A stretch of DNA of 64,000 bases from Curtanaerobium respiraculi (GTDB lineage: Bacteria; Actinomycetota; Coriobacteriia; Coriobacteriales; Eggerthellaceae). How positions within the stretch are numbered: position 1 is the stretch's first letter; each line of letters begins with the position of its first letter. This document shows positions 1 through 64,000 of this stretch, piece after piece. The stretch is taken from NCBI RefSeq assembly GCF_024609215.1, contig NZ_JANIPD030000034.1, positions 163,824 to 227,823 on the forward strand, in the 5' to 3' direction. The translations under genes and the position numbers were made by a program. The notes under the pieces were generated by a model that was given only the letters and a program-made list of their open reading frames with translations, was not told the DNA's origin and searched no databases.

Positions 1-322
1 CGCAGTCGACGCGGTCGGTCTTCACCTTGCCGAGGTTCTTGAACTTGCGCATCGCGTCAGTCTGTATGGGGTTTATGACCACGACGTCGTAGCCGGCGGC
101 CGTGAGCGCGCAGAAGCACGCCAGCCAGTAATGGCCGGTCGCCTCCATGCCCACGAGCACGTCGGATTTGTCGTCGGCAAGCCCCTCGAGGTAGGACACG
201 CACCCCTCGAAGCCGGCGGAGGAGTTCTTGAACCCCATCGGCTTCGAGGCTGTTCTGCCTTTCTCGTCCACCGAGCCGACCCAGTGGTCGTATTTGGCTA
301 TGTCGATGCCAGCGTAGAGCAT
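1..322 (-). CDS. IS110-family transposase, N-terminal part (cut by window start)
   Basis: This is the first 107 codons of a DEDD-type transposase of the IS110 family; the rest lies left of the window. The N-terminus reads MLYAGIDIAKYDHWVG, with the first catalytic Asp in GIDIAK. About 60 residues on is GMEATGHYW, carrying the family's conserved Glu, then INPIQTDAMRKFKN and KTDRVD, the latter holding the next acidic residue. These are the hallmarks of the RuvC-like DEDD domain. The ATG at 322 was chosen because the family motif starts a few residues after it. In IS110-group elements the non-coding end that specifies the bridge RNA lies upstream of the transposase, here to the right of 322. Whether the C-terminal Ser domain is intact cannot be seen. 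Confidence 0.9.
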   Translation of the reverse strand, partial: MLYAGIDIAKYDHWVGSVDEKGRTASKPMGFKNSSAGFEGCVSYLEGLADDKSDVLVGMEATGHYWLACFCALTAAGYDVVVINPIQTDAMRKFKNLGKVKTDRVDC

Positions 323-560
323 CCCGGATGCCTCCGTTCCAATCGCGGCAGGCACCCTGCTCGACCGCCCGGGCCCACAACCTCCTGCAAGAGATGCGAG
401 GTAGCCGAGAATCTTCAAGGCTCCGTCATCCAGCTTATCCGTGGACCGCCCCGGGCGGGGCAGGCCGTCATTCTTTCTCGCGAGGTCGAAAGCCTCAGGA
501 AACAGACGGACGTGCCTGCCTAGCCGGTCATGCAGCACATTCTGAACGGTTCGATTGAAG
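323..560. other. Non-coding end of the IS110 element; candidate bridge RNA region
   Basis: No open frame here has a credible start or family match. The stretch directly precedes the IS110 transposase start and contains a strong GC-rich inverted repeat (CCGCCCCG / CGGGGC around 450-465). In IS110-type elements the bridge RNA that pairs with target and donor DNA is made from the non-coding end upstream of the transposase. Placement is inferred; the element's outer boundary is not visible. Confidence 0.35.
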
Positions 561-978
561 CGGTCAAAATGCGATGAACTAACTATAGGAGGAAACTTTG
601 GAAGCCAAGGGCCAATCAACAAGGCTAATCGCGTTTTCCCCTCCCAGTTACTTCCCTCAGCGCCAAATAGATCGGATAATCGCAAACGCCGTCTCTGGGA
701 AACCGCAATCGAATCATCCAATTGGCTTCTAACCAGCGAAAATGGCATGGACATCAGCAGATCGATTTGGTTCAGCATTCGCGAAATGCGATTTGCCTCT
801 ATAAATGGCGCAGATGTGCGGGATGCTCTCGGGAAAATGCGATTATCCCCTATATCTGGCGCACACGACTTGGATTGCATGGTGACCTTCTCCCTTGGTA
901 CTGACTCTATCGCGTACCAGGTAAATCCAGCCTGAACATCTGCATTGAACAGATGCCTCTGCTTGAATTCGCCTTTCG
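561..978. other. Intergenic region without a supportable gene
   Basis: The stretch is less GC-rich than its surroundings. It has open frames of up to 126 codons on the plus strand, but none shows a ribosome binding site, a known motif or normal codon use. It contains a degenerate direct repeat (listed separately) and otherwise looks like decayed or rearranged DNA next to an insertion sequence. Confidence 0.4.
784..863. repeat. Degenerate direct repeat, two 29-bp copies with period 51
   Basis: Copies at 784-812 and 835-863 share AAATGCGATT, then CC-CTATA, then TGGCGCA, differing at a handful of bases between these blocks. A shorter match to the first block (AAATGCGAT) occurs near 568. The function is unknown; they may be binding sites or remnants of a repeated element. 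Confidence 0.6.
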
Positions 979-1068
979 CCCGAAGAGGTCTCAGCACCCG
1001 AAGAGGCCTCAGCGCCCGAAGAGGCCTCAGCGCCCGAAGAGGCCTCAGCGCCCGAAGAGGCCTCAGCG
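979..1068. repeat. 18-bp tandem repeat, five copies
   Basis: The unit CCCGAAGAGGCCTCAGCG is repeated five times head to tail (979-996, 997-1014, 1015-1032, 1033-1050, 1051-1068). The last three or four copies are identical and the first differs at two positions. The period is a multiple of three, and the minus-strand frame reads a run of Ala-Glu-Ala-Ser-Ser-Gly units, so it may be left over from a low-complexity protein tail. No start codon or complete gene around it can be supported. Confidence 0.9.
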
Positions 1069-1127
1069 TCCTCCGGCGGCGACCGACTGGCTAGAGGCTA
1101 ATCGGCCCGTAAGTCAAGGGGGAGGTC

Positions 1128-1190
1128 CGATCCGCATGGCCCTCCCTCACCAAAAGGGGCTTCGATCCGCATGACCCTCCCTCACCAAAA
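1128..1190. repeat. 28-bp tandem duplication (period 35) beside the adk terminator
   Basis: Copies at 1128-1155 and 1163-1190 differ at one base: CGATCCGCATG, then G or A, then CCCTCCCTCACCAAAA. The second copy runs directly into the adk terminator stem. It looks like a recent local duplication. Confidence 0.85.
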
Positions 1191-1218
1191 AGCCCTCCGG
1201 CGCGGACGGCGGAGGGCT
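1187..1218 (-). terminator. Rho-independent terminator of adk
   Basis: Read on the minus strand, a GC-rich stem (GCCCTCCG / CGGAGGGC arms) closes a short loop and is followed by a T run, about 30 bases after the adk stop codon. Confidence 0.85.
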
Positions 1219-1247
1219 TGGGGGCCATGTTGGCGTAACGCGAAAAA

Positions 1248-1877
1248 TTAGAACCCGAGGGTCTTCTCCACGTCGGCGAAGACGACCTCGACGTCGCGAT
1301 CGCCGTCGATGGCAACGAGCTTGTCGCTGCCCTTGTAGTAATCGACCAGCGGTGCCGTGGACTTCTGGTACACGTCCAGACGGTTGCGCACCGTCGCCTC
1401 GTCGTCGTCGCCGCGCTGGTACATCTCGCCACCGCATTTGGGGCAGGTGGGGCCGTCGGCGACGGATCCGATATACCCGCAGACGCGGCATGTGCGGCGG
1501 CTGGTCAGGCGCCCCACGATGACTTCCGGCGCCACGTCGATGAGCAGCGCCGCATCCAGCGGGCGATCCAGGCTGGAAAGCATGGTGTCAAGCGCAACCG
1601 CCTGGGTGGTGGTGCGGGGGAATCCGTCGAAGATGACGCCTGCCTGGGTATCGGGCTGCTGGATCCGCTCCTTCATCAGGTCGATGATCAACTCGTCGGG
1701 AACAAGCTCGCCGGCATCCATGTAGCGCTTGGCCTTCTGGCCGAGCTCGGTCTGGTTAGCGACGGCGGCGCGCAGAATATCACCCGTGCTGATATGGCAC
1801 AGGCCGTTTTTTTCAACCAGCTTCGCTGCTTGCGTGCCCTTCCCTGCACCCGGTGCGCCAAGCAAAACGATATTCAT
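1248..1877 (-). CDS. adk: Adenylate kinase
   Basis: Adenylate kinase converts ATP plus AMP to two ADP in the cytoplasm. The protein has the P-loop GAPGAGKGTQ at residues 7-16, the AMP-site segment STGDILR, GFPRTTTQ, and a zinc-type LID with Cys130, Cys133, Cys145 and Cys148 (CRVCG and CPKCG). The length of 209 residues is normal. The ATG at 1877 is preferred over one six bases upstream because the GGAAGGA ribosome binding site directly abuts the upstream codon but sits six bases before this one. In most bacteria adk follows secY at the end of the ribosomal spc operon. Here it follows rplW after a 240-base gap, so the usual neighbours are missing. It is closed by its own terminator. Confidence 0.97.
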   Translation of the reverse strand: MNIVLLGAPGAGKGTQAAKLVEKNGLCHISTGDILRAAVANQTELGQKAKRYMDAGELVPDELIIDLMKERIQQPDTQAGVIFDGFPRTTTQAVALDTMLSSLDRPLDAALLIDVAPEVIVGRLTSRRTCRVCGYIGSVADGPTCPKCGGEMYQRGDDDEATVRNRLDVYQKSTAPLVDYYKGSDKLVAIDGDRDVEVVFADVEKTLGF

Positions 1878-2007
1878 ATCCATTCCTTCCGCGAGATGTC
1901 GAAAAAACTCCTTTTAACATCTTACCCGAGCCAAGCAGGACAATGCGGAAATGTAAGCCAGTGGACGGAAAAAATTAAGTGCGGCTACCATCCCGAAAAT
2001 ACGGAAA

Positions 2008-2094
2008 GGACCCCGGGGAGATGCGTCTGAACCGCGCCTCCGAATCTTGGTTTCGTTTGTCCAAGAACTGGGGTGCAGTTCAGTCCCGGGGTCC
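2008..2094. repeat. Long imperfect palindrome between rplW and adk (MITE- or IS3-end-like)
   Basis: Outer arms GGACCCCGGG / CCCGGGGTCC at 2008 and 2085 enclose an inner imperfect palindrome (2027-2083) with arms CTGAACCGC / GCAGTTCAG and TCTTGG / CCAAGA. The inner ends (TGAACTGCACCCC and TTGGACAAAC on the minus strand) resemble terminal repeats of IS150/IS3-type elements, as if two ends had been joined with nothing between them. It could also act as a terminator for the ribosomal operon; the T run is weak. Confidence 0.6.
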
Positions 2095-2120
2095 TCCCTC
2101 AAGCGGGGAAACGGATGCGT

Positions 2121-2405
2121 CTACGCGCTGAACAGCTCGATGGAATCGCCTTCCTGGAGCGTGACCATGGCCTTCTTCCAGGTGCGGGTGTAACCCGGCT
2201 GAACGCGGACGCGCTTCGGCTTGGGCTTCACGTTCAGGGTGTTCACCTTGACGACCTTCACGTTGAATATCGCCTCGACCGCCTGGGCGATCTCGATCTT
2301 ATTGGCGGTCTTCGCCACCTCGAACGTGTACACGTTGCTCTCCATCATGTCGTAGCTATGCTCCGTGATGACGGGGCGGATGATGACTTCGCGGGGATCC
2401 TTCAT
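2121..2405 (-). CDS. rplW: Ribosomal protein uL23
   Basis: L23 binds 23S rRNA at the exit of the ribosomal peptide tunnel and docks trigger factor and SRP. The 94-residue protein opens with [18 protein letters not shown] and has the family segment [29 protein letters not shown] followed by KPKPKRV. The start codon overlaps the rplD stop (TAATG), indicating translational coupling. It is the last ribosomal gene here. rplB, which normally follows directly, is absent and replaced by a palindrome and adk. Confidence 0.97.
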
Positions 2406-3028
2406 TATGCGAGCACCTCCTCGATGCGCTTCAGGGCCTCGACGGTGATGACGAGGTTCTTGTTGTCCAGGAAATCGTAGGTGTTCATCATGCTCGCGGG
2501 AATGACCGTGACCTTGGGCAGGTTGCGGAAGGACAGGTACGCGTTCACATCCTCATCGCCGATGATGAGCGTGGTGCGGCCCTCGATGCCGAGCGCCTTG
2601 AAGGCGGCCACGGCGGCCTTGGTCTTGGGTTCTTCGAAGCCGAACCCGTCGACCACCACCAGCTCGCCATCGGCGAGCTTGGCGGAAAGCGCACTGCGCA
2701 TGGAGAGCTTGATCTCCTTGTTGTTCACGCGAAACGCGTAGCTGCGGGGATGCGGGCCGAACACGACGCCGCCGCCGGCCCACTGGGGGGCGCGAATCGT
2801 GCCCTGGCGGGCATGGCCCGTGCCCTTCTGGCGCCACGGTTTCCTGCCGCCGCCGCGGACCTGGCCGCGCGTCTTGGTGTCGTGCGTGCCCTGACGCCAG
2901 CCGGCGCGCTGGGCGCGGACGACCTGGTGCATGACGGGAATGTTCGGCTCGATGCCGAACACCGCGGCGTTCAAGTCGATGCTCTCGACCGCCTCGCCGC
3001 TCGCGTTCTTCATTTCAATGGTTGCCAT
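2405..3028 (-). CDS. rplD: Ribosomal protein uL4
   Basis: L4 is a large-subunit protein lining the peptide tunnel; in several bacteria it also represses its own operon. The 207-residue sequence contains the typical loop [40 protein letters not shown] in its basic extension and the C-terminal region [20 protein letters not shown]. It lies 24 bases after rplC and overlaps rplW by one base. Length and start (MATIEM) are as expected. Confidence 0.97.
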
Positions 3029-3052
3029 AGTTTCAAAACTCCTTGGGCGCTA

Positions 3053-3673
3053 CTAGACCAGGCGGACGCGGACCGTGGCGTTCTTGCCACCGGGCAGCGC
3101 ACCCTTGATCAGGATCAGGTTCTGTTCTTCGTCGACGCGCACGACCTCAAGGTTCTTCACCGTGACGGTGTCGCAGCCCATGCGACCGGGAAGGCGGAGG
3201 CCCTTCAGCACGCGGGACGGGGTGGCGCACATGCCGACCGAACCGGGAGCGCGGTGGAAGTGCGCGCCATGGCCGCCCGGCCCGCCGGCGAAGCCGTAGC
3301 GCTTCATGACGCCGGCGAAGCCCTTGCCCTTGCTGGTGCCGGTGACGTCGACCAGCTTCGTATCGGCGAAGTTGGCGACGGTCACGGTGTCGCCGGCCTT
3401 GTACTCGGACGCGTCGTCCACGCGGACCTCGCGCAGATGGCGCACGGGCTCGACGCCCAGCTTGCCGAAGTGGCCGGCCATGGGCCGGTTCACCTTCTTG
3501 GCCTTGATGGCGCCGAACCCGAGCTGCACGGCATCGTATCCGTCGGTCTCGGCGGTCTTCACCTGGCAGACGGTGTTCGGAGCGGCCTGCACGACCGTTA
3601 CGGGAACGACCTTGTCGTCCTCGGTGAATACCTGGGTCATGCCCAGCTTGGTTCCGTAGATTGCATCAATCAT
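3053..3673 (-). CDS. rplC: Ribosomal protein uL3
   Basis: L3 nucleates assembly of the large subunit and reaches toward the peptidyl transferase centre. The 206 residues start [16 protein letters not shown] and contain the diagnostic block [14 protein letters not shown], then HRAPGSVG and [13 protein letters not shown]. It is separated from rpsJ by 15 bases, inside the S10 portion of the operon. Confidence 0.97.
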
Positions 3674-3688
3674 GCTTTTCGTACCCTC

Positions 3689-3997
3689 CTAGAGCTTGAT
3701 CTCGATATCGACGCCGGCGGGGAGATCAAGACGCATCAGGGAGTCGACCGTGTTGGGGGTCGGCTCGAGGATGTCGATCAGGCGCTTGTGCGTGCGCATT
3801 TCGAACTGTTCACGGGAGTCCTTGTCAACGTGCGGGCCCTTCACGACGCAGTACATGTTGCGCTCGGTGGGCAGCGGGATGGGGCCGGACACCTTGGCAC
3901 CGGTCTTCTGGGCGGTGTCGACGATGAGCTTCGTGGACTGATCCACGATCTCGTGATCGTAGCCCTTCAGGCGGATGCGAATCTTTTGATTAGCCAC
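3689..3997 (-). CDS. rpsJ: Ribosomal protein uS10
   Basis: S10 is a head protein of the 30S subunit and, as NusE, a partner in transcription antitermination. The 102 residues ([19 protein letters not shown], then [10 protein letters not shown] and RTHKRLIDI) match the family throughout. In this organism rpsJ directly follows fusA with a 43-base gap, so the str and S10 operons appear joined; no tuf gene lies between them. Confidence 0.97.
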
Positions 3998-4040
3998 TGT
4001 AAGTTACCTCCAATTAGAAGCGGTTGCACGGCGAAGGGGC

Positions 4041-6149
<2,109 letters not shown>

Positions 6150-6161
6150 TCCGAACCTGCC

Positions 6162-6632
6162 TTAGAAGCGATAGTGCGAGAACGCACGGTTCGACTCGGC
6201 CATCTTGTACAGATCCTCGCGGCGCTTCACGGAAGCGCCCTGGTTCTCGGCGGCGTCCATGATCTCGGCGGCGAGGCGCTGCTTCATGGTGTGCTCCTTG
6301 CGCTTGCGGCTGAAATCGACCAGCCAGCGGATGGCGAGCGTCTGGGCGCGGCGGGAGTTGACCTCCATGGGCACCTGGTAGGTGGCGCCGCCGACGCGCT
6401 TGGGCTTCACCTCCAGCGTGGGGCGCACGTTGTCCATTGCCTTCTTGAAGACGGCCAGGGGATCGTCGCCGGTCTTCTGGGCGACGATGTCGAACGCACC
6501 GTAGACGATGCCTTCGGCGGTGGATTTCTTGCCATTCAGCAGGATTTTGTTGATGAGCTGGGTGACCAGCCGATTGTTGTAAACGGCATCCGCCTGCACT
6601 TCACGGCGGGTAGCTGCTGCACGACGCGGCAT
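6162..6632 (-). CDS. rpsG: Ribosomal protein uS7
   Basis: S7 is a primary 16S rRNA binder that organises the 30S head and contacts the E-site tRNA. The 156-residue sequence has [19 protein letters not shown] at its N-terminus and the block [11 protein letters not shown]-like [14 protein letters not shown], ending in [19 protein letters not shown]. Position between rpsL and fusA is the universal str-operon order. Confidence 0.97.
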
Positions 6633-6672
6633 AAAGCTTCCTTCCTTACTTCTCTTCGATCGGGTCTACTGC

Positions 6673-7047
6673 TTAGTTCTTGGGCTTCTTCGCGCCATAG
6701 CGGCTACGCGCCTGGCGGCGGTCGTTGACGGCAGCGCAGTCAAGGGCGCCGCGGATGACCTTGTAGCGCACGCCGGGGAGGTCCTTCACGCGGCCGCCGC
6801 GGATGAGCACCATGCTGTGCTCCTGCAGGTTGTGCCCCTCGCCCGGGATGTAGGCGGTGACTTCCATGCCGTTGACCAGACGCACGCGCGCGACCTTGCG
6901 CAGCGCGGAGTTCGGCTTCTTGGGGGTGGTGGTGTACACGCGCGTGCACACGCCGCGCTTCTGGGAATTGCCCTTCAGCGCCGGGGTCTTCTTGTTCTCG
7001 ACATGGGAATGGCGGCCCTTGCGGACCAGCTGGTTAATAGTAGGCAA
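6673..7047 (-). CDS. rpsL: Ribosomal protein uS12
   Basis: S12 is the decoding-centre protein in which streptomycin resistance mutations arise. The 124 residues begin [12 protein letters not shown] and carry [15 protein letters not shown] and the loop [22 protein letters not shown], with the Lys of TPKKPNS unchanged, so the sequence predicts a drug-sensitive form. It is the first gene of the operon. rpoC, often upstream in other bacteria, is not seen in the 390 bases before it. Confidence 0.97.
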
Positions 7048-7179
7048 GATTCACTCCTTCTTGTTTCAACGGCAGGCGGTCGGGCCCGCCGCGGTTCCAG
7101 CCTTTAACCTTGGCACTTACGAGTGCGTTCAGCTGCTGCGCACGCGAAAGCAAGCGCCCCTCTCGGGACGCGAAGTGGT

Positions 7180-7208
7180 ACTTTAGCACCGCGATATGGG
7201 AGCGTCAA
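7180..7208 (-). promoter_or_regulatory. Sigma-70 promoter of the rpsL operon
   Basis: On the minus strand TTGACG (7203-7208) is separated by 17 bases from TAAAGT (7180-7185), about 135 bases upstream of the rpsL start. It is one of the best -35/-10 pairs in the window, as expected for a ribosomal operon. Confidence 0.75.
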
Positions 7209-7402
7209 ACGCCACGCATCCGGGCGTATCTATTCCCTTTCAATCACGAGATCCCAGGTCAGAGCATTGGATGGACAAGCATACACGCTTCTGCGACATG
7301 TCCTCCCCGAAATCTTCAAACAACGGGGAGGCACATCCTCGACCGTCGGCGAAAAGCAATGCCCGTCAAGCCGCATTCCACGCCACTTCCCCGCGAAATT
7401 GC

Positions 7403-7408
7403 TACAAT
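7403..7408 (+). promoter_or_regulatory. Extended -10 promoter of the universal stress gene
   Basis: TACAAT preceded by TG plus one base gives an extended -10 element, 35 bases before the chosen start codon at 7444. No good -35 is seen. Confidence 0.45.
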
Positions 7409-7443
7409 ACGCATATCACCACATCGAAGAAGGGATGCACGCC

Positions 7444-7881
7444 ATGTCCTCTGAATACAAGCGGATCTTCGCAGCACTTGACGGCTCGGCCGCACAGGTA
7501 GACATCGCCCGCAAGGCAATCGCCCTCGCCGCAGACAACCATGCGGCGCTGCGCTTCGGACATGTGGTCGATGCCGTTCCCAGCGAGGCGAGCGCCGTGA
7601 ACTTCTACGATCTGTGCGAGCACGCCAAGGAGCGCATCACGCGGGAGCTCGGCGATATGCTCGAGGAGGCGAAGAGCAACGACGGCATCCCCAGCGTCGA
7701 GGTCGCCGTCGAGGCGGGCAGCATCATCGACACATTGGACAACCTGCTCATCGCTCCCTTCTCCCCCGATTTGGTGGTTTGCGGCGCACGCGGGCTTTCG
7801 AGCATCCGCTACGCGTTCGTCGGCAGCGTGAGCACCCACCTCATCCGCACCCAGCAGTGCGACGTGCTGGTCGTGAAGTAA
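7444..7881 (+). CDS. Universal stress protein, UspA family
   Basis: A cytoplasmic UspA-fold protein of 145 residues, a family that supports survival under stress, often by binding ATP. It starts MSSEYKRIFAALDGSAAQ, with the Asp of the nucleotide site in ALDGS. It ends with GARGLSSIRYAFVGSVST, which fits the ATP-binding pattern G-x2-G-x9-G-S/T. The ATG at 7444 is preferred over the one at 7435 because the GAAGAAGGG binding site directly abuts the upstream codon and lies nine bases from this one. It is divergent from rpsL and convergent with the next gene. Confidence 0.9.
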   Translation: MSSEYKRIFAALDGSAAQVDIARKAIALAADNHAALRFGHVVDAVPSEASAVNFYDLCEHAKERITRELGDMLEEAKSNDGIPSVEVAVEAGSIIDTLDNLLIAPFSPDLVVCGARGLSSIRYAFVGSVSTHLIRTQQCDVLVVK

Positions 7882-7891
7882 CGTAGGCGAA

Positions 7892-7916
7892 CGCGCGGGC
7901 GTCTGCCAGCCGCGCG
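7892..7916. terminator. Hairpin between convergent usp and alcohol dehydrogenase genes
   Basis: CGCGCGG and CCGCGCG arms close an 11-base loop in the 41-base gap between two convergent stop codons. It lacks a T run, so intrinsic termination is only inferred. Confidence 0.45.
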
Positions 7917-7922
7917 CCGGCG

Positions 7923-8876
7923 CTAATCGATGACTGCGACGAGGCGGCCTTTGACCTCGCCCGCCCTCAGCCTCTTCAGGCCCTCGCCCACCTCTTCCAA
8001 GCCCACCTCCGTGAGCTGCGGCCGCAGCCGTCCCGTGCCGAAGAGCTTGTACACGCCCTCGAGGTCGACGTTATCGCCGCTCATCGAGCCGAGCAGGCGT
8101 ATCTGCTTGGTGATGAGCAAATACGTGTTGATCGTGCTCTCGAGGACGCCCATCCCGACGACGACCACGGTGCCCATGTCGGCTACCGCCTCGATCGCGC
8201 CCGCCGTGGTGCTCCCGAAGCCCGCGTAGTCGATGATCAGCTCGGGAGCGTCGCCGGCCATATCGCGCACGTCTGAGCACACCTTCGCGCACTCGATCCT
8301 ACGCGCAAGGTCGCGCGCCTCCCCACTCACATCGGCCGCGTAGACCTCGCATCCGCGGATGACCGCCATCTGGGCGGCGAATTGCCCGAGGCCGCCGATG
8401 CCGATGATGCCGACCTTCATGCCTGGCTTTGCCTCGCCGACGGTGAAGAGCGCATGGTAGCTCGTGCAGCCGGCGTCGGCGCCCGCGGCGCCTTGCACGA
8501 AACTCACCGAATCGGGCAGGGCGACCAGCTGCTCCTGCGGCACCAGGCATTTCGTGGCGTATCCGCCGTCGCGATGGTATCCTATGGCCTCCCCCGTGGC
8601 TGCGTTGGTGGGATTGACGCCCACGCGATCCCCGACATTCCACCGGGTGACGCCCTCCCCCACCTCGGCGATGACGCCGGCGCATTCGCGTCCGAAGATG
8701 CACGGCGCCGCTTGGATGCTGCTCATCCAGCCTGCATCCTCGAGCGCCGCGGCGTCGGAATGGCACAGCCCTGCCGCCTTCACGTCGATGACGACCTCGC
8801 CCGGCACGGCGTGGGGGTCCTCCTTCTCGATGAGCCTCGGCTCCACTCCGGCCTCGGTGAACAGCCACCCTTTCAT
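7923..8876 (-). CDS. Zinc-binding alcohol dehydrogenase family (MDR superfamily)
   Basis: An oxidoreductase of the medium-chain dehydrogenase superfamily, 317 residues. The catalytic zinc site is visible as AAGLCHSDAAAL (Cys near residue 37) and FGRECAGVI, where the usual GHE is GRE, so one zinc ligand is changed; a third ligand may come from DAGCTSYHAL. The Rossmann motif GIIGIGGLGQFAAQMA is near residue 155. The four-cysteine structural zinc lobe between about residues 85 and 115 is missing (PTNAATGEAIGYHRDGG instead), which makes the protein shorter than classical ADHs. Substrate is unknown. It is a single gene, convergent with usp. Confidence 0.85.
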   Translation of the reverse strand: MKGWLFTEAGVEPRLIEKEDPHAVPGEVVIDVKAAGLCHSDAAALEDAGWMSSIQAAPCIFGRECAGVIAEVGEGVTRWNVGDRVGVNPTNAATGEAIGYHRDGGYATKCLVPQEQLVALPDSVSFVQGAAGADAGCTSYHALFTVGEAKPGMKVGIIGIGGLGQFAAQMAVIRGCEVYAADVSGEARDLARRIECAKVCSDVRDMAGDAPELIIDYAGFGSTTAGAIEAVADMGTVVVVGMGVLESTINTYLLITKQIRLLGSMSGDNVDLEGVYKLFGTGRLRPQLTEVGLEEVGEGLKRLRAGEVKGRLVAVID

Positions 8877-8982
8877 AGTTGCATCCTTTCATCGGGGATT
8901 CGCCGCCCGGCCGCAAGCGCCCGCGGGGATGGCAGGCCCCATGGCACCTTCCGGACGGCGCCTCCTCGCGCTCGTCCCCAGG

Positions 8983-9939
8983 CTATCTGAACAGTTTGTT
9001 GCGACGGAAGAAGATGATGGCGACCACCATCAGCACGAGCGACAGGATCAGGGGGAACAGCCAAGTATAGGCTATCGGCAGCCCTTCGACGTTCATGCCG
9101 TAGAAGCTGAACAATATCGTGGGAATGGCGAGCACGATGGTGACCACCGTGAGGGTCCGCATGACGGTGTTCAGATTATTGTTGATGACGCTGCTGAACG
9201 CGTCCATGGTGCCGTTCAGGATCGACGAGTAGATGGTGCTCATCTCGATTGCCTGCTTCAGCTCGATCGATACGTCTTCCAGCAGGTCCTTATCGTCCTG
9301 GTACAGGCGCACCACCCGGCCGTTGGCGATCTTCTGCAACGTCGCCTCGTCGGCGCGCAAGCTGGTGCTGAAGTACACGAGCGACTTCTCCAAGCCCAGC
9401 ATGCGAACGAGCTCGCCGTTCTGCATGGTCTTGTGGAGTGTCTTCTCGATCTTGATGAACTGCCGGTTGACGGTGCGCAGGTATCGCACGTAAGCCTGCG
9501 AGATCATCAGGAATATGCGCAGCAGGAAGCGCGTGCGCTGGTGGGTGTTGAACTCGCGCTCCTTGCCGCACGCGAAATGGTTCAAAACCGCGTTCTCGCG
9601 CAGGCTGATGGTGACGATCATGTCCTGGCTGCGCAGGAAGAGCACGGACAGGGGGTGGGTGTCGTACTGCATCATGTCGGGGTCCTCGGCCTCATCCTCG
9701 TCCTCCACGAACGGGCAGTCCAATATGACCAGCGTTTGGCCGGACTCGTCATCGTAGTCGACGTGGGAGCTTTCCTCGTCGTCCAGGGCGGCGCGCATGA
9801 ACGCCTCGTCGACGCCGAGGTCCTCGGTCAAAAACCTGCGGTCGTCCGCCGTCGGGGCGACGACGTTGACCCAGCATCCTTCCGTCGGAGTATCGACGGA
9901 ATGGAAGCCGATCTCATCGGTTAGAAAGCTCTCGATCAC
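8983..9939 (-). CDS. corA: CorA-family divalent cation transporter
   Basis: A membrane channel of the CorA family, which takes up Mg2+ or related metals. The protein has a large cytoplasmic N-domain, a long helix, and two C-terminal membrane segments; between them sits the signature FYGMNVEGLP (GMN motif). The C-terminus is basic (FFRRNKLFR). Translation is placed at the GTG at 9939 (VIESFLTDEIG), which has AAGGGG six bases upstream. A -10 box TATACT at 9976-9981 makes the longer upstream frame unlikely. Predicted length is 318 residues, typical for the family. Confidence 0.88.
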   Translation of the reverse strand: MIESFLTDEIGFHSVDTPTEGCWVNVVAPTADDRRFLTEDLGVDEAFMRAALDDEESSHVDYDDESGQTLVILDCPFVEDEDEAEDPDMMQYDTHPLSVLFLRSQDMIVTISLRENAVLNHFACGKEREFNTHQRTRFLLRIFLMISQAYVRYLRTVNRQFIKIEKTLHKTMQNGELVRMLGLEKSLVYFSTSLRADEATLQKIANGRVVRLYQDDKDLLEDVSIELKQAIEMSTIYSSILNGTMDAFSSVINNNLNTVMRTLTVVTIVLAIPTILFSFYGMNVEGLPIAYTWLFPLILSLVLMVVAIIFFRRNKLFR

Positions 9940-9975
9940 CCGGAACCCCTTGCCTCGAACGTAAGCAGCGGGAAA

Positions 9976-9981
9976 AGTATA
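9976..9981 (-). promoter_or_regulatory. -10 box upstream of the corA-like gene
   Basis: TATACT on the minus strand lies 37 bases before the chosen GTG start. A good -35 is not visible. It supports the shorter coding region for this gene. Confidence 0.45.
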
Positions 9982-10134
9982 CACCGAAACGCCGGGGCGT
10001 CGGGCACCTGCGCGAACGGAGGGAAACCGCTGCTCATGCGCCACCGCGACAGCCGAGCGGGAACGCGAGGACGGGGAGCGGGCGAGGTCGGAAAGAGGCG
10101 CGGCCTCACGCGGGCCGAATGGGATCGGCGCGGC

Positions 10135-10163
10135 AAAAAGGGCCGGACCGCAACGGCCCGGCC
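10135..10163 (-). terminator. Rho-independent terminator of the flavodiiron gene
   Basis: On the minus strand a GGCCGGGCC / GGTCCGGCC stem with a four-base loop is followed by five T residues, 22 bases after the stop codon. Confidence 0.85.
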
Positions 10164-10184
10164 CCCCGCATGGCTTGCCGTGCC

Positions 10185-11588
10185 TTAGTCGACCGGCTCG
10201 AAGTTGTCCTTCGTCACGCCGCACACCGGGCATTCCCAATCTTCGGGGATATCCTCGAAGGGGGTGCCGGGCGCGATGCCGCTATCCGGATCGCCCTGCT
10301 CAGGGTCGTACACGTAACCGCACACGCTGCACTCGTATTTCTGCATCCGGGGTGCTCCTTCCTGTTCTTCCTCCTCGTATGCCTCGCCTGCGACCGCAGC
10401 TGCGAACTGCGCGCCGTATGCTCGAACCTTCTCGATTTCCGCTTGGTCGGGAACCCATTGGCTCTGGATGCCGTCGTCGACGATCTCGAAACCGGCCTCC
10501 TCCAGCTGCGCGGCGATCTTCTTCTTCACGTTGCCGCTCCAGCCGTAGCTGCCGAACGCCGCGGCCTTCTTGCCCGCAAGGTGCGCGCCGTGGATCAGCT
10601 CCAGGATGCCGCCCATCGCATAGGTGTAGCCGTAGTTCACCGTGGGGGAGCCGACCAGGATGGCCTTGCTGTGGAAGATCTCGGTGAGGATGTCGTTCTT
10701 GTCCTTCTCCGCCACGTTGAATATCTTCACCACGACATTCTTGTCGGCGCTGAGGATGCCCGCGGCCAGCGCCTCGGCCATGGTGCGCGTGGAGTTCCAC
10801 ATGGTGTCGTAGATGATGGTGATCTGGTTCTCCTGGTAAGCGTCGCACCATTGCGCGTACTTGTCCAGGATAAGCGGGATGTTCTTCTTCCATATGACGC
10901 CATGGCTCGGGGCGATCAGGTCGATGGCCAGGTCCATGCCCGCGATCTCGGCGAGCTTCGCCTTGACCTGCCGGTTGTAAATGGCCAGGATATTGGCGTA
11001 ATACTTCTCCGCCTCCCACAGGATGTCCTCGAGGCAGTTCTCGTCGTCGTACAGCGATTCCGTCGCGAAATGCTGGCCGAAGCCGTCATTGCTGAAAAGG
11101 ATGTTCTCGCCGCTCAGATAGGTGAACATGGTGTCGGGCCAATGCAGCATGGATGCTTCGATGAAGGTGCACTCGACATCGCCCAAGGAAAGCGTGTCGC
11201 CCGTCCCCACATTGATGAAGTTCCAGTTTGCGGCCGCCTCGTTGTAATGCCCGCGGATGATGCCCTCGCCCTTCTTCGTGCAGTAGATGGGAGTGTCGGG
11301 AATCGCGCGCATGAGCTCGGGCAGCGAGCCGGAGTGGTCGATCTCGTTATGGTTCATGATGATGGCGTCGATATCGGCGAGGTCGATCTCCTCGCGCAGG
11401 CGCGCGACGAATTCCTTGTCGAAGGGCTGCCAGACCGTATCGATGAGCACGGTTTTCTGGCTGCCGCGCACCAGGTAGCTGTTGTAGCTGCTTCCGTGGC
11501 CGGTAGAGAGCTCGTTTCCGTGGAAGGATGTGAGCCGCCAGTCCACCTTGCCCACCCATGTGACGCGTTCGGTGATTTGCTTACCCAT
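10185..11588 (-). CDS. Flavodiiron protein fused to rubredoxin (flavorubredoxin)
   Basis: A cytoplasmic oxygen or nitric oxide reductase that protects anaerobes. It has 467 residues in three domains. The beta-lactamase-like diiron domain carries HNEIDHSG (His80, Glu82, Asp84, His85), His149 in MLHWPD, Asp168 in SNDGFG, and SHG near residue 228. The flavodoxin domain (about 255-395) holds [13 protein letters not shown] for FMN binding. The C-terminal rubredoxin (about 417-467) has CSVCGY and CPVCGV for iron. The fusion lets the rubredoxin pass electrons to FMN and then to the diiron site. An NADH:rubredoxin reductase would be needed and is not nearby. O2 versus NO preference cannot be told from sequence. 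Confidence 0.95.
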
Positions 11589-11638
11589 GTGATTGCCTGC
11601 CTTTCAGTCTGCAAGGCCCCGAAAATGCCGATGCTCTC

Positions 11639-11644
11639 CATTGT
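11639..11644 (-). promoter_or_regulatory. -10 box of the flavodiiron gene
   Basis: TACAAT followed by GGAG on the minus strand, about 50 bases upstream of the start codon. The same TACAATGGAG string stands before pgi, suggesting a shared local promoter form. Confidence 0.45.
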
Positions 11645-11699
11645 ACCCGCTTAACATGGTGAAACTGCGAGGGGGCGATATATTGCACAAACGGTTGGA

Positions 11700-11723
11700 G
11701 GGGGACGGCCGGAACCGCCCCCC
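11700..11723 (-). terminator. Hairpin terminator of the aldehyde dehydrogenase gene
   Basis: GGGGGACGG and CCGCCCCCC arms with a six-base loop lie 14 bases beyond the stop codon on the minus strand. There is no T run, so the strength is uncertain. Confidence 0.5.
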
Positions 11724-11736
11724 TTACCCGCTCATG

Positions 11737-13122
11737 CTAGTGCAAAAGCATGCGGATTATCTTGATGTTGAGGGGTCTGTACGGCTGGTTGCGCATGGGC
11801 ATGTCGATCCAGGTGTACTTCTTCATGATGCTCTTCTCGTGGCTGAACGTCTCGAAGCTCTTCTTGCCATGGTAGCTGCCCATGCCGCTTGCGCCCACGC
11901 CGCCGAAACCCATCTCCGGCGTGGCAAGATGCACGATGGTGTCGTTGATGCAGCCGCCTCCGAACGAGGTGTAGGCCAGCCAGCGCTCCTGCAGGGCGCG
12001 GTCCTCGGTGAACAGATAGCCGGCAAGGGGCTTCGGGCGCTCGCGCACGAACGCCTCGGCCTCGTCGAAGCCGTCGTAGGCGAGGATCGGGAGCACGGGG
12101 CCGAAGATCTCCTCGCCCATGATCGGGTCGTCGGGCGTCACGCCGTCCATGACCGTGGGCTCGATCTGCAGCGTATCGGGATTGCCCGTGCCGCCGCGCA
12201 CCACCTTGTCCCGCGAGGCGTCGATGAGCCCCATGATGCGGTCGTAGTGCTTGCGGTTCACGATCCTTCCGTAGTCGGGGTTGGCGAAGGCGTTTGCCCC
12301 GTACATGGCCGTGATCTCCGAATTCAGGGCCTCGACGAACCGGTCGTGGATGCGCTGGTCGACGAGGGCGTAATCGGGGGCGACGCAGGTCTGCCCCAGG
12401 TTCAGGTATTTCCCGAACGCGATGCGCGAGGCGGACACCCGCAAGTTGCATTTCGCGTCCACCACCGCGGGGCTCTTGCCGCCCAGCTCGAGCGACACCG
12501 GGGTGAGGTGCGCGGCGGCCTTCTCCATCACCAGCTTGCCCACCCCCACGCTGCCGGTGAAGAAGATGCGGTCGAATTCCGTTTCGAGCAGCGCGGTGTT
12601 CTCGGCGCGGCCGCCCTCCACGATCGCCACGTAGTTGGGGTCGAAGCACTCCTCGACGATGTCGCGCAGCACGGCGCTGCTCGCCGGGGCATACGCCGAG
12701 GGCTTCAGCACGACGCAGTTGCCCGCGGCAAGCGCGCCCGCCAAGGGCTCGAGCGTGAGCAGGAACGGGTAGTTCCACGGCGCCATGATCAGCACGATCC
12801 CGTAGGGCTCCTGCACGGTGAAGCTCTTCGCCGCGAAATTCGCCAGGTGCGTGGGCACCGTGCGGGGCTTGCTCCATCCGCGCACGTGCGCGATCTGATG
12901 GCGGATCTCGTCCCGCGAGAGCCCCAGCTCGCCGATGTAGCTTTCCGACGCGGATTTGCCCAAGTCCTTCTTGAGCGCGTCGCAGATGTCCCCCTCGTGC
13001 TCTATGACGGATCGGCGCAGGCGTTCGAGCGCCTGCACGCGATAGGTGACGTCGAAGGTCAGACGGCTCTCGAAGAACGCCCGCTGGCGTTTGACGAGTT
13101 CGGCGATGTGCTTTGCATCCAT
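11737..13122 (-). CDS. Aldehyde dehydrogenase, NAD(P)-dependent
   Basis: Oxidises an aldehyde to the acid using NAD(P). The catalytic residues are clear: Glu212 in LELGGKSP and Cys246 in NLGQTCVAPD, with APWNYPF and FTGSVGVGK in the cofactor fold. At 461 residues with a hydrophobic C-terminal end (PLNIKIIRMLLH), it resembles the short class 3/YwdH-type aldehyde dehydrogenases. The start MDAKHIAEL has a GGTGGGAG site; a much longer frame upstream is a shadow over the next gene. It lies 29 bases after the iron alcohol dehydrogenase, so the two are probably co-transcribed and handle the same aldehyde. Confidence 0.93.
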   Translation of the reverse strand: MDAKHIAELVKRQRAFFESRLTFDVTYRVQALERLRRSVIEHEGDICDALKKDLGKSASESYIGELGLSRDEIRHQIAHVRGWSKPRTVPTHLANFAAKSFTVQEPYGIVLIMAPWNYPFLLTLEPLAGALAAGNCVVLKPSAYAPASSAVLRDIVEECFDPNYVAIVEGGRAENTALLETEFDRIFFTGSVGVGKLVMEKAAAHLTPVSLELGGKSPAVVDAKCNLRVSASRIAFGKYLNLGQTCVAPDYALVDQRIHDRFVEALNSEITAMYGANAFANPDYGRIVNRKHYDRIMGLIDASRDKVVRGGTGNPDTLQIEPTVMDGVTPDDPIMGEEIFGPVLPILAYDGFDEAEAFVRERPKPLAGYLFTEDRALQERWLAYTSFGGGCINDTIVHLATPEMGFGGVGASGMGSYHGKKSFETFSHEKSIMKKYTWIDMPMRNQPYRPLNIKIIRMLLH

Positions 13123-13151
13123 GGGTTCTCCCACCTTTCCCGGAACGCCTG

Positions 13152-14369
13152 CTAGGCTCCGAATCCCATTCGCTTGCCCGCAACCACGTAATACATCCCC
13201 GCCAGCTCCCGTGCGTCCATCTCGACGGGTACGGGGTACAGCGGATTGCTTTCCGCATCGGCATGGGCGGCCATCAGGGGGATATCCGCCTCCTTGATGC
13301 CCTCGACGTAGCGCGGGATGTCCATGCGGCGGTTCATGTCGTCGATCCAATCGATGAAATTGGCGGCGGCGATCGTGTCGGTCGCCTGGGGGCCGATGCC
13401 GCAGATCCGCGCGAGCCTCGCCAGCTGCGGGGCGCATGCCTTGCCGTACGCGCGCAGGAAATGCGGCAGGATGATCGCGTTCGCCAGCCCGTGCGGGATG
13501 CCGTACTGGCCGCCCAGGCTGTGCGCCACGCCGTGCACGTAGCCGACGTAGCTTTGCGTGAAGGCGATGCCGGCGCAATACGACGCGTACAGCATCTTCG
13601 CGCGAGCCTCCTCGTCGTGCCCGTCCTCGTATGCGCGGAGCAGGTGGTCGTGGATCAGCTTGACCGCCGTCTCGCTCTTCTCGCGCGTGTAGGCGCTGGT
13701 GCTATGGCCGATGTACGCCTCGACCGCATGCGTGAGCGCATCCATGCCCGTGGTGCTGGTGATGTGCTTCGGCAGGCTGAAGGTGACGCGCGCATCGTGC
13801 ACCGCGTATTTCGGAATCAGGCAGAAATCGTTGATGGGGTATTTGTAGTGGGTCTCGGAATCGGTGATGACCGCGGCGACGGTCACCTCGGATCCGGTGC
13901 CCGCCGTGGTCGGGACGGCGAAAAGCGGCGGGATGGGGACGAGGATCTTCAGCAGTCCGCGCATCTGGGGGATCTTCTGCCGGGGCTTCGCGATGCGCGC
14001 GCCGACCGCCTTCGCGCAGTCCATGGCGCTTCCGCCGCCGAAGCCGACGATGGCCTGGCATCGGTTGTCCAGATACAGCTCGCGGGCGGCTTCCACGTTG
14101 GCGATCGTGGGGTTTGCCACGGTGTCGGCGTAGACGACCGCCTCGATGCCCGCATCCTCGAACGAGCGGAGCATCGGTTCCATCAGCCCGAGTTCGGCAA
14201 TGCCCGGGTCGGTCACCACCAGCACGCCGCGGTACCCCTTCTCGGAGCACACGTCGGAGATGCGCTCCATGTCGGTGAGGATCTCGGGTTCTCGGTACGG
14301 AAGCGCCGGCAACGCCGCGCGAAACGCCTTCTGAAACGTTCGACAGTAGGCTGCCCGTGCAGGATTCAT
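13152..14369 (-). CDS. Iron-containing alcohol dehydrogenase
   Basis: A group III metal-dependent alcohol dehydrogenase of 405 residues. It has the NAD-binding GGGSAMDCAK (about residues 111-120), PTTAGTGSEV, and the metal ligands Asp210 and His214 in DALTHAVE plus His279 and His293 in HGVAHSLGGQYGIPHG. The ATG at 14369 is chosen because AAGGGG is five bases upstream and because a TATACT -10 box at 14404-14409 places transcription start after the longer alternative start. With the aldehyde dehydrogenase 29 bases downstream it forms an alcohol/aldehyde pair; lactaldehyde from the nearby deoxysugar operon is a possible substrate, by inference only. Confidence 0.93.
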   Translation of the reverse strand: MNPARAAYCRTFQKAFRAALPALPYREPEILTDMERISDVCSEKGYRGVLVVTDPGIAELGLMEPMLRSFEDAGIEAVVYADTVANPTIANVEAARELYLDNRCQAIVGFGGGSAMDCAKAVGARIAKPRQKIPQMRGLLKILVPIPPLFAVPTTAGTGSEVTVAAVITDSETHYKYPINDFCLIPKYAVHDARVTFSLPKHITSTTGMDALTHAVEAYIGHSTSAYTREKSETAVKLIHDHLLRAYEDGHDEEARAKMLYASYCAGIAFTQSYVGYVHGVAHSLGGQYGIPHGLANAIILPHFLRAYGKACAPQLARLARICGIGPQATDTIAAANFIDWIDDMNRRMDIPRYVEGIKEADIPLMAAHADAESNPLYPVPVEMDARELAGMYYVVAGKRMGFGA

Positions 14370-14403
14370 ACATGCCCCTTCCATCGGATGGCTCTTCCCG
14401 TCC

Positions 14404-14409
14404 AGTATA
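14404..14409 (-). promoter_or_regulatory. -10 box of the iron alcohol dehydrogenase operon
   Basis: TATACT on the minus strand, 35 bases before the chosen start codon. No consensus -35 is seen, which would fit an activated promoter. Confidence 0.45.
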
Positions 14410-14426
14410 CCCGTATTCATGGGAAA

Positions 14427-14445
14427 GGACCCCTTCACGGGGCCC
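14427..14445 (-). terminator. Terminator after the acyl-CoA synthetase gene
   Basis: On the minus strand GGGCCCC and GGGGTCC arms close a five-base loop and are followed by TTTCCC, six bases after the stop codon. It separates the synthetase from the downstream alcohol dehydrogenase. Confidence 0.65.
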
Positions 14446-14451
14446 TCGGAA

Positions 14452-16125
14452 TCAATCGACGATGCCGTCGTTGGTGCGGATGAGCTTCCGCTTGATCTTG
14501 CCGCCCACCGTCTTGGGCAGCTCGTCGACGTATTCCACGATGCGCGGGTATTTGTAGGGCGCCGTCGTGCGCTTCACATGGTTCTGCAGTTCCTTGGTCA
14601 GCTCGGGCGTCCCCTCGTAGCCCTGGGCGAGCACGATGGTGGCCTTCACGACCTTCCCGCGGATGGGGTCGGGTGCTGCCGTGACCGCGCATTCGATGAC
14701 CGCGGGATGCGCCACCAGGGCGCTTTCGACCTCGAAGGGCCCGATGCGGTACCCCGAGCATTTTATGACGTCGTCGTTGCGGCCCACGAAGCTGTAGTAG
14801 CCGTCCGGGTCGCGCCAGGCCATGTCGTGCAGGTTGTAGTAGTCGCCGCCGACGGCCTCCTGCGTGCGGGCGGGGTCGCCGCAGTACCCCACGAACAGCC
14901 CGGGGGGATAGGCATCCTTCAAGCGGGTCACGCAGATCGCGCCCTCCTCGCCGTCGGGCACCTCCCCGCCCCGGTCGTCGAGCAGATCGATGTTCAGCAG
15001 AGGGCTGGGCTTGCCCATGCTGCCCGGATGCGGCTCGATCCACGGGAAGTTGGCGATCAGCACGGGGCCCTCGCTCTGGCCGAAGCCCTCGCGGATCTTC
15101 TTGCCCGTCAGCCGCTCCCACTGGACGGTGACCTCGGCGTTCAGCGGTTCGCCCGCCGTCGCGAAATTCTGGATGCTCGACAGGTCGAAGCTCGCGACGT
15201 CCTCCTGCAGCATGAAGCGGTACATGGTCGGCGGGGCGCAGAACGTGGCAAGCTGGTAATCCTGCATAACCTGCAACAGCTTCGCCGGAACGAACTTCTC
15301 CATGTCGTAGCAGAACACGGTTGCACCCGCCAGCCATTGGCCGTAGATCTTGCCCCAGCCGAACTTCGCCCAACCGCTTTCCGTCACGCTCATGTGGAGC
15401 TTGTCTTCCTGCACCTGCTGCCAGTACTTCGCCGTGATGATATGGCCCAGAGGGTGCTTGAAGCTATGCTCGACCGCCTTCGCGTTGCCCGTGGTGCCGC
15501 TGGTGAAATACATCAGCATGATGTCGTCGATCCGGGTGGCCGCGTCGCCTTCGGGACGTTTCCATTCACTGCTCTCGCCGGCTATGAGGTCGTCGAAGAA
15601 CCTCCACCCCTCGCGCCGCCCCGCGACTGTGATGCGCTGGCGCACGCTGGGCGCGTCGGCGAGCGCCGCGTCCACCTGGTCGCAGACGTAGTCGTCGTCC
15701 ACGCACACCAACGCCTCGACCTTGGCCAGGTTGCACCGGTAGGCGATGTCTTTCTTGGTCAGCTGCACGGTGGCGGGAACGATCGTGGCGCCGATCTTGC
15801 ACAGCGCCATGGCGCACACCCAGTACTCCCAGCGGCGTCGGAGGATCATCAGCACGACATCGCCCTTGCGGATGCCCAGCCTCCAAAACGCGTTCGCCGC
15901 TTTGTTGGACAGGCGCGATATATCGGCGAACGTGAACTCCTCGTGACCGTCGTCGTCATCGATCCAGACCAGCGCCTTCTTATCGGGCTCGACGCGCGCC
16001 CACTCGTCCACGACGTCGTAGGCGAAGTTGAAGTTCTCCGGCACGTCGATCTTGAAGTTCTCGAAGAAATCCTCGTAGGAGTCGAACTCGATGCGGGGGC
16101 AGTACTTTTTCAGAAGGTAATCCAC
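14452..16125 (-). CDS. Acyl-CoA synthetase (AMP-forming, medium-chain type)
   Basis: Activates a carboxylic acid to its CoA thioester via an acyl-adenylate. The 557-residue protein has the P-loop-like YFTSGTTGNAKAVEH near residue 210, the GFGQSEGP segment, the DxxxxDxDGYYSFVGRNDDVIKCSGYRIG hinge region (key residues Asp, Arg and the KCSGYRIGPFEVE start of the C-domain), and the catalytic Lys in KTVGGKIKRK near the end. The layout is like benzoate or medium-chain acid:CoA ligases. It starts 20 bases after the XRE-cupin gene, so that regulator probably controls it. The real acid substrate is not predictable. Confidence 0.9.
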   Translation of the reverse strand: MDYLLKKYCPRIEFDSYEDFFENFKIDVPENFNFAYDVVDEWARVEPDKKALVWIDDDDGHEEFTFADISRLSNKAANAFWRLGIRKGDVVLMILRRRWEYWVCAMALCKIGATIVPATVQLTKKDIAYRCNLAKVEALVCVDDDYVCDQVDAALADAPSVRQRITVAGRREGWRFFDDLIAGESSEWKRPEGDAATRIDDIMLMYFTSGTTGNAKAVEHSFKHPLGHIITAKYWQQVQEDKLHMSVTESGWAKFGWGKIYGQWLAGATVFCYDMEKFVPAKLLQVMQDYQLATFCAPPTMYRFMLQEDVASFDLSSIQNFATAGEPLNAEVTVQWERLTGKKIREGFGQSEGPVLIANFPWIEPHPGSMGKPSPLLNIDLLDDRGGEVPDGEEGAICVTRLKDAYPPGLFVGYCGDPARTQEAVGGDYYNLHDMAWRDPDGYYSFVGRNDDVIKCSGYRIGPFEVESALVAHPAVIECAVTAAPDPIRGKVVKATIVLAQGYEGTPELTKELQNHVKRTTAPYKYPRIVEYVDELPKTVGGKIKRKLIRTNDGIVD

Positions 16126-16145
16126 GGTTGTTCCTTTGGGGCGGT

Positions 16146-16697
16146 CTACTCGGTGATGAAGGTGAGGAATTTCGTGGGCACGTCGCCATGGCAGCGCTGC
16201 CCATGCAGGTGGGTGGGATCGAAATAGGCGGAATCGCCCGTGTCGAGGATGTACTCGCGCCCGTCGTATGTGAGCACGAGGGAGCCTTCCACCACGTAGT
16301 TGAACTCCTGACCCTCATGCGTCACCAACGCCGCCGGCTCGTCGGAAGGATCCAGCGTGACCAGGAGCGGCTGCATGATCTTCCGCGAGAAACGCCAGGC
16401 CAGGTCCTCGAAGTGATAGCCGGGGAGGCGGTTCACCTCGCGGCCGGTGCCGCTTTTGACCACCTGGATGGTGTCGAGGCGCGTCTCGCCCCCCGTGAGG
16501 ATCTCGGTGAATTCGACTCCGAATTTCTGGGCCATGTGGTAGATGGCGGAGATGGGCACGTCGGCGCCGGTCTCCTCCCAGGTGGTGTACGTTTCGACAT
16601 CGACGCCGAGCTCCTGCGCCATCGAATGGCGCGACACCTCGCATGCCTCGCGCAGGCCGCGGATGCGATCGCCGAGCTCTTTGAAATCCGGTTCCAC
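16146..16697 (-). CDS. XRE-family regulator with C-terminal cupin domain
   Basis: A DNA-binding regulator with a ligand-sensing domain. The N-terminal helix-turn-helix spans about residues 5-60 (ELGDRIRGLREACEVSRHSMAQELGV), and the cupin barrel about 110-183, with THEGQEFNYVVEGSLVL and GDSAYFDPTHLHGQ carrying the likely metal-site His and Glu residues. The GTG at 16697 has AAGGGGG five bases upstream and fits family N-termini (EPDFKELGDRI); an ATG nine codons earlier is an alternative with a poor site. Regulators of this fusion type usually control the adjacent catabolic gene, here the acyl-CoA synthetase. Confidence 0.9.
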   Translation of the reverse strand: MEPDFKELGDRIRGLREACEVSRHSMAQELGVDVETYTTWEETGADVPISAIYHMAQKFGVEFTEILTGGETRLDTIQVVKSGTGREVNRLPGYHFEDLAWRFSRKIMQPLLVTLDPSDEPAALVTHEGQEFNYVVEGSLVLTYDGREYILDTGDSAYFDPTHLHGQRCHGDVPTKFLTFITE

Positions 16698-16754
16698 GAA
16701 ATCCCCCTTCTTGCCGGGATGCATGATTCCGTGCAGTGTACACCACTTTAGTAT

Positions 16755-16764
16755 GCGCTAGCGC
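16755..16764. promoter_or_regulatory. Possible operator upstream of the XRE-cupin gene
   Basis: A perfect 10-bp palindrome GCGCTAGCGC lies 58 bases before the start codon and just upstream of -10-like TACACT. Autoregulation by the XRE-cupin protein is a guess. Confidence 0.25.
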
Positions 16765-16790
16765 TCCTTAACGCAATCGCCACGTTGCGC

Positions 16791-17648
16791 CTACTCCTTG
16801 AGGGCGTGCCGGACCGAGCGGCTGTACTGCCGCAGCGACTCGGGGGCCGAATCATTGGAATGCAGGAGGAGCTGCGTGATGATCTCCCCCACGAAGTTGA
16901 GGGAGTTATGGGAGAGCACCACCCCGTCGGCGAAGATCTGGTCGCGGACCGATACGGTGATTACATGCCCCGCACGCCGCGCCGCGGGCGAGAGGCCGTC
17001 GCCGGTGAGCAGCGCCGTGCGGATCGCCTCGTCGTCGGCGATGTCGAATATAGCCTCCAGCCGCTTCGATCTGCCTGAGTTCGATACCAGCAGGATGCAG
17101 TCCCTGCCGGTGAGGGTCGGCGTGAGGGCTATGGCGGAGTCCGAGGAGGCGGGCGCGATGGCGCGCACCCCCGCATGGGAGAGCTTTATGGCGAGCATCT
17201 GGGCGAACGCCAGCGACGTGCCCACGCCTGCCACGAGGACGGAATCGGCGCTCCGGATCATGTCCACGATAGCGGAGAGCTCGTCGAGGTCCAGTTGGGC
17301 GACGGTGTCTTCGAGCTCCGCCTCCTTCTGGTCGAGGATGAAGCGGACCGATGCCTCCATGTCGTCGACGGAGATGCCCTGCGGGGAGCCCTCCTCCCCC
17401 GAGACGGCCTTCGCCGCCTCCTCGCGGGCGAGGGCTATCCGCATCTCGGCGTAGGAATCGTACCCGAGCGCGCGCACGAAGCGGGACACCGTGGTGTTCG
17501 ACGTCTTCGAGCGTTCAGCCACCTCGCCCGCCATCAGCGTCGAAATCTCGGCGGTTCCGGCGAGGATGAAATCGGCGACGCGCCGCTCCGATTCGGAAAG
17601 GCGGTCGTACGCCGCGAGAATCGCCCCCGTAACCGTCGTCTCTACCAT
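16791..17648 (-). CDS. RpiR/MurR-family transcriptional regulator (HTH plus SIS)
   Basis: A sugar-phosphate-responsive regulator of 285 residues. The N-terminal RpiR-type HTH covers about residues 1-77 (LSESERRVADFIL, then VAERSKTSNTTVSRFVRALGYDSYAEMR). The SIS domain (about 125-255) has VLVAGVGTSLAFAQ and ILLVSNSGRSKRLE, the Ser-rich phosphosugar loops. It lies last in a leftward run of deoxysugar genes but behind a strong hairpin, so it has its own or read-through expression. The SIS ligand is plausibly rhamnulose-1-phosphate or another operon intermediate. Confidence 0.92.
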   Translation of the reverse strand: MVETTVTGAILAAYDRLSESERRVADFILAGTAEISTLMAGEVAERSKTSNTTVSRFVRALGYDSYAEMRIALAREEAAKAVSGEEGSPQGISVDDMEASVRFILDQKEAELEDTVAQLDLDELSAIVDMIRSADSVLVAGVGTSLAFAQMLAIKLSHAGVRAIAPASSDSAIALTPTLTGRDCILLVSNSGRSKRLEAIFDIADDEAIRTALLTGDGLSPAARRAGHVITVSVRDQIFADGVVLSHNSLNFVGEIITQLLLHSNDSAPESLRQYSRSVRHALKE

Positions 17649-17693
17649 CTCAACCTCGTTTCAATCCATGTTCGGACCCTGAGAATATACCGC

Positions 17694-17725
17694 GATGCCC
17701 GCGGGGGCAACGCCCCGCGGGCATC
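17694..17725 (-). terminator. Strong hairpin between the permease gene and the RpiR gene
   Basis: GATGCCCGCGGGG and its complement form a 13-bp stem around a six-base loop, 40 bases after the permease stop. It probably ends or weakens transcription of the deoxysugar operon before the regulator. No T run follows. Confidence 0.6.
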
Positions 17726-17763
17726 TGCGCCCCTTCGTCAAAAGGACGCGATCGATATGCGGC

Positions 17764-19047
17764 CTATTCCGCCCGGTTCGCTTCCTCCGCGGCGAAGGTA
17801 TTGTACCGCTTGCCATGGAACGCCCAGATCGCGGCGGCGAACCCGATGACGCAGAGCAGCGCGAGCAGCGTGAACGCCAACTTGGCGTCGAACGCGACGA
17901 TCGATGCGGTGAACAGTCCGAAGACGCTGCAGCAGAAGCGCGACACGAACACGATGGTCCCGTTCGCGGTGGTGCGCAGCAGCGTGGGGAAGCATTCCTG
18001 CATCCACACCTTCAGGATGCTCTCGAAGGCGAAGGCGGCGCCGCAGCAGTACAGCAGCTGCGTGAGGACGAACGTCGCCGCGCTGAAGCCGAACAGCGGG
18101 AACATGGCGTATCCGAGGAGGTAGAGCGCCGCCCCCATGTAGAACAGCGGCATGCGCTTGTCGGTGTCGACGAACTTCATGAACACGAAGTCGAGCAGCG
18201 CGCGGGCGGGATACACCAGCATGCAGATGAGCGACGCGGTGGAGACGCTGAGGCCGATCTCGGGGATGTTGGTGGCGACCCATGTGCTGAACTGGCCGAG
18301 CGTGTTGGCCGGGACGTTGGTGCCGATGTAGAAGACGATCAACGCGAAGAAGGGGATGGCGTAGCTCCTGTTGCTGACCAGGTCGCCGATACGCCCGCGC
18401 TCCTCCTTCGTCGCCTTGCCCGCGAGGCGGTCGCGGTACGCCTGCAGCCACATCTCGGATTCGGGGATGGTCAGGCGCAGCACCAGCACGATCGCCGCCA
18501 CCACGGAGAGCACGCCGTACATGATGCGCCCGCCGATGAGGCCCCAATCGCCCACGAGGAACCCGGTGGCGTAGGCGACCAGGATGCCGACCACCCACAG
18601 GACGTCGGAGAAGCCGAGCATCTTGCCGCGCTTCTCATCGGGCGCCGCCTCCGAGATGGTCGCCAGGGAAACCGGAAGGTCCGCGCCCACGCCGCATCCG
18701 ATGAGGATCTGCCCTGCGAGCAGCACGGGGAAACTCGACCCGAACGCCACGAGGAGGCAGCCCGTGATGATGAACACCATGGTCGCGGCGAACACCTTGC
18801 GGCGGCCGATAAGGTCGCCGATGCGCCCTCCGACGATGGACGCGATGGCGATGCACAGGGTCAGCGCGGATTGAAGGGCGCCGAATTGGATGTTGCTGAT
18901 CGCGTTGGCGGAATTGGCGAGCGCCGCCTGGTAGATGGTGAGCGCCGTGCCCGATGTGATGATGCAGCTCGAGTCGATGTAGGAAGCCATGCCCGAAACA
19001 ACCGCGACGTACCACGGGTTCGGCTGCTTTTTCACTAATGATGCCAT
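17764..19047 (-). CDS. MFS transporter, sugar/metabolite-proton symporter type
   Basis: A 427-residue inner-membrane protein with about 12 hydrophobic segments. The loop 2-3 motif is GGRIGDLIGRRKVF, and PESEMWLQAYRDRL in the central loop is typical of the sugar-porter and MHS branches. It lies 31 bases downstream of the rhaD-type aldolase and ahead of a hairpin, so it is probably the uptake system for the deoxysugar handled by the operon. The proton-coupled mechanism is inferred from the family. Confidence 0.88.
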   Translation of the reverse strand: MASLVKKQPNPWYVAVVSGMASYIDSSCIITSGTALTIYQAALANSANAISNIQFGALQSALTLCIAIASIVGGRIGDLIGRRKVFAATMVFIITGCLLVAFGSSFPVLLAGQILIGCGVGADLPVSLATISEAAPDEKRGKMLGFSDVLWVVGILVAYATGFLVGDWGLIGGRIMYGVLSVVAAIVLVLRLTIPESEMWLQAYRDRLAGKATKEERGRIGDLVSNRSYAIPFFALIVFYIGTNVPANTLGQFSTWVATNIPEIGLSVSTASLICMLVYPARALLDFVFMKFVDTDKRMPLFYMGAALYLLGYAMFPLFGFSAATFVLTQLLYCCGAAFAFESILKVWMQECFPTLLRTTANGTIVFVSRFCCSVFGLFTASIVAFDAKLAFTLLALLCVIGFAAAIWAFHGKRYNTFAAEEANRAE

Positions 19048-19078
19048 GAGATGTGCTCCTCTTTCCTTTCCGAGGCTT

Positions 19079-19909
19079 TTAGCCGATCAACGATTCGTTG
19101 ATGGATACCCTGAAGTCGCGGCACGTGTCCCTGAGGTCCTGATCGGAGATCTCGTTCAGAAACCGGTCGGATCCGCCGTTCGCGGCGCGTGCCTGCAGGT
19201 ACAGGGCAGCCGCTTTCTCAACGGTGTGCATGAGGCCGAAGGTGGTGTCGAAGTCGGGGCCGGCGGCGAACAGCCCGTGATGCGCCCATACGATGGCGTC
19301 GTATGTTTCCATGAGGAGGCAGCTGGCCTGGGCGATATCCGCCCCGCCCGGAACCATCCACGGCACCACGCCCACGCCCTGCGGGAATACGACCACGCAT
19401 TCGGTCATCATCTTCCACAGGCGCTGCGTGAACGCCTTATCGTCAAGGGGGACCACGAAGCTCATGGCGATGACCCCCGGCGTGTGCGCATGGTAGATCA
19501 CGCGGTTGGCGCCGCCCGTGCGCTTCGCCGCGACGCTGTGGTTCATGAAGTGGCTGGGGAACTCGCTGGTCGGCTTCGCACCGCCCAGAAGACCCCATAC
19601 GATACGGTACGCATCCCCCGCAGGGTTGATCTCCACGATGCCGATATTGCGCGCCGGGTCGCCGGCGACGTTGCGCATGTACTTTCCCGAACCGGTGGTC
19701 AGGAAGTACGCGCCCTTGAGGTTGTCGGCCCGGACGCCCATCCCGACCCACGGGCCCGCCTCGGCAAAGAACGGGCGCGATGCCGCGATGTCGCCTTCGG
19801 CCATGCGGTAGGTCAGGTTTCCGCCGTTGCGTTCGTGCCAGCCCTGCTTGAAGCCGTCGTCGCACATGCGGCAGAAGCCCTTGACGAAATCCAATTCCTC
19901 GACTGCCAT
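19079..19909 (-). CDS. rhaD: Rhamnulose-1-phosphate aldolase (class II aldolase)
   Basis: Cleaves L-rhamnulose-1-phosphate to DHAP and L-lactaldehyde; a zinc enzyme. The 276-residue protein has the family layout: GWHERNGGNLTYRM with the phosphate-binding residues, FLTTGSGKYMRN, zinc ligands in YHAHTPGVIAM, the catalytic Glu region TSEFPSHF, and AHHGLFAAG with the third zinc His. The start MAVEELDFVKG is 60 bases after the isomerase stop and matches family length; upstream in-frame codons would overlap that gene. Its partners are rhaB, the isomerase and the permease. Confidence 0.92.
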   Translation of the reverse strand: MAVEELDFVKGFCRMCDDGFKQGWHERNGGNLTYRMAEGDIAASRPFFAEAGPWVGMGVRADNLKGAYFLTTGSGKYMRNVAGDPARNIGIVEINPAGDAYRIVWGLLGGAKPTSEFPSHFMNHSVAAKRTGGANRVIYHAHTPGVIAMSFVVPLDDKAFTQRLWKMMTECVVVFPQGVGVVPWMVPGGADIAQASCLLMETYDAIVWAHHGLFAAGPDFDTTFGLMHTVEKAAALYLQARAANGGSDRFLNEISDQDLRDTCRDFRVSINESLIG

Positions 19910-19968
19910 TGCTGTTGCATTCCTCTCTATCGCACGCGGGATGCCCCGCGAGTCACCTTGCCGTTCCG

Positions 19969-21390
19969 TCATCGGCAGACGACGTCCACCGGGATATCGA
20001 ATATCTTGGCCACTTTCAGGACGGTGTCGATATGGCGTCCCGCTCCTGCGGCGAAATGGTGCGTCGGGCCGCATTCGCACCACCGGTTGTTCCACTCCCG
20101 TGCGCCGATGCTGAAGCGGGTGCGCATGTTGGTATCACCGATCTTCAGTATGAGGCCCGGCTCGTTGACGCCCTCCGACACGACGAACCTGAAATGCCCG
20201 TCGGCATCCTGCGTGATGCCCAGGAACGTGACCGGGCCCGCCGGCGGATAGAATTGGGTGAGATACCCGCCGCCCGCCTTGCCGTGGAACACCGGCACGA
20301 TCTTCATGGTCGGCTTCCGCGCTCGGCTTATATCGGCATCGCCCGAGCCGCTGTGGCCGATGACCACGATATCGTCGTCGAAGTCGATGGTGTAGAACTC
20401 GGACAGCTGGCCGGTGCCGCAAATGGTCTTCATGATGCTCATCGCTATGGCGACCTTGATATCGCCCTCCACCGCACATGCCGTGCCCTGCTTGATCAGC
20501 ATGCTGAAAGCCGGGATGAGCATGCTGTCCAACTTGCCGGCAGCGCCCTGCGCGAACCCGTCGTAGTGGCTTGCCACCATGCCAAGCTGCTCGGTTTCGA
20601 CCCACCTCTCGAACGCGATGACATAGCGCGCCATCTCGCGAATATCGCTCTCCTCGTATTCGCCCAGCACGTCGAACGTCGCGTGGATGTCGTCGACCTT
20701 CGCATCTATCGCGGCGTCATCGTCGATGCCGTCGGCGATCGCCCACATCTTCTCCCAATCGAACTGCTTGGTGTAGACGAACATTCGGTTGTACAGGTTG
20801 GCCTCGTCGATGTAGAGGTCCATCATCCCGGGATACGGCCGGCCGATCTGGGCGAGGTTCGTGTCGCGGAATCGGCGGCGCACCTGGGCGGCGCGGCACC
20901 AATCCTCGATCTCCGCTTGAACCTGCGGGTCTCCCCCTTCGACGACGCCCGTGATGACGGCGTGGCGCTTTCCGGCGCGGTTCAGGTCGGCGACCATCTC
21001 GCCCACGGCGCCGCCCGCGTACCCGACCCCCAGCCAATCGGGGATCTCGGCGGTCTTGAAGTCGAGGCGTCGCACCTTCTGCACGTTCACCAAGACGACG
21101 GGCACGTTGAGATCGCGCACCGCGGGAAGCATGTTGTACGACGTGGCGTATGTCAGAAGCTGCATGAACACGACATCGACATCCGCCGCGCGAAACGCAT
21201 CGCCCGCCGCCTGGGACGCCTCCTTGGTCGTGACCAGCCCGCCGTCGACGACCTCCACCGTATCGGGCAATGTCCTCTTGAATGCCTCGTACTGGCCCTC
21301 GAATTCCGGCACCAGCTGTGGGAACTGGGGCAAATACGCCCCCAGGGCGATCGAGAAGACGCCCACCCTTGCCTTGGTCTCTACTAGCAT
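19969..21390 (-). CDS. L-fucose/L-arabinose isomerase family protein
   Basis: A 473-residue aldose-ketose isomerase of the AraA/FucI fold. The N-terminal part (VGVFSIALGAYLPQFPQL, then VFMQLLTYATSYNMLPAV) and the central block (GMVASHYDGFAQGA, FSMLIKQGTACAVEGDIKVA with a candidate metal-binding Glu) are recognisable. The C-terminal GPTHHFAAGAG holds the expected metal His. It stands between rhaB and rhaD, where classical loci have RhaA, so it probably converts L-rhamnose (or a related 6-deoxysugar) to the ketose. The ATG at 21390 has GGTGAG six bases upstream; an upstream ATG at 21423 is less likely. Confidence 0.85.
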   Translation of the reverse strand: MLVETKARVGVFSIALGAYLPQFPQLVPEFEGQYEAFKRTLPDTVEVVDGGLVTTKEASQAAGDAFRAADVDVVFMQLLTYATSYNMLPAVRDLNVPVVLVNVQKVRRLDFKTAEIPDWLGVGYAGGAVGEMVADLNRAGKRHAVITGVVEGGDPQVQAEIEDWCRAAQVRRRFRDTNLAQIGRPYPGMMDLYIDEANLYNRMFVYTKQFDWEKMWAIADGIDDDAAIDAKVDDIHATFDVLGEYEESDIREMARYVIAFERWVETEQLGMVASHYDGFAQGAAGKLDSMLIPAFSMLIKQGTACAVEGDIKVAIAMSIMKTICGTGQLSEFYTIDFDDDIVVIGHSGSGDADISRARKPTMKIVPVFHGKAGGGYLTQFYPPAGPVTFLGITQDADGHFRFVVSEGVNEPGLILKIGDTNMRTRFSIGAREWNNRWCECGPTHHFAAGAGRHIDTVLKVAKIFDIPVDVVCR

Positions 21391-21499
21391 GTCGGTCTCA
21401 CCTTTCTCTTGCTTGCTTTCCATCCGGCTATGGTTTTGTCCGCGAGGGGCGACGATCCGTCGCCATGCGGCTCGGAGCGGGTTTCCCCGCGGGAAGCGC

Positions 21500-22984
21500 C
21501 TATTTGGAGGGGGCTTCCGGTTCGTACACCTTCACCTGGAACGAGCGGGCAACGAGGTCGCGCGCCTGCTGGACGGTGTCCAGCGTTCCGTCCGCGATGA
21601 GCTGCACCTCGAAATTCCCGAAGCAGGTCCCCTCGGTAGGCCCCACGTACACGGGAAGGCCGGTTGCTTGCGCCGTCAGCTCGTCAAGGTACTCATCCTG
21701 GCCTCCCCCGCCGACGAGGCAGATGGACGTGTAGGTGCGCCCGGTGATCCCCTCGAGCTCGCGCACCGCCTCAGCATAGGAGCGGGAAAGGCTGCAGTAG
21801 ATGGTGCGCATGATCTCGCCGAGCGTCTGGGGAACGGGCTGGCCCGCTTCCGTGCATGCGGCGCGCAGCTCCTTGATCATGGATATGGGCGCGAGGAAGC
21901 GCTCGTCATCGACGTCGACGTAGGCGGTGAACCCGTGAGCGTCGCGGGCAGCTTGGACCATCTCCCCGAAATCGATTCGATGGTCGGCGAGCGCCGTGTT
22001 GTCGGTCTTGCCTTCGACGTAATCCACGCCGTTGTATTCGCGCCGCACCGACTGGTTTATCCAGAGCCCCATGATGTTTTTCAGGAACCGATAGCGCTTT
22101 CGGAAGCCGCCTTCGTTGGTGAAATTGCACGAGAGGCCGACCGGCGTGGTGATGGGCTCCGCAAGCTCGACCCCGATGAGGCTCCACGTGCCGCTTGAGA
22201 TGCACACGGAGTCCTCGTCTTTCGCGGGCGCTGCCAGGAACGCGCTGCCCGTGTCATGGCTCGCGACCAATACGACGGCGCTTTGATACCCCACGCGCGC
22301 GGCGATCGCGGGCGTGAAGGCGCCCAGCACGGTGCCCGGCATCGTCGGCGTCTCGAAAAGCCGCGCGGGAATCCCGAACGCTTCCAGTATCGTCGGATCC
22401 CAATCGCAGGCGCGGGCATCGAGCATGCCCGTCGTGCTGGCGTTGGTGTATTCGTTGACGGCGATCCCCGTGAGGACGAAGTTCAGATAATCGGGCACCA
22501 TCAGAAACCGCTGCGCCGCCTCCAGCTGATCGGGATGCTCGAGACGCTGCGCGAGGAGCTGATAGATGGTGTTGATGGGATTGCGCTGGATACCGGTGCG
22601 CATATAGAGCTCTTCGGCGGGCATGATCTTATCGGCCGCCTCCAGCATGCCCGCGGTGCGGGCATCGCGGTAGGCAACGGTATCCCCCACGATGTCCCCT
22701 TCGGCATCAAGCAGCACGTAATCGACGCCCCAGGTATCGATCCCCACGCTTGCCGGCTCCGCCTCGAACGATTCCTTGCACGAAGCCAGTCCGGCGATGA
22801 CCTCGTCGGCGAGCAATCCGACATCCCAGCAGTCGTGCCCGTTAACGCGGCGCTGGGAGTTCTCGAAACGGTGGACGCACTCGGCGCGGAGCCTGCCATC
22901 CTCCACCCATCCGAGGTAGACCCGTCCGCTCGACGCCCCGATATCCACCGCCGCGTAGCATTTCTTTCCCCGCAGATCCACCAT
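21500..22984 (-). CDS. rhaB: Rhamnulokinase
   Basis: Phosphorylates L-rhamnulose at C1 with ATP. It is an FGGY-family sugar kinase of 494 residues: AAVDIGASSGRVYLG is the phosphate-1 loop, GIDTWGVDYVLLD holds the catalytic Asp, HDTGSAF and SSGTWSLIGVEL follow, and LVGGGGQDEYLDELTAQATGLPVYVGP is the adenosine motif with the rhamnulokinase-type Gly run. It is the first gene of the leftward deoxysugar operon (kinase, isomerase, aldolase, permease). A palindrome at 23038-23050 just upstream is a candidate operator. Confidence 0.95.
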   Translation of the reverse strand: MVDLRGKKCYAAVDIGASSGRVYLGWVEDGRLRAECVHRFENSQRRVNGHDCWDVGLLADEVIAGLASCKESFEAEPASVGIDTWGVDYVLLDAEGDIVGDTVAYRDARTAGMLEAADKIMPAEELYMRTGIQRNPINTIYQLLAQRLEHPDQLEAAQRFLMVPDYLNFVLTGIAVNEYTNASTTGMLDARACDWDPTILEAFGIPARLFETPTMPGTVLGAFTPAIAARVGYQSAVVLVASHDTGSAFLAAPAKDEDSVCISSGTWSLIGVELAEPITTPVGLSCNFTNEGGFRKRYRFLKNIMGLWINQSVRREYNGVDYVEGKTDNTALADHRIDFGEMVQAARDAHGFTAYVDVDDERFLAPISMIKELRAACTEAGQPVPQTLGEIMRTIYCSLSRSYAEAVRELEGITGRTYTSICLVGGGGQDEYLDELTAQATGLPVYVGPTEGTCFGNFEVQLIADGTLDTVQQARDLVARSFQVKVYEPEAPSK

Positions 22985-23023
22985 GTCGTCCCCTTTAAAC
23001 CTGCTTGAAAATTGATATCGAAG

Positions 23024-23029
23024 ATTTTA
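23024..23029 (-). promoter_or_regulatory. -10 box of the rhaB operon
   Basis: TAAAAT on the minus strand, 40 bases before the rhaB start. No recognisable -35 is present, as expected for a regulated promoter. Confidence 0.4.
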
Positions 23030-23037
23030 ACATCCAT

Positions 23038-23050
23038 GAAAATGATTTTC
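23038..23050. promoter_or_regulatory. Candidate operator in the rhaB promoter
   Basis: GAAAATGATTTTC is a perfect 13-bp palindrome around a central base, centred about 18 bases upstream of the TAAAAT box, where the -35 should be. AT-rich palindromes of this kind are typical targets of RpiR-family proteins, and such a gene ends this operon. A second inverted repeat (CGTTTCCC / GGGAAACG) lies at 23087-23109. Confidence 0.4.
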
Positions 23051-23241
23051 TTGCCAGATTCGAGAACAACGTTATTGGTTTTTAGCGTTTCCCGATTTCA
23101 GGGAAACGATTTTCAATCTTTGGAACTTCCTCCGGAACATCCGAGCGGCGGGTAATCGCCGGCGAACGGCTTCGCCGAGAAGGAGCAGCCCATCGAAGGC
23201 GGATTGCCGAGGCGCGGATGCGGTAGGGCAGCGGAGGCGCG

Positions 23242-24321
23242 CTAGGCGCGGCCATCTCCCCTGCCCTGCCCCAGCCCGTTGCCGCCCTTGCTGCTTTGGC
23301 CGGTTCCATCGCAGGTGCCCGCGCCCGTCGCGTCGCCGTTTCCGCCGAACGCGGAGCCAGGGCCCCCGTCGCCCGCGGAGGGGGTCGGCTGCGCATCCCC
23401 GTTTCGGGCACGATCGCCTTGGCCGCCTCCCGAACTCTGACCGGCCCTCTGGGCTCCTCTGCCTCCCTGGCCTTGGCCGAGCCCTTGGCCCTGGCCGGCA
23501 TCCCGGCCGTAGCGCTTGCCATTGCAGCTGCCCGAGCATCCCGCCTCGGACAGGCAGGCCCGCGTGGCCTCCACCAGGTTGCCTTGCTGGGTCTGGTCGT
23601 CGGAATCCACCTGGGCGTTGACGTCCCCTTCGCCTAGATACCCGCTCCCCACAAGTTCGGCGACGGCCTCGTCGTACGTCATGCCCTCCAGATGCAGCGA
23701 TTCGATGTCGACTCCCGATTCGTTGCGGGTCGCGTCGACGCTCACGACGCGGTCGAAGCGGTTGATGCCCAGGGTGATCGACGATTGCGCGGTGATGCTC
23801 GCGAACGCGGTCTCGGTGGCGTACAGCGACGTGCCGCCCGCCCCCGCCAGCGCCACGCAAAGCATCGCCGCAACTGCTTTAGCGGCGACGCCCCGATACC
23901 AGGGGCGCTTCTTCGAAGGGGCGCGCTTCGCGGCGGGCACCGCAGCATCGGGCAGCGCTGCTTCGGCACGCGGTCCGCGTCTCCTCCGATCGGCATCCTT
24001 CGCAACGGACGCCAGGGGACGGGTTTCCCGCGCGTCGACACCCGATGAGGCAAGCATCTCGGGGCGGACGTTGTCGAAACCGCGACCGTCATCAGCGCGC
24101 GACGCAACGGGCGCGGCAACGCAAGGATCCTCCGCCCGAGCCTCTTCCGTTTCTCCAAAGGCGCCCTTGGGCGTTTCCCCTTCATCGTCGCAGAAGGAGG
24201 GGGAACGCATGCCCCCGGATGCCCTGGCGGCCCGGACGGCCGCCATCGTGGACGACCGCAATCCGTCGCTCACGCGCACTTCTGCGAAAGCGGAGCGAAT
24301 GGCTTCATCGAGTTCCGTCAT
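23242..24321 (-). CDS. RsgI-like anti-sigma factor, membrane-anchored
   Basis: Predicted partner of the ECF sigma factor encoded just upstream. The N-terminal cytoplasmic part (about residues 1-140) is charged, followed by one membrane segment (VAAKAVAAMLCVALAGAGG, about 146-164). The external segment ITLGINRFDRVVSVDATRNESG resembles the conserved domain that follows the membrane helix in RsgI proteins. The C-terminal 100 residues are Gly/Gln/Asp-rich and disordered, with a few Cys. Its start overlaps the sigma-factor stop (ATGA), so the two are translationally coupled. What the outer domain senses is not visible. Confidence 0.75.
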   Translation of the reverse strand: MTELDEAIRSAFAEVRVSDGLRSSTMAAVRAARASGGMRSPSFCDDEGETPKGAFGETEEARAEDPCVAAPVASRADDGRGFDNVRPEMLASSGVDARETRPLASVAKDADRRRRGPRAEAALPDAAVPAAKRAPSKKRPWYRGVAAKAVAAMLCVALAGAGGTSLYATETAFASITAQSSITLGINRFDRVVSVDATRNESGVDIESLHLEGMTYDEAVAELVGSGYLGEGDVNAQVDSDDQTQQGNLVEATRACLSEAGCSGSCNGKRYGRDAGQGQGLGQGQGGRGAQRAGQSSGGGQGDRARNGDAQPTPSAGDGGPGSAFGGNGDATGAGTCDGTGQSSKGGNGLGQGRGDGRA

Positions 24322-24797
24322 CGCACGAGCACCTCCTTCAGCTTCTTCTTGCCCCGCGCAATGAGCGAGTACACGGTGTTTTCCGATTTGCCCATAAAGC
24401 GGGCGACGTCTCGGGCGGGATATCCTTCGACCACCGAAAGGAGGATGGCGGTCCGCTGGTCGACGGATAGCTCGGCGAGCGCATCCTGCATGGCCATGCG
24501 TTGGGCGATTCGCTCATCTTCGGGCGGGATCGAGGGGTCGGAGATCGCATCGAGGGCGACGTCGCGCTCCGACGCGCGGCGAAGCCGATCGCGCGAAAGG
24601 TTGATGGCGACGCGCAGAAGCCATGCCTTGCGATGGCCTTCGCCGTTGAAGGGCTCGTCGCGGGAGGCGTATCGAAGGAAGACGTCCTGGAACGCATCTT
24701 CGGCCTCGTGCGTGCGGGGGAGCACGGCGCGGCAGGCGCGGAGCACCGCGTCGCCGTACCGCGTGATAGCCTGTTCGATATCGTCATCAGATCGCAT
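24318..24797 (-). CDS. ECF-type RNA polymerase sigma factor
   Basis: A 159-residue sigma-70 family protein with region 2 (AEDAFQDVFLRYASRDEPFNG, the LRVAINLSRDRLRR helix) and region 4 (LSVDQRTAILLSVVEGYPARDVARFMGKSENTVYSLIARGKKKLKEVL). It would direct polymerase to a small stress or envelope regulon. It overlaps the anti-sigma gene by four bases and lies 37 bases downstream of the secreted repeat-protein gene, which may be a target and is transcribed in the same direction. Confidence 0.93.
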   Translation of the reverse strand: MRSDDDIEQAITRYGDAVLRACRAVLPRTHEAEDAFQDVFLRYASRDEPFNGEGHRKAWLLRVAINLSRDRLRRASERDVALDAISDPSIPPEDERIAQRMAMQDALAELSVDQRTAILLSVVEGYPARDVARFMGKSENTVYSLIARGKKKLKEVLVR

Positions 24798-24834
24798 TGC
24801 GCTCCCGCTCTACCGGAACGTCGGATCGCCCGAA

Positions 24835-25338
24835 TCAGCGACCGCCATGAAAGCCGCTGCCTCCGCGATCCTGCCGACCCGCACCGCCGCCTACGCCCGC
24901 ATTGTCGCAGACCCCGTCGCCGTTGGAGTCCACGAACCCACGACCGAAGCCGCCTCCGCTGCCATTGGCGGCATTGTCGCAGACCCCGTCGCCATCCTCA
25001 TCGATGAAGCCGGCGCCCCAGCCGAATCCGGCACCGTTCGGACCGCGGACTCCAGCGCGCATTCCTTGCCCGGCATTGTCGCAGATTCCATCGCCGTCGG
25101 CATCCACGAACGAGGCGCGCACCATCGCCGCCGCTCGATCGCACGCGCCATCCCTGTCAGCATCTATGAAATTGGCGGCGCGGCCCTCCCACGGTGCCGC
25201 CGCGTTGCCGGTTTGCGCATCGCGGCCATCCGCATACCCGCCGTCAGGCCCGCCCGCTGCAAATGCGGCCTGGGCTCCGACAAGCGCAACGAATGCGCAT
25301 GTTGCCGCGAGAGCGGCCGCTTTCTTCTTCGCACTCAT
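24835..25338 (-). CDS. Secreted protein with Asp-rich, Cys-containing calcium-type repeats
   Basis: A 167-residue exported protein with a signal peptide (KKKAAALAATCAFVALVGAQAAFA, cleavage near residue 28). Four repeats follow, of the form F-[VI]-D-x-[DN]-x-D-G-x-C-D-[NR]-A, spaced about 22-30 residues apart and separated by Gly-rich linkers. The DxDxDG core resembles calcium-binding loops of thrombospondin type-3 and dockerin-type repeats, here with one Cys per repeat. No enzyme domain is present. It stands immediately before the ECF sigma/anti-sigma pair, so an envelope-sensing role is plausible but unproven. Confidence 0.7.
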   Translation of the reverse strand: MSAKKKAAALAATCAFVALVGAQAAFAAGGPDGGYADGRDAQTGNAAAPWEGRAANFIDADRDGACDRAAAMVRASFVDADGDGICDNAGQGMRAGVRGPNGAGFGWGAGFIDEDGDGVCDNAANGSGGGFGRGFVDSNGDGVCDNAGVGGGAGRQDRGGSGFHGGR

Positions 25339-25530
25339 GATGTATCCCTTCCCCTGGTCTTGATATCTCGCTCTAAGAGGCCCCTTTACCTATAAAACGA
25401 ATGAGCGCCGCGAATCCTTGCATCCGAATCGGAGATTATCCGACTATCCGGTTCCTCATGGGGATTATCGGGAAAGGGAGCCAACGCGACCGCGCTCAAC
25501 TATCGCGTCGCGTTCGTGCCCGCGATTCCC
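25339..25530. other. Intergenic region upstream of the repeat protein
   Basis: About 190 bases with no credible gene. A TTTATAGG string near 25390 could be part of the leftward promoter of the secreted protein. The right side merges into a decayed hydrolase fragment. Confidence 0.4.
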
Positions 25531-25681
25531 CCGCCGATGACTTCCAGTTCTACCTGATCGACGGGTCCATCGTTTCGGACAATGTGGAAATCGATGCGCT
25601 GCAAACTATTGACAAACCATTGACACGGGCTTCGCATACTCCGACCATAATCCGGTGAAGCTCACTGCGACGCTGAAATAA
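25531..25681 (+). pseudogene. C-terminal remnant of an endonuclease/exonuclease/phosphatase-family enzyme
   Basis: In one frame the sequence reads FYLIDGSIVSDNVEIDALQTI, and after a frame change GFAYSDHNPVKLTATLK then a stop. SDHNPV is the C-terminal signature of EEP hydrolases with the catalytic His, and the preceding Asp-containing strand fits too. The break coincides with an 11-base duplication (ATTGAC-AAACC-ATTGAC), which shifts the frame. Only about 45 codons of what should be a 250-residue or longer enzyme remain, so this is a dead fragment. Confidence 0.6.
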
Positions 25682-25709
25682 CCAACCCAACGCTGAGGGA
25701 ACCGAGGGG

Positions 25710-26927
25710 GTGCTCCAAACGAGCGATCAATCAAGCGCATCATCCGTGAAGCCGTACGCCTTCATCGTGTCGTTCGGCGTGGTCAGCATGCTCATGGACA
25801 CCGTGTACGAAGGGGCCCTTGCCGTGCAGGGCCCGCTTCTGGCATCGCTGGGAGCCTCCGCGTTCATCGTGGGGCTGGTCTCGGGCCTGGGCGAGGCAAC
25901 CGCGCTTGCAGGGCGGTTGTTCTCCGGCCCGCTCGCCGACCGGACGGGGAGGTACTGGACGTTCGCCATCCTGGGATATGCGGCGACGGCGCTCGCAGTG
26001 CCTGCGATGGGGTTCGTCGGCAGCCTCGTCGGCGTTTCCGCGTTGGTGATATTCGAGCGGTTTGGGAAGAGCCTGCGGACGCCCAGCCGCGATGCGATGC
26101 TCAGCCACGCCGCCAGCGCGGTGGGCCGTGGCAAAGGATTCGCGCTGCACGAGGTGATGGACCAGATCGGCGCCGTGGGAGGCCCCTTGGCGGTTGCGGC
26201 GCTCCTGTCGGCAACCGGCAACGACTACCGTGTCGCGCTGGGTCTGCTCATCATCCCGGGCATCATCGCCATCGGCGTGCTGCTGGCGCTGAGGCACCGG
26301 GTTCCGAACCCCGCGGTATACGAGAACGCCGATAACGCGTCACCCGGGACGTCGAAGCCCGCTGGGCTTCCCCGCCTCCCCCGCATATTTTGGACATACA
26401 CGCTCACCTGCGGCATCATGCTCGTCGGGGTTGCCACGTTCGGGGTCATCTCCTTCCACATGGTCTCAACCGGCTTGGCGGATGATGCGCTCGTGCCCGT
26501 TCTGTACGCGGTTGCGATGGGGGTGGATGCCGTCTTCGCGGCGATCACCGGCACGCTGTACGATAAATTCGGGCCGCGCGTGCTGCTCGCGCTCCCATTC
26601 GTCTGCGCATCCATCCCCTTCCTCGCATACACGCAGAGCCTCGCGTTCGTCATCGCGGGAATCGCGCTTTGGGGCGCCAGCTTGGGAATCCAGGAATCCA
26701 CCATGCGCGCCGCTGTTGCGGGACTCGTCCCCTCGAATCAGCGTGCCAGCTCGTACGGCATGTTCTCGGTCGTCATCGGCATAGGGCAGCTGGCCGGCGG
26801 CATCGCGGCGGGTGCCCTGTACGAGATTTCCCCCGCCGCCATCATCGTATTCTCCTGCATCGTGGAAGCCGTGGCGTTCACGCTCCTCATCTCGGCCCTC
26901 CGCCGCTCCGAATCCAACCGCAACTGA
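25710..26927 (+). CDS. MFS transporter, multidrug or metabolite efflux type
   Basis: A 405-residue membrane protein with 12 hydrophobic segments. The first half has GLGEATALAGRLFSGPLADRTGRYW, the MFS loop 2-3 motif, and RFGKSLRTPSRDAMLSHAAS after segment 4. The second half includes YDKFGPRVLLALPF and SLGIQESTMRAAVAGLVP. The latter segments (quinolone-resistance-like RTPxRDA) resemble efflux pumps. The GTG at 25710 has GAGGGA about ten bases upstream; starts further in are possible. It is rightward and convergent with the TetR gene. Substrate unknown. Confidence 0.82.
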   Translation: MLQTSDQSSASSVKPYAFIVSFGVVSMLMDTVYEGALAVQGPLLASLGASAFIVGLVSGLGEATALAGRLFSGPLADRTGRYWTFAILGYAATALAVPAMGFVGSLVGVSALVIFERFGKSLRTPSRDAMLSHAASAVGRGKGFALHEVMDQIGAVGGPLAVAALLSATGNDYRVALGLLIIPGIIAIGVLLALRHRVPNPAVYENADNASPGTSKPAGLPRLPRIFWTYTLTCGIMLVGVATFGVISFHMVSTGLADDALVPVLYAVAMGVDAVFAAITGTLYDKFGPRVLLALPFVCASIPFLAYTQSLAFVIAGIALWGASLGIQESTMRAAVAGLVPSNQRASSYGMFSVVIGIGQLAGGIAAGALYEISPAAIIVFSCIVEAVAFTLLISALRRSESNRN

Positions 26928-26974
26928 TGGACGGATTGGAAAGGGATCATCGAGCGGTCGCGGAACGCCTTTCC

Positions 26975-27520
26975 CTACTCCGGAAGCCAATAGTGCTTCA
27001 GGGTTTCGGGCATGAGCTCGTAGAGCTTGTCGGCGGCTTCATCGGCGGTCAGATCATACGAACCGCCCAGGATCCACTTCTTGTACATGTAGCTGATGCC
27101 GTAGCAGAACACGTCGAGCTGCAGATCCTCCGCCGAGGTCAAACCCTTGCCGTCGCGGTTCATCATCGTGATCATGACCACGATCTGCTTCGAGTAGCTG
27201 TATATGTAGTTCTCGAACGAATTGATCCCGCTGGTGCGGAAGTTGCCCTTCAGCAGCCGGAGCTCGGTCTCCCCCGCGCTGTACAGGTTGAAATACAGAT
27301 CGCGGTAGTTCGTGCAGTCGCCCACGTGCAGGAACCGGTCGAGCAGGTCCTTGTAGTTGCTGTTCATCACGTCGTACTTGTCTTTGAAGTAGCGGTAGAA
27401 CGTGGCCTTGCTGACCTCGGCCTCCTCGATGATGTCCGCAACGGTGATGTCCTCGAAAGGCCGAACCTCGATGAGCCGGTTGAACGCATCGATGATGGCG
27501 TGGTACGTGCGCTTGACCAT
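26975..27520 (-). CDS. TetR-family transcriptional regulator
   Basis: A 181-residue repressor. The N-terminal HTH is standard: ITVADIIEEAEVSKATFYRYFKDKYDVM (about residues 25-52). The C-terminal ligand domain is helical with several Tyr and Trp residues (YGISYMYKKWILGG) and no close family I recognise. The start MVKRTYHAII is 13 bases after a 36-bp palindrome that should be its own operator. A second site with the same half-sites and spacing lies before the START-domain gene, so this regulator probably controls that locus as well. Confidence 0.9.
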   Translation of the reverse strand: MVKRTYHAIIDAFNRLIEVRPFEDITVADIIEEAEVSKATFYRYFKDKYDVMNSNYKDLLDRFLHVGDCTNYRDLYFNLYSAGETELRLLKGNFRTSGINSFENYIYSYSKQIVVMITMMNRDGKGLTSAEDLQLDVFCYGISYMYKKWILGGSYDLTADEAADKLYELMPETLKHYWLPE

Positions 27521-27533
27521 AGGCGGGCTGCTC

Positions 27534-27569
27534 CAATGTGAGACATTTTTTCTATGATGTCTCACATTG
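27534..27569. promoter_or_regulatory. TetR operator (autoregulatory)
   Basis: A perfect inverted repeat with 13-bp arms CAATGTGAGACAT and ATGTCTCACATTG around ten bases, directly upstream of the TetR gene. The core is TGAGAC-N14-GTCTCA, which recurs at 30094-30119. Confidence 0.75.
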
Positions 27570-27643
27570 TAACCCGATTCCATGCACCGAATGCAGCGGA
27601 ATAGGCCATGCTTGAACCCGCCGGCGAAAAAGCCCCGCCGATC

Positions 27644-27994
27644 CTATGCGATCTCGATATCCCGGATGATGAATTCGTTCCCGTTGAAGATCTTGAAACT
27701 CGAGCTTCCGCATTCGGGGCAGACGAGAGTCTCTTTCCGCTTGAGATCCATCGGATACACGAGGAGGCAATCCGTGCACTGAGCCCGCATGGGAACTTTA
27801 ACCAAATGGAGAGAGGCCCCTTCCGCAATCGTGCCGCGCGCAAGGTATTGGAAGCAGCTTTCCATCAGGGAGTCGACCACATCGTGCAGCTCACCGACCA
27901 CCAACGTGATGCCAAGCACGCGATCGGCTTGCTCCCTCGATGCGTATTCGATGACCTTGTCGACTACGCTATTCACTATAGACATCTCGTGCAC
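27644..27994 (-). CDS. hypA: Hydrogenase nickel incorporation protein HypA
   Basis: Nickel chaperone that delivers Ni to NiFe enzymes together with HypB. With the GTG start at 27994 the protein reads MHEMSIVNSVVDKV, giving the invariant Met1-His2 nickel site; GGAGG is six bases upstream. The zinc knuckle is C-x2-C (CTDC) and C-x2-C (CPECGSS) near residues 72-93. The length of 116 residues is normal. It ends a leftward run that includes an Fe-S protein and hypB. No NiFe hydrogenase or urease subunit lies in the window, so the target enzyme is elsewhere. Confidence 0.93.
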   Translation of the reverse strand: MHEMSIVNSVVDKVIEYASREQADRVLGITLVVGELHDVVDSLMESCFQYLARGTIAEGASLHLVKVPMRAQCTDCLLVYPMDLKRKETLVCPECGSSSFKIFNGNEFIIRDIEIA

Positions 27995-28082
27995 GGCGCG
28001 CCTCCATACAGGCATTCAAAGAAGCGGGCGCTCACAGCAGATTGAGATGCGCCCGCTGTGGAATTCGGAACGACTGGGATGG

Positions 28083-29231
28083 TTAATCTGCAAGGGCGCC
28101 TTTGGCGCGGCGGTTGTCCTCCATAATGCGGTAGGTCTCCCAAACGCTTTGCGGATATTCGGCGAGCTGGTCTTCGGGCTTTCGAACCAGGATGCGCGCG
28201 CCTTGGGGGCAATTGATAACGCAGAGACCGCATCCTATGCATGGCCCATTCAAGGCAGGGTAGCCGCTCTCATCGAACTCGAGCACCTTCATGGTGCACT
28301 TCTCGATGCAAGTTCCGCACTGGACGCACTTCGATGAGTCGAAGGCTATTTCGTAATTCGTGACGGCGTCGGCGGCATCGCCCGGCCAGTTCTTCAGCGC
28401 GGGAAGAATCCCGCAATGGCAGACGTTGCACTGGCAGATGATCTCATTGTCCTTCGCATAGGTGGTCTGGATCGCAAGGTCGTTGGCTATCCCCCGACGC
28501 AGGACCCCCTCCGCCTGTTCCAGGGTGATTTCCTCCCCCAAATTCATATCGTCCAGATAGAAGTCCGCCATTTTATCGGTCTGGAGGCAAACGCCTTTGG
28601 GGTGATCGCAATTATGCTGACCCAAGTTATCGCGCACCGCGTCCAGGCAAGCGCACGGCGAGAGGCAGAACCTCCGATGGGACTTCAATTTCTCGAAAAT
28701 ATCGTCCTCGGGCAACAGCGCCTCATCTTTTACCAGCTCTTTTCCGGCGGGAACGCACCGATAGAACGGGACGCCCGCGTCGTAGCATATCTGAAGCGTC
28801 CCGGTTCCCAGCGTGCCGAACAGAGGGCCGAGCCATGACGGATCCATCGCTTCGCCAGCGTGGAATTCGAAAATGCCATGCGCAGCCGGCGCGTTGTGAT
28901 ACCAGATTTTCCCATCATCGCGCAATTCTCGGTAGATATTCCCCCGCTTGGCGAGATCGGTCAACAGCTCGACCGCCTCCGCGAGATCCATATCTTCTTT
29001 GTCGGCAAACCATTCGGGAGTGAAGAAGTCATCCTTCGGCATGTCCATGATATAGAGGGCCTCTTGGGGAGTATAGAAATGCTTCAGCATAGCCAGGTCC
29101 GCCCCGGCGGCTTTCATGGTTTCATCGGTCGTCAGATAGCCGAAGCTCAAGCTGTTCACATAGGCGCTGAAATTCCTATACACCTCCTCGATTTCCTCGG
29201 CAGTCAATTCTCTCATCAGTTTTGCGCTCAT
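28083..29231 (-). CDS. 4Fe-4S dicluster ferredoxin-type protein between hypB and hypA
   Basis: A 382-residue cytoplasmic protein with a C-terminal bacterial ferredoxin domain: CVQCGTCIEKC and CIGCGLCVINCP bind two 4Fe-4S clusters. Two extra Cys clusters lie earlier (CLSPCACLDAV with CDHPKGVCLQ, and IICQCNVCHCG). The N-terminal 150 residues resemble proteins with a winged-helix-like start (LTAEEIEEVYRNF, YLTTDETMKAAGADLAMLKHFYTPQEAL). The ATG at 29231 has a strong GGAGGA site. Its place between hypB and hypA suggests a link to a nickel enzyme or its electron supply. I do not recognise a characterised homologue. Confidence 0.7.
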   Translation of the reverse strand: MSAKLMRELTAEEIEEVYRNFSAYVNSLSFGYLTTDETMKAAGADLAMLKHFYTPQEALYIMDMPKDDFFTPEWFADKEDMDLAEAVELLTDLAKRGNIYRELRDDGKIWYHNAPAAHGIFEFHAGEAMDPSWLGPLFGTLGTGTLQICYDAGVPFYRCVPAGKELVKDEALLPEDDIFEKLKSHRRFCLSPCACLDAVRDNLGQHNCDHPKGVCLQTDKMADFYLDDMNLGEEITLEQAEGVLRRGIANDLAIQTTYAKDNEIICQCNVCHCGILPALKNWPGDAADAVTNYEIAFDSSKCVQCGTCIEKCTMKVLEFDESGYPALNGPCIGCGLCVINCPQGARILVRKPEDQLAEYPQSVWETYRIMEDNRRAKGALAD

Positions 29232-29314
29232 ACGTCCTCCTTCCTTGCGCGCACCGCTCTCCCTGGTGCACGCGTCCTCAACCAATAACTACCTCGGAAT
29301 GGAAATCCATGCGA

Positions 29315-29995
29315 TTACGAGCGAGAAGCAACTGTCTCCTTCCGCGTTTCTTCAAGCCAATCAACAAGGCGGCTGATCCCCTCCCCCGTGCGCGCAGAAG
29401 TTTCGAAAAGCCTCAACTCGGGGTTGAGAATGCGCGCCTGCTTCTTCAATGCTGCCATATCGAAATCGGGGTTCATCGGAAGATAGTCTGTTTTCGTGAT
29501 AACCAGCGCATCGACGATGGCGAACATGGGCGGGTATTTGTACACCTTGTCGTATCCTTCAGGCACCGAAAGCAGCATCAAGCGAGCATGCGCCCCGGTG
29601 TCGAAATCCGCAGGGCAAACGAGGTTGCCGATGTTCTCGAGAAAAAGGTAATCGAAATGCTCGTTGCCGAAGGCACCGAAAGCCTTCTTCACCATGTTCA
29701 TCTCCACATGGCAGATGCCCTTCGTGTTCAATTCGACCGACGCGATACCGGCATGTTTAATCTTCTCGGCATCGACTGTCGACTCAAGATCCGCTTCGAT
29801 GATTCCGAGCCGAGCGCGACCTTTCAAATGCTTGATGATCTCTAAGAGCAGCGTGGTCTTACCGCCGCCTGGGCTTGCCATCACATCGACGAAGAATGTT
29901 CCGCTATCGGCCAACGCGTGCCGGAATGCCATGGCAGCGTTCGAATTATCCGACAGGATATCTTGCTTAACTTCAATAATGCGAGACGTATCCAT
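29315..29995 (-). CDS. hypB: Hydrogenase nickel incorporation GTPase HypB
   Basis: GTPase that works with HypA to load nickel. The P-loop MASPGGGKTTLL (about residues 41-52), the metal-binding region ICHVEMNMV where family members have Cys-His, the ENIGNLVCPADFD block with a conserved Cys, and the NKxD-like ITKTDYLP are present. It lacks the His-rich N-terminal tail of some HypB proteins. The ATG at 29995 has GGAG six bases upstream; two ATGs and a TTG slightly upstream are alternatives. It is the first gene of the hypB, Fe-S protein, hypA run. Confidence 0.93.
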   Translation of the reverse strand: MDTSRIIEVKQDILSDNSNAAMAFRHALADSGTFFVDVMASPGGGKTTLLLEIIKHLKGRARLGIIEADLESTVDAEKIKHAGIASVELNTKGICHVEMNMVKKAFGAFGNEHFDYLFLENIGNLVCPADFDTGAHARLMLLSVPEGYDKVYKYPPMFAIVDALVITKTDYLPMNPDFDMAALKKQARILNPELRLFETSARTGEGISRLVDWLEETRKETVASRS

Positions 29996-30093
29996 ACCCA
30001 TCTCCATCGCCAAGCGTTCTGCTATCTCCCAAGACGATGATGGGATACCTTAGAAAAAACGTCCAGAGACGAAGCGCCTAATACGTCTATCTA

Positions 30094-30119
30094 TGAGACT
30101 CGGCAAGGGATTAGTCTCA
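30094..30119. promoter_or_regulatory. Second TetR operator, upstream of the START-domain gene
   Basis: ATGAGACT and AGTCTCAT arms at 30093-30120 keep the half-sites and exact spacing of the TetR autoregulatory site: TGAGAC-N14-GTCTCA. It lies about 170 bases before the START-domain gene and about 100 bases upstream of hypB, so it could control either direction. Confidence 0.6.
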
Positions 30120-30120
30120 T

Positions 30121-30140
30121 GGATGCCCGCTGCGGCATCC
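30121..30140. other. Hairpin beside the TetR-type operator
   Basis: GGATGCC and GGCATCC arms close a six-base loop directly next to the second TGAGAC palindrome. It may be a weak transcription block or part of the leader. There is no T run. Confidence 0.35.
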
Positions 30141-30290
30141 TTCGAACCGAATCGCTCCCGGAGATGGCACCCGATACAGAACGTTGCAAACGTCTCAATC
30201 TGATATCTTTCCAGAGCATCGTTTCTCGACAATCGATTTCCCCGCCCGTACGGTTGGACCATTGAAACCATACCGTCGGAGGAGGTCGTT

Positions 30291-31283
30291 GTGGAATACG
30301 ATGTCAAGCGCGATGGATATCGCCTGAACTGGGGAGGAAAAATCGGGTACGCGGCGCTCGGCTTCATCTTCGGGCCCATCGGTGTGCTGTTGGATTGGGC
30401 GATCGGCCACCGCAAGAAGATGATGGAATGCAGCGCGGAAGCCATCTACCTGGGCTTCATCGGCTGGGCTCTCAGGGAAGTCTGCCAATTCGTCCTGGTC
30501 GCCAATGGGCTGACCTTGTTCGGCATACCCGCAGGCGACATGATCATCGGGACCGAAATCACCGGCTGGTCGATTTTCTGGCTGGTCGTATCCATCCTCT
30601 TCATCATATTGGGCAGCATGTGGGTGTACGGCATGCGCTTCAAGATGACCCCGGAGGAGAAAGCCACCGTCCTGCCGGGCGACGATTGGATCAAACCGGG
30701 CGAAAAGCACCTGCGCTACGATAGCGGCGTCACCATCGATGCGCCCGCTGCGAAAGTGTGGCAGTACGTGAAGCAATCGGGGCAGACCCAGGCAGGCTGG
30801 TACAGCTTCGACTGGCTCGAGCGGCTGTTCACCTTCGATATCCACAATCACTACGACATCCACCCCGAGTGGCAAAACCTGAAACCCGGCGACTACCAGT
30901 GGTTCCATCAGGCGCCCTGGTCGATCGGCGAATGGGTCACTTACGTCAGCGACGAAGAGCCTTACGGATGGGCGAGCCATTCTGATACCGCAACCGACCC
31001 TAGCTATAAGAATCGCGGTCCCAACGGCGAAGCAGCCTTGAAACTTTGGTTCAAACGGTTCTGCTGGACATGGAACTGGCAGGTGAAGAGCGTGCCGGGC
31101 GAGCCGGATCGCTGCCGTCTGATCTGGCGCTGCGACTGCACGTTCGACCGTTACCACCGTCTGAACAAGTATTTCGTCGTGTTCATCCTAGGCACCGCCA
31201 GCATCGTGATGGGCCGCGGCTATATGAACTGCCTGAAGAATCTTGCCGAGGGACGCATGACCTACCCCGACAGCAAGAAATAG
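30291..31283 (+). CDS. Membrane protein with SRPBCC/START-like lipid-binding domain
   Basis: A 330-residue protein. Residues 15-115 hold about three hydrophobic segments (IGYAALGFIFGPIGVLLDWAI, IYLGFIGWALREVCQFVLVA, IFWLVVSILFIILGSMWV). From about residue 135 a helix-grip domain begins (DSGVTIDAPAAKVWQYVKQSGQTQAGWYSFDWLERLF), typical of SRPBCC polyketide-cyclase/START-like proteins that bind hydrophobic ligands. A last hydrophobic stretch (YFVVFILGTASIVMGRGYM) is near the end. The GTG at 30291 has GGAGGAGG upstream. It precedes an FAD oxidoreductase in the same direction and probably shares its TetR control. Ligand unknown. Confidence 0.75.
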   Translation: MEYDVKRDGYRLNWGGKIGYAALGFIFGPIGVLLDWAIGHRKKMMECSAEAIYLGFIGWALREVCQFVLVANGLTLFGIPAGDMIIGTEITGWSIFWLVVSILFIILGSMWVYGMRFKMTPEEKATVLPGDDWIKPGEKHLRYDSGVTIDAPAAKVWQYVKQSGQTQAGWYSFDWLERLFTFDIHNHYDIHPEWQNLKPGDYQWFHQAPWSIGEWVTYVSDEEPYGWASHSDTATDPSYKNRGPNGEAALKLWFKRFCWTWNWQVKSVPGEPDRCRLIWRCDCTFDRYHRLNKYFVVFILGTASIVMGRGYMNCLKNLAEGRMTYPDSKK

Positions 31284-31442
31284 AGGTCAGGGAACTTTGC
31301 AGGGGGGACCCTAGGCACTTTCCGAATAAGGTGCTGCACCGATTCTCCAGCGGACTCGAAGAAACCGCGCAGAAGCGAAACACGCGATCCTCCAACTCAA
31401 GCTTTCAAGAGAGCGCGCAAGCGCTAAACGAAGGGAGAAACC

Positions 31443-32897
31443 ATGACAACATTCGATCACGAGACCATCATCGTAGGCGCCGGTGCCGCTGGCATGAACT
31501 GCGCGCTTGACCTGCAGAAGGCCAACCACGACTACCTGCTGATCGCCGATTACATGGGCGGGCGCATCCTCAACGACACCGGCAGGCACATGAACTACGG
31601 CGCGGTGTTCTACTTCGGCAGCTACCGGACCATGCTGTCGAAGGAGCGCGGCATACTGAAGCCGACGACCGACGTCGTCCCCAGCCTGACCGCCGCAGCA
31701 TGCAACCCCGATGACAGCCGTCAGTGGGGCGCGCTGTCCGCAAAAACCGCAAGCGACCTGCCCAGCCTGTGGCGCTTCGAGAGCTTCATGGTGAACGAGT
31801 TCCTGCCGCACTACGAGCAATTCAAGAAGGACTGCGAGATCATGGAGGTGCGCGAGGCCCTGGCGAAGGACCCCTTCATCGACCAGCTGTTCCACGAGAC
31901 CGCCGCCCAGATGATCGACCGCCTGAACATCAAGCCCATCGCCGACGACCTGGTGAGCATGTTCGCCCACGCCTGCACCGGCACGCCCCCGGCGGAGCTG
32001 ATGGCGCTCGATTACCTGAACACCGTCCAACCGCTTTCCATGCGGCTGCCGAGCATGCAGCTCGTCATGAGCCTGACCCGCTTCGACTTCGATACGGACG
32101 AGATGACGGGCCGGCTCGGCCGGGGAAGCGGCGAGGTGCTGCTCGGCAACCTGGTCACCACTGTCGAAAAGATCCAAGGCGGGTGGAAGGTGACCACCGA
32201 CGAGGAAGCGGCCTTCACCGCCGAGAACCTCGTCATGGCGACGCCCGCCGATGTGACGGAGCGATTGCTCGAACCGGTGGAGGAGGTGCCGGCATTCAAG
32301 GCCCGCAAGGCATGCACGCTCTACGCCTACCTGCTCAAGGGGAAGATCCGCGAGCATTATGCGCATCATGCCGTCCACATCTTCAGCGAGAAGACGCCCA
32401 TCATCTTCATCTCCACCATGCCCGGCGAGGACATGTACGAGATCTTCACCGAGGTCGATTTCGAGGAAGGGAACCGCATGGAGAAGTACTTCGAGCGTTA
32501 CGAGATCCAGGGGAGGAAGGCGTGGCCGCGCGCGATGTTCACCGGCCCGACCGAAGCACTGCCCCAGAACCTCGCGCCCGGCCTGATCATGGCGGGCGAC
32601 CACAACGGCCTGGGCATGGAGCCCGCCGCCATCAGCGGCATCTACGCCGCGAACAAGGTGCTGGGCAAGACCGTGGACGAGAAGCCCGACGCTTACGCGG
32701 CGGCGCCCTCCATCCCGTACGCCTCCCCCGCTGGCCCGAAGGGCGCCGAAGAGACATTGCAGGCATATGGCGCGGTCCTCGCCGACTGCGGGCAGCAGGT
32801 TGTGTCCGCCGCGAAGAACAACAAGGTTGCCACAGCGGCAGCCGCCGCCGGGGCAGCGGCGGTCGTGGCCGCAGCTGCATTGTCGAAACGCAAGTAG
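31443..32897 (+). CDS. FAD-dependent oxidoreductase (flavin amine oxidase-like), C-terminal anchor
   Basis: A 484-residue flavoprotein. The dinucleotide fold is TIIVGAGAAGMNCALDLQKA (residues 8-27), followed by GGRILNDTG. The C-terminal FAD contact is LIMAGDHNGLGMEPAAISGIYAANKV, as in amine oxidases and phytoene desaturases. After a linker the protein ends in an Ala-rich hydrophobic stretch (AAAAAGAAAVVAAAALSKRK) with a basic tip, which looks like a membrane tail anchor. A strong hairpin follows. With the START-like protein upstream it may act on a membrane-bound or lipid-like substrate. Confidence 0.82.
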   Translation: MTTFDHETIIVGAGAAGMNCALDLQKANHDYLLIADYMGGRILNDTGRHMNYGAVFYFGSYRTMLSKERGILKPTTDVVPSLTAAACNPDDSRQWGALSAKTASDLPSLWRFESFMVNEFLPHYEQFKKDCEIMEVREALAKDPFIDQLFHETAAQMIDRLNIKPIADDLVSMFAHACTGTPPAELMALDYLNTVQPLSMRLPSMQLVMSLTRFDFDTDEMTGRLGRGSGEVLLGNLVTTVEKIQGGWKVTTDEEAAFTAENLVMATPADVTERLLEPVEEVPAFKARKACTLYAYLLKGKIREHYAHHAVHIFSEKTPIIFISTMPGEDMYEIFTEVDFEEGNRMEKYFERYEIQGRKAWPRAMFTGPTEALPQNLAPGLIMAGDHNGLGMEPAAISGIYAANKVLGKTVDEKPDAYAAAPSIPYASPAGPKGAEETLQAYGAVLADCGQQVVSAAKNNKVATAAAAAGAAAVVAAAALSKRK

Positions 32898-32906
32898 CAT
32901 AGCATA

Positions 32907-32938
32907 TGCGGGGCTGATAAGCTGATCAGCCCCGCATG
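32907..32938 (+). terminator. Hairpin terminator of the FAD oxidoreductase gene
   Basis: ATGCGGGGCTGAT and ATCAGCCCCGCAT form a nearly perfect stem with a small loop, ten bases after the stop codon. The T run is absent. Confidence 0.65.
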
Positions 32939-33045
32939 CCAGTCGTTAATCGAATCCGCAATTCGCTTCGAAGCCCATCTCCGGGGATTTCATTTCCGAG
33001 GATGGGCCCGCGGCGTTGAACGATGTTCTGGAGGGGAGGATTACC

Positions 33046-33129
33046 ATGGCAACGACGGAATTCTCAGCCGTCGGCGTGCTCGCCGGCGAGGCTGCCGCCG
33101 CGGTGGCCACCGCACGCAAGAACCGATAA
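33046..33129 (+). CDS. Small hypothetical protein, 27 residues
   Basis: A short frame with an unusually strong ribosome binding site (GGAGGGGAGGA five bases before ATG). The peptide begins MATTEFSAVGVLAGEAA and ends in an Ala-rich helix with a basic Ala-Arg-Lys-Asn-Arg tail, like the C-terminal anchor of the flavoprotein just upstream. It is enclosed between the oxidoreductase hairpin and its own terminator, which supports a real, separately expressed unit. No known family is recognised; a small membrane-associated protein or partner of the flavoprotein is possible. Confidence 0.5.
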   Translation: MATTEFSAVGVLAGEAAAAVATARKNR

Positions 33130-33157
33130 GCGCCCCAAGCGGGGCGGCACGGAAGAG

Positions 33158-33206
33158 CCCTCCGGACCGCTGAACCTGACGCAGGCGGTCCGGAGGGTTG
33201 CCTTTC
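33158..33206 (+). terminator. Terminator after the 27-residue gene
   Basis: CCCTCCGGACCGC and GCGGTCCGGAGGG give a 13-bp perfect stem with a 14-base loop, followed by TTGCCTTT. A smaller GCCCC / GGGGC hairpin precedes it. Confidence 0.75.
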
Positions 33207-33308
33207 CCCGAATATGTGGCGGGGAAGAACGCATTGCATGGAATTGGAGCGCGCACGACTGCTTTGGATTACACTCCCGCACGTTGGTTTCGTTAGCAGG
33301 GAGGACCA

Positions 33309-34829
33309 ATGGCCTCGGAGTTCATATCGCTTGCCGTCATCGCGGCGGTCGCCGCCGCATCGCCCGTGATCGCGCGCGTCATCCCACGCCAAATCGTTCC
33401 GGAAACGGTCCTGCTCATCGCCGCGGGCACCGTTCTGGGACCGAACATGCTCGGCGCGATCGAATCGGGCGGCGACGCCATCAAGCTGCTCTCGGAGCTG
33501 GGCTGCGCGTTCCTGTTCCTGCTCGCCGGCTACGAGATAGACCCCAAGGCGCTCATGGGTGCCGACGGCAAGCACGGGCTCGCCACATGGGTCGCCACGT
33601 TCGGCATCGCCGTCGTGTACACCCTGCTGCTCCCCTCGATCGCAACCGGCTCCCATGGGCTCGTCGCCGCATCGCTGCTGCTCACCACCACCGCCTTGGG
33701 AGCGCTCATGCCCATACTGAAGGACCGCGGGCTTTCGGGCACGCGCGTGGGCGACCTGGTCATATCCTACGGCACGTGGGGCGAGCTCGGCCCGGTTCTT
33801 GCCATGGCCGTATTGCTTTCCACGCGTGCCACCTGGCAAACCGCCGTCATACTGCTCATTCTGTTCGCCCTCTGCGTGGCGATCGCCACCGTGGCGACGA
33901 AATCGCACAAGCGAAGCACCGCGTTGTACCGGTTCCTGGAATCCAAATCGAACGGAACCTCGCAGACCATGCTGCGCCTGGCGGTGGTCATGCTCATCTC
34001 ACTGGTGGCGTTCTCCGCCATCTTCGACCTCGATATCGTGCTCGGCGCTTTCGCAGCCGGATTCGTGATGCGCGCCATCGCGCCGGATGGGACGCCCGAA
34101 CTGGAGGCGAAACTCGATGGAATGGCCTACGGCTTCTTCGTCCCGCTGTTCTTCGTCGTATCGGGAAGCAAGATCGACCTGTCCGCCGTCGCGGGCGCCC
34201 CCCTCATGCTCGCGCTCTTCATACTGGGCCTTGTGCTGGTCCGCACCGTGCCCATCGTCGTCTCTCTTTCCCTGCGCAAGGCGACGCGGAACGAGGTCAC
34301 CATGCACAACCGCCTCGCGACGGCATTCTACTGCACCACGGCGCTGCCTCTCATCGTCGCCATCACCTCGGTGGCGGTCGATGGCGGGATGATGGAACCG
34401 TCCACGGCATCGGTGCTGGTGGCAGCGGGTGCGCTCACGGTCTTCCTCATGCCGTTCCTGGGAGCGATCGCCTATCGCGTAGCCGATGCGGAGCCGATTG
34501 CCGCCGTGCGCGAGATCGTGCAGGACCACCAGGACGCGCGCACGGTGTTTCGCGAGCATGCGGAACGGGAGCGCGAGCGCGCGCATGCCCATCGCGCCGC
34601 TGCGAAACGCCGAGTCTACGGCAGCATCAACGCCATCCCCGACCCCGAGGAGCGTAAGGCCGCGTTCGATTTGGCGGACAAGCATGCCGGGGAAATGCGC
34701 GACCTGGCTCGCAGGCAGCGGGACGAGATCATCGATCTGTACTCATCGTTCCACCAGGACAACCCGCCCGGCGACGAAGAGCGCCGACGTCTCCTGGACC
34801 TCGCGTTCAAGCCGCATTCCGGACGATAG
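33309..34829 (+). CDS. Cation:proton antiporter, CPA2/Kef type
   Basis: A 506-residue membrane antiporter. Residues 1-385 form about 13 hydrophobic segments; the family segment GCAFLFLLAGYEIDPKAL, the gate-region VGDLVISYGTWGELGPVLAMAVLL, and FDLDIVLGAFAAGFVMRA with paired Asp residues are present. The last 110 residues are hydrophilic and highly charged (REHAERERERAHAHRAAAKRR), probably a cytoplasmic coiled coil rather than a TrkA-N domain. It is a single gene; the ion (Na+ or K+) cannot be told. Confidence 0.88.
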   Translation: MASEFISLAVIAAVAAASPVIARVIPRQIVPETVLLIAAGTVLGPNMLGAIESGGDAIKLLSELGCAFLFLLAGYEIDPKALMGADGKHGLATWVATFGIAVVYTLLLPSIATGSHGLVAASLLLTTTALGALMPILKDRGLSGTRVGDLVISYGTWGELGPVLAMAVLLSTRATWQTAVILLILFALCVAIATVATKSHKRSTALYRFLESKSNGTSQTMLRLAVVMLISLVAFSAIFDLDIVLGAFAAGFVMRAIAPDGTPELEAKLDGMAYGFFVPLFFVVSGSKIDLSAVAGAPLMLALFILGLVLVRTVPIVVSLSLRKATRNEVTMHNRLATAFYCTTALPLIVAITSVAVDGGMMEPSTASVLVAAGALTVFLMPFLGAIAYRVADAEPIAAVREIVQDHQDARTVFREHAERERERAHAHRAAAKRRVYGSINAIPDPEERKAAFDLADKHAGEMRDLARRQRDEIIDLYSSFHQDNPPGDEERRRLLDLAFKPHSGR

Positions 34830-34840
34830 CGGAAAGCCCC

Positions 34841-35977
34841 CTACTCCACCGCTTCCGCAAGCTCGGCAAGCGCCGCCGGGATGTCGATCTGCTGGGGGCA
34901 GACCTCCACGCACGACCCGCACGCGATGCACGCGCTGGGACGTTGCTCCTCCGGCATCGCATGCACCCGCATCGGCGCGATGAACCCGCCTTCGCGCGAG
35001 GCGTTCTCATTGTACAGGCGCAGCAGTTCGGGAATGTCCAAACTCTGAGGGCAATGCGGCGTGCAGTAATGGCATGCCGTGCAGGGAACGCCCGTGCCGT
35101 TCGCCATCTCCTCCCCCAGCCCGAGCAGCACCTCGACCTGTTCGTCGGAAAGCAGCCGATCGTCGTCGAAGATCTGGATGTTGTCCTTCAGCTGGTCCAT
35201 GTTCGACATTCCCGAGAGCACCGTCACCAGGCCCGGCGTGCCCATCACGTAGCGGAACGCCCAGTCGACCGCGCTCTTTCCCGGGCGAAGCCGCTCGAGC
35301 GCCCCCATCTGCTCATCGCTCAAACGCACCAGGTTCCCTCCGCGCAGCGGCTCCATGATCGTGATGCCCACGCCATGCTGCTGCAGATAGTCGATCTTCG
35401 CCCGTGAATCCTGGAATTCGTAGTCCAAATAGTTGTGTTGGATCTGGCAGAATTCCATGCACACGCCGTAGCGCTCCATGTACTCCCGAAACGTGGGGAA
35501 CGCGCCGTGGACGGAGAATCCCAGATGGCGGATGCGCCCCGCTTCCTTCTGGCCGAGGAAGTACTCGATCGTGTTGTACCGGCCCGCATCGTCGAGATAC
35601 TGGGCTATATTCCCCTCGTTGATGTTGTGCATCAGGTAGAAGTCGAAATGGTCCGTCTGGCATTTCTCCAGCTGTCGCTCGAAGATCTCCTTCTCCTTGC
35701 CGAAGTTGGACACATCGTACCCCGGGAACTTCGAGGCGAGATGGTAGCTGTCGCGGGGATGGCGGGAAAGCGCGCGGCCTGCAACCAGCTCGCTTTCGCT
35801 GTTGTGGTAGCCCCAAGCGGTGTCAAAGTAATTCACGCCCTGTTCGAGCGCGTAATCGACCATGGCTTGGACGGCGGGCCCATCCACTTTGGAATCATCG
35901 CCGTCGATCACGGGCAGGCGCATCATCCCCAGCCCGAGCGCCGAAATGGATTCTCCTGCGAAGTTCGTGTACAGCAT
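34841..35977 (-). CDS. Aldo/keto reductase with C-terminal 4Fe-4S ferredoxin domain
   Basis: A 378-residue oxidoreductase. The AKR barrel has LGLGMMRLPVID, FDTAWGYHNSE (Asp and Tyr of the tetrad), ASKFPGYD (Lys) and FYLMHNINE (His). After about residue 280 come two cluster motifs, CTACHYCTPHCPQ and CIACGSCVEVCPQQ, as in the AKR subfamily of anaerobes that couples to Fe-S electron transfer. The ATG at 35977 has GGGGGA upstream. It is convergent with the antiporter gene with a 12-base gap. Substrate unknown. Confidence 0.92.
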   Translation of the reverse strand: MLYTNFAGESISALGLGMMRLPVIDGDDSKVDGPAVQAMVDYALEQGVNYFDTAWGYHNSESELVAGRALSRHPRDSYHLASKFPGYDVSNFGKEKEIFERQLEKCQTDHFDFYLMHNINEGNIAQYLDDAGRYNTIEYFLGQKEAGRIRHLGFSVHGAFPTFREYMERYGVCMEFCQIQHNYLDYEFQDSRAKIDYLQQHGVGITIMEPLRGGNLVRLSDEQMGALERLRPGKSAVDWAFRYVMGTPGLVTVLSGMSNMDQLKDNIQIFDDDRLLSDEQVEVLLGLGEEMANGTGVPCTACHYCTPHCPQSLDIPELLRLYNENASREGGFIAPMRVHAMPEEQRPSACIACGSCVEVCPQQIDIPAALAELAEAVE

Positions 35978-36212
35978 ATGCTTCCCCCGTCCTGCAACCT
36001 GTCTATGGGATATTCTCGCGCGTTCAGCTTCCCGTGAGAGTGGAAACCGGCAACTGGGAGCGGAATCCATAATCCTTCACGGTATCCTTTGGTAACTGAA
36101 AAGCATGGACATGTCGCGGCAAACGCCTACACTGTCACCGAACCATGAACCGCCCGCACGCCACCCGGTTTGGCAGCCGGCAGCTCTGAGGCAGCAGAGA
36201 AATGAGAACGAC

Positions 36213-36986
36213 ATGTCGAAGAACAGAAAAGCACCGGTCCTCTTCGTGGGGCATGGGTCGCCGATGAACGCGATCGAGAACAATTCCATCCGCCGCGGAT
36301 GGAGGGACATGGGCAAGCGCCTCGGAAAACCGAGGGCGATCGTCGCCGTGTCGGCACACTGGTACGCGAACGGGCGCTTCGTGCGCACTGAGCCGATGAA
36401 CGAGCAGATCGACGACATGTACGGATTCCCCGACGCGTTGTACGAAGTCGAATACGAACCGGCGAGCAATACAGCTTTGGCACGTAAGACGCTCGAGCTG
36501 CTGGGGAACGGCGCCCGCGGCACGGGGATCTGGGGCATCGACCATGGTGTGTGGTCCGTGCTCTGCAACATGTACCCCGATGCCGATGTTCCCGTGGTGA
36601 TGGTGAGCACCGACGCTTCGGCCTCCCCCGAAGCGCAGTTCGAAACCGGGCGCAAGCTTGCCGCGCTGCGCGACGAAGGCGCCATGCTATTTGCGAGTGG
36701 GAACGTGGTGCACAACCTGCAGGCAACCGATTGGAGCTCGCACGATGGGTTTGCGTGGAACAAACGATTCGACAGGGCCGTGCGCGATGCGATCGCTTCG
36801 CGGGATTTCAAATCCGTCGTGGAATACCGGCAGCTTCCGGAATGGCGGAAAGCCGTTCCCACGCCGGACCATTTCTTCCCGCTGCTGACCGCGCTCGGCG
36901 CCGTTGCGGAAGACGACTCCGTCGAGGTGTGGAACGAGATCTTCGATTTGGGAAGCATGTCCCACACATCCTACCTGTTCCAGTAG
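36213..36986 (+). CDS. Class III extradiol ring-cleavage dioxygenase (DODA type)
   Basis: A 257-residue metal enzyme of the YgiD/DOPA 4,5-dioxygenase family. The metal ligands are visible: LFVGHGSPMN (His14) and AVSAHWYANG (His49), with GIDHGVWSVL and FASGNVVHNL in the active site. In gut bacteria related enzymes open catechol rings using O2, or act on related substrates in low oxygen. The ATG at 36213 gives the usual length; upstream in-frame codons have no support. It is a single gene. Confidence 0.88.
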   Translation: MSKNRKAPVLFVGHGSPMNAIENNSIRRGWRDMGKRLGKPRAIVAVSAHWYANGRFVRTEPMNEQIDDMYGFPDALYEVEYEPASNTALARKTLELLGNGARGTGIWGIDHGVWSVLCNMYPDADVPVVMVSTDASASPEAQFETGRKLAALRDEGAMLFASGNVVHNLQATDWSSHDGFAWNKRFDRAVRDAIASRDFKSVVEYRQLPEWRKAVPTPDHFFPLLTALGAVAEDDSVEVWNEIFDLGSMSHTSYLFQ

Positions 36987-37011
36987 GTGCAAGCCCCGCA
37001 CGTCCCGCTTC

Positions 37012-37027
37012 CCCGGCCCGTCGGGGC
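37012..37027. terminator. Short hairpin between convergent dioxygenase and GNAT genes
   Basis: CCCCG and CGGGG arms close a six-base loop within a 51-base gap between convergent stop codons. No clear T run. Confidence 0.35.
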
Positions 37028-37037
37028 GCGCGGATCG

Positions 37038-37571
37038 CTAGAAGACCTCTATCTCGCCGAGGGAGATGCCGGGAAGCGACCCGAATAGCTCGCGGCATTC
37101 GTCGAGGTCCGTCGTGTCGCCGTTGGAGCATAGCACATCGTAGACGACCCCGGCATCGCGCGTGCGCACGCCCGTCTGGTGGAACCCATGGCGCTCGTAG
37201 AACCTCAGGCGCGCCTCGCGCTGCGGGCGGTTGTCGCACTCCACCGACATGCTCTGCATCTCCAGCAGGATCTTGTCGCCGGGGCGGTCCGCCTTCAGAT
37301 GATCCACGATCTTCCCGCCGATGCCCTTCGAGCGCATGGCAGGGGAAACGGCCAGGTACAGCAGATACGTCACGCTTCCCCGCCACATCCACAGGGCGAA
37401 CCCGCAGAACTCGCCGTCGTCGTAGAACGCCTTGAACTCGGCGGGGTTCGACCGCGCGGTTCCCACCAGCTGATCGACCGGCATGCGCTCGTCCTCGGGG
37501 AACGCGCTTCCCATAAGGTCGCGCACTGCGCGCATCGTATCCTCGCTCGACCAGACGTCCACCGCTCGCAT
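37038..37571 (-). CDS. GNAT-family N-acetyltransferase
   Basis: A 177-residue acyl-CoA-dependent transferase. The acetyl-CoA loop is YLAVSPAMRSKGIGGKIVDHL (R-x2-G-x-G/A pattern), followed by ILLEMQSMSVECDNRPQREARLRFYERHGFHQTGVR, the usual beta-5/helix-4 region with Tyr and the GF motif. The ATG at 37571 has GGAGGA five bases upstream. It is divergent from the CYTH gene. Acceptor unknown. Confidence 0.85.
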   Translation of the reverse strand: MRAVDVWSSEDTMRAVRDLMGSAFPEDERMPVDQLVGTARSNPAEFKAFYDDGEFCGFALWMWRGSVTYLLYLAVSPAMRSKGIGGKIVDHLKADRPGDKILLEMQSMSVECDNRPQREARLRFYERHGFHQTGVRTRDAGVVYDVLCSNGDTTDLDECRELFGSLPGISLGEIEVF

Positions 37572-37662
37572 AGGTTCCTCCCCTTCCGACAGGCTCATGC
37601 AAAGCACGGTATCATAGAATGCGAAAACATGCTGCGAGCGGAGTACGCCATGGGAGGATCGC

Positions 37663-38253
37663 ATGGAAATCGAATACAAATGGGACATGCCCGACGAAAC
37701 CGCCATCGCATCGCTGCGAGGCGAAGTACGCGGGTTCGAGCCGGACGAGCGCTCCATCCACATGCACGCCGCATACTACGATAGCGCGGACGGCCTGATC
37801 GCGCGGGCCCGCGGAGGATTGCGCATCCGGCGCGAGGACGGCCGATCGGTATGCTGCCTGAAGCTCTCCGCGCAATCGGGCGAGGGGTTCAAGGCGCGAA
37901 GGGAATACGAGGTGGAGGCGTCCGATATCCGCAGCGGGCTGCGTACGCTGCCCGCCGTGGGGGCACCGGAGGACATCTGCCGAAACCTGCTCGAAAGCGA
38001 TATCGCGGTGGAATGCGAGACGGAATTCGATCGCAGCGCGTTCGCGTTCTTGGCGAATGGGTTCTCCGCGGAGCTGGCGATCGATCGCGGGGCCATGAGG
38101 CGCGCCGGCAAGGAAGGTCCGATACACGAGGTCGAGCTTGAGTTCAAGGGCGGGTCGCTCGAAGCATTCCACGCCTTCGCCCGCAAGATCGAGCGCGAGC
38201 ACGGGCTGGAGAGGCAACCGCTCTCCAAACTCGCACGCGCCCTGGCGCTGTAA
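37663..38253 (+). CDS. CYTH-domain protein (triphosphate tunnel metalloenzyme)
   Basis: A 196-residue protein with the ExExK signature at its N-terminus (MEIEYKW: Glu2, Glu4, Lys6). Basic and acidic strands alternate through the tunnel (GLRIRREDGRSVCCLKLS, RREYEVEAS, AVECETEFDR, HEVELEFKGG). CYTH enzymes act on triphosphorylated compounds such as thiamine triphosphate or inorganic triphosphate, with Mg2+ or Mn2+. GGGAGGA lies before the ATG. It is convergent with pgi with a 12-base gap. Confidence 0.88.
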   Translation: MEIEYKWDMPDETAIASLRGEVRGFEPDERSIHMHAAYYDSADGLIARARGGLRIRREDGRSVCCLKLSAQSGEGFKARREYEVEASDIRSGLRTLPAVGAPEDICRNLLESDIAVECETEFDRSAFAFLANGFSAELAIDRGAMRRAGKEGPIHEVELEFKGGSLEAFHAFARKIEREHGLERQPLSKLARALAL

Positions 38254-38265
38254 AGGCGTTCCCGG

Positions 38266-39957
38266 CTATTCGCGATGCTCCCGATAGTAGCCGATCAGCA
38301 GCTTGGTGCTGGGATCCTGGAGGTCGAGCGCGGCATCGTCATGGAACGCTGGCGTGATTTCCCCTGCAAGCTGCTTTCCCAGCTCAACGCCCCATTGATC
38401 ATATGAATCGATGCCCCAGACCGTGCCTTCGACGAACGTGACGTGCTCGTAGAGCGCGATCAGCTCGCCGAGGGCATGCGGCGTGAGCGCCTGCCCGAAA
38501 ATCGATGTGGACGGTTTGTTGCCCGCGAACACGCGCGCGGGGACCATCCATTCCGGCGTGCCCTCCGCGCGGACCTCGTCCGCCGTCTTGCCGAACGCGA
38601 GCGCCTTCGTCTGGGCGAGGAAGTTGCCCAGGAACAGCTCATGCACGTCTTGCTCGCCGTCCATCGCAGCGTGCGCGGTATTGGCGAACGCGATGAAGTC
38701 GGCGGGAACGAGCTGCGTTCCCTGATGGATCAGCTGATAGAACGCATGTTGGCCATTGGTGCCCGGTTCGCCCCAGAAGATCTCGCCCGTATCGCTCGTC
38801 GCCGGCGTGCCATCCCAACGGACGGTTTTGCCATTCGATTCCATGGTCAGCTGCTGCAGGTAGGCGGGGAACCGATGCAGATATTGGCAGTACGGCAGGA
38901 CCACATGGCTCTTCGCATGGTGGAAGTTCACATACCATACGTTCAAAAGCCCCATCAAAGCGACCGCGTTGCGCTCAAGCGGCGTCTCGCAGAAATAGAC
39001 GTCCATATCGTGGAAGCCGCGCAGCAGCTCTGCGAACCGATCCGGCCCCAGCGCGATGACGAGCGAGAGCCCGACGGCGGAATCTACCGAATAGCGGCCT
39101 CCTACCCAACTCCAGAACCCGAAGGCGTTTCTCGGGTCGATACCGAACTCCGCCACCTTGTCCAACGCGGTGGAGACCGCCACGAAGTGCTGGGCGATGG
39201 CTTGCGCGGCGGATTCTTCGGTGCCGTCGATCGCCCCCGAGGCGCGCAGCTCCGAAAGCAGCCACCGCTTTGCCGCTCGGGCGTTCACGAGCGTCTCGAG
39301 CGTGGTGAACGTCTTCGAAACGACGATGACCAGCGTGGTCTCCGCATCCAGATGCCGCGTTTTCTCGGCGATGTCGTTCGGATCGATGTTGGATACGTAC
39401 GTGCAATCGATGCCCGCATCCGCGTACGGCTTCAGCGCCTCGTACGCCATCACCGGACCAAGGTCGGAGCCCCCGATGCCGATGCTCAGCACGTGCTCGA
39501 TCCCCTTGCCCGTCACACCCGTCCATCGTCCCGAACGGACCTTCTCGGCGAAGGCGTACATGCGGGCGAGCACGTCGTGGACGTCTGCCACGACGTCCTG
39601 GCCGCGCACCATCACCTTCCCCGCATCCGATGCGGGGCGCCGCAAGGCGGTATGCAGCACGGCGCGATCTTCGGTGGTGTTGATGATCTGCCCGGAGAAC
39701 ATCGCGGAGCGGCGCTCCTCCAGCCCCACCGCGCGGCCGAGGTCGGCGAGCAACGACAGCGTCTCCCCTGTGGCGAGGTTCTTCGAAAGGTCGAACAGCA
39801 AGTCGTTCACCTCGAACGAGAGCTGCTCCGCGCGCCGGGGATTCGCCTCGAATGCCCCCCTCAACGTGAAACTCCGCCGCATGTCGTCGAAATGGCGTTG
39901 CAGAGCATGCCAGGAAGCGGTTTGCGTGGCATCGATGGGCGCGGGGACACTGGTCAT
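38266..39957 (-). CDS. pgi: Glucose-6-phosphate isomerase
   Basis: Interconverts glucose-6-phosphate and fructose-6-phosphate. The 563-residue protein carries both family signatures: [17 protein letters not shown] with [10 protein letters not shown] (sugar-phosphate loops) and the second signature [19 protein letters not shown], plus [19 protein letters not shown] near the end with the catalytic Lys and a Glu in MESNGK. The start [10 protein letters not shown] at 39957 fits family length; the longer frame to the right is non-coding. A TACAATGGAG -10 box lies at 39997-40006 on the minus strand. Confidence 0.96.
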
Positions 39958-39996
39958 GCGATTCCCTCTTTCACGGATATGCGGGCGAAAGGCTGG

Positions 39997-40006
39997 CTCC
40001 ATTGTA
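39997..40006 (-). promoter_or_regulatory. -10 box of pgi
   Basis: TACAATGGAG on the minus strand, about 45 bases before the pgi start, identical to the string before the flavodiiron gene. No consensus -35 is visible. Confidence 0.4.
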
Positions 40007-40071
40007 CGCCAATCGCCGGCGAGCGGCCGCGCGACGCGAGGGCATGCCACTCGGCCGCGACGCCTTATCGC

Positions 40072-40107
40072 GGCTCGCTCCGTTCTAGCGGCGCGCTCCG
40101 TCCTAGC
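40072..40107. repeat. 18-bp imperfect tandem duplication between pgi and ppaC
   Basis: GGCTCGCTCCGTTCTAGC is followed directly by GGCGCGCTCCGTCCTAGC. The two copies differ at two bases. The surrounding 299-base gap contains no gene. Confidence 0.7.
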
Positions 40108-40256
40108 GCACCCCGTCTTCCGGCCGCAGCAAAATGCGACGGAACAGCGGCCCGCAGGCAGCGGAGCGCATCCCGGATTCCGCGCCGGACCGTGAAGCCC
40201 GGCCCGGGATGGGCGGTTCAACCGAAACCGGATACGATGAAAAACCCGCCGGCCCG

Positions 40257-41192
40257 CTACACGGAAGCCAGGATGGGGGCTGCGACCTGCTTCTTGCGCG
40301 ACATGACCCCTTCGAGGAACACCGCCGACGTGGCATCGATCCCGAACACGCGGTCCACCTGCTCGCGATTGCCCTCGACGACGAAGCTGCTCCCCTCCTG
40401 CATGATATCGGTCACCAGCAGCAGCACGTAGTCGTAGCCGCGATCGCTCACCAGACGGCGCATGTAGTCGCGCGATTCGCGCTCGCGCCGCATCGCCTCG
40501 GCAAGGTCGAACGTCTCGTGCTGGGCGATGAGGACGGTCTTGCCGCCCACCTCGTATTCCTTGGCGTCCGCGCCCACGAACTCCTCGATAGGGATCTCGG
40601 CATCGTTCCCGCGACACTTGAACAGCTGCATGCCGAACTCGCGATACGGCCTGCCTCCGATGGATTCCAGATAGGCGATCTGCTCCAAATCGGCCGAGGT
40701 GGTGGTGGGAGATTTCAGCATGACCGTGTCGGTGAGGATGGCGCCGAGCAGTATGTTGGCGATACCCGTGGGAATGCCCACCTCATGGCGGCGGCACAGC
40801 CAGGTGACGATGGTGGCGGTGGAGCCCCAGGGGCGCAGCGTCATGAAGATGGGGCCCGGCGTGGTGATGCCGCCGATGCGGTGATGGTCCACCACTTCCA
40901 GCACCTCGGCGTACTCCATGCCGTCCGCCGCTTGGGGAAGCTCGTTATGGTCGACGATGACCACGCGCTGGCCGGGTTCGACGTGATCGATCAATTCAGG
41001 CGGTTCGATGTTGTTCAGCGCCAGATTCCACGCGGTCTCCGGCGGAAGGGGCCCTAAGCGCACCGCCTTGTATTCCTCGGTTCCGCCTTCGCGACGCTCG
41101 AGAACCCGCTTGAAGAAAGCAAAGCCGATGGCCGCAGAGATCGCATCGTTATCGGGATTCTTGTGGCCGATGATCAAAATCGGATCCGCCAT
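40257..41192 (-). CDS. ppaC: Manganese-dependent inorganic pyrophosphatase
   Basis: Hydrolyses pyrophosphate to phosphate (family II, Mn2+/Co2+). The 311-residue protein has the DHH-family motifs in order: [30 protein letters not shown], and the C-terminal [10 protein letters not shown], which binds the substrate phosphates. It has no CBS domains. It lies 33 bases after the helicase gene in the opposite sense of numbering: pcrA is to its right and reads in the same leftward direction. Confidence 0.95.
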
Positions 41193-41224
41193 TTCGACAT
41201 ATCCTTTCAGATCGAACGTTGCCG

Positions 41225-43612
41225 TTACCCTTTGATTTTGACGATTGGAGCGTAGTCCTTCAACAATTTTTTCACAGAACCGGTTTTTGCGAAGCGAACG
41301 GAGAGCATATCCCCGTCGACGGCGATCACCATGCCGCGGCCGAGCACCTTATGGTCGACTTCATCGCCCTTGCGGAAGGAAACGCCCGCCGCCTCCTTCT
41401 TATGGGACTCAACCGTGCGCCCCGCGGGCGTACGGCCGCGCGACCCGCTCGCGCTGCTGCGGCCGAAGACCTTCCCCTCGCCCGCTTCGCGCCCGCTGCC
41501 CGAGATGCCGCGTCGACTTCCGCGCTTTTCCCACCCGGTGCCGGAAAAGCCCGCGCTGCCCAACCCGCTCGTGCTGCGGAGCTCCTGGGGGATTTCGGCG
41601 AGGAAGCGCGAGGTGGGGTTCGCCTGCGTCTGCCCGAACAGCTTGCGCTGGCCGGCGCACGTGATGTACAGGCGCTTGCGTGCGCGCGTAATGGCGACGT
41701 AGGCAAGCCGCCGCTCCTCTTCGACGCCTGAGGGATCGTGCATGCTGTTCATATGGGGGAAGATGCTCTCCTCCATGCCGGCGACGAAGACGCAATCGAA
41801 CTCCAGGCCCTTGGCCGCATGCACCGTCATCAGCGTGACAGCGGTGTTGTCCTCCGAAACGGTATCCATATCGGTGCGCAGCGCCACCCATTCGATGAAG
41901 TCGGCCAGCGAATCGCCGCGCAGCACGCGCACCGGGGGCTTTTCGCCGTCGGCTGATGCGGGGGCGCCGCCATCGATGACCCGCTCGCCCCCCGCCAAGC
42001 CCGCAGGGCCCCCTCCGGCCACCGGAGCGGCGAAGGGCGCCTCCTCGACGTCGTGCGTGGCGATGAACTCGTCCACGACGCCCAGGAACTCCTTGACGTT
42101 CTCCACGCGGCCGCGGGACTCGTCCGTCCCCTCGTCCTCGAGCGACCGCACCAAACCGCTTCGGTCGATGATCATCTCGACCACCTTGCGCAGGTCGCCG
42201 CTCCAGGTTGCCGCCTCCCCCACCAGGCTGGTGAATTCCCCCAGCGCGCGGCGGGCGGCGGGTCGGATGCCCTCGTCCGCGACCGCCGCCTGGGCCGCCT
42301 CCATGAAGGTGAGGCCCCGCTCGCGCGCCGTGACCTCGATCGCGTTGACCGTCGTCCCCCCGATGCCGCGGCGGGGGACGTTGACAACCCGTTTGGCGGC
42401 GACGTCGTTCGCGGGATTCACCGCCAAGCTCAGATACGCCATGACATCGCGGATCTCGGCGCGGTCGAAGAACCGCGTGCCCCCCACGATGCGGTATGGC
42501 ACGCCGGCGCGCAGCAGCATATCCTCGAGCATGCGGCTCTGCGCGTTGGTGCGGTAGAACACGGCCATCTGGTTGTAGCTCGTCCCCTCGGCGTGGCGGC
42601 GATCGATCTCGCCCGCGATCCAGCGTCCCTCGTCGCGCTCGTCGCTGGCCATGTACACTTGGATCTTCGCGCCCTCGCCGCCCGTCGCCTGGAGCTTCTT
42701 GCTCTTGCGGTGCACGTTGTTGGCGATGACCGCATTGGCAGCCGCCAGTATCGTGCCGGTGCTTCGGTAATTCTTCTCCAACTTCACCGTATGCGCGGTG
42801 GGGTAATCCTGCTCGAATTCGAGGATGTTGCGGATGTCTGCCCCGCGCCAGCTATAGATGCTCTGGTCATCGTCGCCCACGACCATGATGTTCTTGTTTC
42901 TGCCGGCAAGCAGCTGCGTGATCGCGTATTGGGCATGGTTGGTATCCTGATACTCGTCCACCAGGATGTAGCGGAAACGATCCTGGTAGGCGGCGAGCAC
43001 ATCGGGATGGTTCTTCAACAGCAGGTACGCGTACACCAGCAGGTCGTCGAAATCGAAGGCGTTGGCCTGGCGCAGGCGTTTCTGCAATTCGTAGTAAACC
43101 TGGGCTGCTCGCTTCGCGATGGGGTCGGTTGCCTGCTGCTCGAAATCGCCCGGCATGATCAGCTCGTTTTTCGCTGCGGAGACGCGGCTGCGGATGGCGT
43201 TGATGGGAAAGCGCTTCGGATCGAGATCGAGCCCCGCCATGATCTCCTTCACCAAGCGCTTGCTGTCATCGTCGTCGTAGATGGTGAACGACGGGCTGAA
43301 CCCCATGCGCTCGGCATCGGCGCGCAGCATGCGCACGCACATGCTGTGGAATGTGGACACCCACATCCCGCGCGTGGCGGGACCCACCAGGGCGGTCAGG
43401 CGCTCGCGCATCTCGGCGGCTGCCTTGTTGGTGAACGTGATGGCAAGGATCTGCCAGGGGGCGACGCGCTTGCATTCGATCAGGTGGGCGATGCGGTACG
43501 TCAAGACGCGCGTCTTTCCGCTGCCCGCCCCCGCGAGCACCAGCAGCGGCCCCTCCGTGCATTCGACTGCCTCGCGCTGCTCGGGGTTCAATGTATCCAG
43601 GTCAAGTGCCAT
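41225..43612 (-). CDS. pcrA: UvrD/PcrA-family ATP-dependent DNA helicase
   Basis: A superfamily 1A helicase of 795 residues that unwinds DNA 3' to 5' in repair and replication restart. Motifs are complete: LVLAGAGSGKTRVL (Walker A), LAITFTNKAAAEM, FHSMCVRML, YILVDEYQDTNHAQY (Walker B), VVGDDDQSIYSWRGA, LEKNYRST, VTLMTVHAAKGLEFDCVF and RRLAYVAITRARK. The C-terminal 130 residues are Gly/Ser/Arg-rich, ending in a small Tudor-like fold (VSFRKGDEVDHKVLGRGMV). Two internal insertions are Gly/Ala-rich. The ATG at 43612 has AAGAGGAA upstream; the longer frame is non-coding. Confidence 0.96.
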   Translation of the reverse strand: MALDLDTLNPEQREAVECTEGPLLVLAGAGSGKTRVLTYRIAHLIECKRVAPWQILAITFTNKAAAEMRERLTALVGPATRGMWVSTFHSMCVRMLRADAERMGFSPSFTIYDDDDSKRLVKEIMAGLDLDPKRFPINAIRSRVSAAKNELIMPGDFEQQATDPIAKRAAQVYYELQKRLRQANAFDFDDLLVYAYLLLKNHPDVLAAYQDRFRYILVDEYQDTNHAQYAITQLLAGRNKNIMVVGDDDQSIYSWRGADIRNILEFEQDYPTAHTVKLEKNYRSTGTILAAANAVIANNVHRKSKKLQATGGEGAKIQVYMASDERDEGRWIAGEIDRRHAEGTSYNQMAVFYRTNAQSRMLEDMLLRAGVPYRIVGGTRFFDRAEIRDVMAYLSLAVNPANDVAAKRVVNVPRRGIGGTTVNAIEVTARERGLTFMEAAQAAVADEGIRPAARRALGEFTSLVGEAATWSGDLRKVVEMIIDRSGLVRSLEDEGTDESRGRVENVKEFLGVVDEFIATHDVEEAPFAAPVAGGGPAGLAGGERVIDGGAPASADGEKPPVRVLRGDSLADFIEWVALRTDMDTVSEDNTAVTLMTVHAAKGLEFDCVFVAGMEESIFPHMNSMHDPSGVEEERRLAYVAITRARKRLYITCAGQRKLFGQTQANPTSRFLAEIPQELRSTSGLGSAGFSGTGWEKRGSRRGISGSGREAGEGKVFGRSSASGSRGRTPAGRTVESHKKEAAGVSFRKGDEVDHKVLGRGMVIAVDGDMLSVRFAKTGSVKKLLKDYAPIVKIKG

Positions 43613-43833
43613 GCGGTTCCTCTTCGATCGAATAGTCGAGCCGCGATGGAAGGGGCCGGGGCCGAGCGTAGGTCGAAAAGCAGGCGCTCCGCCGCACCCG
43701 GCTATGGCGGACTCCGCACGATGGCGGACTCCGAGCCTCCCTCGCATTCGCAAGCGTTTTGCCTTGTCTACTTTAGGGGCTGGGCCGGCATCTTGAGGAA
43801 AATGCCAGCGATTTCACGCAAATCCGCAATCGA

Positions 43834-44115
43834 TCAGGACGATTGCATCTCCTTCGACACCGTCAGGATCGCCTCGAATATCTCGTCGAGGTTCTCCTCG
43901 GTGAGGGGCCCGGCATTCTGCGCGTGCACGCGCTCGATAACCTCATCCTCGCGGCGCTGGTCGTACACGGGCAGACGCGCCTCCGCCTTGATCGAGCGGA
44001 TGGCCATCTGATGGGTGGCTCGCTCGTTCAGAAGGGCGACCAGCCGCCGGTCGATCTCGTCGATTTGCAAACGATGGATTTCGATCCGGTCGAGATATTC
44101 GTCACGATTCGGCAC
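43834..44115 (-). CDS. Chorismate mutase, AroQ type
   Basis: Converts chorismate to prephenate for Phe/Tyr synthesis. The 93-residue all-helical protein has the AroQ pattern: RLQIDEIDRRLVALLNERATHQM, then IRSIKAEARLPVYDQRREDEVIERV, placing the Arg, Lys, Asp-x2-Arg active-site residues as in free-standing chorismate mutases; Gln near the C-terminus (KEMQSS) fits too. The GTG at 44115 (PNRDEYLDRIEIH) has GGAGGG upstream. It is a monofunctional domain with no dehydratase fusion. Confidence 0.9.
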   Translation of the reverse strand: MPNRDEYLDRIEIHRLQIDEIDRRLVALLNERATHQMAIRSIKAEARLPVYDQRREDEVIERVHAQNAGPLTEENLDEIFEAILTVSKEMQSS

Positions 44116-44192
44116 AATGCACCCTCCTTGCGAAAACCGGCCGATACCGGGCGCCATTCTAGCACGGAGCCCAGCAGACGGCGGCTGCGCTC

Positions 44193-45107
44193 TTAGATCA
44201 GATTCGCCGCCTTGCCCCCGAAGTACGCCAGCACGACCACGCCGACGGCGATGCGGTACCATCCGAATGCAGTGAAATCGTTGCGCTTGATGTAGCCCAT
44301 CAGGAATTTGATAGAGACCACCGAGACGACGAACGCGCACAGGACGCCCGCCGCCAACACGGCGATCTCCACCTGCGACATCGCCAGGCCGCTTGCCAGG
44401 TACTTGAACGCCTTCACCATGCCCCAGCCGAACATGATGGGGATGGCCAGGAAGAACGTGAATTCCGTCGCCGCGGTACGCGAGCATCCCGCCAGCATCC
44501 CGCCGATGATGGTGGCTCCGCTCCGGCTGGTGCCGGGCACGATCGCCAGGCATTGGAAGAGCCCGATCTTCAGCGCGGTGGGGATATCGATTTCGTCGAC
44601 GGATTCCACCCGGAAGATGGTCACATCGCTTGCGGATCTGCCGGAAATGCGCGCATGCGCTCCTCGCGTGACGGCGATCATGCGCTCCTCGCGACCGCGA
44701 TTGCGACGCTCCATGGCGATGAAGACGATGCCGTACAGTATGAGCATGCCGGCCACCACAACCGCATTGTACAGATGATCGTGCACCCAATCGTCCAGAA
44801 GCAGGCCGACGATCGCGGCGGGAATGCAGCCGATTGCGACCATCCCCCAGAGCCTCCAGGTGGCGCGGCGCCCTTCGCGGGTTTTCATGCGGCTGAAGGG
44901 ATTGAGCTTGTGGAAGTACAGGATGATGACCGCCATGATGGCGCCCAACTGTATCACCACGAGGAACAAGGCGAGGAATTGCTCCGAGACGTCGAGTTTC
45001 AGGAACTCGTCCACCAGGATCATATGGCCGGTGGAGGAAATGGGCAGCCATTCGGTGACGCCTTCGACGAAGCCGAGGAACAGCGCTTTCAGTATTTCGA
45101 TGAGCAT
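44193..45107 (-). CDS. uppP: Undecaprenyl-diphosphate phosphatase
   Basis: Membrane enzyme that dephosphorylates undecaprenyl pyrophosphate so the carrier lipid can be reused in wall synthesis; overexpression gives bacitracin resistance. The 304-residue protein has eight or so hydrophobic segments and both signatures: FVEGVTEWLPISSTGHMILVDEFL near the N-terminus and VPGTSRSGATIIGGML near residue 190, with the catalytic Glu and Arg. A central loop of about 40 residues (RNRGREERMIAVTRGAHARIS) is longer than in E. coli. Confidence 0.96.
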   Translation of the reverse strand: MLIEILKALFLGFVEGVTEWLPISSTGHMILVDEFLKLDVSEQFLALFLVVIQLGAIMAVIILYFHKLNPFSRMKTREGRRATWRLWGMVAIGCIPAAIVGLLLDDWVHDHLYNAVVVAGMLILYGIVFIAMERRNRGREERMIAVTRGAHARISGRSASDVTIFRVESVDEIDIPTALKIGLFQCLAIVPGTSRSGATIIGGMLAGCSRTAATEFTFFLAIPIMFGWGMVKAFKYLASGLAMSQVEIAVLAAGVLCAFVVSVVSIKFLMGYIKRNDFTAFGWYRIAVGVVVLAYFGGKAANLI

Positions 45108-45148
45108 GCGGGGGCCTCTTCTCGGATCGGGCGGAAAACGGCTTAAGT

Positions 45149-46015
45149 TTACCGGCTCGACGTCGCCGAGCCGGCGGAAGACGTAGAAGAAGCAGAAGTC
45201 TCCTTGCCGGAGGCGGACGTGGATGATTTCGCCGCGCCGCCGGCGTCGGCGGAGGCTCCGGACGCGGAATCCGCGGAGGTGCCGGCGCTCTTCAATGCAG
45301 CCGCAGACGAGGATGACGGCGCGCTCTTCGATGCGGGCGATGAAGAGCCTGCGGCAGCCGACGAGGACGAGGCGGTCGCCTTCTCGGACGAGGTGGCGCT
45401 CGTGCCGGGCGAGGCAGTCTTGCCTGCGGAGGACGTGGAAGCGGACGTGGCGGTGATAGCGGCGGGCTTGGTGCCGATCCCCTCGCCGTTGGTGGCTGCC
45501 GTGACCGCGCCCGCGAAGATGAACACCATCAACAGGCCCGAGATGGCCGCGGTGGCGATGACGCCGGCCGCGACCTGCTTCCGACGCCGCTGCACGCGAT
45601 GGGATCTCACGGTCGCCACGCTGAGATCGGCATCCTTTCCCAAGACGGGCGTCGCCGTGGCGGAGCCTCCGTTTGCGGCGTGGAGGGCGGCTGGGACCTC
45701 GTCTTCGGAAGAGGTGTCCGCGCTTGCGGAGCGCCGCGCAGTCGGGGATTCGTGTTCCGAAAGAGAATCCGCACCCGCGTCTTTTCGCTCTTTCAATCTG
45801 GTTGCGGAGCGGTTCAGTATGTTCTTGTACATCTGCGTGGCGATGGTGGAGACGGCCGCCGACACCGCGGCGCCGATCACCGAGCCCGCGATGCCGATTT
45901 GGGAAGCGAGCAGGAACGACGTGGTGGCGGCAATCGCTGTGGCGATGATCTGCACGAGGGACAGGTCATCGAAGATGCCGGCGCTTTTCTGCGATTCTTC
46001 GGTTTCCTCGGCCAC
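45149..46015 (-). CDS. Membrane protein with long Ser/Ala/Thr-rich tail, unknown function
   Basis: A 288-residue protein. Two hydrophobic stretches lie near residues 20-62 (LVQIIATAIAATTSFLLA, then IGIAGSVIGAAVSAAVS) and one near 152-178 (AAGVIATAAISGLLMVFIFAGAV) after a basic HRVQRRRKQ stop. The last 110 residues are almost only Ser, Ala, Thr, Lys, Gly and Pro, like mucin-like or wall-spanning linkers, and would lie outside the membrane. The GTG at 46015 has AAGGGGGGA five bases upstream. It is divergent from guaA. No domain family is recognised. Confidence 0.65.
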   Translation of the reverse strand: MAEETEESQKSAGIFDDLSLVQIIATAIAATTSFLLASQIGIAGSVIGAAVSAAVSTIATQMYKNILNRSATRLKERKDAGADSLSEHESPTARRSASADTSSEDEVPAALHAANGGSATATPVLGKDADLSVATVRSHRVQRRRKQVAAGVIATAAISGLLMVFIFAGAVTAATNGEGIGTKPAAITATSASTSSAGKTASPGTSATSSEKATASSSSAAAGSSSPASKSAPSSSSAAALKSAGTSADSASGASADAGGAAKSSTSASGKETSASSTSSAGSATSSR

Positions 46016-46239
46016 GGCGGTCCCCCCTTTTCGGTACGAATAGATTCCATACTCTACGCATCCTTTATGAAGCGAACCTGAATTCACGGAAGCGCCGCAT
46101 AGGAGTCACAGTTCTGTTACTTGGATGGTGGATTGCGTTCTGGCGGCGGGAAATCGCGGACGAGCTGCGCGGGGGCGCTTTTTGAGAGTAGGATAGGCGC
46201 GGCAAAATTTGATTCCCATCCGGATGCGAAGGAGAACCC

Positions 46240-47832
46240 ATGGTCAGCGGATCTGATGCTTCGAGCAAAGTCATCGTGCTTGATTTCGGCGCGCAATACG
46301 GGCAGCTGATCGCCCGCCGCGTACGCGATTTGCACGTGTATTCCGAGATCATGCCCTGCGACGCATCGGCGGATGAGATCGCCGCCGAGCGCCCCGCCGC
46401 CATCATCCTCTCCGGCGGGCCGGCGAGCGTGTACGCGGAGGATGCGCCGAGCGTCGACCCGCGGGTGTTCGATCTAGGCGTGCCGGTGCTGGGCTTCTGC
46501 TACGGGCAGCAGGTCATGGCGACCGCGCTGGGCGGCACGGTCGGCCATACCGAGAAGGGCGAATATGGCGCGGCGAGGCTGCTGCGCACAGGCGATGCGC
46601 AGCTTTTGGAGGGAACCCCCGACGCGCAGACCGTGTGGATGAGCCATCGCGATGCGGTGACCCAGGCACCCGCGGGCTTCACCGTGACGTCGCGCACTGA
46701 GACGTGCCCGGTGGCGTCGATGGAAGACGCCGGACGGCGCCTGTACGCCACGCAGTTCCACCCCGAGGTGCGGCACACCGATTACGGGACGGACATGCTG
46801 AAGAACTTCCTGTTCCAGATATGCCGGCTGGCGCCCACCTGGACGATGGACAACCTGGCAGAGCGCATGGCGGAAGAGATCCGGCAGCAGGTAGGCAGCG
46901 ACCGTGTGATCCTGGCGCTTTCGGGCGGCGTGGATTCCAGCGTGGTGGCGGCGCTGTGCTCGCGGGCGATCGGCAAACAGCTGACCTGCGTGTTCGTGAA
47001 CCATGGTTTGCTGCGCAGGGGCGAACCGGAGCAAGTGGAAGAGGTGTTCACCAAGCAGTTCGACGTGGATTTCGTGCATGTGCATGCGGAGGAGCGGTAT
47101 GCGAAACTGCTGGCGGGCGTGACGGATCCGGAGCGCAAGCGACAGATCATCGGAACGCAGTTTTGGAACGAGTTCTTCGCCGTGGCGCAGAAGCTCGACG
47201 GCGTGAAATGGCTTGCGCAGGGAACGATCTACCCCGACATCATCGAGAGCGGTGCGCGGAAGACCGGCGGCAGGGCGAGCACGATCAAGAGCCATCACAA
47301 TCTGGTCCCATTCCCCGAGGGCGTGAGCTTCGATTTGATCGAGCCGCTGGATCATTTCTTCAAGGACGAGGTGCGGGCATTGGGAACGGCGCTGGGACTG
47401 CCGGATCCGATCGTGTTCCGCCAGCCCTTCCCCGGTCCGGGGCTGGCCATCCGCATCATCGGCGCGGTGGATGCCGAGAAGCTGGAAATCCTTAAGGATG
47501 CCGACGCGATCGTGCGCGAGGAGATCGATTCGTATAACGCGAGGCTGTTCGAGGAGACCGGCGAGCGCAACAGCGAGCACAGCGTGTGGCAGTACTTCGC
47601 GGTGCTTCCCGACGTGAAGAGCGTCGGCGTGATGGGCGACGAGCGCACGTATGCGCGGCCGATCATCCTGCGCGCGGTGGAGAGCAGCGATGCGATGACC
47701 GCGGACTGGGCGAAATTGCCCTACGAACTGCTCGCGCGCGTGAGCGGACGCATCGTGGCGGAGGTACCCGGCGTGAACCGCGTGGCGTACGACATCACGA
47801 GCAAGCCGCCCGCGACGATAGAGTGGGAATAG
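46240..47832 (+). CDS. guaA: GMP synthase (glutamine-hydrolysing)
   Basis: Makes GMP from XMP, glutamine and ATP. The N-terminal class I amidotransferase has VLGFCYGQQVMA with Cys87 and the QFHPEVRH His/Glu pair; the ATP-pyrophosphatase P-loop is ALSGGVDSSVVAAL near residue 230; the C-terminal dimerisation domain ends SKPPATIEWE. The length of 530 residues is normal and the gene is intact. The 3' end of guaA is a known insertion site for genomic islands in many bacteria, and an integrase-bearing element begins within 600 bases of this stop codon. Confidence 0.97.
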   Translation: MVSGSDASSKVIVLDFGAQYGQLIARRVRDLHVYSEIMPCDASADEIAAERPAAIILSGGPASVYAEDAPSVDPRVFDLGVPVLGFCYGQQVMATALGGTVGHTEKGEYGAARLLRTGDAQLLEGTPDAQTVWMSHRDAVTQAPAGFTVTSRTETCPVASMEDAGRRLYATQFHPEVRHTDYGTDMLKNFLFQICRLAPTWTMDNLAERMAEEIRQQVGSDRVILALSGGVDSSVVAALCSRAIGKQLTCVFVNHGLLRRGEPEQVEEVFTKQFDVDFVHVHAEERYAKLLAGVTDPERKRQIIGTQFWNEFFAVAQKLDGVKWLAQGTIYPDIIESGARKTGGRASTIKSHHNLVPFPEGVSFDLIEPLDHFFKDEVRALGTALGLPDPIVFRQPFPGPGLAIRIIGAVDAEKLEILKDADAIVREEIDSYNARLFEETGERNSEHSVWQYFAVLPDVKSVGVMGDERTYARPIILRAVESSDAMTADWAKLPYELLARVSGRIVAEVPGVNRVAYDITSKPPATIEWE

Positions 47833-47945
47833 GGAGATAGCCCATTTCATCTAGTCTCATCCTGCGCGTCTAGTCGTGGTGGCTTGCAACTAGTGCCCTG
47901 TATTGGACAAAGCCACCGGGACTTTCGGGGAGTGACAAACGCGAG

Positions 47946-47982
47946 AAAGCCCCGGAGTCTTCGGATTTCGGGGCTTATTTTA
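47946..47982 (+). terminator. Terminator downstream of guaA
   Basis: AAGCCCCG and CGGGGCTT arms close a 15-base loop and are followed by ATTTTAT. It overlaps the first AGTGACAAA repeat, so it may belong to the element rather than to guaA. Confidence 0.65.
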
Positions 47983-48139
47983 TGGGTGTTAACCTGCGGA
48001 AATACTCTTCGCTCAACCGCGCTGGGGTGACGCGTTGCGACCCGTTGCAAAGAGAAGCGACTAGATGCCAAAACATGCCAAAGCGAGAAGAGTATTTTCA
48101 TCGCGTTTTTTAGCCGCAAGCCTATTTTGACCCGACCCA

Positions 48140-48159
48140 TGTAGTCACTTTGTAGTCAC
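48140..48159. repeat. Paired TGTAGTCAC direct repeats
   Basis: Two TGTAGTCAC copies at 48140-48148 and 48151-48159, spaced 11 bases, about one helical turn. This is a common layout for integrase or excisionase arm sites near element ends. Confidence 0.5.
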
Positions 48160-48237
48160 CCCGCCTTTTCAGCCCTCCGTTTCGCAAAACCGCAGGTAGG
48201 AGTGAAGAGTGACAAATCGAGAAAATCCTCGTTTTCC

Positions 48238-48323
48238 GGCGATTCCGGGCCGTTTTCGGGGTATTCGGAAAGCCGTTTGTCACTCTCAACATCGTGTGCA
48301 ATAGGCGATTTCGGGCCCGTTTT
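48238..48323. repeat. 20-bp imperfect direct repeat near the element end
   Basis: GGCGATTCCGGGC-CGTTTT (48238-48256) and GGCGATTTCGGGCCCGTTTT (48304-48323) differ by one substitution and one insertion. Role unknown. Confidence 0.5.
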
Positions 48324-48418
48324 GGCCCCCGAAAACCGGCAATAGTAATGCGAGAGTGACGATTTGCGGCAAAGAAAAGGGGCGCCGCAGCGTCCCCGTA
48401 AGCGCTCTACGCCCTGCC

Positions 48419-48844
48419 CTAGCCCATGAAACGGGCCTTCCAGGCCTCGTAGTCGCCCTCGTCTATCTCGCCCGATGCAAGCTGGTCCCTCATGCGCTTC
48501 CATGCCTTGAGGGCCTGCACGGCCTTCTGCGAGCCTTCCTTCTTGGGATCGGGCGCCACGGCCACCCCGTCTTCGGTGACGACGGGCATGAGGCCCAGCT
48601 CCCTCTCGTAGCGGAACAGGACCTCGAGGGCACCCCTCGCGCCGCTCACGCCTATCTCACGTATGGAGTCAGCTGAGACGTCCAGGGCCCCGGCTATGCG
48701 CTCTATCTGCTGGTCGCTGGGCGTCCTGATGTCCCGCTCGTAGTTGCGTATGGCGGACTCGGTGAGCCCCACCTCGTCCGCAAGCTCCCTCTGCGTCATG
48801 CCGCCCTCGTTGCGGTACCTGCGTATGCGCGCGCCTATCGTCAT
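48419..48844 (-). CDS. XRE-family repressor with SHOCT-like C-terminal domain
   Basis: A 141-residue regulator of the integrative element. The HTH (residues 1-62) reads IGARIRRYRNEGGMTQRELADEVGLTESAIRNYERDIRTPSDQQIERIAGALDVS. The C-terminal 30 residues (QALKAWKRMRDQLASGEIDEGDYEAWKARFMG) match the short SHOCT-type helix pair. The ATG at 48844 has AGGAGGAAAG upstream. It is divergent from the integrase, and palindromic sites lie in both promoters. This is the layout of a phage- or ICE-type master repressor. Confidence 0.9.
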   Translation of the reverse strand: MTIGARIRRYRNEGGMTQRELADEVGLTESAIRNYERDIRTPSDQQIERIAGALDVSADSIREIGVSGARGALEVLFRYERELGLMPVVTEDGVAVAPDPKKEGSQKAVQALKAWKRMRDQLASGEIDEGDYEAWKARFMG

Positions 48845-48870
48845 CTTTCCTCCTGAAAACGTATATGTAC

Positions 48871-48900
48871 AGGATATTGCAGCACGCTTCCGTGCGCAAT
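48871..48900 (-). promoter_or_regulatory. Promoter of the XRE gene with operator 1 in its spacer
   Basis: On the minus strand TTGCGC (48894-48899), 17 bases, then TATCCT (48871-48876). The spacer holds GCACG-CTTC-CGTGC, an imperfect version of the palindrome seen in the integrase promoter. Binding there would give autoregulation. Confidence 0.6.
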
Positions 48901-48903
48901 CGA

Positions 48904-48932
48904 TTGACAGCACGAATATGTGCTGTTACTGT
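48904..48932 (+). promoter_or_regulatory. Integrase promoter with operator 2 filling its spacer
   Basis: TTGACA (48904-48909), 17 bases, TACTGT (48927-48932). The palindrome ACAGCAC-N6-GTGCTGT (48907-48926) sits in the spacer, so a bound repressor would block polymerase directly. Confidence 0.75.
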
Positions 48933-48938
48933 ACAGAA

Positions 48939-48966
48939 ATATACAGCACGATACCGTGCTGTATAT
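48939..48966. promoter_or_regulatory. Operator 3, perfect palindrome before the integrase
   Basis: Twelve-base arms ATATACAGCACG and CGTGCTGTATAT around four bases. The inner 24 bases match the operator before mobC (56245-56268) except in the central spacer. Confidence 0.8.
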
Positions 48967-48995
48967 TCCTACGGAATGATTAGGAGGAACGGCGC

Positions 48996-50066
48996 ATGTC
49001 AGCGAGGATGGAGCCCAACGGAACGTGGACGGCGCAGGTGTGGTACCGCGACTACAACGGTGACTCGCGGCACAAGACCAAGCGAGGCTTCAAGAGCGAG
49101 GAAGAGGCGTCTGCCTGGGAGGAGGAGTTCTCCTCGAACGCGCAAGGCTCGGTCAGCTCCACCTTCGCCGCTTTCTACGAGGTCTACGAGGCCGACATGC
49201 GCCCGCGCCTGCGCGATCACACCTGGTACACCAAGAGCTACATGATCGAGGGCAAGATACTCCCGTACTTCGGCAACATGCGCGTGGACGAGATTGAGCC
49301 CATCGACGTGGTGCGCTGGCAGAACCGACTCATGGCCCACCGCAACGAGAGGGGCGAGCCCTACGCGCCCACCTACCTGCGCTCGGTGAACAACCAACTC
49401 TCCGCCATCTTCAACCATGCCGTGCGCTACTACGGCCTCAAGGGCAACCCCTGCGCGAAGACCACGCGCATGGGCTCGTCCAAGGGCGGCGAGATGCTCT
49501 TCTGGACGCGCGAGGAGTACCTGCGCTTCGCCGACGCGGTGTCCGACAAGCCGGAGAGCTACTACGCCTTCGAGGTGCTCTACTGGTGCGGCCTGCGCCT
49601 TGGCGAGCTCCTGGCCCTCACGCCGCCAGACTTCGACTTCTCCCGCTCCGAGCTCAAGGTGACGAAGTCCTACCAGCGCCTGCACGGACGCGACGTGGTG
49701 ACGCCGCCCAAGACGCCCAAGTCCGTCCGAACCATCGTGATGCCCAAGTTCCTCACCGACGAGCTCGAACAGTGGGTGGAATCGCTTCCCATCGGGGAGG
49801 ACGAGCGCATCTTCACCTTCACCAAGGCAAAACTCCACCACGAGCTCGACCGCGGCTGCAAGCACTCGCGCGTCAAGCGCATCCGCATCCACGACCTGCG
49901 CCACAGCCACGTCTCGCTGCTCATAGAGATGGGCTTCTCCGCCGTGGCCATAGCCGAGCGCCTGGGCCACGAGAGCTCGGACGTGACCTTCCGCTACGCG
50001 CACCTCTTCCCCGACAAGCAGGGAGAGATGGCGCGCGCCCTCGACGCGACCAGGGCGGGCATCTGA
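48996..50066 (+). CDS. int: Tyrosine-type site-specific integrase
   Basis: Recombinase that integrates and excises the element. The 356 residues show an N-terminal arm-binding fold (GTWTAQVWYRDYNGDSRHKTKRGF), a SAM-like core-binding domain (about 55-160), and the catalytic domain with Arg in YWCGLRLGELLAL, HDLRHSHVSLL (His-x2-Arg), LGHESSDVTFRYAHLF (second His and the nucleophilic Tyr). All catalytic residues are present. It is 30 bases after a cluster of operators and overlaps the next gene by three bases (TGATG), so the two are coupled. The insertion target is inferred to be the guaA end. Confidence 0.95.
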   Translation: MSARMEPNGTWTAQVWYRDYNGDSRHKTKRGFKSEEEASAWEEEFSSNAQGSVSSTFAAFYEVYEADMRPRLRDHTWYTKSYMIEGKILPYFGNMRVDEIEPIDVVRWQNRLMAHRNERGEPYAPTYLRSVNNQLSAIFNHAVRYYGLKGNPCAKTTRMGSSKGGEMLFWTREEYLRFADAVSDKPESYYAFEVLYWCGLRLGELLALTPPDFDFSRSELKVTKSYQRLHGRDVVTPPKTPKSVRTIVMPKFLTDELEQWVESLPIGEDERIFTFTKAKLHHELDRGCKHSRVKRIRIHDLRHSHVSLLIEMGFSAVAIAERLGHESSDVTFRYAHLFPDKQGEMARALDATRAGI

Positions 50067-50434
50067 TGCCGTGCCCGAACGACCGCAGGAGGCGGAGCGC
50101 CACGGTGGCCTTCCGGATGACGCCGGAGCAGAAGCTCTGGCTCGACCGGGTTGCGGCCGAGAGCGGCATGAGCAAGCAGGACTTCATCATGGCGAGGCTG
50201 CACGACGAGGCAATCACCGTGGTGCCGAACATCCGGGTGTACCGCGCCCTGCGCGAGAACATGCTGGAGCTGCTTAGGGAGCTGTCGCGGATACAGGCCG
50301 GCGGCACCGTCGACGAGCGGCTTCACGACGAGGTGGAGCGCCTGACCAAGGAGTTCATCGACCTGCGCGGGGAGGTGGACGCCGCCACCGTCAACACCGA
50401 GCGACATGACATACTCGAGATGAGCCGTCGATAG
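50066..50434 (+). CDS. Ribbon-helix-helix protein coupled to the integrase
   Basis: A 122-residue protein. The N-terminal half (RRSATVAFRMTPEQKLWLDRVAAESGMSKQDFIMARLHD) has the look of an RHH/CopG or MobC-type DNA-binding fold. The C-terminal half is a predicted coiled coil (ALRENMLELLRELSRIQAGG, then DEVERLTKEFIDLRGEVDAA). Its start overlaps the integrase stop, so it is made with the integrase and may act as an excision or mobilisation accessory factor. A hairpin with a short T run follows at 50694. Confidence 0.7.
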   Translation: MPCPNDRRRRSATVAFRMTPEQKLWLDRVAAESGMSKQDFIMARLHDEAITVVPNIRVYRALRENMLELLRELSRIQAGGTVDERLHDEVERLTKEFIDLRGEVDAATVNTERHDILEMSRR

Positions 50435-50804
50435 CCCTGCATGCCTGGCAGATAGCAGAACCGCAGTCCCTCGTGGCGATGAGGGCAACGTTGCCAGCGC
50501 ACGCATCCTCCAGAGCCCGAGATGCCCCTGCGACGTACCCTGACGCTTCTCCAAGCCTCGTGTGAGCATCCAATGCCTCCTTGCACCTTGCCCACCTCCA
50601 GGGGCTCTCCTTGGACTCTTGCAGGCTCGCCGGGAACCGCCTACGGCCGCAAGGGCCGCAAAAACTTTTTGCCGGGCACGGGGCGCCCTTTCGAAAACTC
50701 GGGTCCTCCGGGTTTTGCTTTCCCCCTTGCACCCGCGCGAACCCCGCCGGCATGCGAGCCACAAGGCGCGCCACCGGGGCGGGCCGGGAGCTAAGGAGGA
50801 CGTT
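50435..50804. other. Intergenic region between the RHH gene and the YraN-like gene
   Basis: About 370 bases without a credible gene on either strand. It holds a short perfect palindrome (GCAAAAACTTTTTGC, 50658-50672) and a terminator-like hairpin (50694-50716). The rest is unremarkable GC-rich DNA. Confidence 0.5.
50694..50716 (+). terminator. Hairpin ending the int-RHH operon
   Basis: AAAACTCGG and CCGGGTTTT arms around five bases, followed by GCTTT. One mismatch in the stem. Confidence 0.5.
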
Positions 50805-51155
50805 ATGGAGGCCATCGACACCAGGGCCAAGAAGGGCATCAGGGTCTACCTCGAGCGCAGAGGCTTCGAGATCTTGGAGGAGGGCTGGGCGCACGGCGGG
50901 GACGTCGCCGACTTCATCGCCCGCGACGAGGACGACCTGGTCTTCGTCCACTGCCAGATCACGCAGAACGGCGGCGAGGGATTTCCCGAGGAGGACGCGA
51001 ATCGCGTGGCGCTCGAACGGCTCGCGGGTGCCTACCTCGCCGAGCACCTGGACTCCGAGGACATCCGGATCAGGTTCGACGTCGTGAGTATGCTCATCGT
51101 CGGCGAGAGCCGGGCACTTCTTCGCCACCACCTCAACGCGCTCGGCACGCTCTAA
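50805..51155 (+). CDS. YraN/UPF0102-like nuclease-fold protein, probable catalytic loss
   Basis: A 116-residue protein with the layout of the YraN (Holliday-junction-resolvase-like) fold: AKKGIRVYLERRGFEILEEGW, DVADFIARDEDDLVFVHCQITQ, then LAGAYLAEHL and RFDVVSMLI. In active YraN proteins the second strand carries Asp and the third a Glu-x-Lys; here the Asp of DFIA remains but the third strand is VHCQI, lacking the Glu and Lys. It may bind DNA without cutting it. AAGGAGG lies before the ATG. It is a single gene in the element, followed by a GC hairpin. Confidence 0.65.
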   Translation: MEAIDTRAKKGIRVYLERRGFEILEEGWAHGGDVADFIARDEDDLVFVHCQITQNGGEGFPEEDANRVALERLAGAYLAEHLDSEDIRIRFDVVSMLIVGESRALLRHHLNALGTL

Positions 51156-51162
51156 GCGCAGG

Positions 51163-51195
51163 GCGCCCCCGGGGACTTCGGCTCCCGGGGGGGCA
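51163..51195 (+). terminator. GC-rich hairpin after the YraN-like gene
   Basis: GCCCCCGGG and TCCCGGGGGG-type arms close a CTTCGG-containing loop eight bases after the stop. No T run. Confidence 0.5.
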
Positions 51196-51579
51196 AGCGT
51201 CGGCTTCCCACCAATTTTGTGATCTGCTCTTGCTGATAGATATCAAGCTAGCAATATTGAATCCCTTGCGTGCCTCGCGCTTGAGGTGTCACTGCGAATG
51301 TAGGATCTGTATTAGTGTCACCACATGCCGATTAAGTTGTAGAGGCGAAAATGCACCATGATTTAAAATGTCTTTCAAACTAGAGCGAGGGTAGATATGT
51401 CTACGATGCCGGCGTTTGCTAATAGCGTTTAAACGAATGCCGGGGTAGGAGTAGCAAAGTGGATGAGCAGCTCAGACTAAAAATCTCCCTCAGAGGCATA
51501 TCATTTTCTATAGAGTGAATTCGATGTAAAGAGTGTTGGCCAAAACACCATCAACAATACGACTAAGAATGAGGGTTGA
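51196..51579. other. AT-rich non-coding leader of the defence cargo
   Basis: Base composition drops sharply here and stays low to about 56.2 kb. No gene is supported. A weak inverted repeat with CCGGC / GCCGG arms lies at about 51410-51447. The stretch presumably contains the promoter of the restriction-modification gene. Confidence 0.5.
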
Positions 51580-54500
51580 ATGCCTGTAGATATTGAAACA
51601 GGTAATATTCCAATACCTGATGAACTATTGCCATATGTTGCCAACATACATGAGGCAACTCAGAATGCTGAAAACGAAGAACAACTAAAGTTTGGTCTAG
51701 AGAATATTTTGAGAGAGTTGTGCCATGCCAATAATATTTTCTGGAATCCGTATACATACGAGCACTCATTTAAATCAGGGAAACGCCGACTCGATGCAGT
51801 ACACGGCTCGACAATCATTGAATATGAACCACCTCGATCTTTTAATGGCAGGGTAGGCATTCAGCTTAAACACGCTCGTCAGCAGGCAGAAGAATATTGC
51901 GAGCTGCTGGGAGAAGAAGAAGGCAGAAGAAATGACGCCTACACACTTGTAGCTTGGGATGGCGAGACTATTTCCTTCGGCTTCATTCATCAGGAAGAAG
52001 CCTATTGGGATGACGCTCAACTGTTCGATGCGTCATGCCTATCGAAACTGTTATTGCATATAAAACAAGGCGGAAAGCCACTTGTGAGCCCCATGACGCT
52101 GAAACAGTTTATTGGGCCAGATACCGAAATTGGAAAACAAGTCATACCCGCCCTATACAACGCCATTGTGCAGGCGATACAGAGTCCCGCCACAACGCGA
52201 ACCAAATTGATTTTTACTGAGTGGTCTCGACTATTTAGCCAGGTGGATGGCGTCAGTTCTGAAAGACTTCAGAAGTATCTTGCAAGGGCATCATCGATGC
52301 ACGATACAGACTATCAGTCATATCCTCAGGCTTATGTTTTTGCGCTCAGTACCTATATCGCCATAGTTGCAAAGGTTTGTGCGGCACATGCATTAATGAA
52401 TGGTAATGAGCCTGTTGCCAGTTCAAATTCACCAGTTGAATTTCTCAGAGATGTAGAAAGCGATAGGTACTTTCAGGATAGAGGAATTCAGAACATGCTA
52501 ACAACTGACTTCTTCTCTTGGTATCTTGGCGACGACGTGGCACCGTCGCTTGCGACCAATCTTGAATTGCTGATTACGCATCTTGATGCTCTAGATTTTG
52601 ACGTTACAAGAAAAAGCCCCGAATCCGTCATAGATCTATTCAAGGGGCTCTATATGGAATTTACCCCGGCACCAATGAGGCATGCTTTGGGGGAATATTA
52701 CACTCCCGATTGGCTGGCTTCACATGTTATGAAGGCGGCAGGGTGGTCTACCTATGACTCTTTGCTTGATCCCACATGTGGAAGTGGCACATTTCTTTTA
52801 GAGGCAGTCAAACACCGCCTTGAAGATGCTGCGCCATGCAACACGGCAGGAGATATTCTTGCGGGTCTATATGGCTTTGATTTGAATCCCCTGGCCGTGT
52901 TGACTGCGAGGGCCTCGCTTGTTGTATTTCTCTCGAATTATTTTTCTGCTACTGAGCAAACCATTATTCCTGTGTACCTTGCGGACGCAATTAATACTGC
53001 GGATCCCGTTGACGGAGTTTTTACCCATAGCATTCTTACCGAAAAAGGTAAGAAGACCTTCGCGATACCTTATGAAGTTGCGGTATCTCCTGAGTTCTAT
53101 GACGTAATGAATCATCTGCGCGTATGCATAGACGCAGACATTGAAGCGCCCAAGATAATGCCAGCTCTTGAAAAGGTGTCAGCGACCGTAAGGTATCTAG
53201 AAGCTGATATGAGGGACGCCTTAAAACGGACAATCGAAGATTTAGTTGACCTGCATAAAAGCCACTGGAATGGCATTTGGTGTTTCATTTTGTTCGACAG
53301 GATCAAAGCCGGTTGCGTTAAGGATGTCGACTACGTAATCGGCAATCCACCTTGGGTGAAATGGAGCAACCTTCCTAAACCCTATGCTGAGTTCATTAAA
53401 CCTTTGTGCGAGCGAATGGATATCTTTAGTGAGGATTCTTGGGTAGGCGGAATTCAATCGGACATTTCAACCGTAGTTACATATCACGCCCTTGAGAGAT
53501 TCGTGCGAAAGAATGGCACGCTTGCATTTCTAATAACGGGAACGGTCTTCAAGAACGAGTCGAGCCAAGGGTTTCGTCGCTGGACTCTACACACAGAAGG
53601 CTCAGAAGAGAAGATGTGTGTTGAGCTGGTAGAGGATTATAAAGACTTGAAGCCATTTGATGGCGTAGTTAATTGGCCGACTCTCCTCGTTATACGCCGT
53701 AATGGAAAGCCAACAAAATACCCCATTACCTATCGAGTTTTCAGCAAATCAAGGAAGTTAAAAACGCTGCCGGAGCATCTCTCTAATTCAGTAGAAATGG
53801 AAGCCATCCCTGTTCCGGGCGCAGACGACGGGCCGTGGCTAGTGGGAAATCGCAACCAGTTGGCTATTTGGTCGCATCTCATTGACGCGAGTAGTCCTAG
53901 CCCTTGCTATAGCGCACGAAAGGGAGTCACTACTGATGCCAATGGCATTTATTTCGTTACTGCAAGTCAGTCAAATAGGGCAGGTCAGAATCAATTATCT
54001 ATAACCAATGATCCTGCAAATGGCAGACGCGAACTTCCACAGTTAACTTTGGAAGTAGAGAGCGAGTATATTTTCCCGCTTTTACGGGGACGGGAGATAA
54101 AACGCTTTGGGACTACACGGGCTGAAAACAGCTGCGTTATTGTTCCGCAAACAGGTATGTTTGGTGATGAAAATCTCCCTGCGTCTTCGCCAAATCTTTT
54201 CCAATATCTTGCAAGGTTTAAGGGTGTCCTTGAATCGAGGTCGAGCTATCGACGATTTCAAATGAATAAGCCTTTCTGGTCCGTATGGACTGTAGGCAGC
54301 TATACATTCGCGCCTTTTAAGGTTGTTTGGAAAGAGATGTCTGGGGCAAATTTTGTCGCCTCTTATACTGGTTCAGAGATGCTCCCGAACGGGGAACAGA
54401 AGATTGTTGTTCCCGACCATAAGGTGTATTTCATACCTGTAGAAACAGAAGATGAAGCGGCATACCTTACCGCCTTCCTCAATGCTAGATCTGTATCAGG

Positions 54501-54705
54501 TGCAGTTAGTGCATACTCGTCGGATTTGAGCTTGGGCACTAGTGTGGTTGACTACCTAAAAATCCCAAAATTTAATGGCAAGGATGAATCTATGACGAGG
54601 TTAAGCTCGCTTGGGAAAAAGCTCACCTATAGTGAGTCACCAGTGTCCAATGAAGATGAAGAAGAGCTAGATAAGTTAGTAAAATCTATTGTGACTGAGA
54701 CGTGA
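51580..54705 (+). CDS. Single-chain restriction-modification enzyme (type IIG-like, N6-adenine methylase)
   Basis: A 1041-residue protein that appears to join nuclease, methylase and target recognition. The N-terminal 100 residues hold RRLDAVHGSTIIEYEPP (Asp72, Glu81, Glu83), a PD-(D/E)xK-like strand pair in which the usual Lys is Glu. The methylase region has GEYYTPDWLASHVM (near 370), SAM motif LLDPTCGSGTFLLEA (near 396), GFDLNPLAVLTAR, and catalytic VIGNPPWVKW (near 587). The C-terminal 350 residues resemble a TaqI-like recognition domain (FPLLRGREIKRFG, FKVVWKEMSG, HKVYFIPVETEDEAAYLTAFLNA). Codon use is AT-rich against the GC-rich element, so it was acquired separately. The recognition site is unknown. 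Confidence 0.85.
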   Translation: MPVDIETGNIPIPDELLPYVANIHEATQNAENEEQLKFGLENILRELCHANNIFWNPYTYEHSFKSGKRRLDAVHGSTIIEYEPPRSFNGRVGIQLKHARQQAEEYCELLGEEEGRRNDAYTLVAWDGETISFGFIHQEEAYWDDAQLFDASCLSKLLLHIKQGGKPLVSPMTLKQFIGPDTEIGKQVIPALYNAIVQAIQSPATTRTKLIFTEWSRLFSQVDGVSSERLQKYLARASSMHDTDYQSYPQAYVFALSTYIAIVAKVCAAHALMNGNEPVASSNSPVEFLRDVESDRYFQDRGIQNMLTTDFFSWYLGDDVAPSLATNLELLITHLDALDFDVTRKSPESVIDLFKGLYMEFTPAPMRHALGEYYTPDWLASHVMKAAGWSTYDSLLDPTCGSGTFLLEAVKHRLEDAAPCNTAGDILAGLYGFDLNPLAVLTARASLVVFLSNYFSATEQTIIPVYLADAINTADPVDGVFTHSILTEKGKKTFAIPYEVAVSPEFYDVMNHLRVCIDADIEAPKIMPALEKVSATVRYLEADMRDALKRTIEDLVDLHKSHWNGIWCFILFDRIKAGCVKDVDYVIGNPPWVKWSNLPKPYAEFIKPLCERMDIFSEDSWVGGIQSDISTVVTYHALERFVRKNGTLAFLITGTVFKNESSQGFRRWTLHTEGSEEKMCVELVEDYKDLKPFDGVVNWPTLLVIRRNGKPTKYPITYRVFSKSRKLKTLPEHLSNSVEMEAIPVPGADDGPWLVGNRNQLAIWSHLIDASSPSPCYSARKGVTTDANGIYFVTASQSNRAGQNQLSITNDPANGRRELPQLTLEVESEYIFPLLRGREIKRFGTTRAENSCVIVPQTGMFGDENLPASSPNLFQYLARFKGVLESRSSYRRFQMNKPFWSVWTVGSYTFAPFKVVWKEMSGANFVASYTGSEMLPNGEQKIVVPDHKVYFIPVETEDEAAYLTAFLNARSVSGAVSAYSSDLSLGTSVVDYLKIPKFNGKDESMTRLSSLGKKLTYSESPVSNEDEEELDKLVKSIVTET

Positions 54706-54791
54706 TGCGTGTTGCCTTTAACGAAAACGGACTGCCATGTGCTGCCCAGACGCGCATGGCAGTCCGCGAATTGATAAAATAAGTAGCAGTC

Positions 54792-55778
54792 TTATATGGC
54801 GCCTTTGTTTGCAAGCCGCCTGTAATGTTCCCCCAACAACGTTAGCTTGCAGCCTGTGCTTTCCATGGCGGCGTTCCACATATGATCTGCGTCAACGGGT
54901 ACCAGTAGATTCAGGCGGTTGTACTTTTGCAAGACAGCAAAGATGGCATTATGCCTTGAATCGCTCGTCGGCATATCAGGCGCTCTGCCTTCATCACGAG
55001 GCTCATATGAAGGGTCTAGTCGATATACGTAGCCTTCCGAAGGAAAGAATTCGGAGATGCTCCTGAGCTCTTCGACGGCAATAGGAGGAGTTACCTTGCG
55101 CAGGGAAACGAACCTTTCGGTGTTGGTCTTGAATACAGGCCGTTGTTCCCATGCACCAAGAGACTGGTCAATATGCGCATAAACACTTCCTGGTGTAACG
55201 TCGCCAGTCAGATTGGCGGCTGAACCTTTTAGCGCATCTAGTAGGAGGTTGGTGAAGACACCATGATCTCCGATTTCCGTCGACGGTTCATCATCCCTTG
55301 AGGCGGTGAGAATGGTCACTCCGTCGGCAATAGCAGAGTGATTCTCCCGGTTCGGAATCTGCCCTGCAGCTCCAGAAAAACAGCTGTCCAGGATGATAAT
55401 TTTATTCCTGGCAAGAGATCCATTTGCGATGTCAACCAATGTGCGTAGCGACAGTCCCTCGTCGCCTCGCATACATTCTGACGTGATTATGTATCCACCT
55501 GAAGATTCGACGTATCCGTGACCGGCGAAATAGAAGAGGGCTATTTCGGCATCGGTTTTAAAGAGCTTCTCTACATTATCTTTGAGAGTAGCTCTAGTGA
55601 TGACATTATTACCGTCAGCTACGAGCAGCCTTGTGTCAAAGTTCTTGGAACGTTCGGCATCACCGTTTCGTTCCAACAAGCCATTAACTGCGGTTGCATC
55701 AGAAACACAGCATGAGAGCGGGTTGACGTTCTGGTAGTTATCTATACCTACTACTAAAGCTATCCTACTTTCACTCAT
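54792..55778 (-). CDS. Caspase-like (C14) peptidase, effector of a TIR-linked defence pair
   Basis: A 328-residue protein with an N-terminal caspase fold: RIALVVGIDNYQNVNPL, ALFYFAGHGYV with catalytic His87, and IIILDSCFSGAAG with catalytic Cys133, then TILTASRDDEPSTE and GVFTNLLLDAL. The last 95 residues (SEFFPSEGYVYRLDPSYEP onward) belong to no family I know and could be a ligand sensor or substrate adaptor. It starts eight bases past the TIR gene stop with no separate ribosome site, so it depends on coupled translation. With the TIR gene it resembles caspase-coupled Thoeris defence: a TIR signal activates a protease that kills the infected cell. Confidence 0.88.
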   Translation of the reverse strand: MSESRIALVVGIDNYQNVNPLSCCVSDATAVNGLLERNGDAERSKNFDTRLLVADGNNVITRATLKDNVEKLFKTDAEIALFYFAGHGYVESSGGYIITSECMRGDEGLSLRTLVDIANGSLARNKIIILDSCFSGAAGQIPNRENHSAIADGVTILTASRDDEPSTEIGDHGVFTNLLLDALKGSAANLTGDVTPGSVYAHIDQSLGAWEQRPVFKTNTERFVSLRKVTPPIAVEELRSISEFFPSEGYVYRLDPSYEPRDEGRAPDMPTSDSRHNAIFAVLQKYNRLNLLVPVDADHMWNAAMESTGCKLTLLGEHYRRLANKGAI

Positions 55779-55783
55779 CGCAA

Positions 55784-56152
55784 TCACAGACTGTCAATGA
55801 AGTCTTCGATATGTTCCCAAGTCCAGGAGACAGTTCGCACGCCCTGCAAGTTAGTACGGTCGTTTGAATAAGCCCACACGCCCAGTACCGGCACACCTTC
55901 TTCGTGGGCGCATTGAATTTCCCATTTTTGCCCGCTTGAGCTAAGAGAGTTCTTGCTGACAAGAGCAATGACTCCATCAGAACGCTTGATGCGAGTACGT
56001 ACCTTGTCTTTCCAACCAGTGAGATATGCCTCTTTGACAGACATATCTATGTATTCAAAAGGAGATAGCGTATTGAGGGACTGTCCCTTGAGCAGGTCTC
56101 TCTGATGTTCGTCCTCTATTGCGAATGCAACAAACACCGTTTTGTTTCTCAT
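55784..56152 (-). CDS. TIR-like domain protein (ThsB type), signal-producing partner
   Basis: A 122-residue single-domain protein of the MTH538/ThsB TIR-like family. It opens KTVFVAFAIEDEHQRDLL, has YLTGWKDKVRTRIKRSDGVIALVSKNSLSSSGQKWEIQCA with Glu78 in the WEI segment as the likely NAD-cleaving residue, and ends in GVWAYSNDRTNLQGV. In Thoeris defence ThsB-like TIRs turn NAD+ into a cyclic ADP-ribose-type signal upon phage infection. The ATG at 56152 has GGAAGGA six bases upstream; a perfect TATAAT box lies at 56194-56199. It is the first gene of a two-gene operon with the caspase-like effector. Confidence 0.87.
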   Translation of the reverse strand: MRNKTVFVAFAIEDEHQRDLLKGQSLNTLSPFEYIDMSVKEAYLTGWKDKVRTRIKRSDGVIALVSKNSLSSSGQKWEIQCAHEEGVPVLGVWAYSNDRTNLQGVRTVSWTWEHIEDFIDSL

Positions 56153-56193
56153 GCTCAATCCTTCCTGAGCGGTGCTCAAAATCATACGAATTC

Positions 56194-56199
56194 ATTATA
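56194..56199 (-). promoter_or_regulatory. -10 box of the TIR-caspase operon
   Basis: TATAAT on the minus strand, 41 bases before the TIR start codon. No good -35. The mob operator is 46 bases further upstream and may not affect it. Confidence 0.55.
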
Positions 56200-56244
56200 A
56201 ATGATACCCACCACGAAATATTTCATGTACCTCCCTTATAGCAA

Positions 56245-56268
56245 ATACAGCACGATTTCGTGCTGTAT
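56245..56268. promoter_or_regulatory. Operator 4 in the mobC promoter
   Basis: Arms ATACAGCACG and CGTGCTGTAT around ATTT, the same arms as operator 3 before the integrase. It ends six bases before the TACAAT box of the mob promoter, covering the -35 position. Confidence 0.8.
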
Positions 56269-56273
56269 CGTGG

Positions 56274-56279
56274 TACAAT
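56274..56279 (+). promoter_or_regulatory. Extended -10 of the mob operon promoter
   Basis: TACAAT preceded by TG plus one base, 219 bases before mobC. Operator 4 occupies the -35 zone. Confidence 0.6.
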
Positions 56280-56297
56280 CCAAACGATAGCAAGCTT

Positions 56298-56329
56298 CCT
56301 ATGTCGTACGCACAAGGCGCACGCATAGG
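56298..56329. other. Inverted repeat, possible oriT element
   Basis: CCTATG-T-CGT and ACG-CATAGG arms around 13 bases. Inverted repeats of this size flank the nic site in many mobilisation origins; no nic consensus is claimed. Confidence 0.4.
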
Positions 56330-56453
56330 GCTTGGGTCGGTGGCGGCAATAAACCCTTCGTCAGCGCATGCGTTGCCGTGGGGGCCGTCTTGCGACCGAG
56401 CGTCGCGGCCCTCCGGCCGATGACGCTGCGGGGGATGCCCCGCGCCCCTGGGA

Positions 56454-56478
56454 GGCAGGTGCCCTCCGAGCACCTGCC
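56454..56478 (+). other. Hairpin in the mobC leader
   Basis: GGCAGGTGC and GCACCTGCC form a perfect nine-bp stem with a seven-base loop, 19 bases before mobC. It may tune mobC translation or be part of oriT. Confidence 0.6.
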
Positions 56479-56497
56479 CTGAAGACGAGGAACAACG

Positions 56498-56905
56498 ATG
56501 AGCGGACGCTGCGAGCGCGTATATGTGAGGCTCACGCCCGGCGAGAAGGACCGGGCGCTCGACTTCGCGTCGCGAAACGGCCTCACCGTCTCGCAGCTCG
56601 TTCGCGTGCTCATCCAGCTGCCCGCCGACTGCACGGTGGAAGGCGCCCGCACCGCCGTGGTGCTCGACCGCGCCTCCGCATGCAGGCTCGAGCGCGAGAT
56701 GCGCCGCTGGGGCAACCACTACAACCAGGCCGTGCACGCGCTCAACCGCATCGCCTACTACGCCGAGCGCGGCAGCCTCAGGACCGACGAGGCGCAGCGG
56801 CTGCTGAGCGTCGCGGCGGGAAAGCTGGAGGATTTGAACGTCGCCGTCGTGCAGCTGCGCGAGGAGACGCATGGCATCTGCAGCCACGCGATCGTGGGCG
56901 TGTAG
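56498..56905 (+). CDS. mobC: MobC-like relaxosome accessory protein
   Basis: A 135-residue DNA-binding protein that helps the relaxase open the transfer origin. The N-terminal half has an RHH-like start (ERVYVRLTPGEKDRALDFASRNGLTVSQLVRVLI). The C-terminal half carries the MobC helix LEREMRRWGNHYNQAVHALNRIAYYAERG followed by LLSVAAGKLEDLNVAVVQLRE. It is transcribed from the operator-controlled promoter and ends two bases before the relaxase start, so expression is coupled. Confidence 0.88.
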   Translation: MSGRCERVYVRLTPGEKDRALDFASRNGLTVSQLVRVLIQLPADCTVEGARTAVVLDRASACRLEREMRRWGNHYNQAVHALNRIAYYAERGSLRTDEAQRLLSVAAGKLEDLNVAVVQLREETHGICSHAIVGV

Positions 56906-56907
56906 CC

Positions 56908-58164
56908 GTGCCCTACGTGAAGTGCATATCCGGCCATACGAGCGCCCGTGCCGTGCAGCGCTACCTCGAGAGGGGCGGACGCGCCCTGGCGACCGACTTC
57001 CTGAACATCGACGCCCCGGTCTCCGGGGTGAGGAATGGCCTCGAGGACCACGGGCGCATCGACTGGTGGCGCGAGATGGACCGCACGCGCGCCGCCTTCG
57101 GAAACGATGCCGCCTGGAACGGACACCGCGCGCGGACGTGGAAGCACTACATACTTTCGCCGAACCCCACAGACGGCATCGAGCTCCCGCGCCTGCGCAG
57201 GCTCGCCACCGCGTGGGCCAAGGAGAACTTCGGCGACTACGAGGTGGCGATCGTCTACCACGACGACAACGAGGGCCGCATCCCACACGCCCACGTCGTC
57301 GTCAACAACACGAATCTCGCGACGGGACGGCGCATCCAGGAGCCCGACCCGAGGGCGGTGAAGCGCTCGGTGCAGAAGCTCGCGCGCGACATGGGGCTCT
57401 CGTGCTTCGAGGACGCGCCCCACCCATCCGCATCTCGGCGGACACGCGCGGCTAGGCCGCGCCAGCGCGTTCACATAGGGCGCGCGGAGCGTGAGCTCGC
57501 CTTCAAGGGAGTGTACTCCTGGGTATCGGACATCCGCTCGCGCGTGGCCATCGCGCGCATGGTGGCGAGGAGCGAGGGCGAGTTCGAGAGCGTGCTCTCC
57601 GCCATGGGCGTCACGGTCTCGGAGAACTCCGCCAAGGCCGCGCATCGCGACTGGGTCTACGCCCTGGCGGATCAGCCCACGAGAAGGGTCGGCGGGGAGC
57701 GCCTCGGCCTGTCGTTCTCCCGCGAGTCGCTGGAGCGGCGCTTCGCGACTGGGGCTGCGGGTCGGCTTGCCGACGCTACGGAGCGCAGGCTCTACGAGTT
57801 TGCCCGCGAGGCATGCGACCTCGGCGACGTGGAGGAGCTGCGCCGCCTCGCAGACGCCGTGTCCGTGTGCGAGGCGGTGGGGGCGAGGAGCATGGACGAC
57901 CTCGCCCATGCGATGGGACGCCTGCCCGAGGGCTTGGATGCCGCAAGGGCTGCGGCGGCCGTGGCCTACGTCTCCGAGAAGGGACTCCTTCCCCGCCACG
58001 GCGCACGTGGAGCTCAGAGGCGCGCCCGCGCGCCAGAAAGGTCCTGGGAGAAGGACCGGCCCGCATGGATGAGGAATAGAGACGGCGACGTGCGGCATCA
58101 GGAGCCGCAGGCGCCACGCAAGCAGAGGGAAAACCGCGACGGAAGGGGCGGAGATGCTCGTTAA
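56908..58164 (+). CDS. mobA: Relaxase, MobA/VirD2 family
   Basis: Nicks DNA at oriT and pilots the strand into the recipient. With the GTG start at 56908 (two bases after mobC) the protein has 418 residues. The His motif is GRIPHAHVVVNNTN, with KHYILSPNPTDGIELPRLRRLATAWAKENF before it; the likely nucleophilic Tyr is in AVQRYLERGGR near residue 19. The C-terminal half (SWVSDIRSRVAIARMVARSEGEFESVLSAMGVTVSENS and onward) is variable and Arg/Ala-rich. It overlaps the following gene by 11 bases. A longer in-frame upstream extension runs through mobC and is not real. Confidence 0.9.
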   Translation: MPYVKCISGHTSARAVQRYLERGGRALATDFLNIDAPVSGVRNGLEDHGRIDWWREMDRTRAAFGNDAAWNGHRARTWKHYILSPNPTDGIELPRLRRLATAWAKENFGDYEVAIVYHDDNEGRIPHAHVVVNNTNLATGRRIQEPDPRAVKRSVQKLARDMGLSCFEDAPHPSASRRTRAARPRQRVHIGRAERELAFKGVYSWVSDIRSRVAIARMVARSEGEFESVLSAMGVTVSENSAKAAHRDWVYALADQPTRRVGGERLGLSFSRESLERRFATGAAGRLADATERRLYEFAREACDLGDVEELRRLADAVSVCEAVGARSMDDLAHAMGRLPEGLDAARAAAAVAYVSEKGLLPRHGARGAQRRARAPERSWEKDRPAWMRNRDGDVRHQEPQAPRKQRENRDGRGGDAR

Positions 58165-58720
58165 GACCTACTACAGCACAGGGCACCTCGACGTGTTCGA
58201 TACCGCGACGCTGACGGACACGTCGCCCTTCAAGGGCAATGTGCTCACGGACTACGCGCTCGAGGTCGCAGATGCGCGAGGCGGCAGGGCGCTCTGGCTC
58301 GACCTCTTCTACTACGAGGCGGCTGACGCCTACAGGGGCGACACGAACCCGCACGGCCTGCCCGTGGCGCGGCGCAGGGACGGATGGTCTTGCGTGCTCG
58401 CCGACGAGGAGGACCTGAAGACGCTCATCAAGGTGAGCGTCGACGGTGAGGACGTCCTTCTGCGCCAGGGGGACGAGTTCGTGGACGCGCTGAGGCTGAA
58501 GGCGGCCTCCGACGCGGCATGGCGCACCAACCCGGCGGCGGTGGCCACGCACGACTACTGCCTCGCGGCGGACGACGAATGCGACCCTTGCGAGGCCATC
58601 GGATATTCGGAGAGCGCCTACGAGCGCGTGGCCACGATGCAGCGCAGGACTTCAGTTCCTGATGACCGTCAGGAAGACATAGAAGGAGCTGACGATGAGA
58701 ACCGTTTTGAGGATCGCTAG
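58154..58720 (+). CDS. Hypothetical protein downstream of the relaxase
   Basis: A 188-residue acidic protein. The first 70 residues are beta-rich (MLVKTYYSTGHLDVFDTATLTDTSPFKGNVL, then ALWLDLFYYEAADAYRG), and the C-terminus has a Cys-containing acidic patch (DDECDPCEA) and a charged tail. No family is recognised. It overlaps the relaxase by 11 bases and is thus part of the mobilisation operon; similar small genes follow relaxases in actinobacterial elements. Confidence 0.65.
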   Translation: MLVKTYYSTGHLDVFDTATLTDTSPFKGNVLTDYALEVADARGGRALWLDLFYYEAADAYRGDTNPHGLPVARRRDGWSCVLADEEDLKTLIKVSVDGEDVLLRQGDEFVDALRLKAASDAAWRTNPAAVATHDYCLAADDECDPCEAIGYSESAYERVATMQRRTSVPDDRQEDIEGADDENRFEDR

Positions 58721-58802
58721 GTTGTTGTTCAAGGCCGTGTTCAGGTGGATGTGAGATTGGGACATGGGCGGTAGAATGGAACATGCGAAGATGGGAGGGA
58801 AG

Positions 58803-59783
58803 ATGGCGGGAGACATGAGGACGCGAAAGCCGATGCTCACGGCGAAACAGTTGGTCGGGCATCTGAAGTCCAGGGGCGTGGCGTTCGAGCTCTGTCCAGA
58901 GGCAGACGCGGTGGCGTACCTCTCGGACGCGAACAACTACCTCAGGGCGGCGGCCTACAGGAAGCTCTACTTCCGCCAGGTCGACGGCGACAACCCTGGC
59001 GACTACGTGAACCTCGACTTTAAGGACCTGGTGGAGCTCTCCGCGATAGACCGGCGCCTGCGCGAGGCGCTCCTCTCCGCGACCATAGACGTCGAGCACT
59101 TCGCCAAGCTGCGCCTGCTGCGCATGTGCGAGGAGCATAACGAGGACGGCTACGCGATCGTCTCCGACTACCTCGCGTCGATAGGCGAGAAGCAGCGCTC
59201 CCGGATCGAGGGCGCGCTTGCTGCCAGGGGCGGCGAAGGGCGCGCGCACGACGAGTACTCCGGCGACCTCATCGCCCACTATGCCGCCGGGTATCCCATC
59301 TGGGTGTTTCTTGAGGTGACCGAGTTCGGCGTGCTCGTCGACCTCTGGCGCTATTGCGCCGGGAGGTGGAACGAGCAGGAAATGCGAGACGAGCACTACG
59401 TCCTCAAGAGCGTCAAGGCTCTCCGAAACGCTTGCGCGCACAACAGCCTGATCGTGAACGGGTTCTCGAGCAGCGCCAAGAGGGCTGGTTACCAAGCGTC
59501 CAGGGCGGTCACGACTTCGCTTGCAGAACACGGCATGACGAAGACAAAGTCGAGACGCGCCAAGCTCAGGAACCTCAGGGTCGCTCAGATCGCCGCCACG
59601 CTTTACTCGGTGAGGGAATTCTGCACGCGAGAGCCCACGAGGGAAAGGCACGCGGCCCGCCTCGCAGAGGTAAGGCGCTACGCCGAGGGCTGCGGCGTGC
59701 TCTCCCGCGCCAACGACGGGATTGTGTCGTTCTTCGACTTCATCTGGAGGTTGGTTGACATTTGGCTCTCCGACGGCTCATAA
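58803..59783 (+). CDS. Abi-family (Abi_2-like) HEPN protein, putative abortive infection RNase
   Basis: A 326-residue protein of the Abi_2 (AbiD/AbiF) family. The N-terminal part has PMLTAKQLVGHLKSRGVAFE and LSDANNYLRAAAYRKLYF; the middle LVELSAIDRRLREALLSATIDVEHFAKLRLL; and near residue 207 VKALRNACAHNSLI, where Arg-x4-His is the catalytic HEPN RNase motif. Such proteins stop translation when a phage or transfer event is sensed. The ATG at 58803 follows GGGAGGG; ATGs at 58764 and 58776 are alternatives. It stands behind the relaxase operon and may be co-transcribed. Confidence 0.8.
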   Translation: MAGDMRTRKPMLTAKQLVGHLKSRGVAFELCPEADAVAYLSDANNYLRAAAYRKLYFRQVDGDNPGDYVNLDFKDLVELSAIDRRLREALLSATIDVEHFAKLRLLRMCEEHNEDGYAIVSDYLASIGEKQRSRIEGALAARGGEGRAHDEYSGDLIAHYAAGYPIWVFLEVTEFGVLVDLWRYCAGRWNEQEMRDEHYVLKSVKALRNACAHNSLIVNGFSSSAKRAGYQASRAVTTSLAEHGMTKTKSRRAKLRNLRVAQIAATLYSVREFCTREPTRERHAARLAEVRRYAEGCGVLSRANDGIVSFFDFIWRLVDIWLSDGS

Positions 59784-59863
59784 TACAGACACATGGAAAA
59801 CCTTAGGGTTTTGTAAGGGCGGGACCCACTGGGCCTCGCTCTAGTTTTTTTATGGGGGCAAAT

Positions 59864-59902
59864 AAGGAGTGCGCACCGGAGATTCGCGATGCGCGCTCCT
59901 TT
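59864..59902. terminator. Bidirectional terminator between the Abi gene and the surface-protein gene
   Basis: AAGGAGTGCGCA and TGCGCGCTCCTT arms close a 15-base loop between two convergent genes. A TTTTTTT run 13 bases to its left could serve the rightward transcript; on the minus strand the stem is followed by ATTT. Confidence 0.65.
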
Positions 59903-59929
59903 CGTGTCTATGGGTGTTGGCAGCTGGTC

Positions 59930-62050
59930 CTAGGCTTCAGCTACAGTCTCGTCATTAGCCTCCTTACGGGTCGTCATACCCTTCCTGCACCTGACGGCAA
60001 GGGCCCCGGCTACGCAGGCCGCTGCTGCGGCGGCGAGGCTGGTGGGTAGGAGGGAGGCGGTATCTCCGGTCTGGGGCAGCTTACCGCCGCCGTGCTCCTC
60101 GGAGGGAGGCGTCGCGGGAGGGGTCTCGGGCGGCACGAGCTCGACCGTCTGCCCCTCGTCGTCGATGTCGGCGTGGGAGGCGACCTCTTCCCCGTCCTGC
60201 TTCAGGCTCTCAAACGCGACGATCGCGTGCCCGCCAAGGGCGCTGCCGTCGAACTCGAAGGTCACGTCCACCGAGCCACTGGGGGCCTCTGGCGTGAACG
60301 CGATCGTGGAGTTCACGTCGCGGCCGTCCGACTGCACGGGCTGCCCGGTCTCCTTGTCCACGAGCGTGCCGGTGAGCGTGTACTCCTTGCCGGGCGTGAG
60401 GCCTGTGTAGGAGACGGTGTCCACGAGGGTCACGGTGTCGTCTGCCACAGCCTCGTGGTCGCCGTCGTCGGCGTCGGTAGCCTCGGTGCTCACCGCGGGG
60501 CCCGCTGGGTCCTCAATGGTGCCCAGGTTGATCTTCACGGAGTCGCGGTAGACCGTGACGTCGAAGGCGGGGATGAGCGCGCGGCCGGCGTTGGAGTCGC
60601 AGCGCTGCTCCTCCATCGTGTAGGTGTCGTAGAGGAGCGCTCCCTTGGAGTCGTCGGGCTCCGACGTGCCGAACCAGATGCCGGATCCGGACGTGCCGCC
60701 GTTGGTGTCCGCCGTGTGGGCGTTCCAGCTCGCCGCCGTGGAGGCGTAGCCGTTGGTGTCGGTTACGATGACATGGCTCTCGCCGGTGGTCTTGCTGGTG
60801 ATCTTGAAGGGCACGCTTGCCAGGCGGCTGTAGTCGCCTTCGCCCACCTTCACGAGCTCCACGTCGCCGCGCTTCACCTGTTCGGTGAACTCTCCGTCGG
60901 GCGCGAGCTCGAACACGGCCTCGTGGCCCGCGTCCTCGGCGGTCACGGTAAGGACGTGCTCCTCCGTGTCGGGCAGGTAGCCCTCGGGCGCCTTGGTCTC
61001 GCGTACCGTGACGGTGCCGAGCGGGATGCCCTCGAAGACGATGCGCGCGCCCTCGGTCGTGCCCCTCACGGTCTTGGTGCCGCTGTCGTAGGCGTAGGTC
61101 GCCTCGTACTCCGCCCCGTCGAGCGTGGCCGCGCCCTGGGGCACCGCCTCGCCGGTCTCCGAGTCCTTCTTCACGAGGACGAGCCTCACGGTGACGGGGG
61201 CGTCCTCGGCACCCACGAAGGCATCTGCTCCATCGATAACGACGGTCTTGGCCTCGTCGGAGAGTGCGTAGCCCGCAGGGGCCTCCATCTCGCGCACGGT
61301 GTAGGCGCCGTCGGGAAGGCGCATGTCGGTCGTCCCGTGACCGTCTGCGTCCGTGGTGATGCGGGCCACGAGCGCCTCTCCCTTATAGACGCCGTAGACG
61401 GCTCCTGCGAGCGAGTACTGGGCGTTGCCTGCGGTCATCTTGGCGTCGGCGGATCCCTTATCGAGCAGGATGTTCCATCCCGGCTTGGCGACAAGCATGG
61501 ACTGCACGGCGGGCTTCCCCGCCACGAAGCACACGGTGCCGCGCCCGTCGATGGCGGCGTCCCCGCCCTGATATGCCTTCGCCTCTCCGGCGAGGCTCTC
61601 TGCGGCCGCGACCATGGCGGGGTCGGCGTCCGCGAAGTCGCCTTCGCTGGCCGTTCCAGAGGCGAGCCACACGGCCATCTGCGTCACGGCCTGGGCCTCG
61701 GCGTCGCTCCACTTGGTTCCCCCGATCTCGCTGGTCATGGGATACCCCTTGGCGAGGAGGTAGTCCTCCTCGTGCGTGGCCTCCCGGATGTCGGTGTAGT
61801 CCTGGCCGGCGCGTCCCGGGCCGTGGGCGCCGTGGTCGTAGCAGTAGGACACCTGCCCGCCCGACGTGCGGTAGCCCACGCCCTCGTTCACGGGCGCGTA
61901 GCCGCCCTCTATCTCGTAGCTGCTGATGTGCACGCCGCCCGTGTCGGCGTAGGCGGTCGCGTGCGGGAGCAGGGGCACCGCCGCGAGCACCGCCGCCACG
62001 ACGGCGGCGACGATTCGCCTGAGCGCCCTTCTCCGTCTCGTTCTCTCCAT
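59930..62050 (-). CDS. LPQTG cell-wall-anchored surface protein (thioester and VaFE-type domains)
   Basis: A 706-residue exported protein. A signal peptide (RRIVAAVVAAVLAAVPLLPHATA) is followed by a likely thioester domain (GGQVSYCYDHGAHGPG with Cys, and Gln later in QAVTQMAVWLASG). SpaA-like prealbumin folds follow (YSLAGAVYGVYKGEALVARITTDADGHG and VPFKITSKTTGESHVIVTDTNGYAS), then a VaFE-type repeat (VDTVSYTGLTPGKEYTLTGTLVDKETGQPV to VAFESL). It ends KLPQTGD, a membrane helix and basic residues, so sortase attaches it to the wall. In a conjugative element it probably mediates cell contact. The ATG at 62050 has AAGGA seven bases upstream; one 17 codons earlier is possible. Confidence 0.9.
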   Translation of the reverse strand: MERTRRRRALRRIVAAVVAAVLAAVPLLPHATAYADTGGVHISSYEIEGGYAPVNEGVGYRTSGGQVSYCYDHGAHGPGRAGQDYTDIREATHEEDYLLAKGYPMTSEIGGTKWSDAEAQAVTQMAVWLASGTASEGDFADADPAMVAAAESLAGEAKAYQGGDAAIDGRGTVCFVAGKPAVQSMLVAKPGWNILLDKGSADAKMTAGNAQYSLAGAVYGVYKGEALVARITTDADGHGTTDMRLPDGAYTVREMEAPAGYALSDEAKTVVIDGADAFVGAEDAPVTVRLVLVKKDSETGEAVPQGAATLDGAEYEATYAYDSGTKTVRGTTEGARIVFEGIPLGTVTVRETKAPEGYLPDTEEHVLTVTAEDAGHEAVFELAPDGEFTEQVKRGDVELVKVGEGDYSRLASVPFKITSKTTGESHVIVTDTNGYASTAASWNAHTADTNGGTSGSGIWFGTSEPDDSKGALLYDTYTMEEQRCDSNAGRALIPAFDVTVYRDSVKINLGTIEDPAGPAVSTEATDADDGDHEAVADDTVTLVDTVSYTGLTPGKEYTLTGTLVDKETGQPVQSDGRDVNSTIAFTPEAPSGSVDVTFEFDGSALGGHAIVAFESLKQDGEEVASHADIDDEGQTVELVPPETPPATPPSEEHGGGKLPQTGDTASLLPTSLAAAAAACVAGALAVRCRKGMTTRKEANDETVAEA

Positions 62051-62134
62051 CTCTCGTTCCTTCTTGTCGTGGTTGACCCTTATCGCCGACGCTTGTTTCA
62101 TTTCCTCACGGCCCCATGGCGAAACCTTCCCCCT

Positions 62135-63130
62135 CTAGCCGCCCATGACGTCGCGCGCCCAGGCCCCGCTCTTGACGAGCGAGAGGATGAGCAGGATGCA
62201 CAGGGCGAGGTACTGCAGGGCGTAGCTGAGCCCGCCGACGATCGAGTCGACCACGGGCACGCCCGCGCTCGCGGCGTTGAGACCGCCCAGCACGATCGGG
62301 AAGCTCACGAGGAGCACGAGGATGATGACGCCGGCCAGGCACACGGCGGCGAAGTTCTTGAGGTAGCCCACGCCCATCTGCCGCGTCTCTTCGAGCGCCA
62401 TGAGCGACAGCGGGATCGGGGAGAAAGCGGCGAGCACGTAGATCTGTATGGCGCGCGCCCAGCTCACCACGAGCGCCACCACGTAGGCGACGATGATCAC
62501 GACCCAGCTCACGAGCGCCACGACAAGCATGGCGAGCAGGGCCGCCGCATCGTCGTCGGTGGTCGTGATGGAGACGGTCTGGAGGTCGATGGCCGCGCCC
62601 GTGTCGAAGAGGCCCGCCACTCGGTCGATGGCGAGCTTTGCCACCTCGTAGACCGACTGCATGATGGCGAAGCTGTTCTGCACGAGGAAGAGGAAGACCG
62701 CGAAGAAGACCAGCAGGAACACGACCTCGCGCACCCCGGGCATGGCGGCGTTTCCGTCCATGCGCTGGCTGATCTTGATGAGCTGCACGGTGAACACGAA
62801 CGAGAGCACCCCGCAGCCGATGGGAAGGATGGCCGTCTCCCAGACCCCGTGGGCGATGTCGTACATGGTGACGCTGCCGGAGCTGCCCAGCATCTGCGTG
62901 AAGCCGGCGGAGAGCACACCGTCGGTCCCGATGGACTTGAGCATCCCCACCTGGCTGTTGAAGATCCAATTGCACGTGTCGCGGAGAAGGCCGCAGAGCC
63001 ACGCGTTCACGTCGTCGGCGATCGAGGCGAACGCCGGCTCGGGGAGGAGCAGCGCCGTAAGTGCTGTGAAGGTGGCGGCGAACGCGAGGGCGAACCTGCG
63101 GTCGCGCGCTATGGCGAGGGCGCGTCCCAT
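62135..63130 (-). CDS. Conjugation channel membrane protein, TrbL/VirB6-like
   Basis: A 331-residue polytopic membrane protein. After a signal-like start (FALAFAATFTALTALLLPEPAFA) it has about six hydrophobic segments: ILPIGCGVLSFVFTVQLI, EVVFLLVFFAVFLFLVQNSFAI, LLAMLVVALVSWVVIIVAYVVALVVSW, then AVCLAGVIILVLLVSFPIVL and LQYLALCILLILSL. The layout matches TrbL/VirB6 and the Orf15-like proteins of Gram-positive conjugative elements, which form the inner-membrane channel. It starts three bases after the preceding gene, within a leftward conjugation operon. Confidence 0.78.
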   Translation of the reverse strand: MGRALAIARDRRFALAFAATFTALTALLLPEPAFASIADDVNAWLCGLLRDTCNWIFNSQVGMLKSIGTDGVLSAGFTQMLGSSGSVTMYDIAHGVWETAILPIGCGVLSFVFTVQLIKISQRMDGNAAMPGVREVVFLLVFFAVFLFLVQNSFAIMQSVYEVAKLAIDRVAGLFDTGAAIDLQTVSITTTDDDAAALLAMLVVALVSWVVIIVAYVVALVVSWARAIQIYVLAAFSPIPLSLMALEETRQMGVGYLKNFAAVCLAGVIILVLLVSFPIVLGGLNAASAGVPVVDSIVGGLSYALQYLALCILLILSLVKSGAWARDVMGG

Positions 63131-63132
63131 GG

Positions 63133-63849
63133 CTAGCCCGCCACGGCGAAGGCGCCGTCCGCGTAGGTCACCTGCAGGATGGTCGCCGCCGCGTCGTCGC
63201 AGTGGAAGGTTGCCGACACCGTCTTGGCGCTCACGTCGAGGAAGACCTCGCCGTCGAAGACGGCCTTCGTCGCCGTGGGCACGTGCGCGCGGCAGTAGGC
63301 GGCTATCGCGGAGGCGAGCTCGTCTGTCTTCCCGTCCACGAGGGTCGTGTAGGGCTCGGTCACGCCCTCCACCGCCACGGGCGCCTTACCGGCGCTTCCC
63401 TGCACGTAGGCCTGCGATACCTGGAAGGCGTCGCAGGAGACGCGGTAGGAGCCCTCGGCACCCGATATGGAGATGGTTGCGGACCGCTCGCCGCCCCCGT
63501 CGCTCGTCACCTTCACGTCGAGGGAGTCCTCGGTCTCGGAGACGACCTCGAAGGCGCTCACGTGGACGCCGCCCCCGTCCGTCTCCACGATGGCGCCGTC
63601 GGTGAAGGCCGCGGTCTTTCCCGCGTCCCCCTCGGCCTGCCAGGCGTGGGAGCGAAGCAGCGCGAGGGTGCCCTGGCCCTCCGGCGCGTCCTGCGGCTCC
63701 GCCTCCTGCCCCTGGGCTGCCCGGGCGGCCTCCTCGGGCGCCTCGTCCCGCTGCGGGCCGGCCAGCGTGCAGCGCACGACCGAGCTCGCCACCAGTATCG
63801 CGACCGTGCCCAGCGCGGCCGCGAGCATGACCTTGCTCTTCCTCTCCAT
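63133..63849 (-). CDS. Membrane-anchored conjugation protein, TcpC-like candidate
   Basis: A 238-residue protein with one N-terminal membrane segment (VMLAAALGTVAILVASSVVRC), a 40-residue acidic linker, and an external domain of about 160 residues (TDGAIVETDGGGVHVSAFEVVSETEDSLDVKVTSDGG to ATILQVTYADGAFAVAG). The beta-rich domain and its place between an NlpC/P60 gene and a TrbL-like gene resemble TcpC/Orf13-type proteins, but sequence motifs are weak. It overlaps neither neighbour and is tightly packed in the operon. Confidence 0.55.
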   Translation of the reverse strand: MERKSKVMLAAALGTVAILVASSVVRCTLAGPQRDEAPEEAARAAQGQEAEPQDAPEGQGTLALLRSHAWQAEGDAGKTAAFTDGAIVETDGGGVHVSAFEVVSETEDSLDVKVTSDGGGERSATISISGAEGSYRVSCDAFQVSQAYVQGSAGKAPVAVEGVTEPYTTLVDGKTDELASAIAAYCRAHVPTATKAVFDGEVFLDVSAKTVSATFHCDDAAATILQVTYADGAFAVAG

Positions 63850-63861
63850 TGCCTCTCCTTC

Positions 63862-64000
63862 CTAGTAGTGGATCGCGCACGTGAAGTACGAGATGCCCGT
63901 CCCTATGCGGCACACGTCTCCCGTGTGCGGCTCGTGTATGTACTGGTCGCCCCCGATGCAGATGGCCACGTGCCCCGGGCGCCAGAGGATGTCGCCGGGC
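63862..64000 (-). CDS. NlpC/P60-type peptidoglycan hydrolase, C-terminal end (cut by window end)
   Basis: The last 45 codons of a gene that starts right of the window. The residues PGDILWRPGHVAICIGGDQYIHEPHTGD match the end of the NlpC/P60 fold: GDI-W, the catalytic His in GHVAI, and the following Tyr-x-His-Glu. In Gram-positive conjugative elements such enzymes open the wall for the transfer channel. It is the upstream-most visible gene of the leftward conjugation operon and lies 12 bases before the TcpC-like gene. Confidence 0.8.
   Translation of the reverse strand, partial: PGDILWRPGHVAICIGGDQYIHEPHTGDVCRIGTGISYFTCAIHY

What the first reader, a model, noticed from the sequence alone, without database searches (positions are those of the whole stretch)
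54792..56152. TIR-caspase two-gene operon resembling caspase-coupled Thoeris
A ThsB-type TIR-like protein (likely catalytic Glu78) and a caspase-like protease (His87, Cys133) are encoded in one operon with coupled translation. Thoeris systems use TIR-made NAD-derived signals to activate an effector; to my knowledge caspase-type effectors have been reported only recently. Here the caspase has an extra 95-residue C-terminal domain that I cannot place and that could bind the signal or pick the substrate. The pair is carried on a conjugative element of a probable gut actinobacterium, so it could spread between hosts.
Basis: partly seen in the sequence, partly recalled or inferred. Interest (0 to 1): 0.88.

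Follow-up and report, generated by a model that had tools for sequence, protein, structure and literature searches.

The report
TIR-caspase antiphage pair on mobile element
Two neighbouring bacterial genes, a TIR signal-making enzyme and a caspase-like protease, are very probably a copy of a recently described antiphage immune system (type IV Thoeris) carried on a mobile element; this is a real but ordinary member of a known system.

Summary
Window 56152-55784 (-) encodes a 122-aa TIR protein (Pfam ThsB_TIR, over cut-off; Glu78 in 116 of 116 TIR ORFs aligned). 55787-54792 (-) encodes a 331-aa caspase-family protease (His90/Cys136, i.e. His87/Cys133 from the ATG, in 82 of 82 rows) with a ~96-aa C-terminal domain that no library placed. 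Stop and start codons overlap. The pairing is not chance: the 80 best of 187 database relatives of the caspase all have a TIR ORF beside it. The TIR goes with the C-terminal domain: 18 of 18 viral-contig caspases with the domain have a TIR in the stretch held, against 0 of 11 without; in a sample of the window's phylum 4 of 5 against 0 of 24. I read that domain as the receptor for the TIR's signal. A TIR that makes N7-cADPR and so activates a caspase-like protease is published as type IV Thoeris (Rousset et al. 2025, seen only through passages of citing papers). No structure could be predicted (tool switched off), and the tested proteins were not at hand to align. Verdict: new member of a known kind, in a low-GC stretch beside a type IIG restriction gene on an integrated element in the order of Collinsella; interest 0.3.

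The parts
55784..56152 (-). TIR protein, 122 aa, ThsB-type (putative signal synthase); putative catalytic Glu78
   Evidence: PF08937 over cut-off; PADLOC ThsB hits, best E 1.8e-6; profile matches solved TIR/ThsB chains; Glu78 in 116 of 116 TIR ORFs aligned
54792..55787 (-). Caspase-family protease, 331 aa from GTG 55787 (328 aa from ATG 55778); dyad His90/Cys136 (His87/Cys133 from the ATG)
   Evidence: PF00656 over cut-off; profile matches metacaspases and MALT1 in the PDB; dyad in 82 of 82 rows
54795..55082 (-). C-terminal ~96-aa domain of the caspase (residues 236-331), proposed signal-receptor module; fold unplaced
   Evidence: Conserved in the 42 rows chosen for A1/A2; no Pfam family at E<=10 for this member, no credible PDB match; presence tracks TIR
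55784..55787 (-). Overlap of TIR stop (TGA) and caspase GTG start: possible translational coupling
   Evidence: Sequence
54728..54766 (.). Perfect 12-bp inverted repeat (54728-54739 and 54755-54766) between the convergent type IIG and caspase genes; possible terminator for both
   Evidence: Arms checked; the terminator scan did not list it (its loops are at most 8 bases)
51580..54705 (+). Neighbour: type IIG restriction enzyme-methyltransferase, convergent with the pair, same low-GC stretch
   Evidence: PADLOC PDLC03630 E 1.2e-186; GC 0.42-0.48 in the 500-base steps from 51500 to 54999
48996..50066 (+). Neighbour: tyrosine integrase of the carrying element, downstream of a GMP synthase gene (guaA, 46240-47832)
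   Evidence: PF14659, PF00589, PF14657 over cut-off; GMP synthase domains
56498..58164 (+). Neighbour: NikA-like accessory gene (56498-56905, below cut-off) and MobA/VirD2-type relaxase (start uncertain, ends 58164), divergent from the TIR
   Evidence: PF03432 44.1 bits over cut-off 24.6; NikA-like 20.8 under 27

Best explanation
A type IV Thoeris-like abortive immune pair. The TIR protein (ThsB) is triggered by phage infection and converts NAD+ into a cyclic ADP-ribose-type signal, most likely N7-cADPR. The signal binds the C-terminal domain of the caspase-like protease (ThsA role), which switches on the His/Cys protease; it then cleaves cell proteins, probably after basic residues as metacaspases do (recalled; two acidic residues, Asp30 and Asp134, are invariant here), and stops growth before the phage is finished. 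Shown here: the two folds by sequence-profile match, invariant catalytic residues, adjoining genes, constant pairing in the close family, and association of the C-terminal domain with TIR. Inferred: trigger, signal identity, binding site, substrate, antiphage effect.
For: Family matches over cut-off for both proteins. TIR profile to solved TIR/ThsB chains, best 8fz9 E 9.4e-10, ThsB 9uv0 9.1e-5; caspase profile to metacaspase-1 4.3e-9. Catalytic residues invariant: 116 of 116 and 82 of 82. TIR ORF beside the caspase in 80 of 80 kept genome loci plus G017; of these 81, 59 have one just upstream and 28 just downstream on the same strand, some both; 4 were counted as neither, 3 of them with the TIR adjacent on the opposite strand and L075 a counting artefact (its TIR domain starts just past the caspase). 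C-terminal domain against TIR: 18 of 18 v 0 of 11 and 4 of 5 v 0 of 24. Neighbouring restriction gene. Published precedent of the mechanism.
Against: No structure model could be made. The proteins of Rousset et al. were not available, so orthology to the tested system was not measured. The effector matches NCBIfam caspase_w_EACC1 only below cut-off (88.7 v 140), and no NCBIfam model matched the TIR. One relative with the C-terminal domain has no TIR in the 12 kb examined (L141/L183). No phage or metabolite data.
Confidence: 0.85

Rival explanations
1. Same logic, other messenger: this TIR subfamily makes another NAD-derived molecule (another cADPR isomer or an ADPR conjugate), and the C-terminal domain is tuned to it.
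For: One caspase family is paired with divergent TIRs (17-85% identity to the window TIR among the 29 others chosen for A3); 31 of 81 loci carry more than one TIR ORF.
Against: The C-terminal domain stays conserved across those pairings (35-64% identity to the window's, 14 invariant positions in 42 chosen rows), which suggests one shared ligand.
Confidence: 0.2
2. The caspase is a specific initiator-type protease that cuts one partner (as in Canu, where a caspase activates a nuclease), not a general cell-protein degrader; the TIR might itself be the killer by NAD+ depletion.
For: Canu shows a caspase acting on a dedicated partner (PMC12799240 passages).
Against: Clustering of 1587 neighbouring ORFs of at least 120 aa in 81 loci gave no gene shared by most loci. 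Of the 12 largest clusters, 10 hold Pseudomonas loci only (9-11 loci, shared neighbourhoods); the examples of the two mixed ones (19 and 11 loci) run antisense to a caspase gene and partly antisense to a TIR gene. The window's type IIG protein had no relative among these ORFs. Flanks held are at most 6 kb.
Confidence: 0.08
3. Not immunity: a stabilisation or stress-death module of the element.
For: Carried on mobile elements and plasmids.
Against: The published system of the same architecture is antiphage; a restriction gene and an AbiD-like gene lie nearby.
Confidence: 0.05

Closest known systems
Type IV Thoeris (Rousset et al. 2025, Science 387:510, doi 10.1126/science.adu2262; paper not held, seen through passages of PMC12847820 and PMC13373217)
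   Same: TIR gene and caspase-like protease gene in one operon; TIR of ThsB type; complete active sites
   Different: Signal, activation and antiphage effect untested here; no direct sequence comparison with the tested proteins; here in a genome of the order of Collinsella, on an integrated element
Type I Thoeris (ThsB TIR + SIR2 ThsA)
   Same: ThsB-type TIR (PF08937; solved ThsB chains matched)
   Different: Effector is a caspase; no SIR2 domain in it
Canu caspase-nuclease systems (PMC12799240, passages)
   Same: Bacterial caspase-family protease in antiphage defence
   Different: TIR partner instead of a nuclease; no Ig-like domain found by Pfam
Caspase EACC1-associated type (NCBIfam NF047832)
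   Same: Caspase domain match over residues 9-210
   Different: Below the curated cut-off (88.7 v 140); I did not look for EACC1 itself

Membership tests
Type IV Thoeris | TIR gene and caspase-like protease gene in one operon | tested here: met
   paired in 80 of 80 kept relatives. Co-transcription itself untested
Type IV Thoeris | TIR with the catalytic Glu | tested here: met
   Glu78 in 116 of 116 TIR ORFs, aligned with solved TIRs; activity untested
Type IV Thoeris | Caspase His/Cys dyad intact | tested here: met
   82 of 82 rows
Type IV Thoeris | Sequence orthology to the experimentally tested proteins | not tested
   Reference sequences not available; paper not held. Pseudomonas loci with the same pair are among L037 and L068-L083, but none is known to me to be the tested one
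Type IV Thoeris | TIR makes N7-cADPR on infection | not testable with these tools
   Needs biochemistry
Type IV Thoeris | N7-cADPR activates the protease, which degrades cell proteins | not testable with these tools
   Needs biochemistry; the C-terminal domain is only a proposed receptor
Type IV Thoeris | Protects against phage | not testable with these tools
   Needs phage challenge
Caspase EACC1-associated (NF047832) | Score over curated cut-off | tested here: not met
   88.7 v 140 bits
Type I Thoeris | SIR2-type ThsA effector | tested here: not met
   Partner matches only PF00656 in Pfam at E<=1

The most novel reading that the evidence does not exclude
The ~96-residue C-terminal domain is a receptor module that defines TIR-coupled caspases, reads a signal shared by several divergent TIR subfamilies, and can be rewired: in one genome of the window's phylum (L141/L183) no TIR is found in 12 kb and a SLOG-like protein (my label) follows the caspase, which would mean a non-TIR enzyme feeding the same caspase.
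Probability: 0.25. Interest if true: 0.5.

Novelty: new member of a known kind. Interest (0 to 1): 0.3.

Why it matters
It places a TIR-caspase immune pair on a mobile element in the order of Collinsella and shows what looks like recent exchange of the pair between two families of that order. More useful than the single case is the sharp link between the unplaced C-terminal domain and TIR genes: it names a ~96-residue region, with 14 positions invariant in the 42 rows aligned, as the place to look for the signal-binding site.

Tried and rejected

Winged-helix reading of the C-terminal domain: by eye its end (CKLTxLGxHYWRL) looks like the end of a winged helix, and weak Pfam matches to DUF2513, DUF2250 and TrmB appeared (1-2 of 42 members each, best E 0.037). 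I aligned 8 of the 10 DUF2513 loci found and compared profiles: probability 0.3%, E 0.18. Not supported. A crude propensity estimate of secondary structure was not used.

Type IIG enzyme as third component: it is convergent with the pair, and none of the 1587 neighbouring ORFs in 81 loci is its relative (flanks at most 6 kb).

SLOG-like protein as regular third gene: relatives of it lie in 5 distinct loci with the caspase (L095, there about 3.6 kb away, L135, L141, L155, L169) among the loci scanned, and in 11 of 396 phylum genomes, of which 3 have the caspase beside it. So it is an occasional companion; the search found none in the window's genome. 'SLOG-like' is my label by eye: Pfam gave no family for the L155 and L169 proteins and only a sub-cut-off DNA_processg_A match for L141 (13.0 v 29.6 bits).

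Other collections: 2 of 50,697 phage records match the caspase, one a 21.6-kb phage contig from human faeces, the other a 501-kb Salmonella record that is probably a bacterial contig. In E. coli genomes, DNA matches in 7 of 5426, all on plasmids, none covering 80% of the query; the listed matches lie under TIR genes.

Full report
What is there. On the minus strand the window encodes a 122-residue TIR protein (56152-55784) and a 331-residue caspase-family protein (55787-54792 from a GTG; 328 residues from an ATG 9 nt downstream). The TIR stop and the GTG overlap, and the TIR has a GGAAGGA stretch just upstream of its ATG.

Families. The TIR matches Pfam ThsB_TIR (29.3 bits, cut-off 21.2) and the caspase matches Peptidase_C14 (59.9 bits, cut-off 21.4). 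PADLOC gives ThsB and 'caspase'. NCBIfam gives only caspase_w_EACC1, below its cut-off, and nothing for the TIR. Single-sequence searches of the PDB gave nothing useful: best E 0.26 for the caspase and no hit for the TIR. Profiles did better: the TIR profile (30 rows chosen from 116) hits 8fz9 'TIR' at 9.4e-10 and ThsB chains 9uv0 and 9b7d, and 6lhy; the caspase profile (42 rows chosen from 82) hits metacaspases from 4.3e-9 and MALT1. ThsB_TIR matched 29 of 30 rows of the TIR alignment.

Is it more than chance? A scan of GTDB genomes found 187 relatives of the caspase; the best 80 were kept (45-63% identity, all reaching residue 325 or beyond). They include records titled as archaea and as many bacterial phyla. 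With a TIR profile grown from the window's TIR on the ORFs of these loci, all 80, and the G017 locus, hold a TIR ORF beside the caspase. In 59 of 81 it is just upstream and in 28 just downstream on the same strand (some loci have both). My count put 4 of 81 in neither class: in L015, L057 and L058 the nearest TIR is adjacent on the opposite strand, and in L075 the TIR domain in fact starts just past the caspase. 31 of 81 loci have more than one TIR ORF. The 80 are the best-scoring relatives, so this describes the close family, not all caspases. Glu78 is present in 116 of 116 TIR ORFs aligned. His90, Cys136, Asp30 and Asp134 are present in 82 of 82 caspase rows.

The C-terminal domain. Two sets of caspases allow a control. 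In viral contigs (31 loci found with two short peptide patterns), 18 caspases match through the C-terminal domain and all 18 have a TIR in the stretch held (in L094 about 1 kb away on the other strand; L099 and L100 look near-identical). Two loci cut by contig ends are set aside: L103 (TIR present) and L105 (no TIR). The 11 remaining caspases match only the caspase domain, have no C-terminal-domain match even at E<=10, and 0 of 11 have a TIR. In a sample of 396 genomes of the window's phylum, 51 genomes have a caspase-domain match; 29 loci besides the window's own were fetched (those of the best matches, with about 1.5 kb flanks, a few cut by contig ends). 5 have the C-terminal domain and 4 of these have a TIR; 0 of the other 24 do. 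Fisher tests give 2.9e-8 and 2.1e-4; related loci are not independent, so these are guides. A search with the C-terminal domain alone in 396 phylum genomes found 8 (one is the window's own): 6 of the 8 have a TIR, one is L141's genome, and one (L154) is a short piece on an ORF with no caspase domain. In 16 viral loci found with the domain alone it is always on a caspase (L089, L091 and L097); 15 of these contigs were already in the first viral set. No library places the domain: no Pfam family for this member at E<=10, no credible PDB chain (best E 0.71), and the DUF2513 comparison failed. I infer, without direct test, that it is the receptor for the TIR product.

Third gene? Clustering of 1587 neighbouring ORFs of at least 120 aa in 81 loci showed no gene shared by most loci. 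Of the 12 largest clusters, 10 hold only Pseudomonas loci (9-11 each, shared neighbourhoods). The other two cover 19 and 11 mixed loci; their examples run antisense to a caspase gene and partly antisense to a TIR gene, so they are probably not genes; their other members were not examined. No relative of the window's type IIG protein was among the ORFs.

Setting. The pair lies in a low-GC stretch (0.42-0.52 in the 500-base steps from 51.5 to 56.5 kb, against 0.55-0.72 in the rest of 44-64 kb) together with a convergent type IIG restriction gene (51580-54705). A perfect 12-bp inverted repeat lies between the two convergent genes. Outside are a tyrosine integrase downstream of a GMP synthase gene, a relaxase, and an AbiD-like gene. 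The sequence from the last codons of guaA onward (47815-48364) recurs at 88% identity on contig C23; this fits integration at the guaA 3' end and either the far end of this element or a second one, but neither was shown. The contig ends with the window, so the element's extent is unknown.

Spread. In the window's family the TIR was found in 2 of 138 genomes, its own and G017. By the tool's kinship labels G017 is in the window's family, and G380, whose locus is identical to Collinsella sp. An7 over 3279 bases, is only in its order. G017 and An7 share 1817 bases at 92% identity covering TIR and caspase; of the five other matching stretches, four are 69-77% and one of 46 bases is 96%. The pair thus appears to have moved as a unit. 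An7 also has a stretch matching the window's relaxase region at 68%. Among plasmids, 88 of 72,556 records match the caspase, 43 over at least 80% of it; in the three plasmid regions I opened (two E. coli, one Klebsiella) a TIR-domain gene is annotated next to the caspase gene, which is incomplete in one.

What it works like, and what it is. A TIR that makes N7-cADPR and so activates a caspase-like protease that degrades cell proteins is described as type IV Thoeris by Rousset et al. 2025; I saw this only as reported in PMC12847820 (passages), and as a named system in PMC13373217 (passages). The Science paper is not held. The features of that system that can be read from sequence are met. Signal chemistry, activation and phage protection cannot be tested here, and I could not align to the tested proteins. 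My reading is type IV Thoeris, confidence 0.85. Cleavage after basic residues is inferred from two invariant acidic residues and recalled knowledge of metacaspases.

Verdict. Real, well supported, and a new member of a known kind. The association of the C-terminal domain with TIR genes is the most useful result. I did not see it in the passages read of three papers, but the primary paper was not available, so I do not claim that it is new.

Noticed in passing
L141 / L183 (G480:C143), caspase at L141 1186-2274 minus: Caspase with the C-terminal domain but no TIR in the 12 kb examined; a SLOG-like protein (my label; Pfam only sub-cut-off) follows on the same strand.
   Followed up: partly
L155, L135, L169, L095: SLOG-like genes in 4 further loci with TIR-caspase pairs (in L095 about 3.6 kb away); in L169 also a DUF4231 membrane protein over cut-off, with SLATT_1 just below cut-off.
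   Followed up: partly
L117 5003-5299 and L119 5042-5191: A second, short C-terminal-domain-like piece just downstream of the caspase on E. coli and Klebsiella plasmids.
   Followed up: no
L127 1489-2464: Caspase gene in two overlapping frames in a genome of the same order; possibly broken. TIR downstream.
   Followed up: no
L118 (E. coli plasmid NZ_CP041112.1): TIR gene beside a caspase gene annotated as incomplete, among transposase and drug-resistance genes; described only.
   Followed up: no
window 58764-59783 +: AbiD/Abi_2-like gene close by, past the relaxase.
   Followed up: no
window 47815-48364 and G000:C23:5482-6020: 550-bp near-copy (88%) of the stretch after guaA, with the guaA 3'-terminal codons, on another contig.
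   Followed up: partly
L154 (G274:C93) 1495-2031 minus: C-terminal-domain piece on an ORF with no caspase-domain match; probably a remnant.
   Followed up: no
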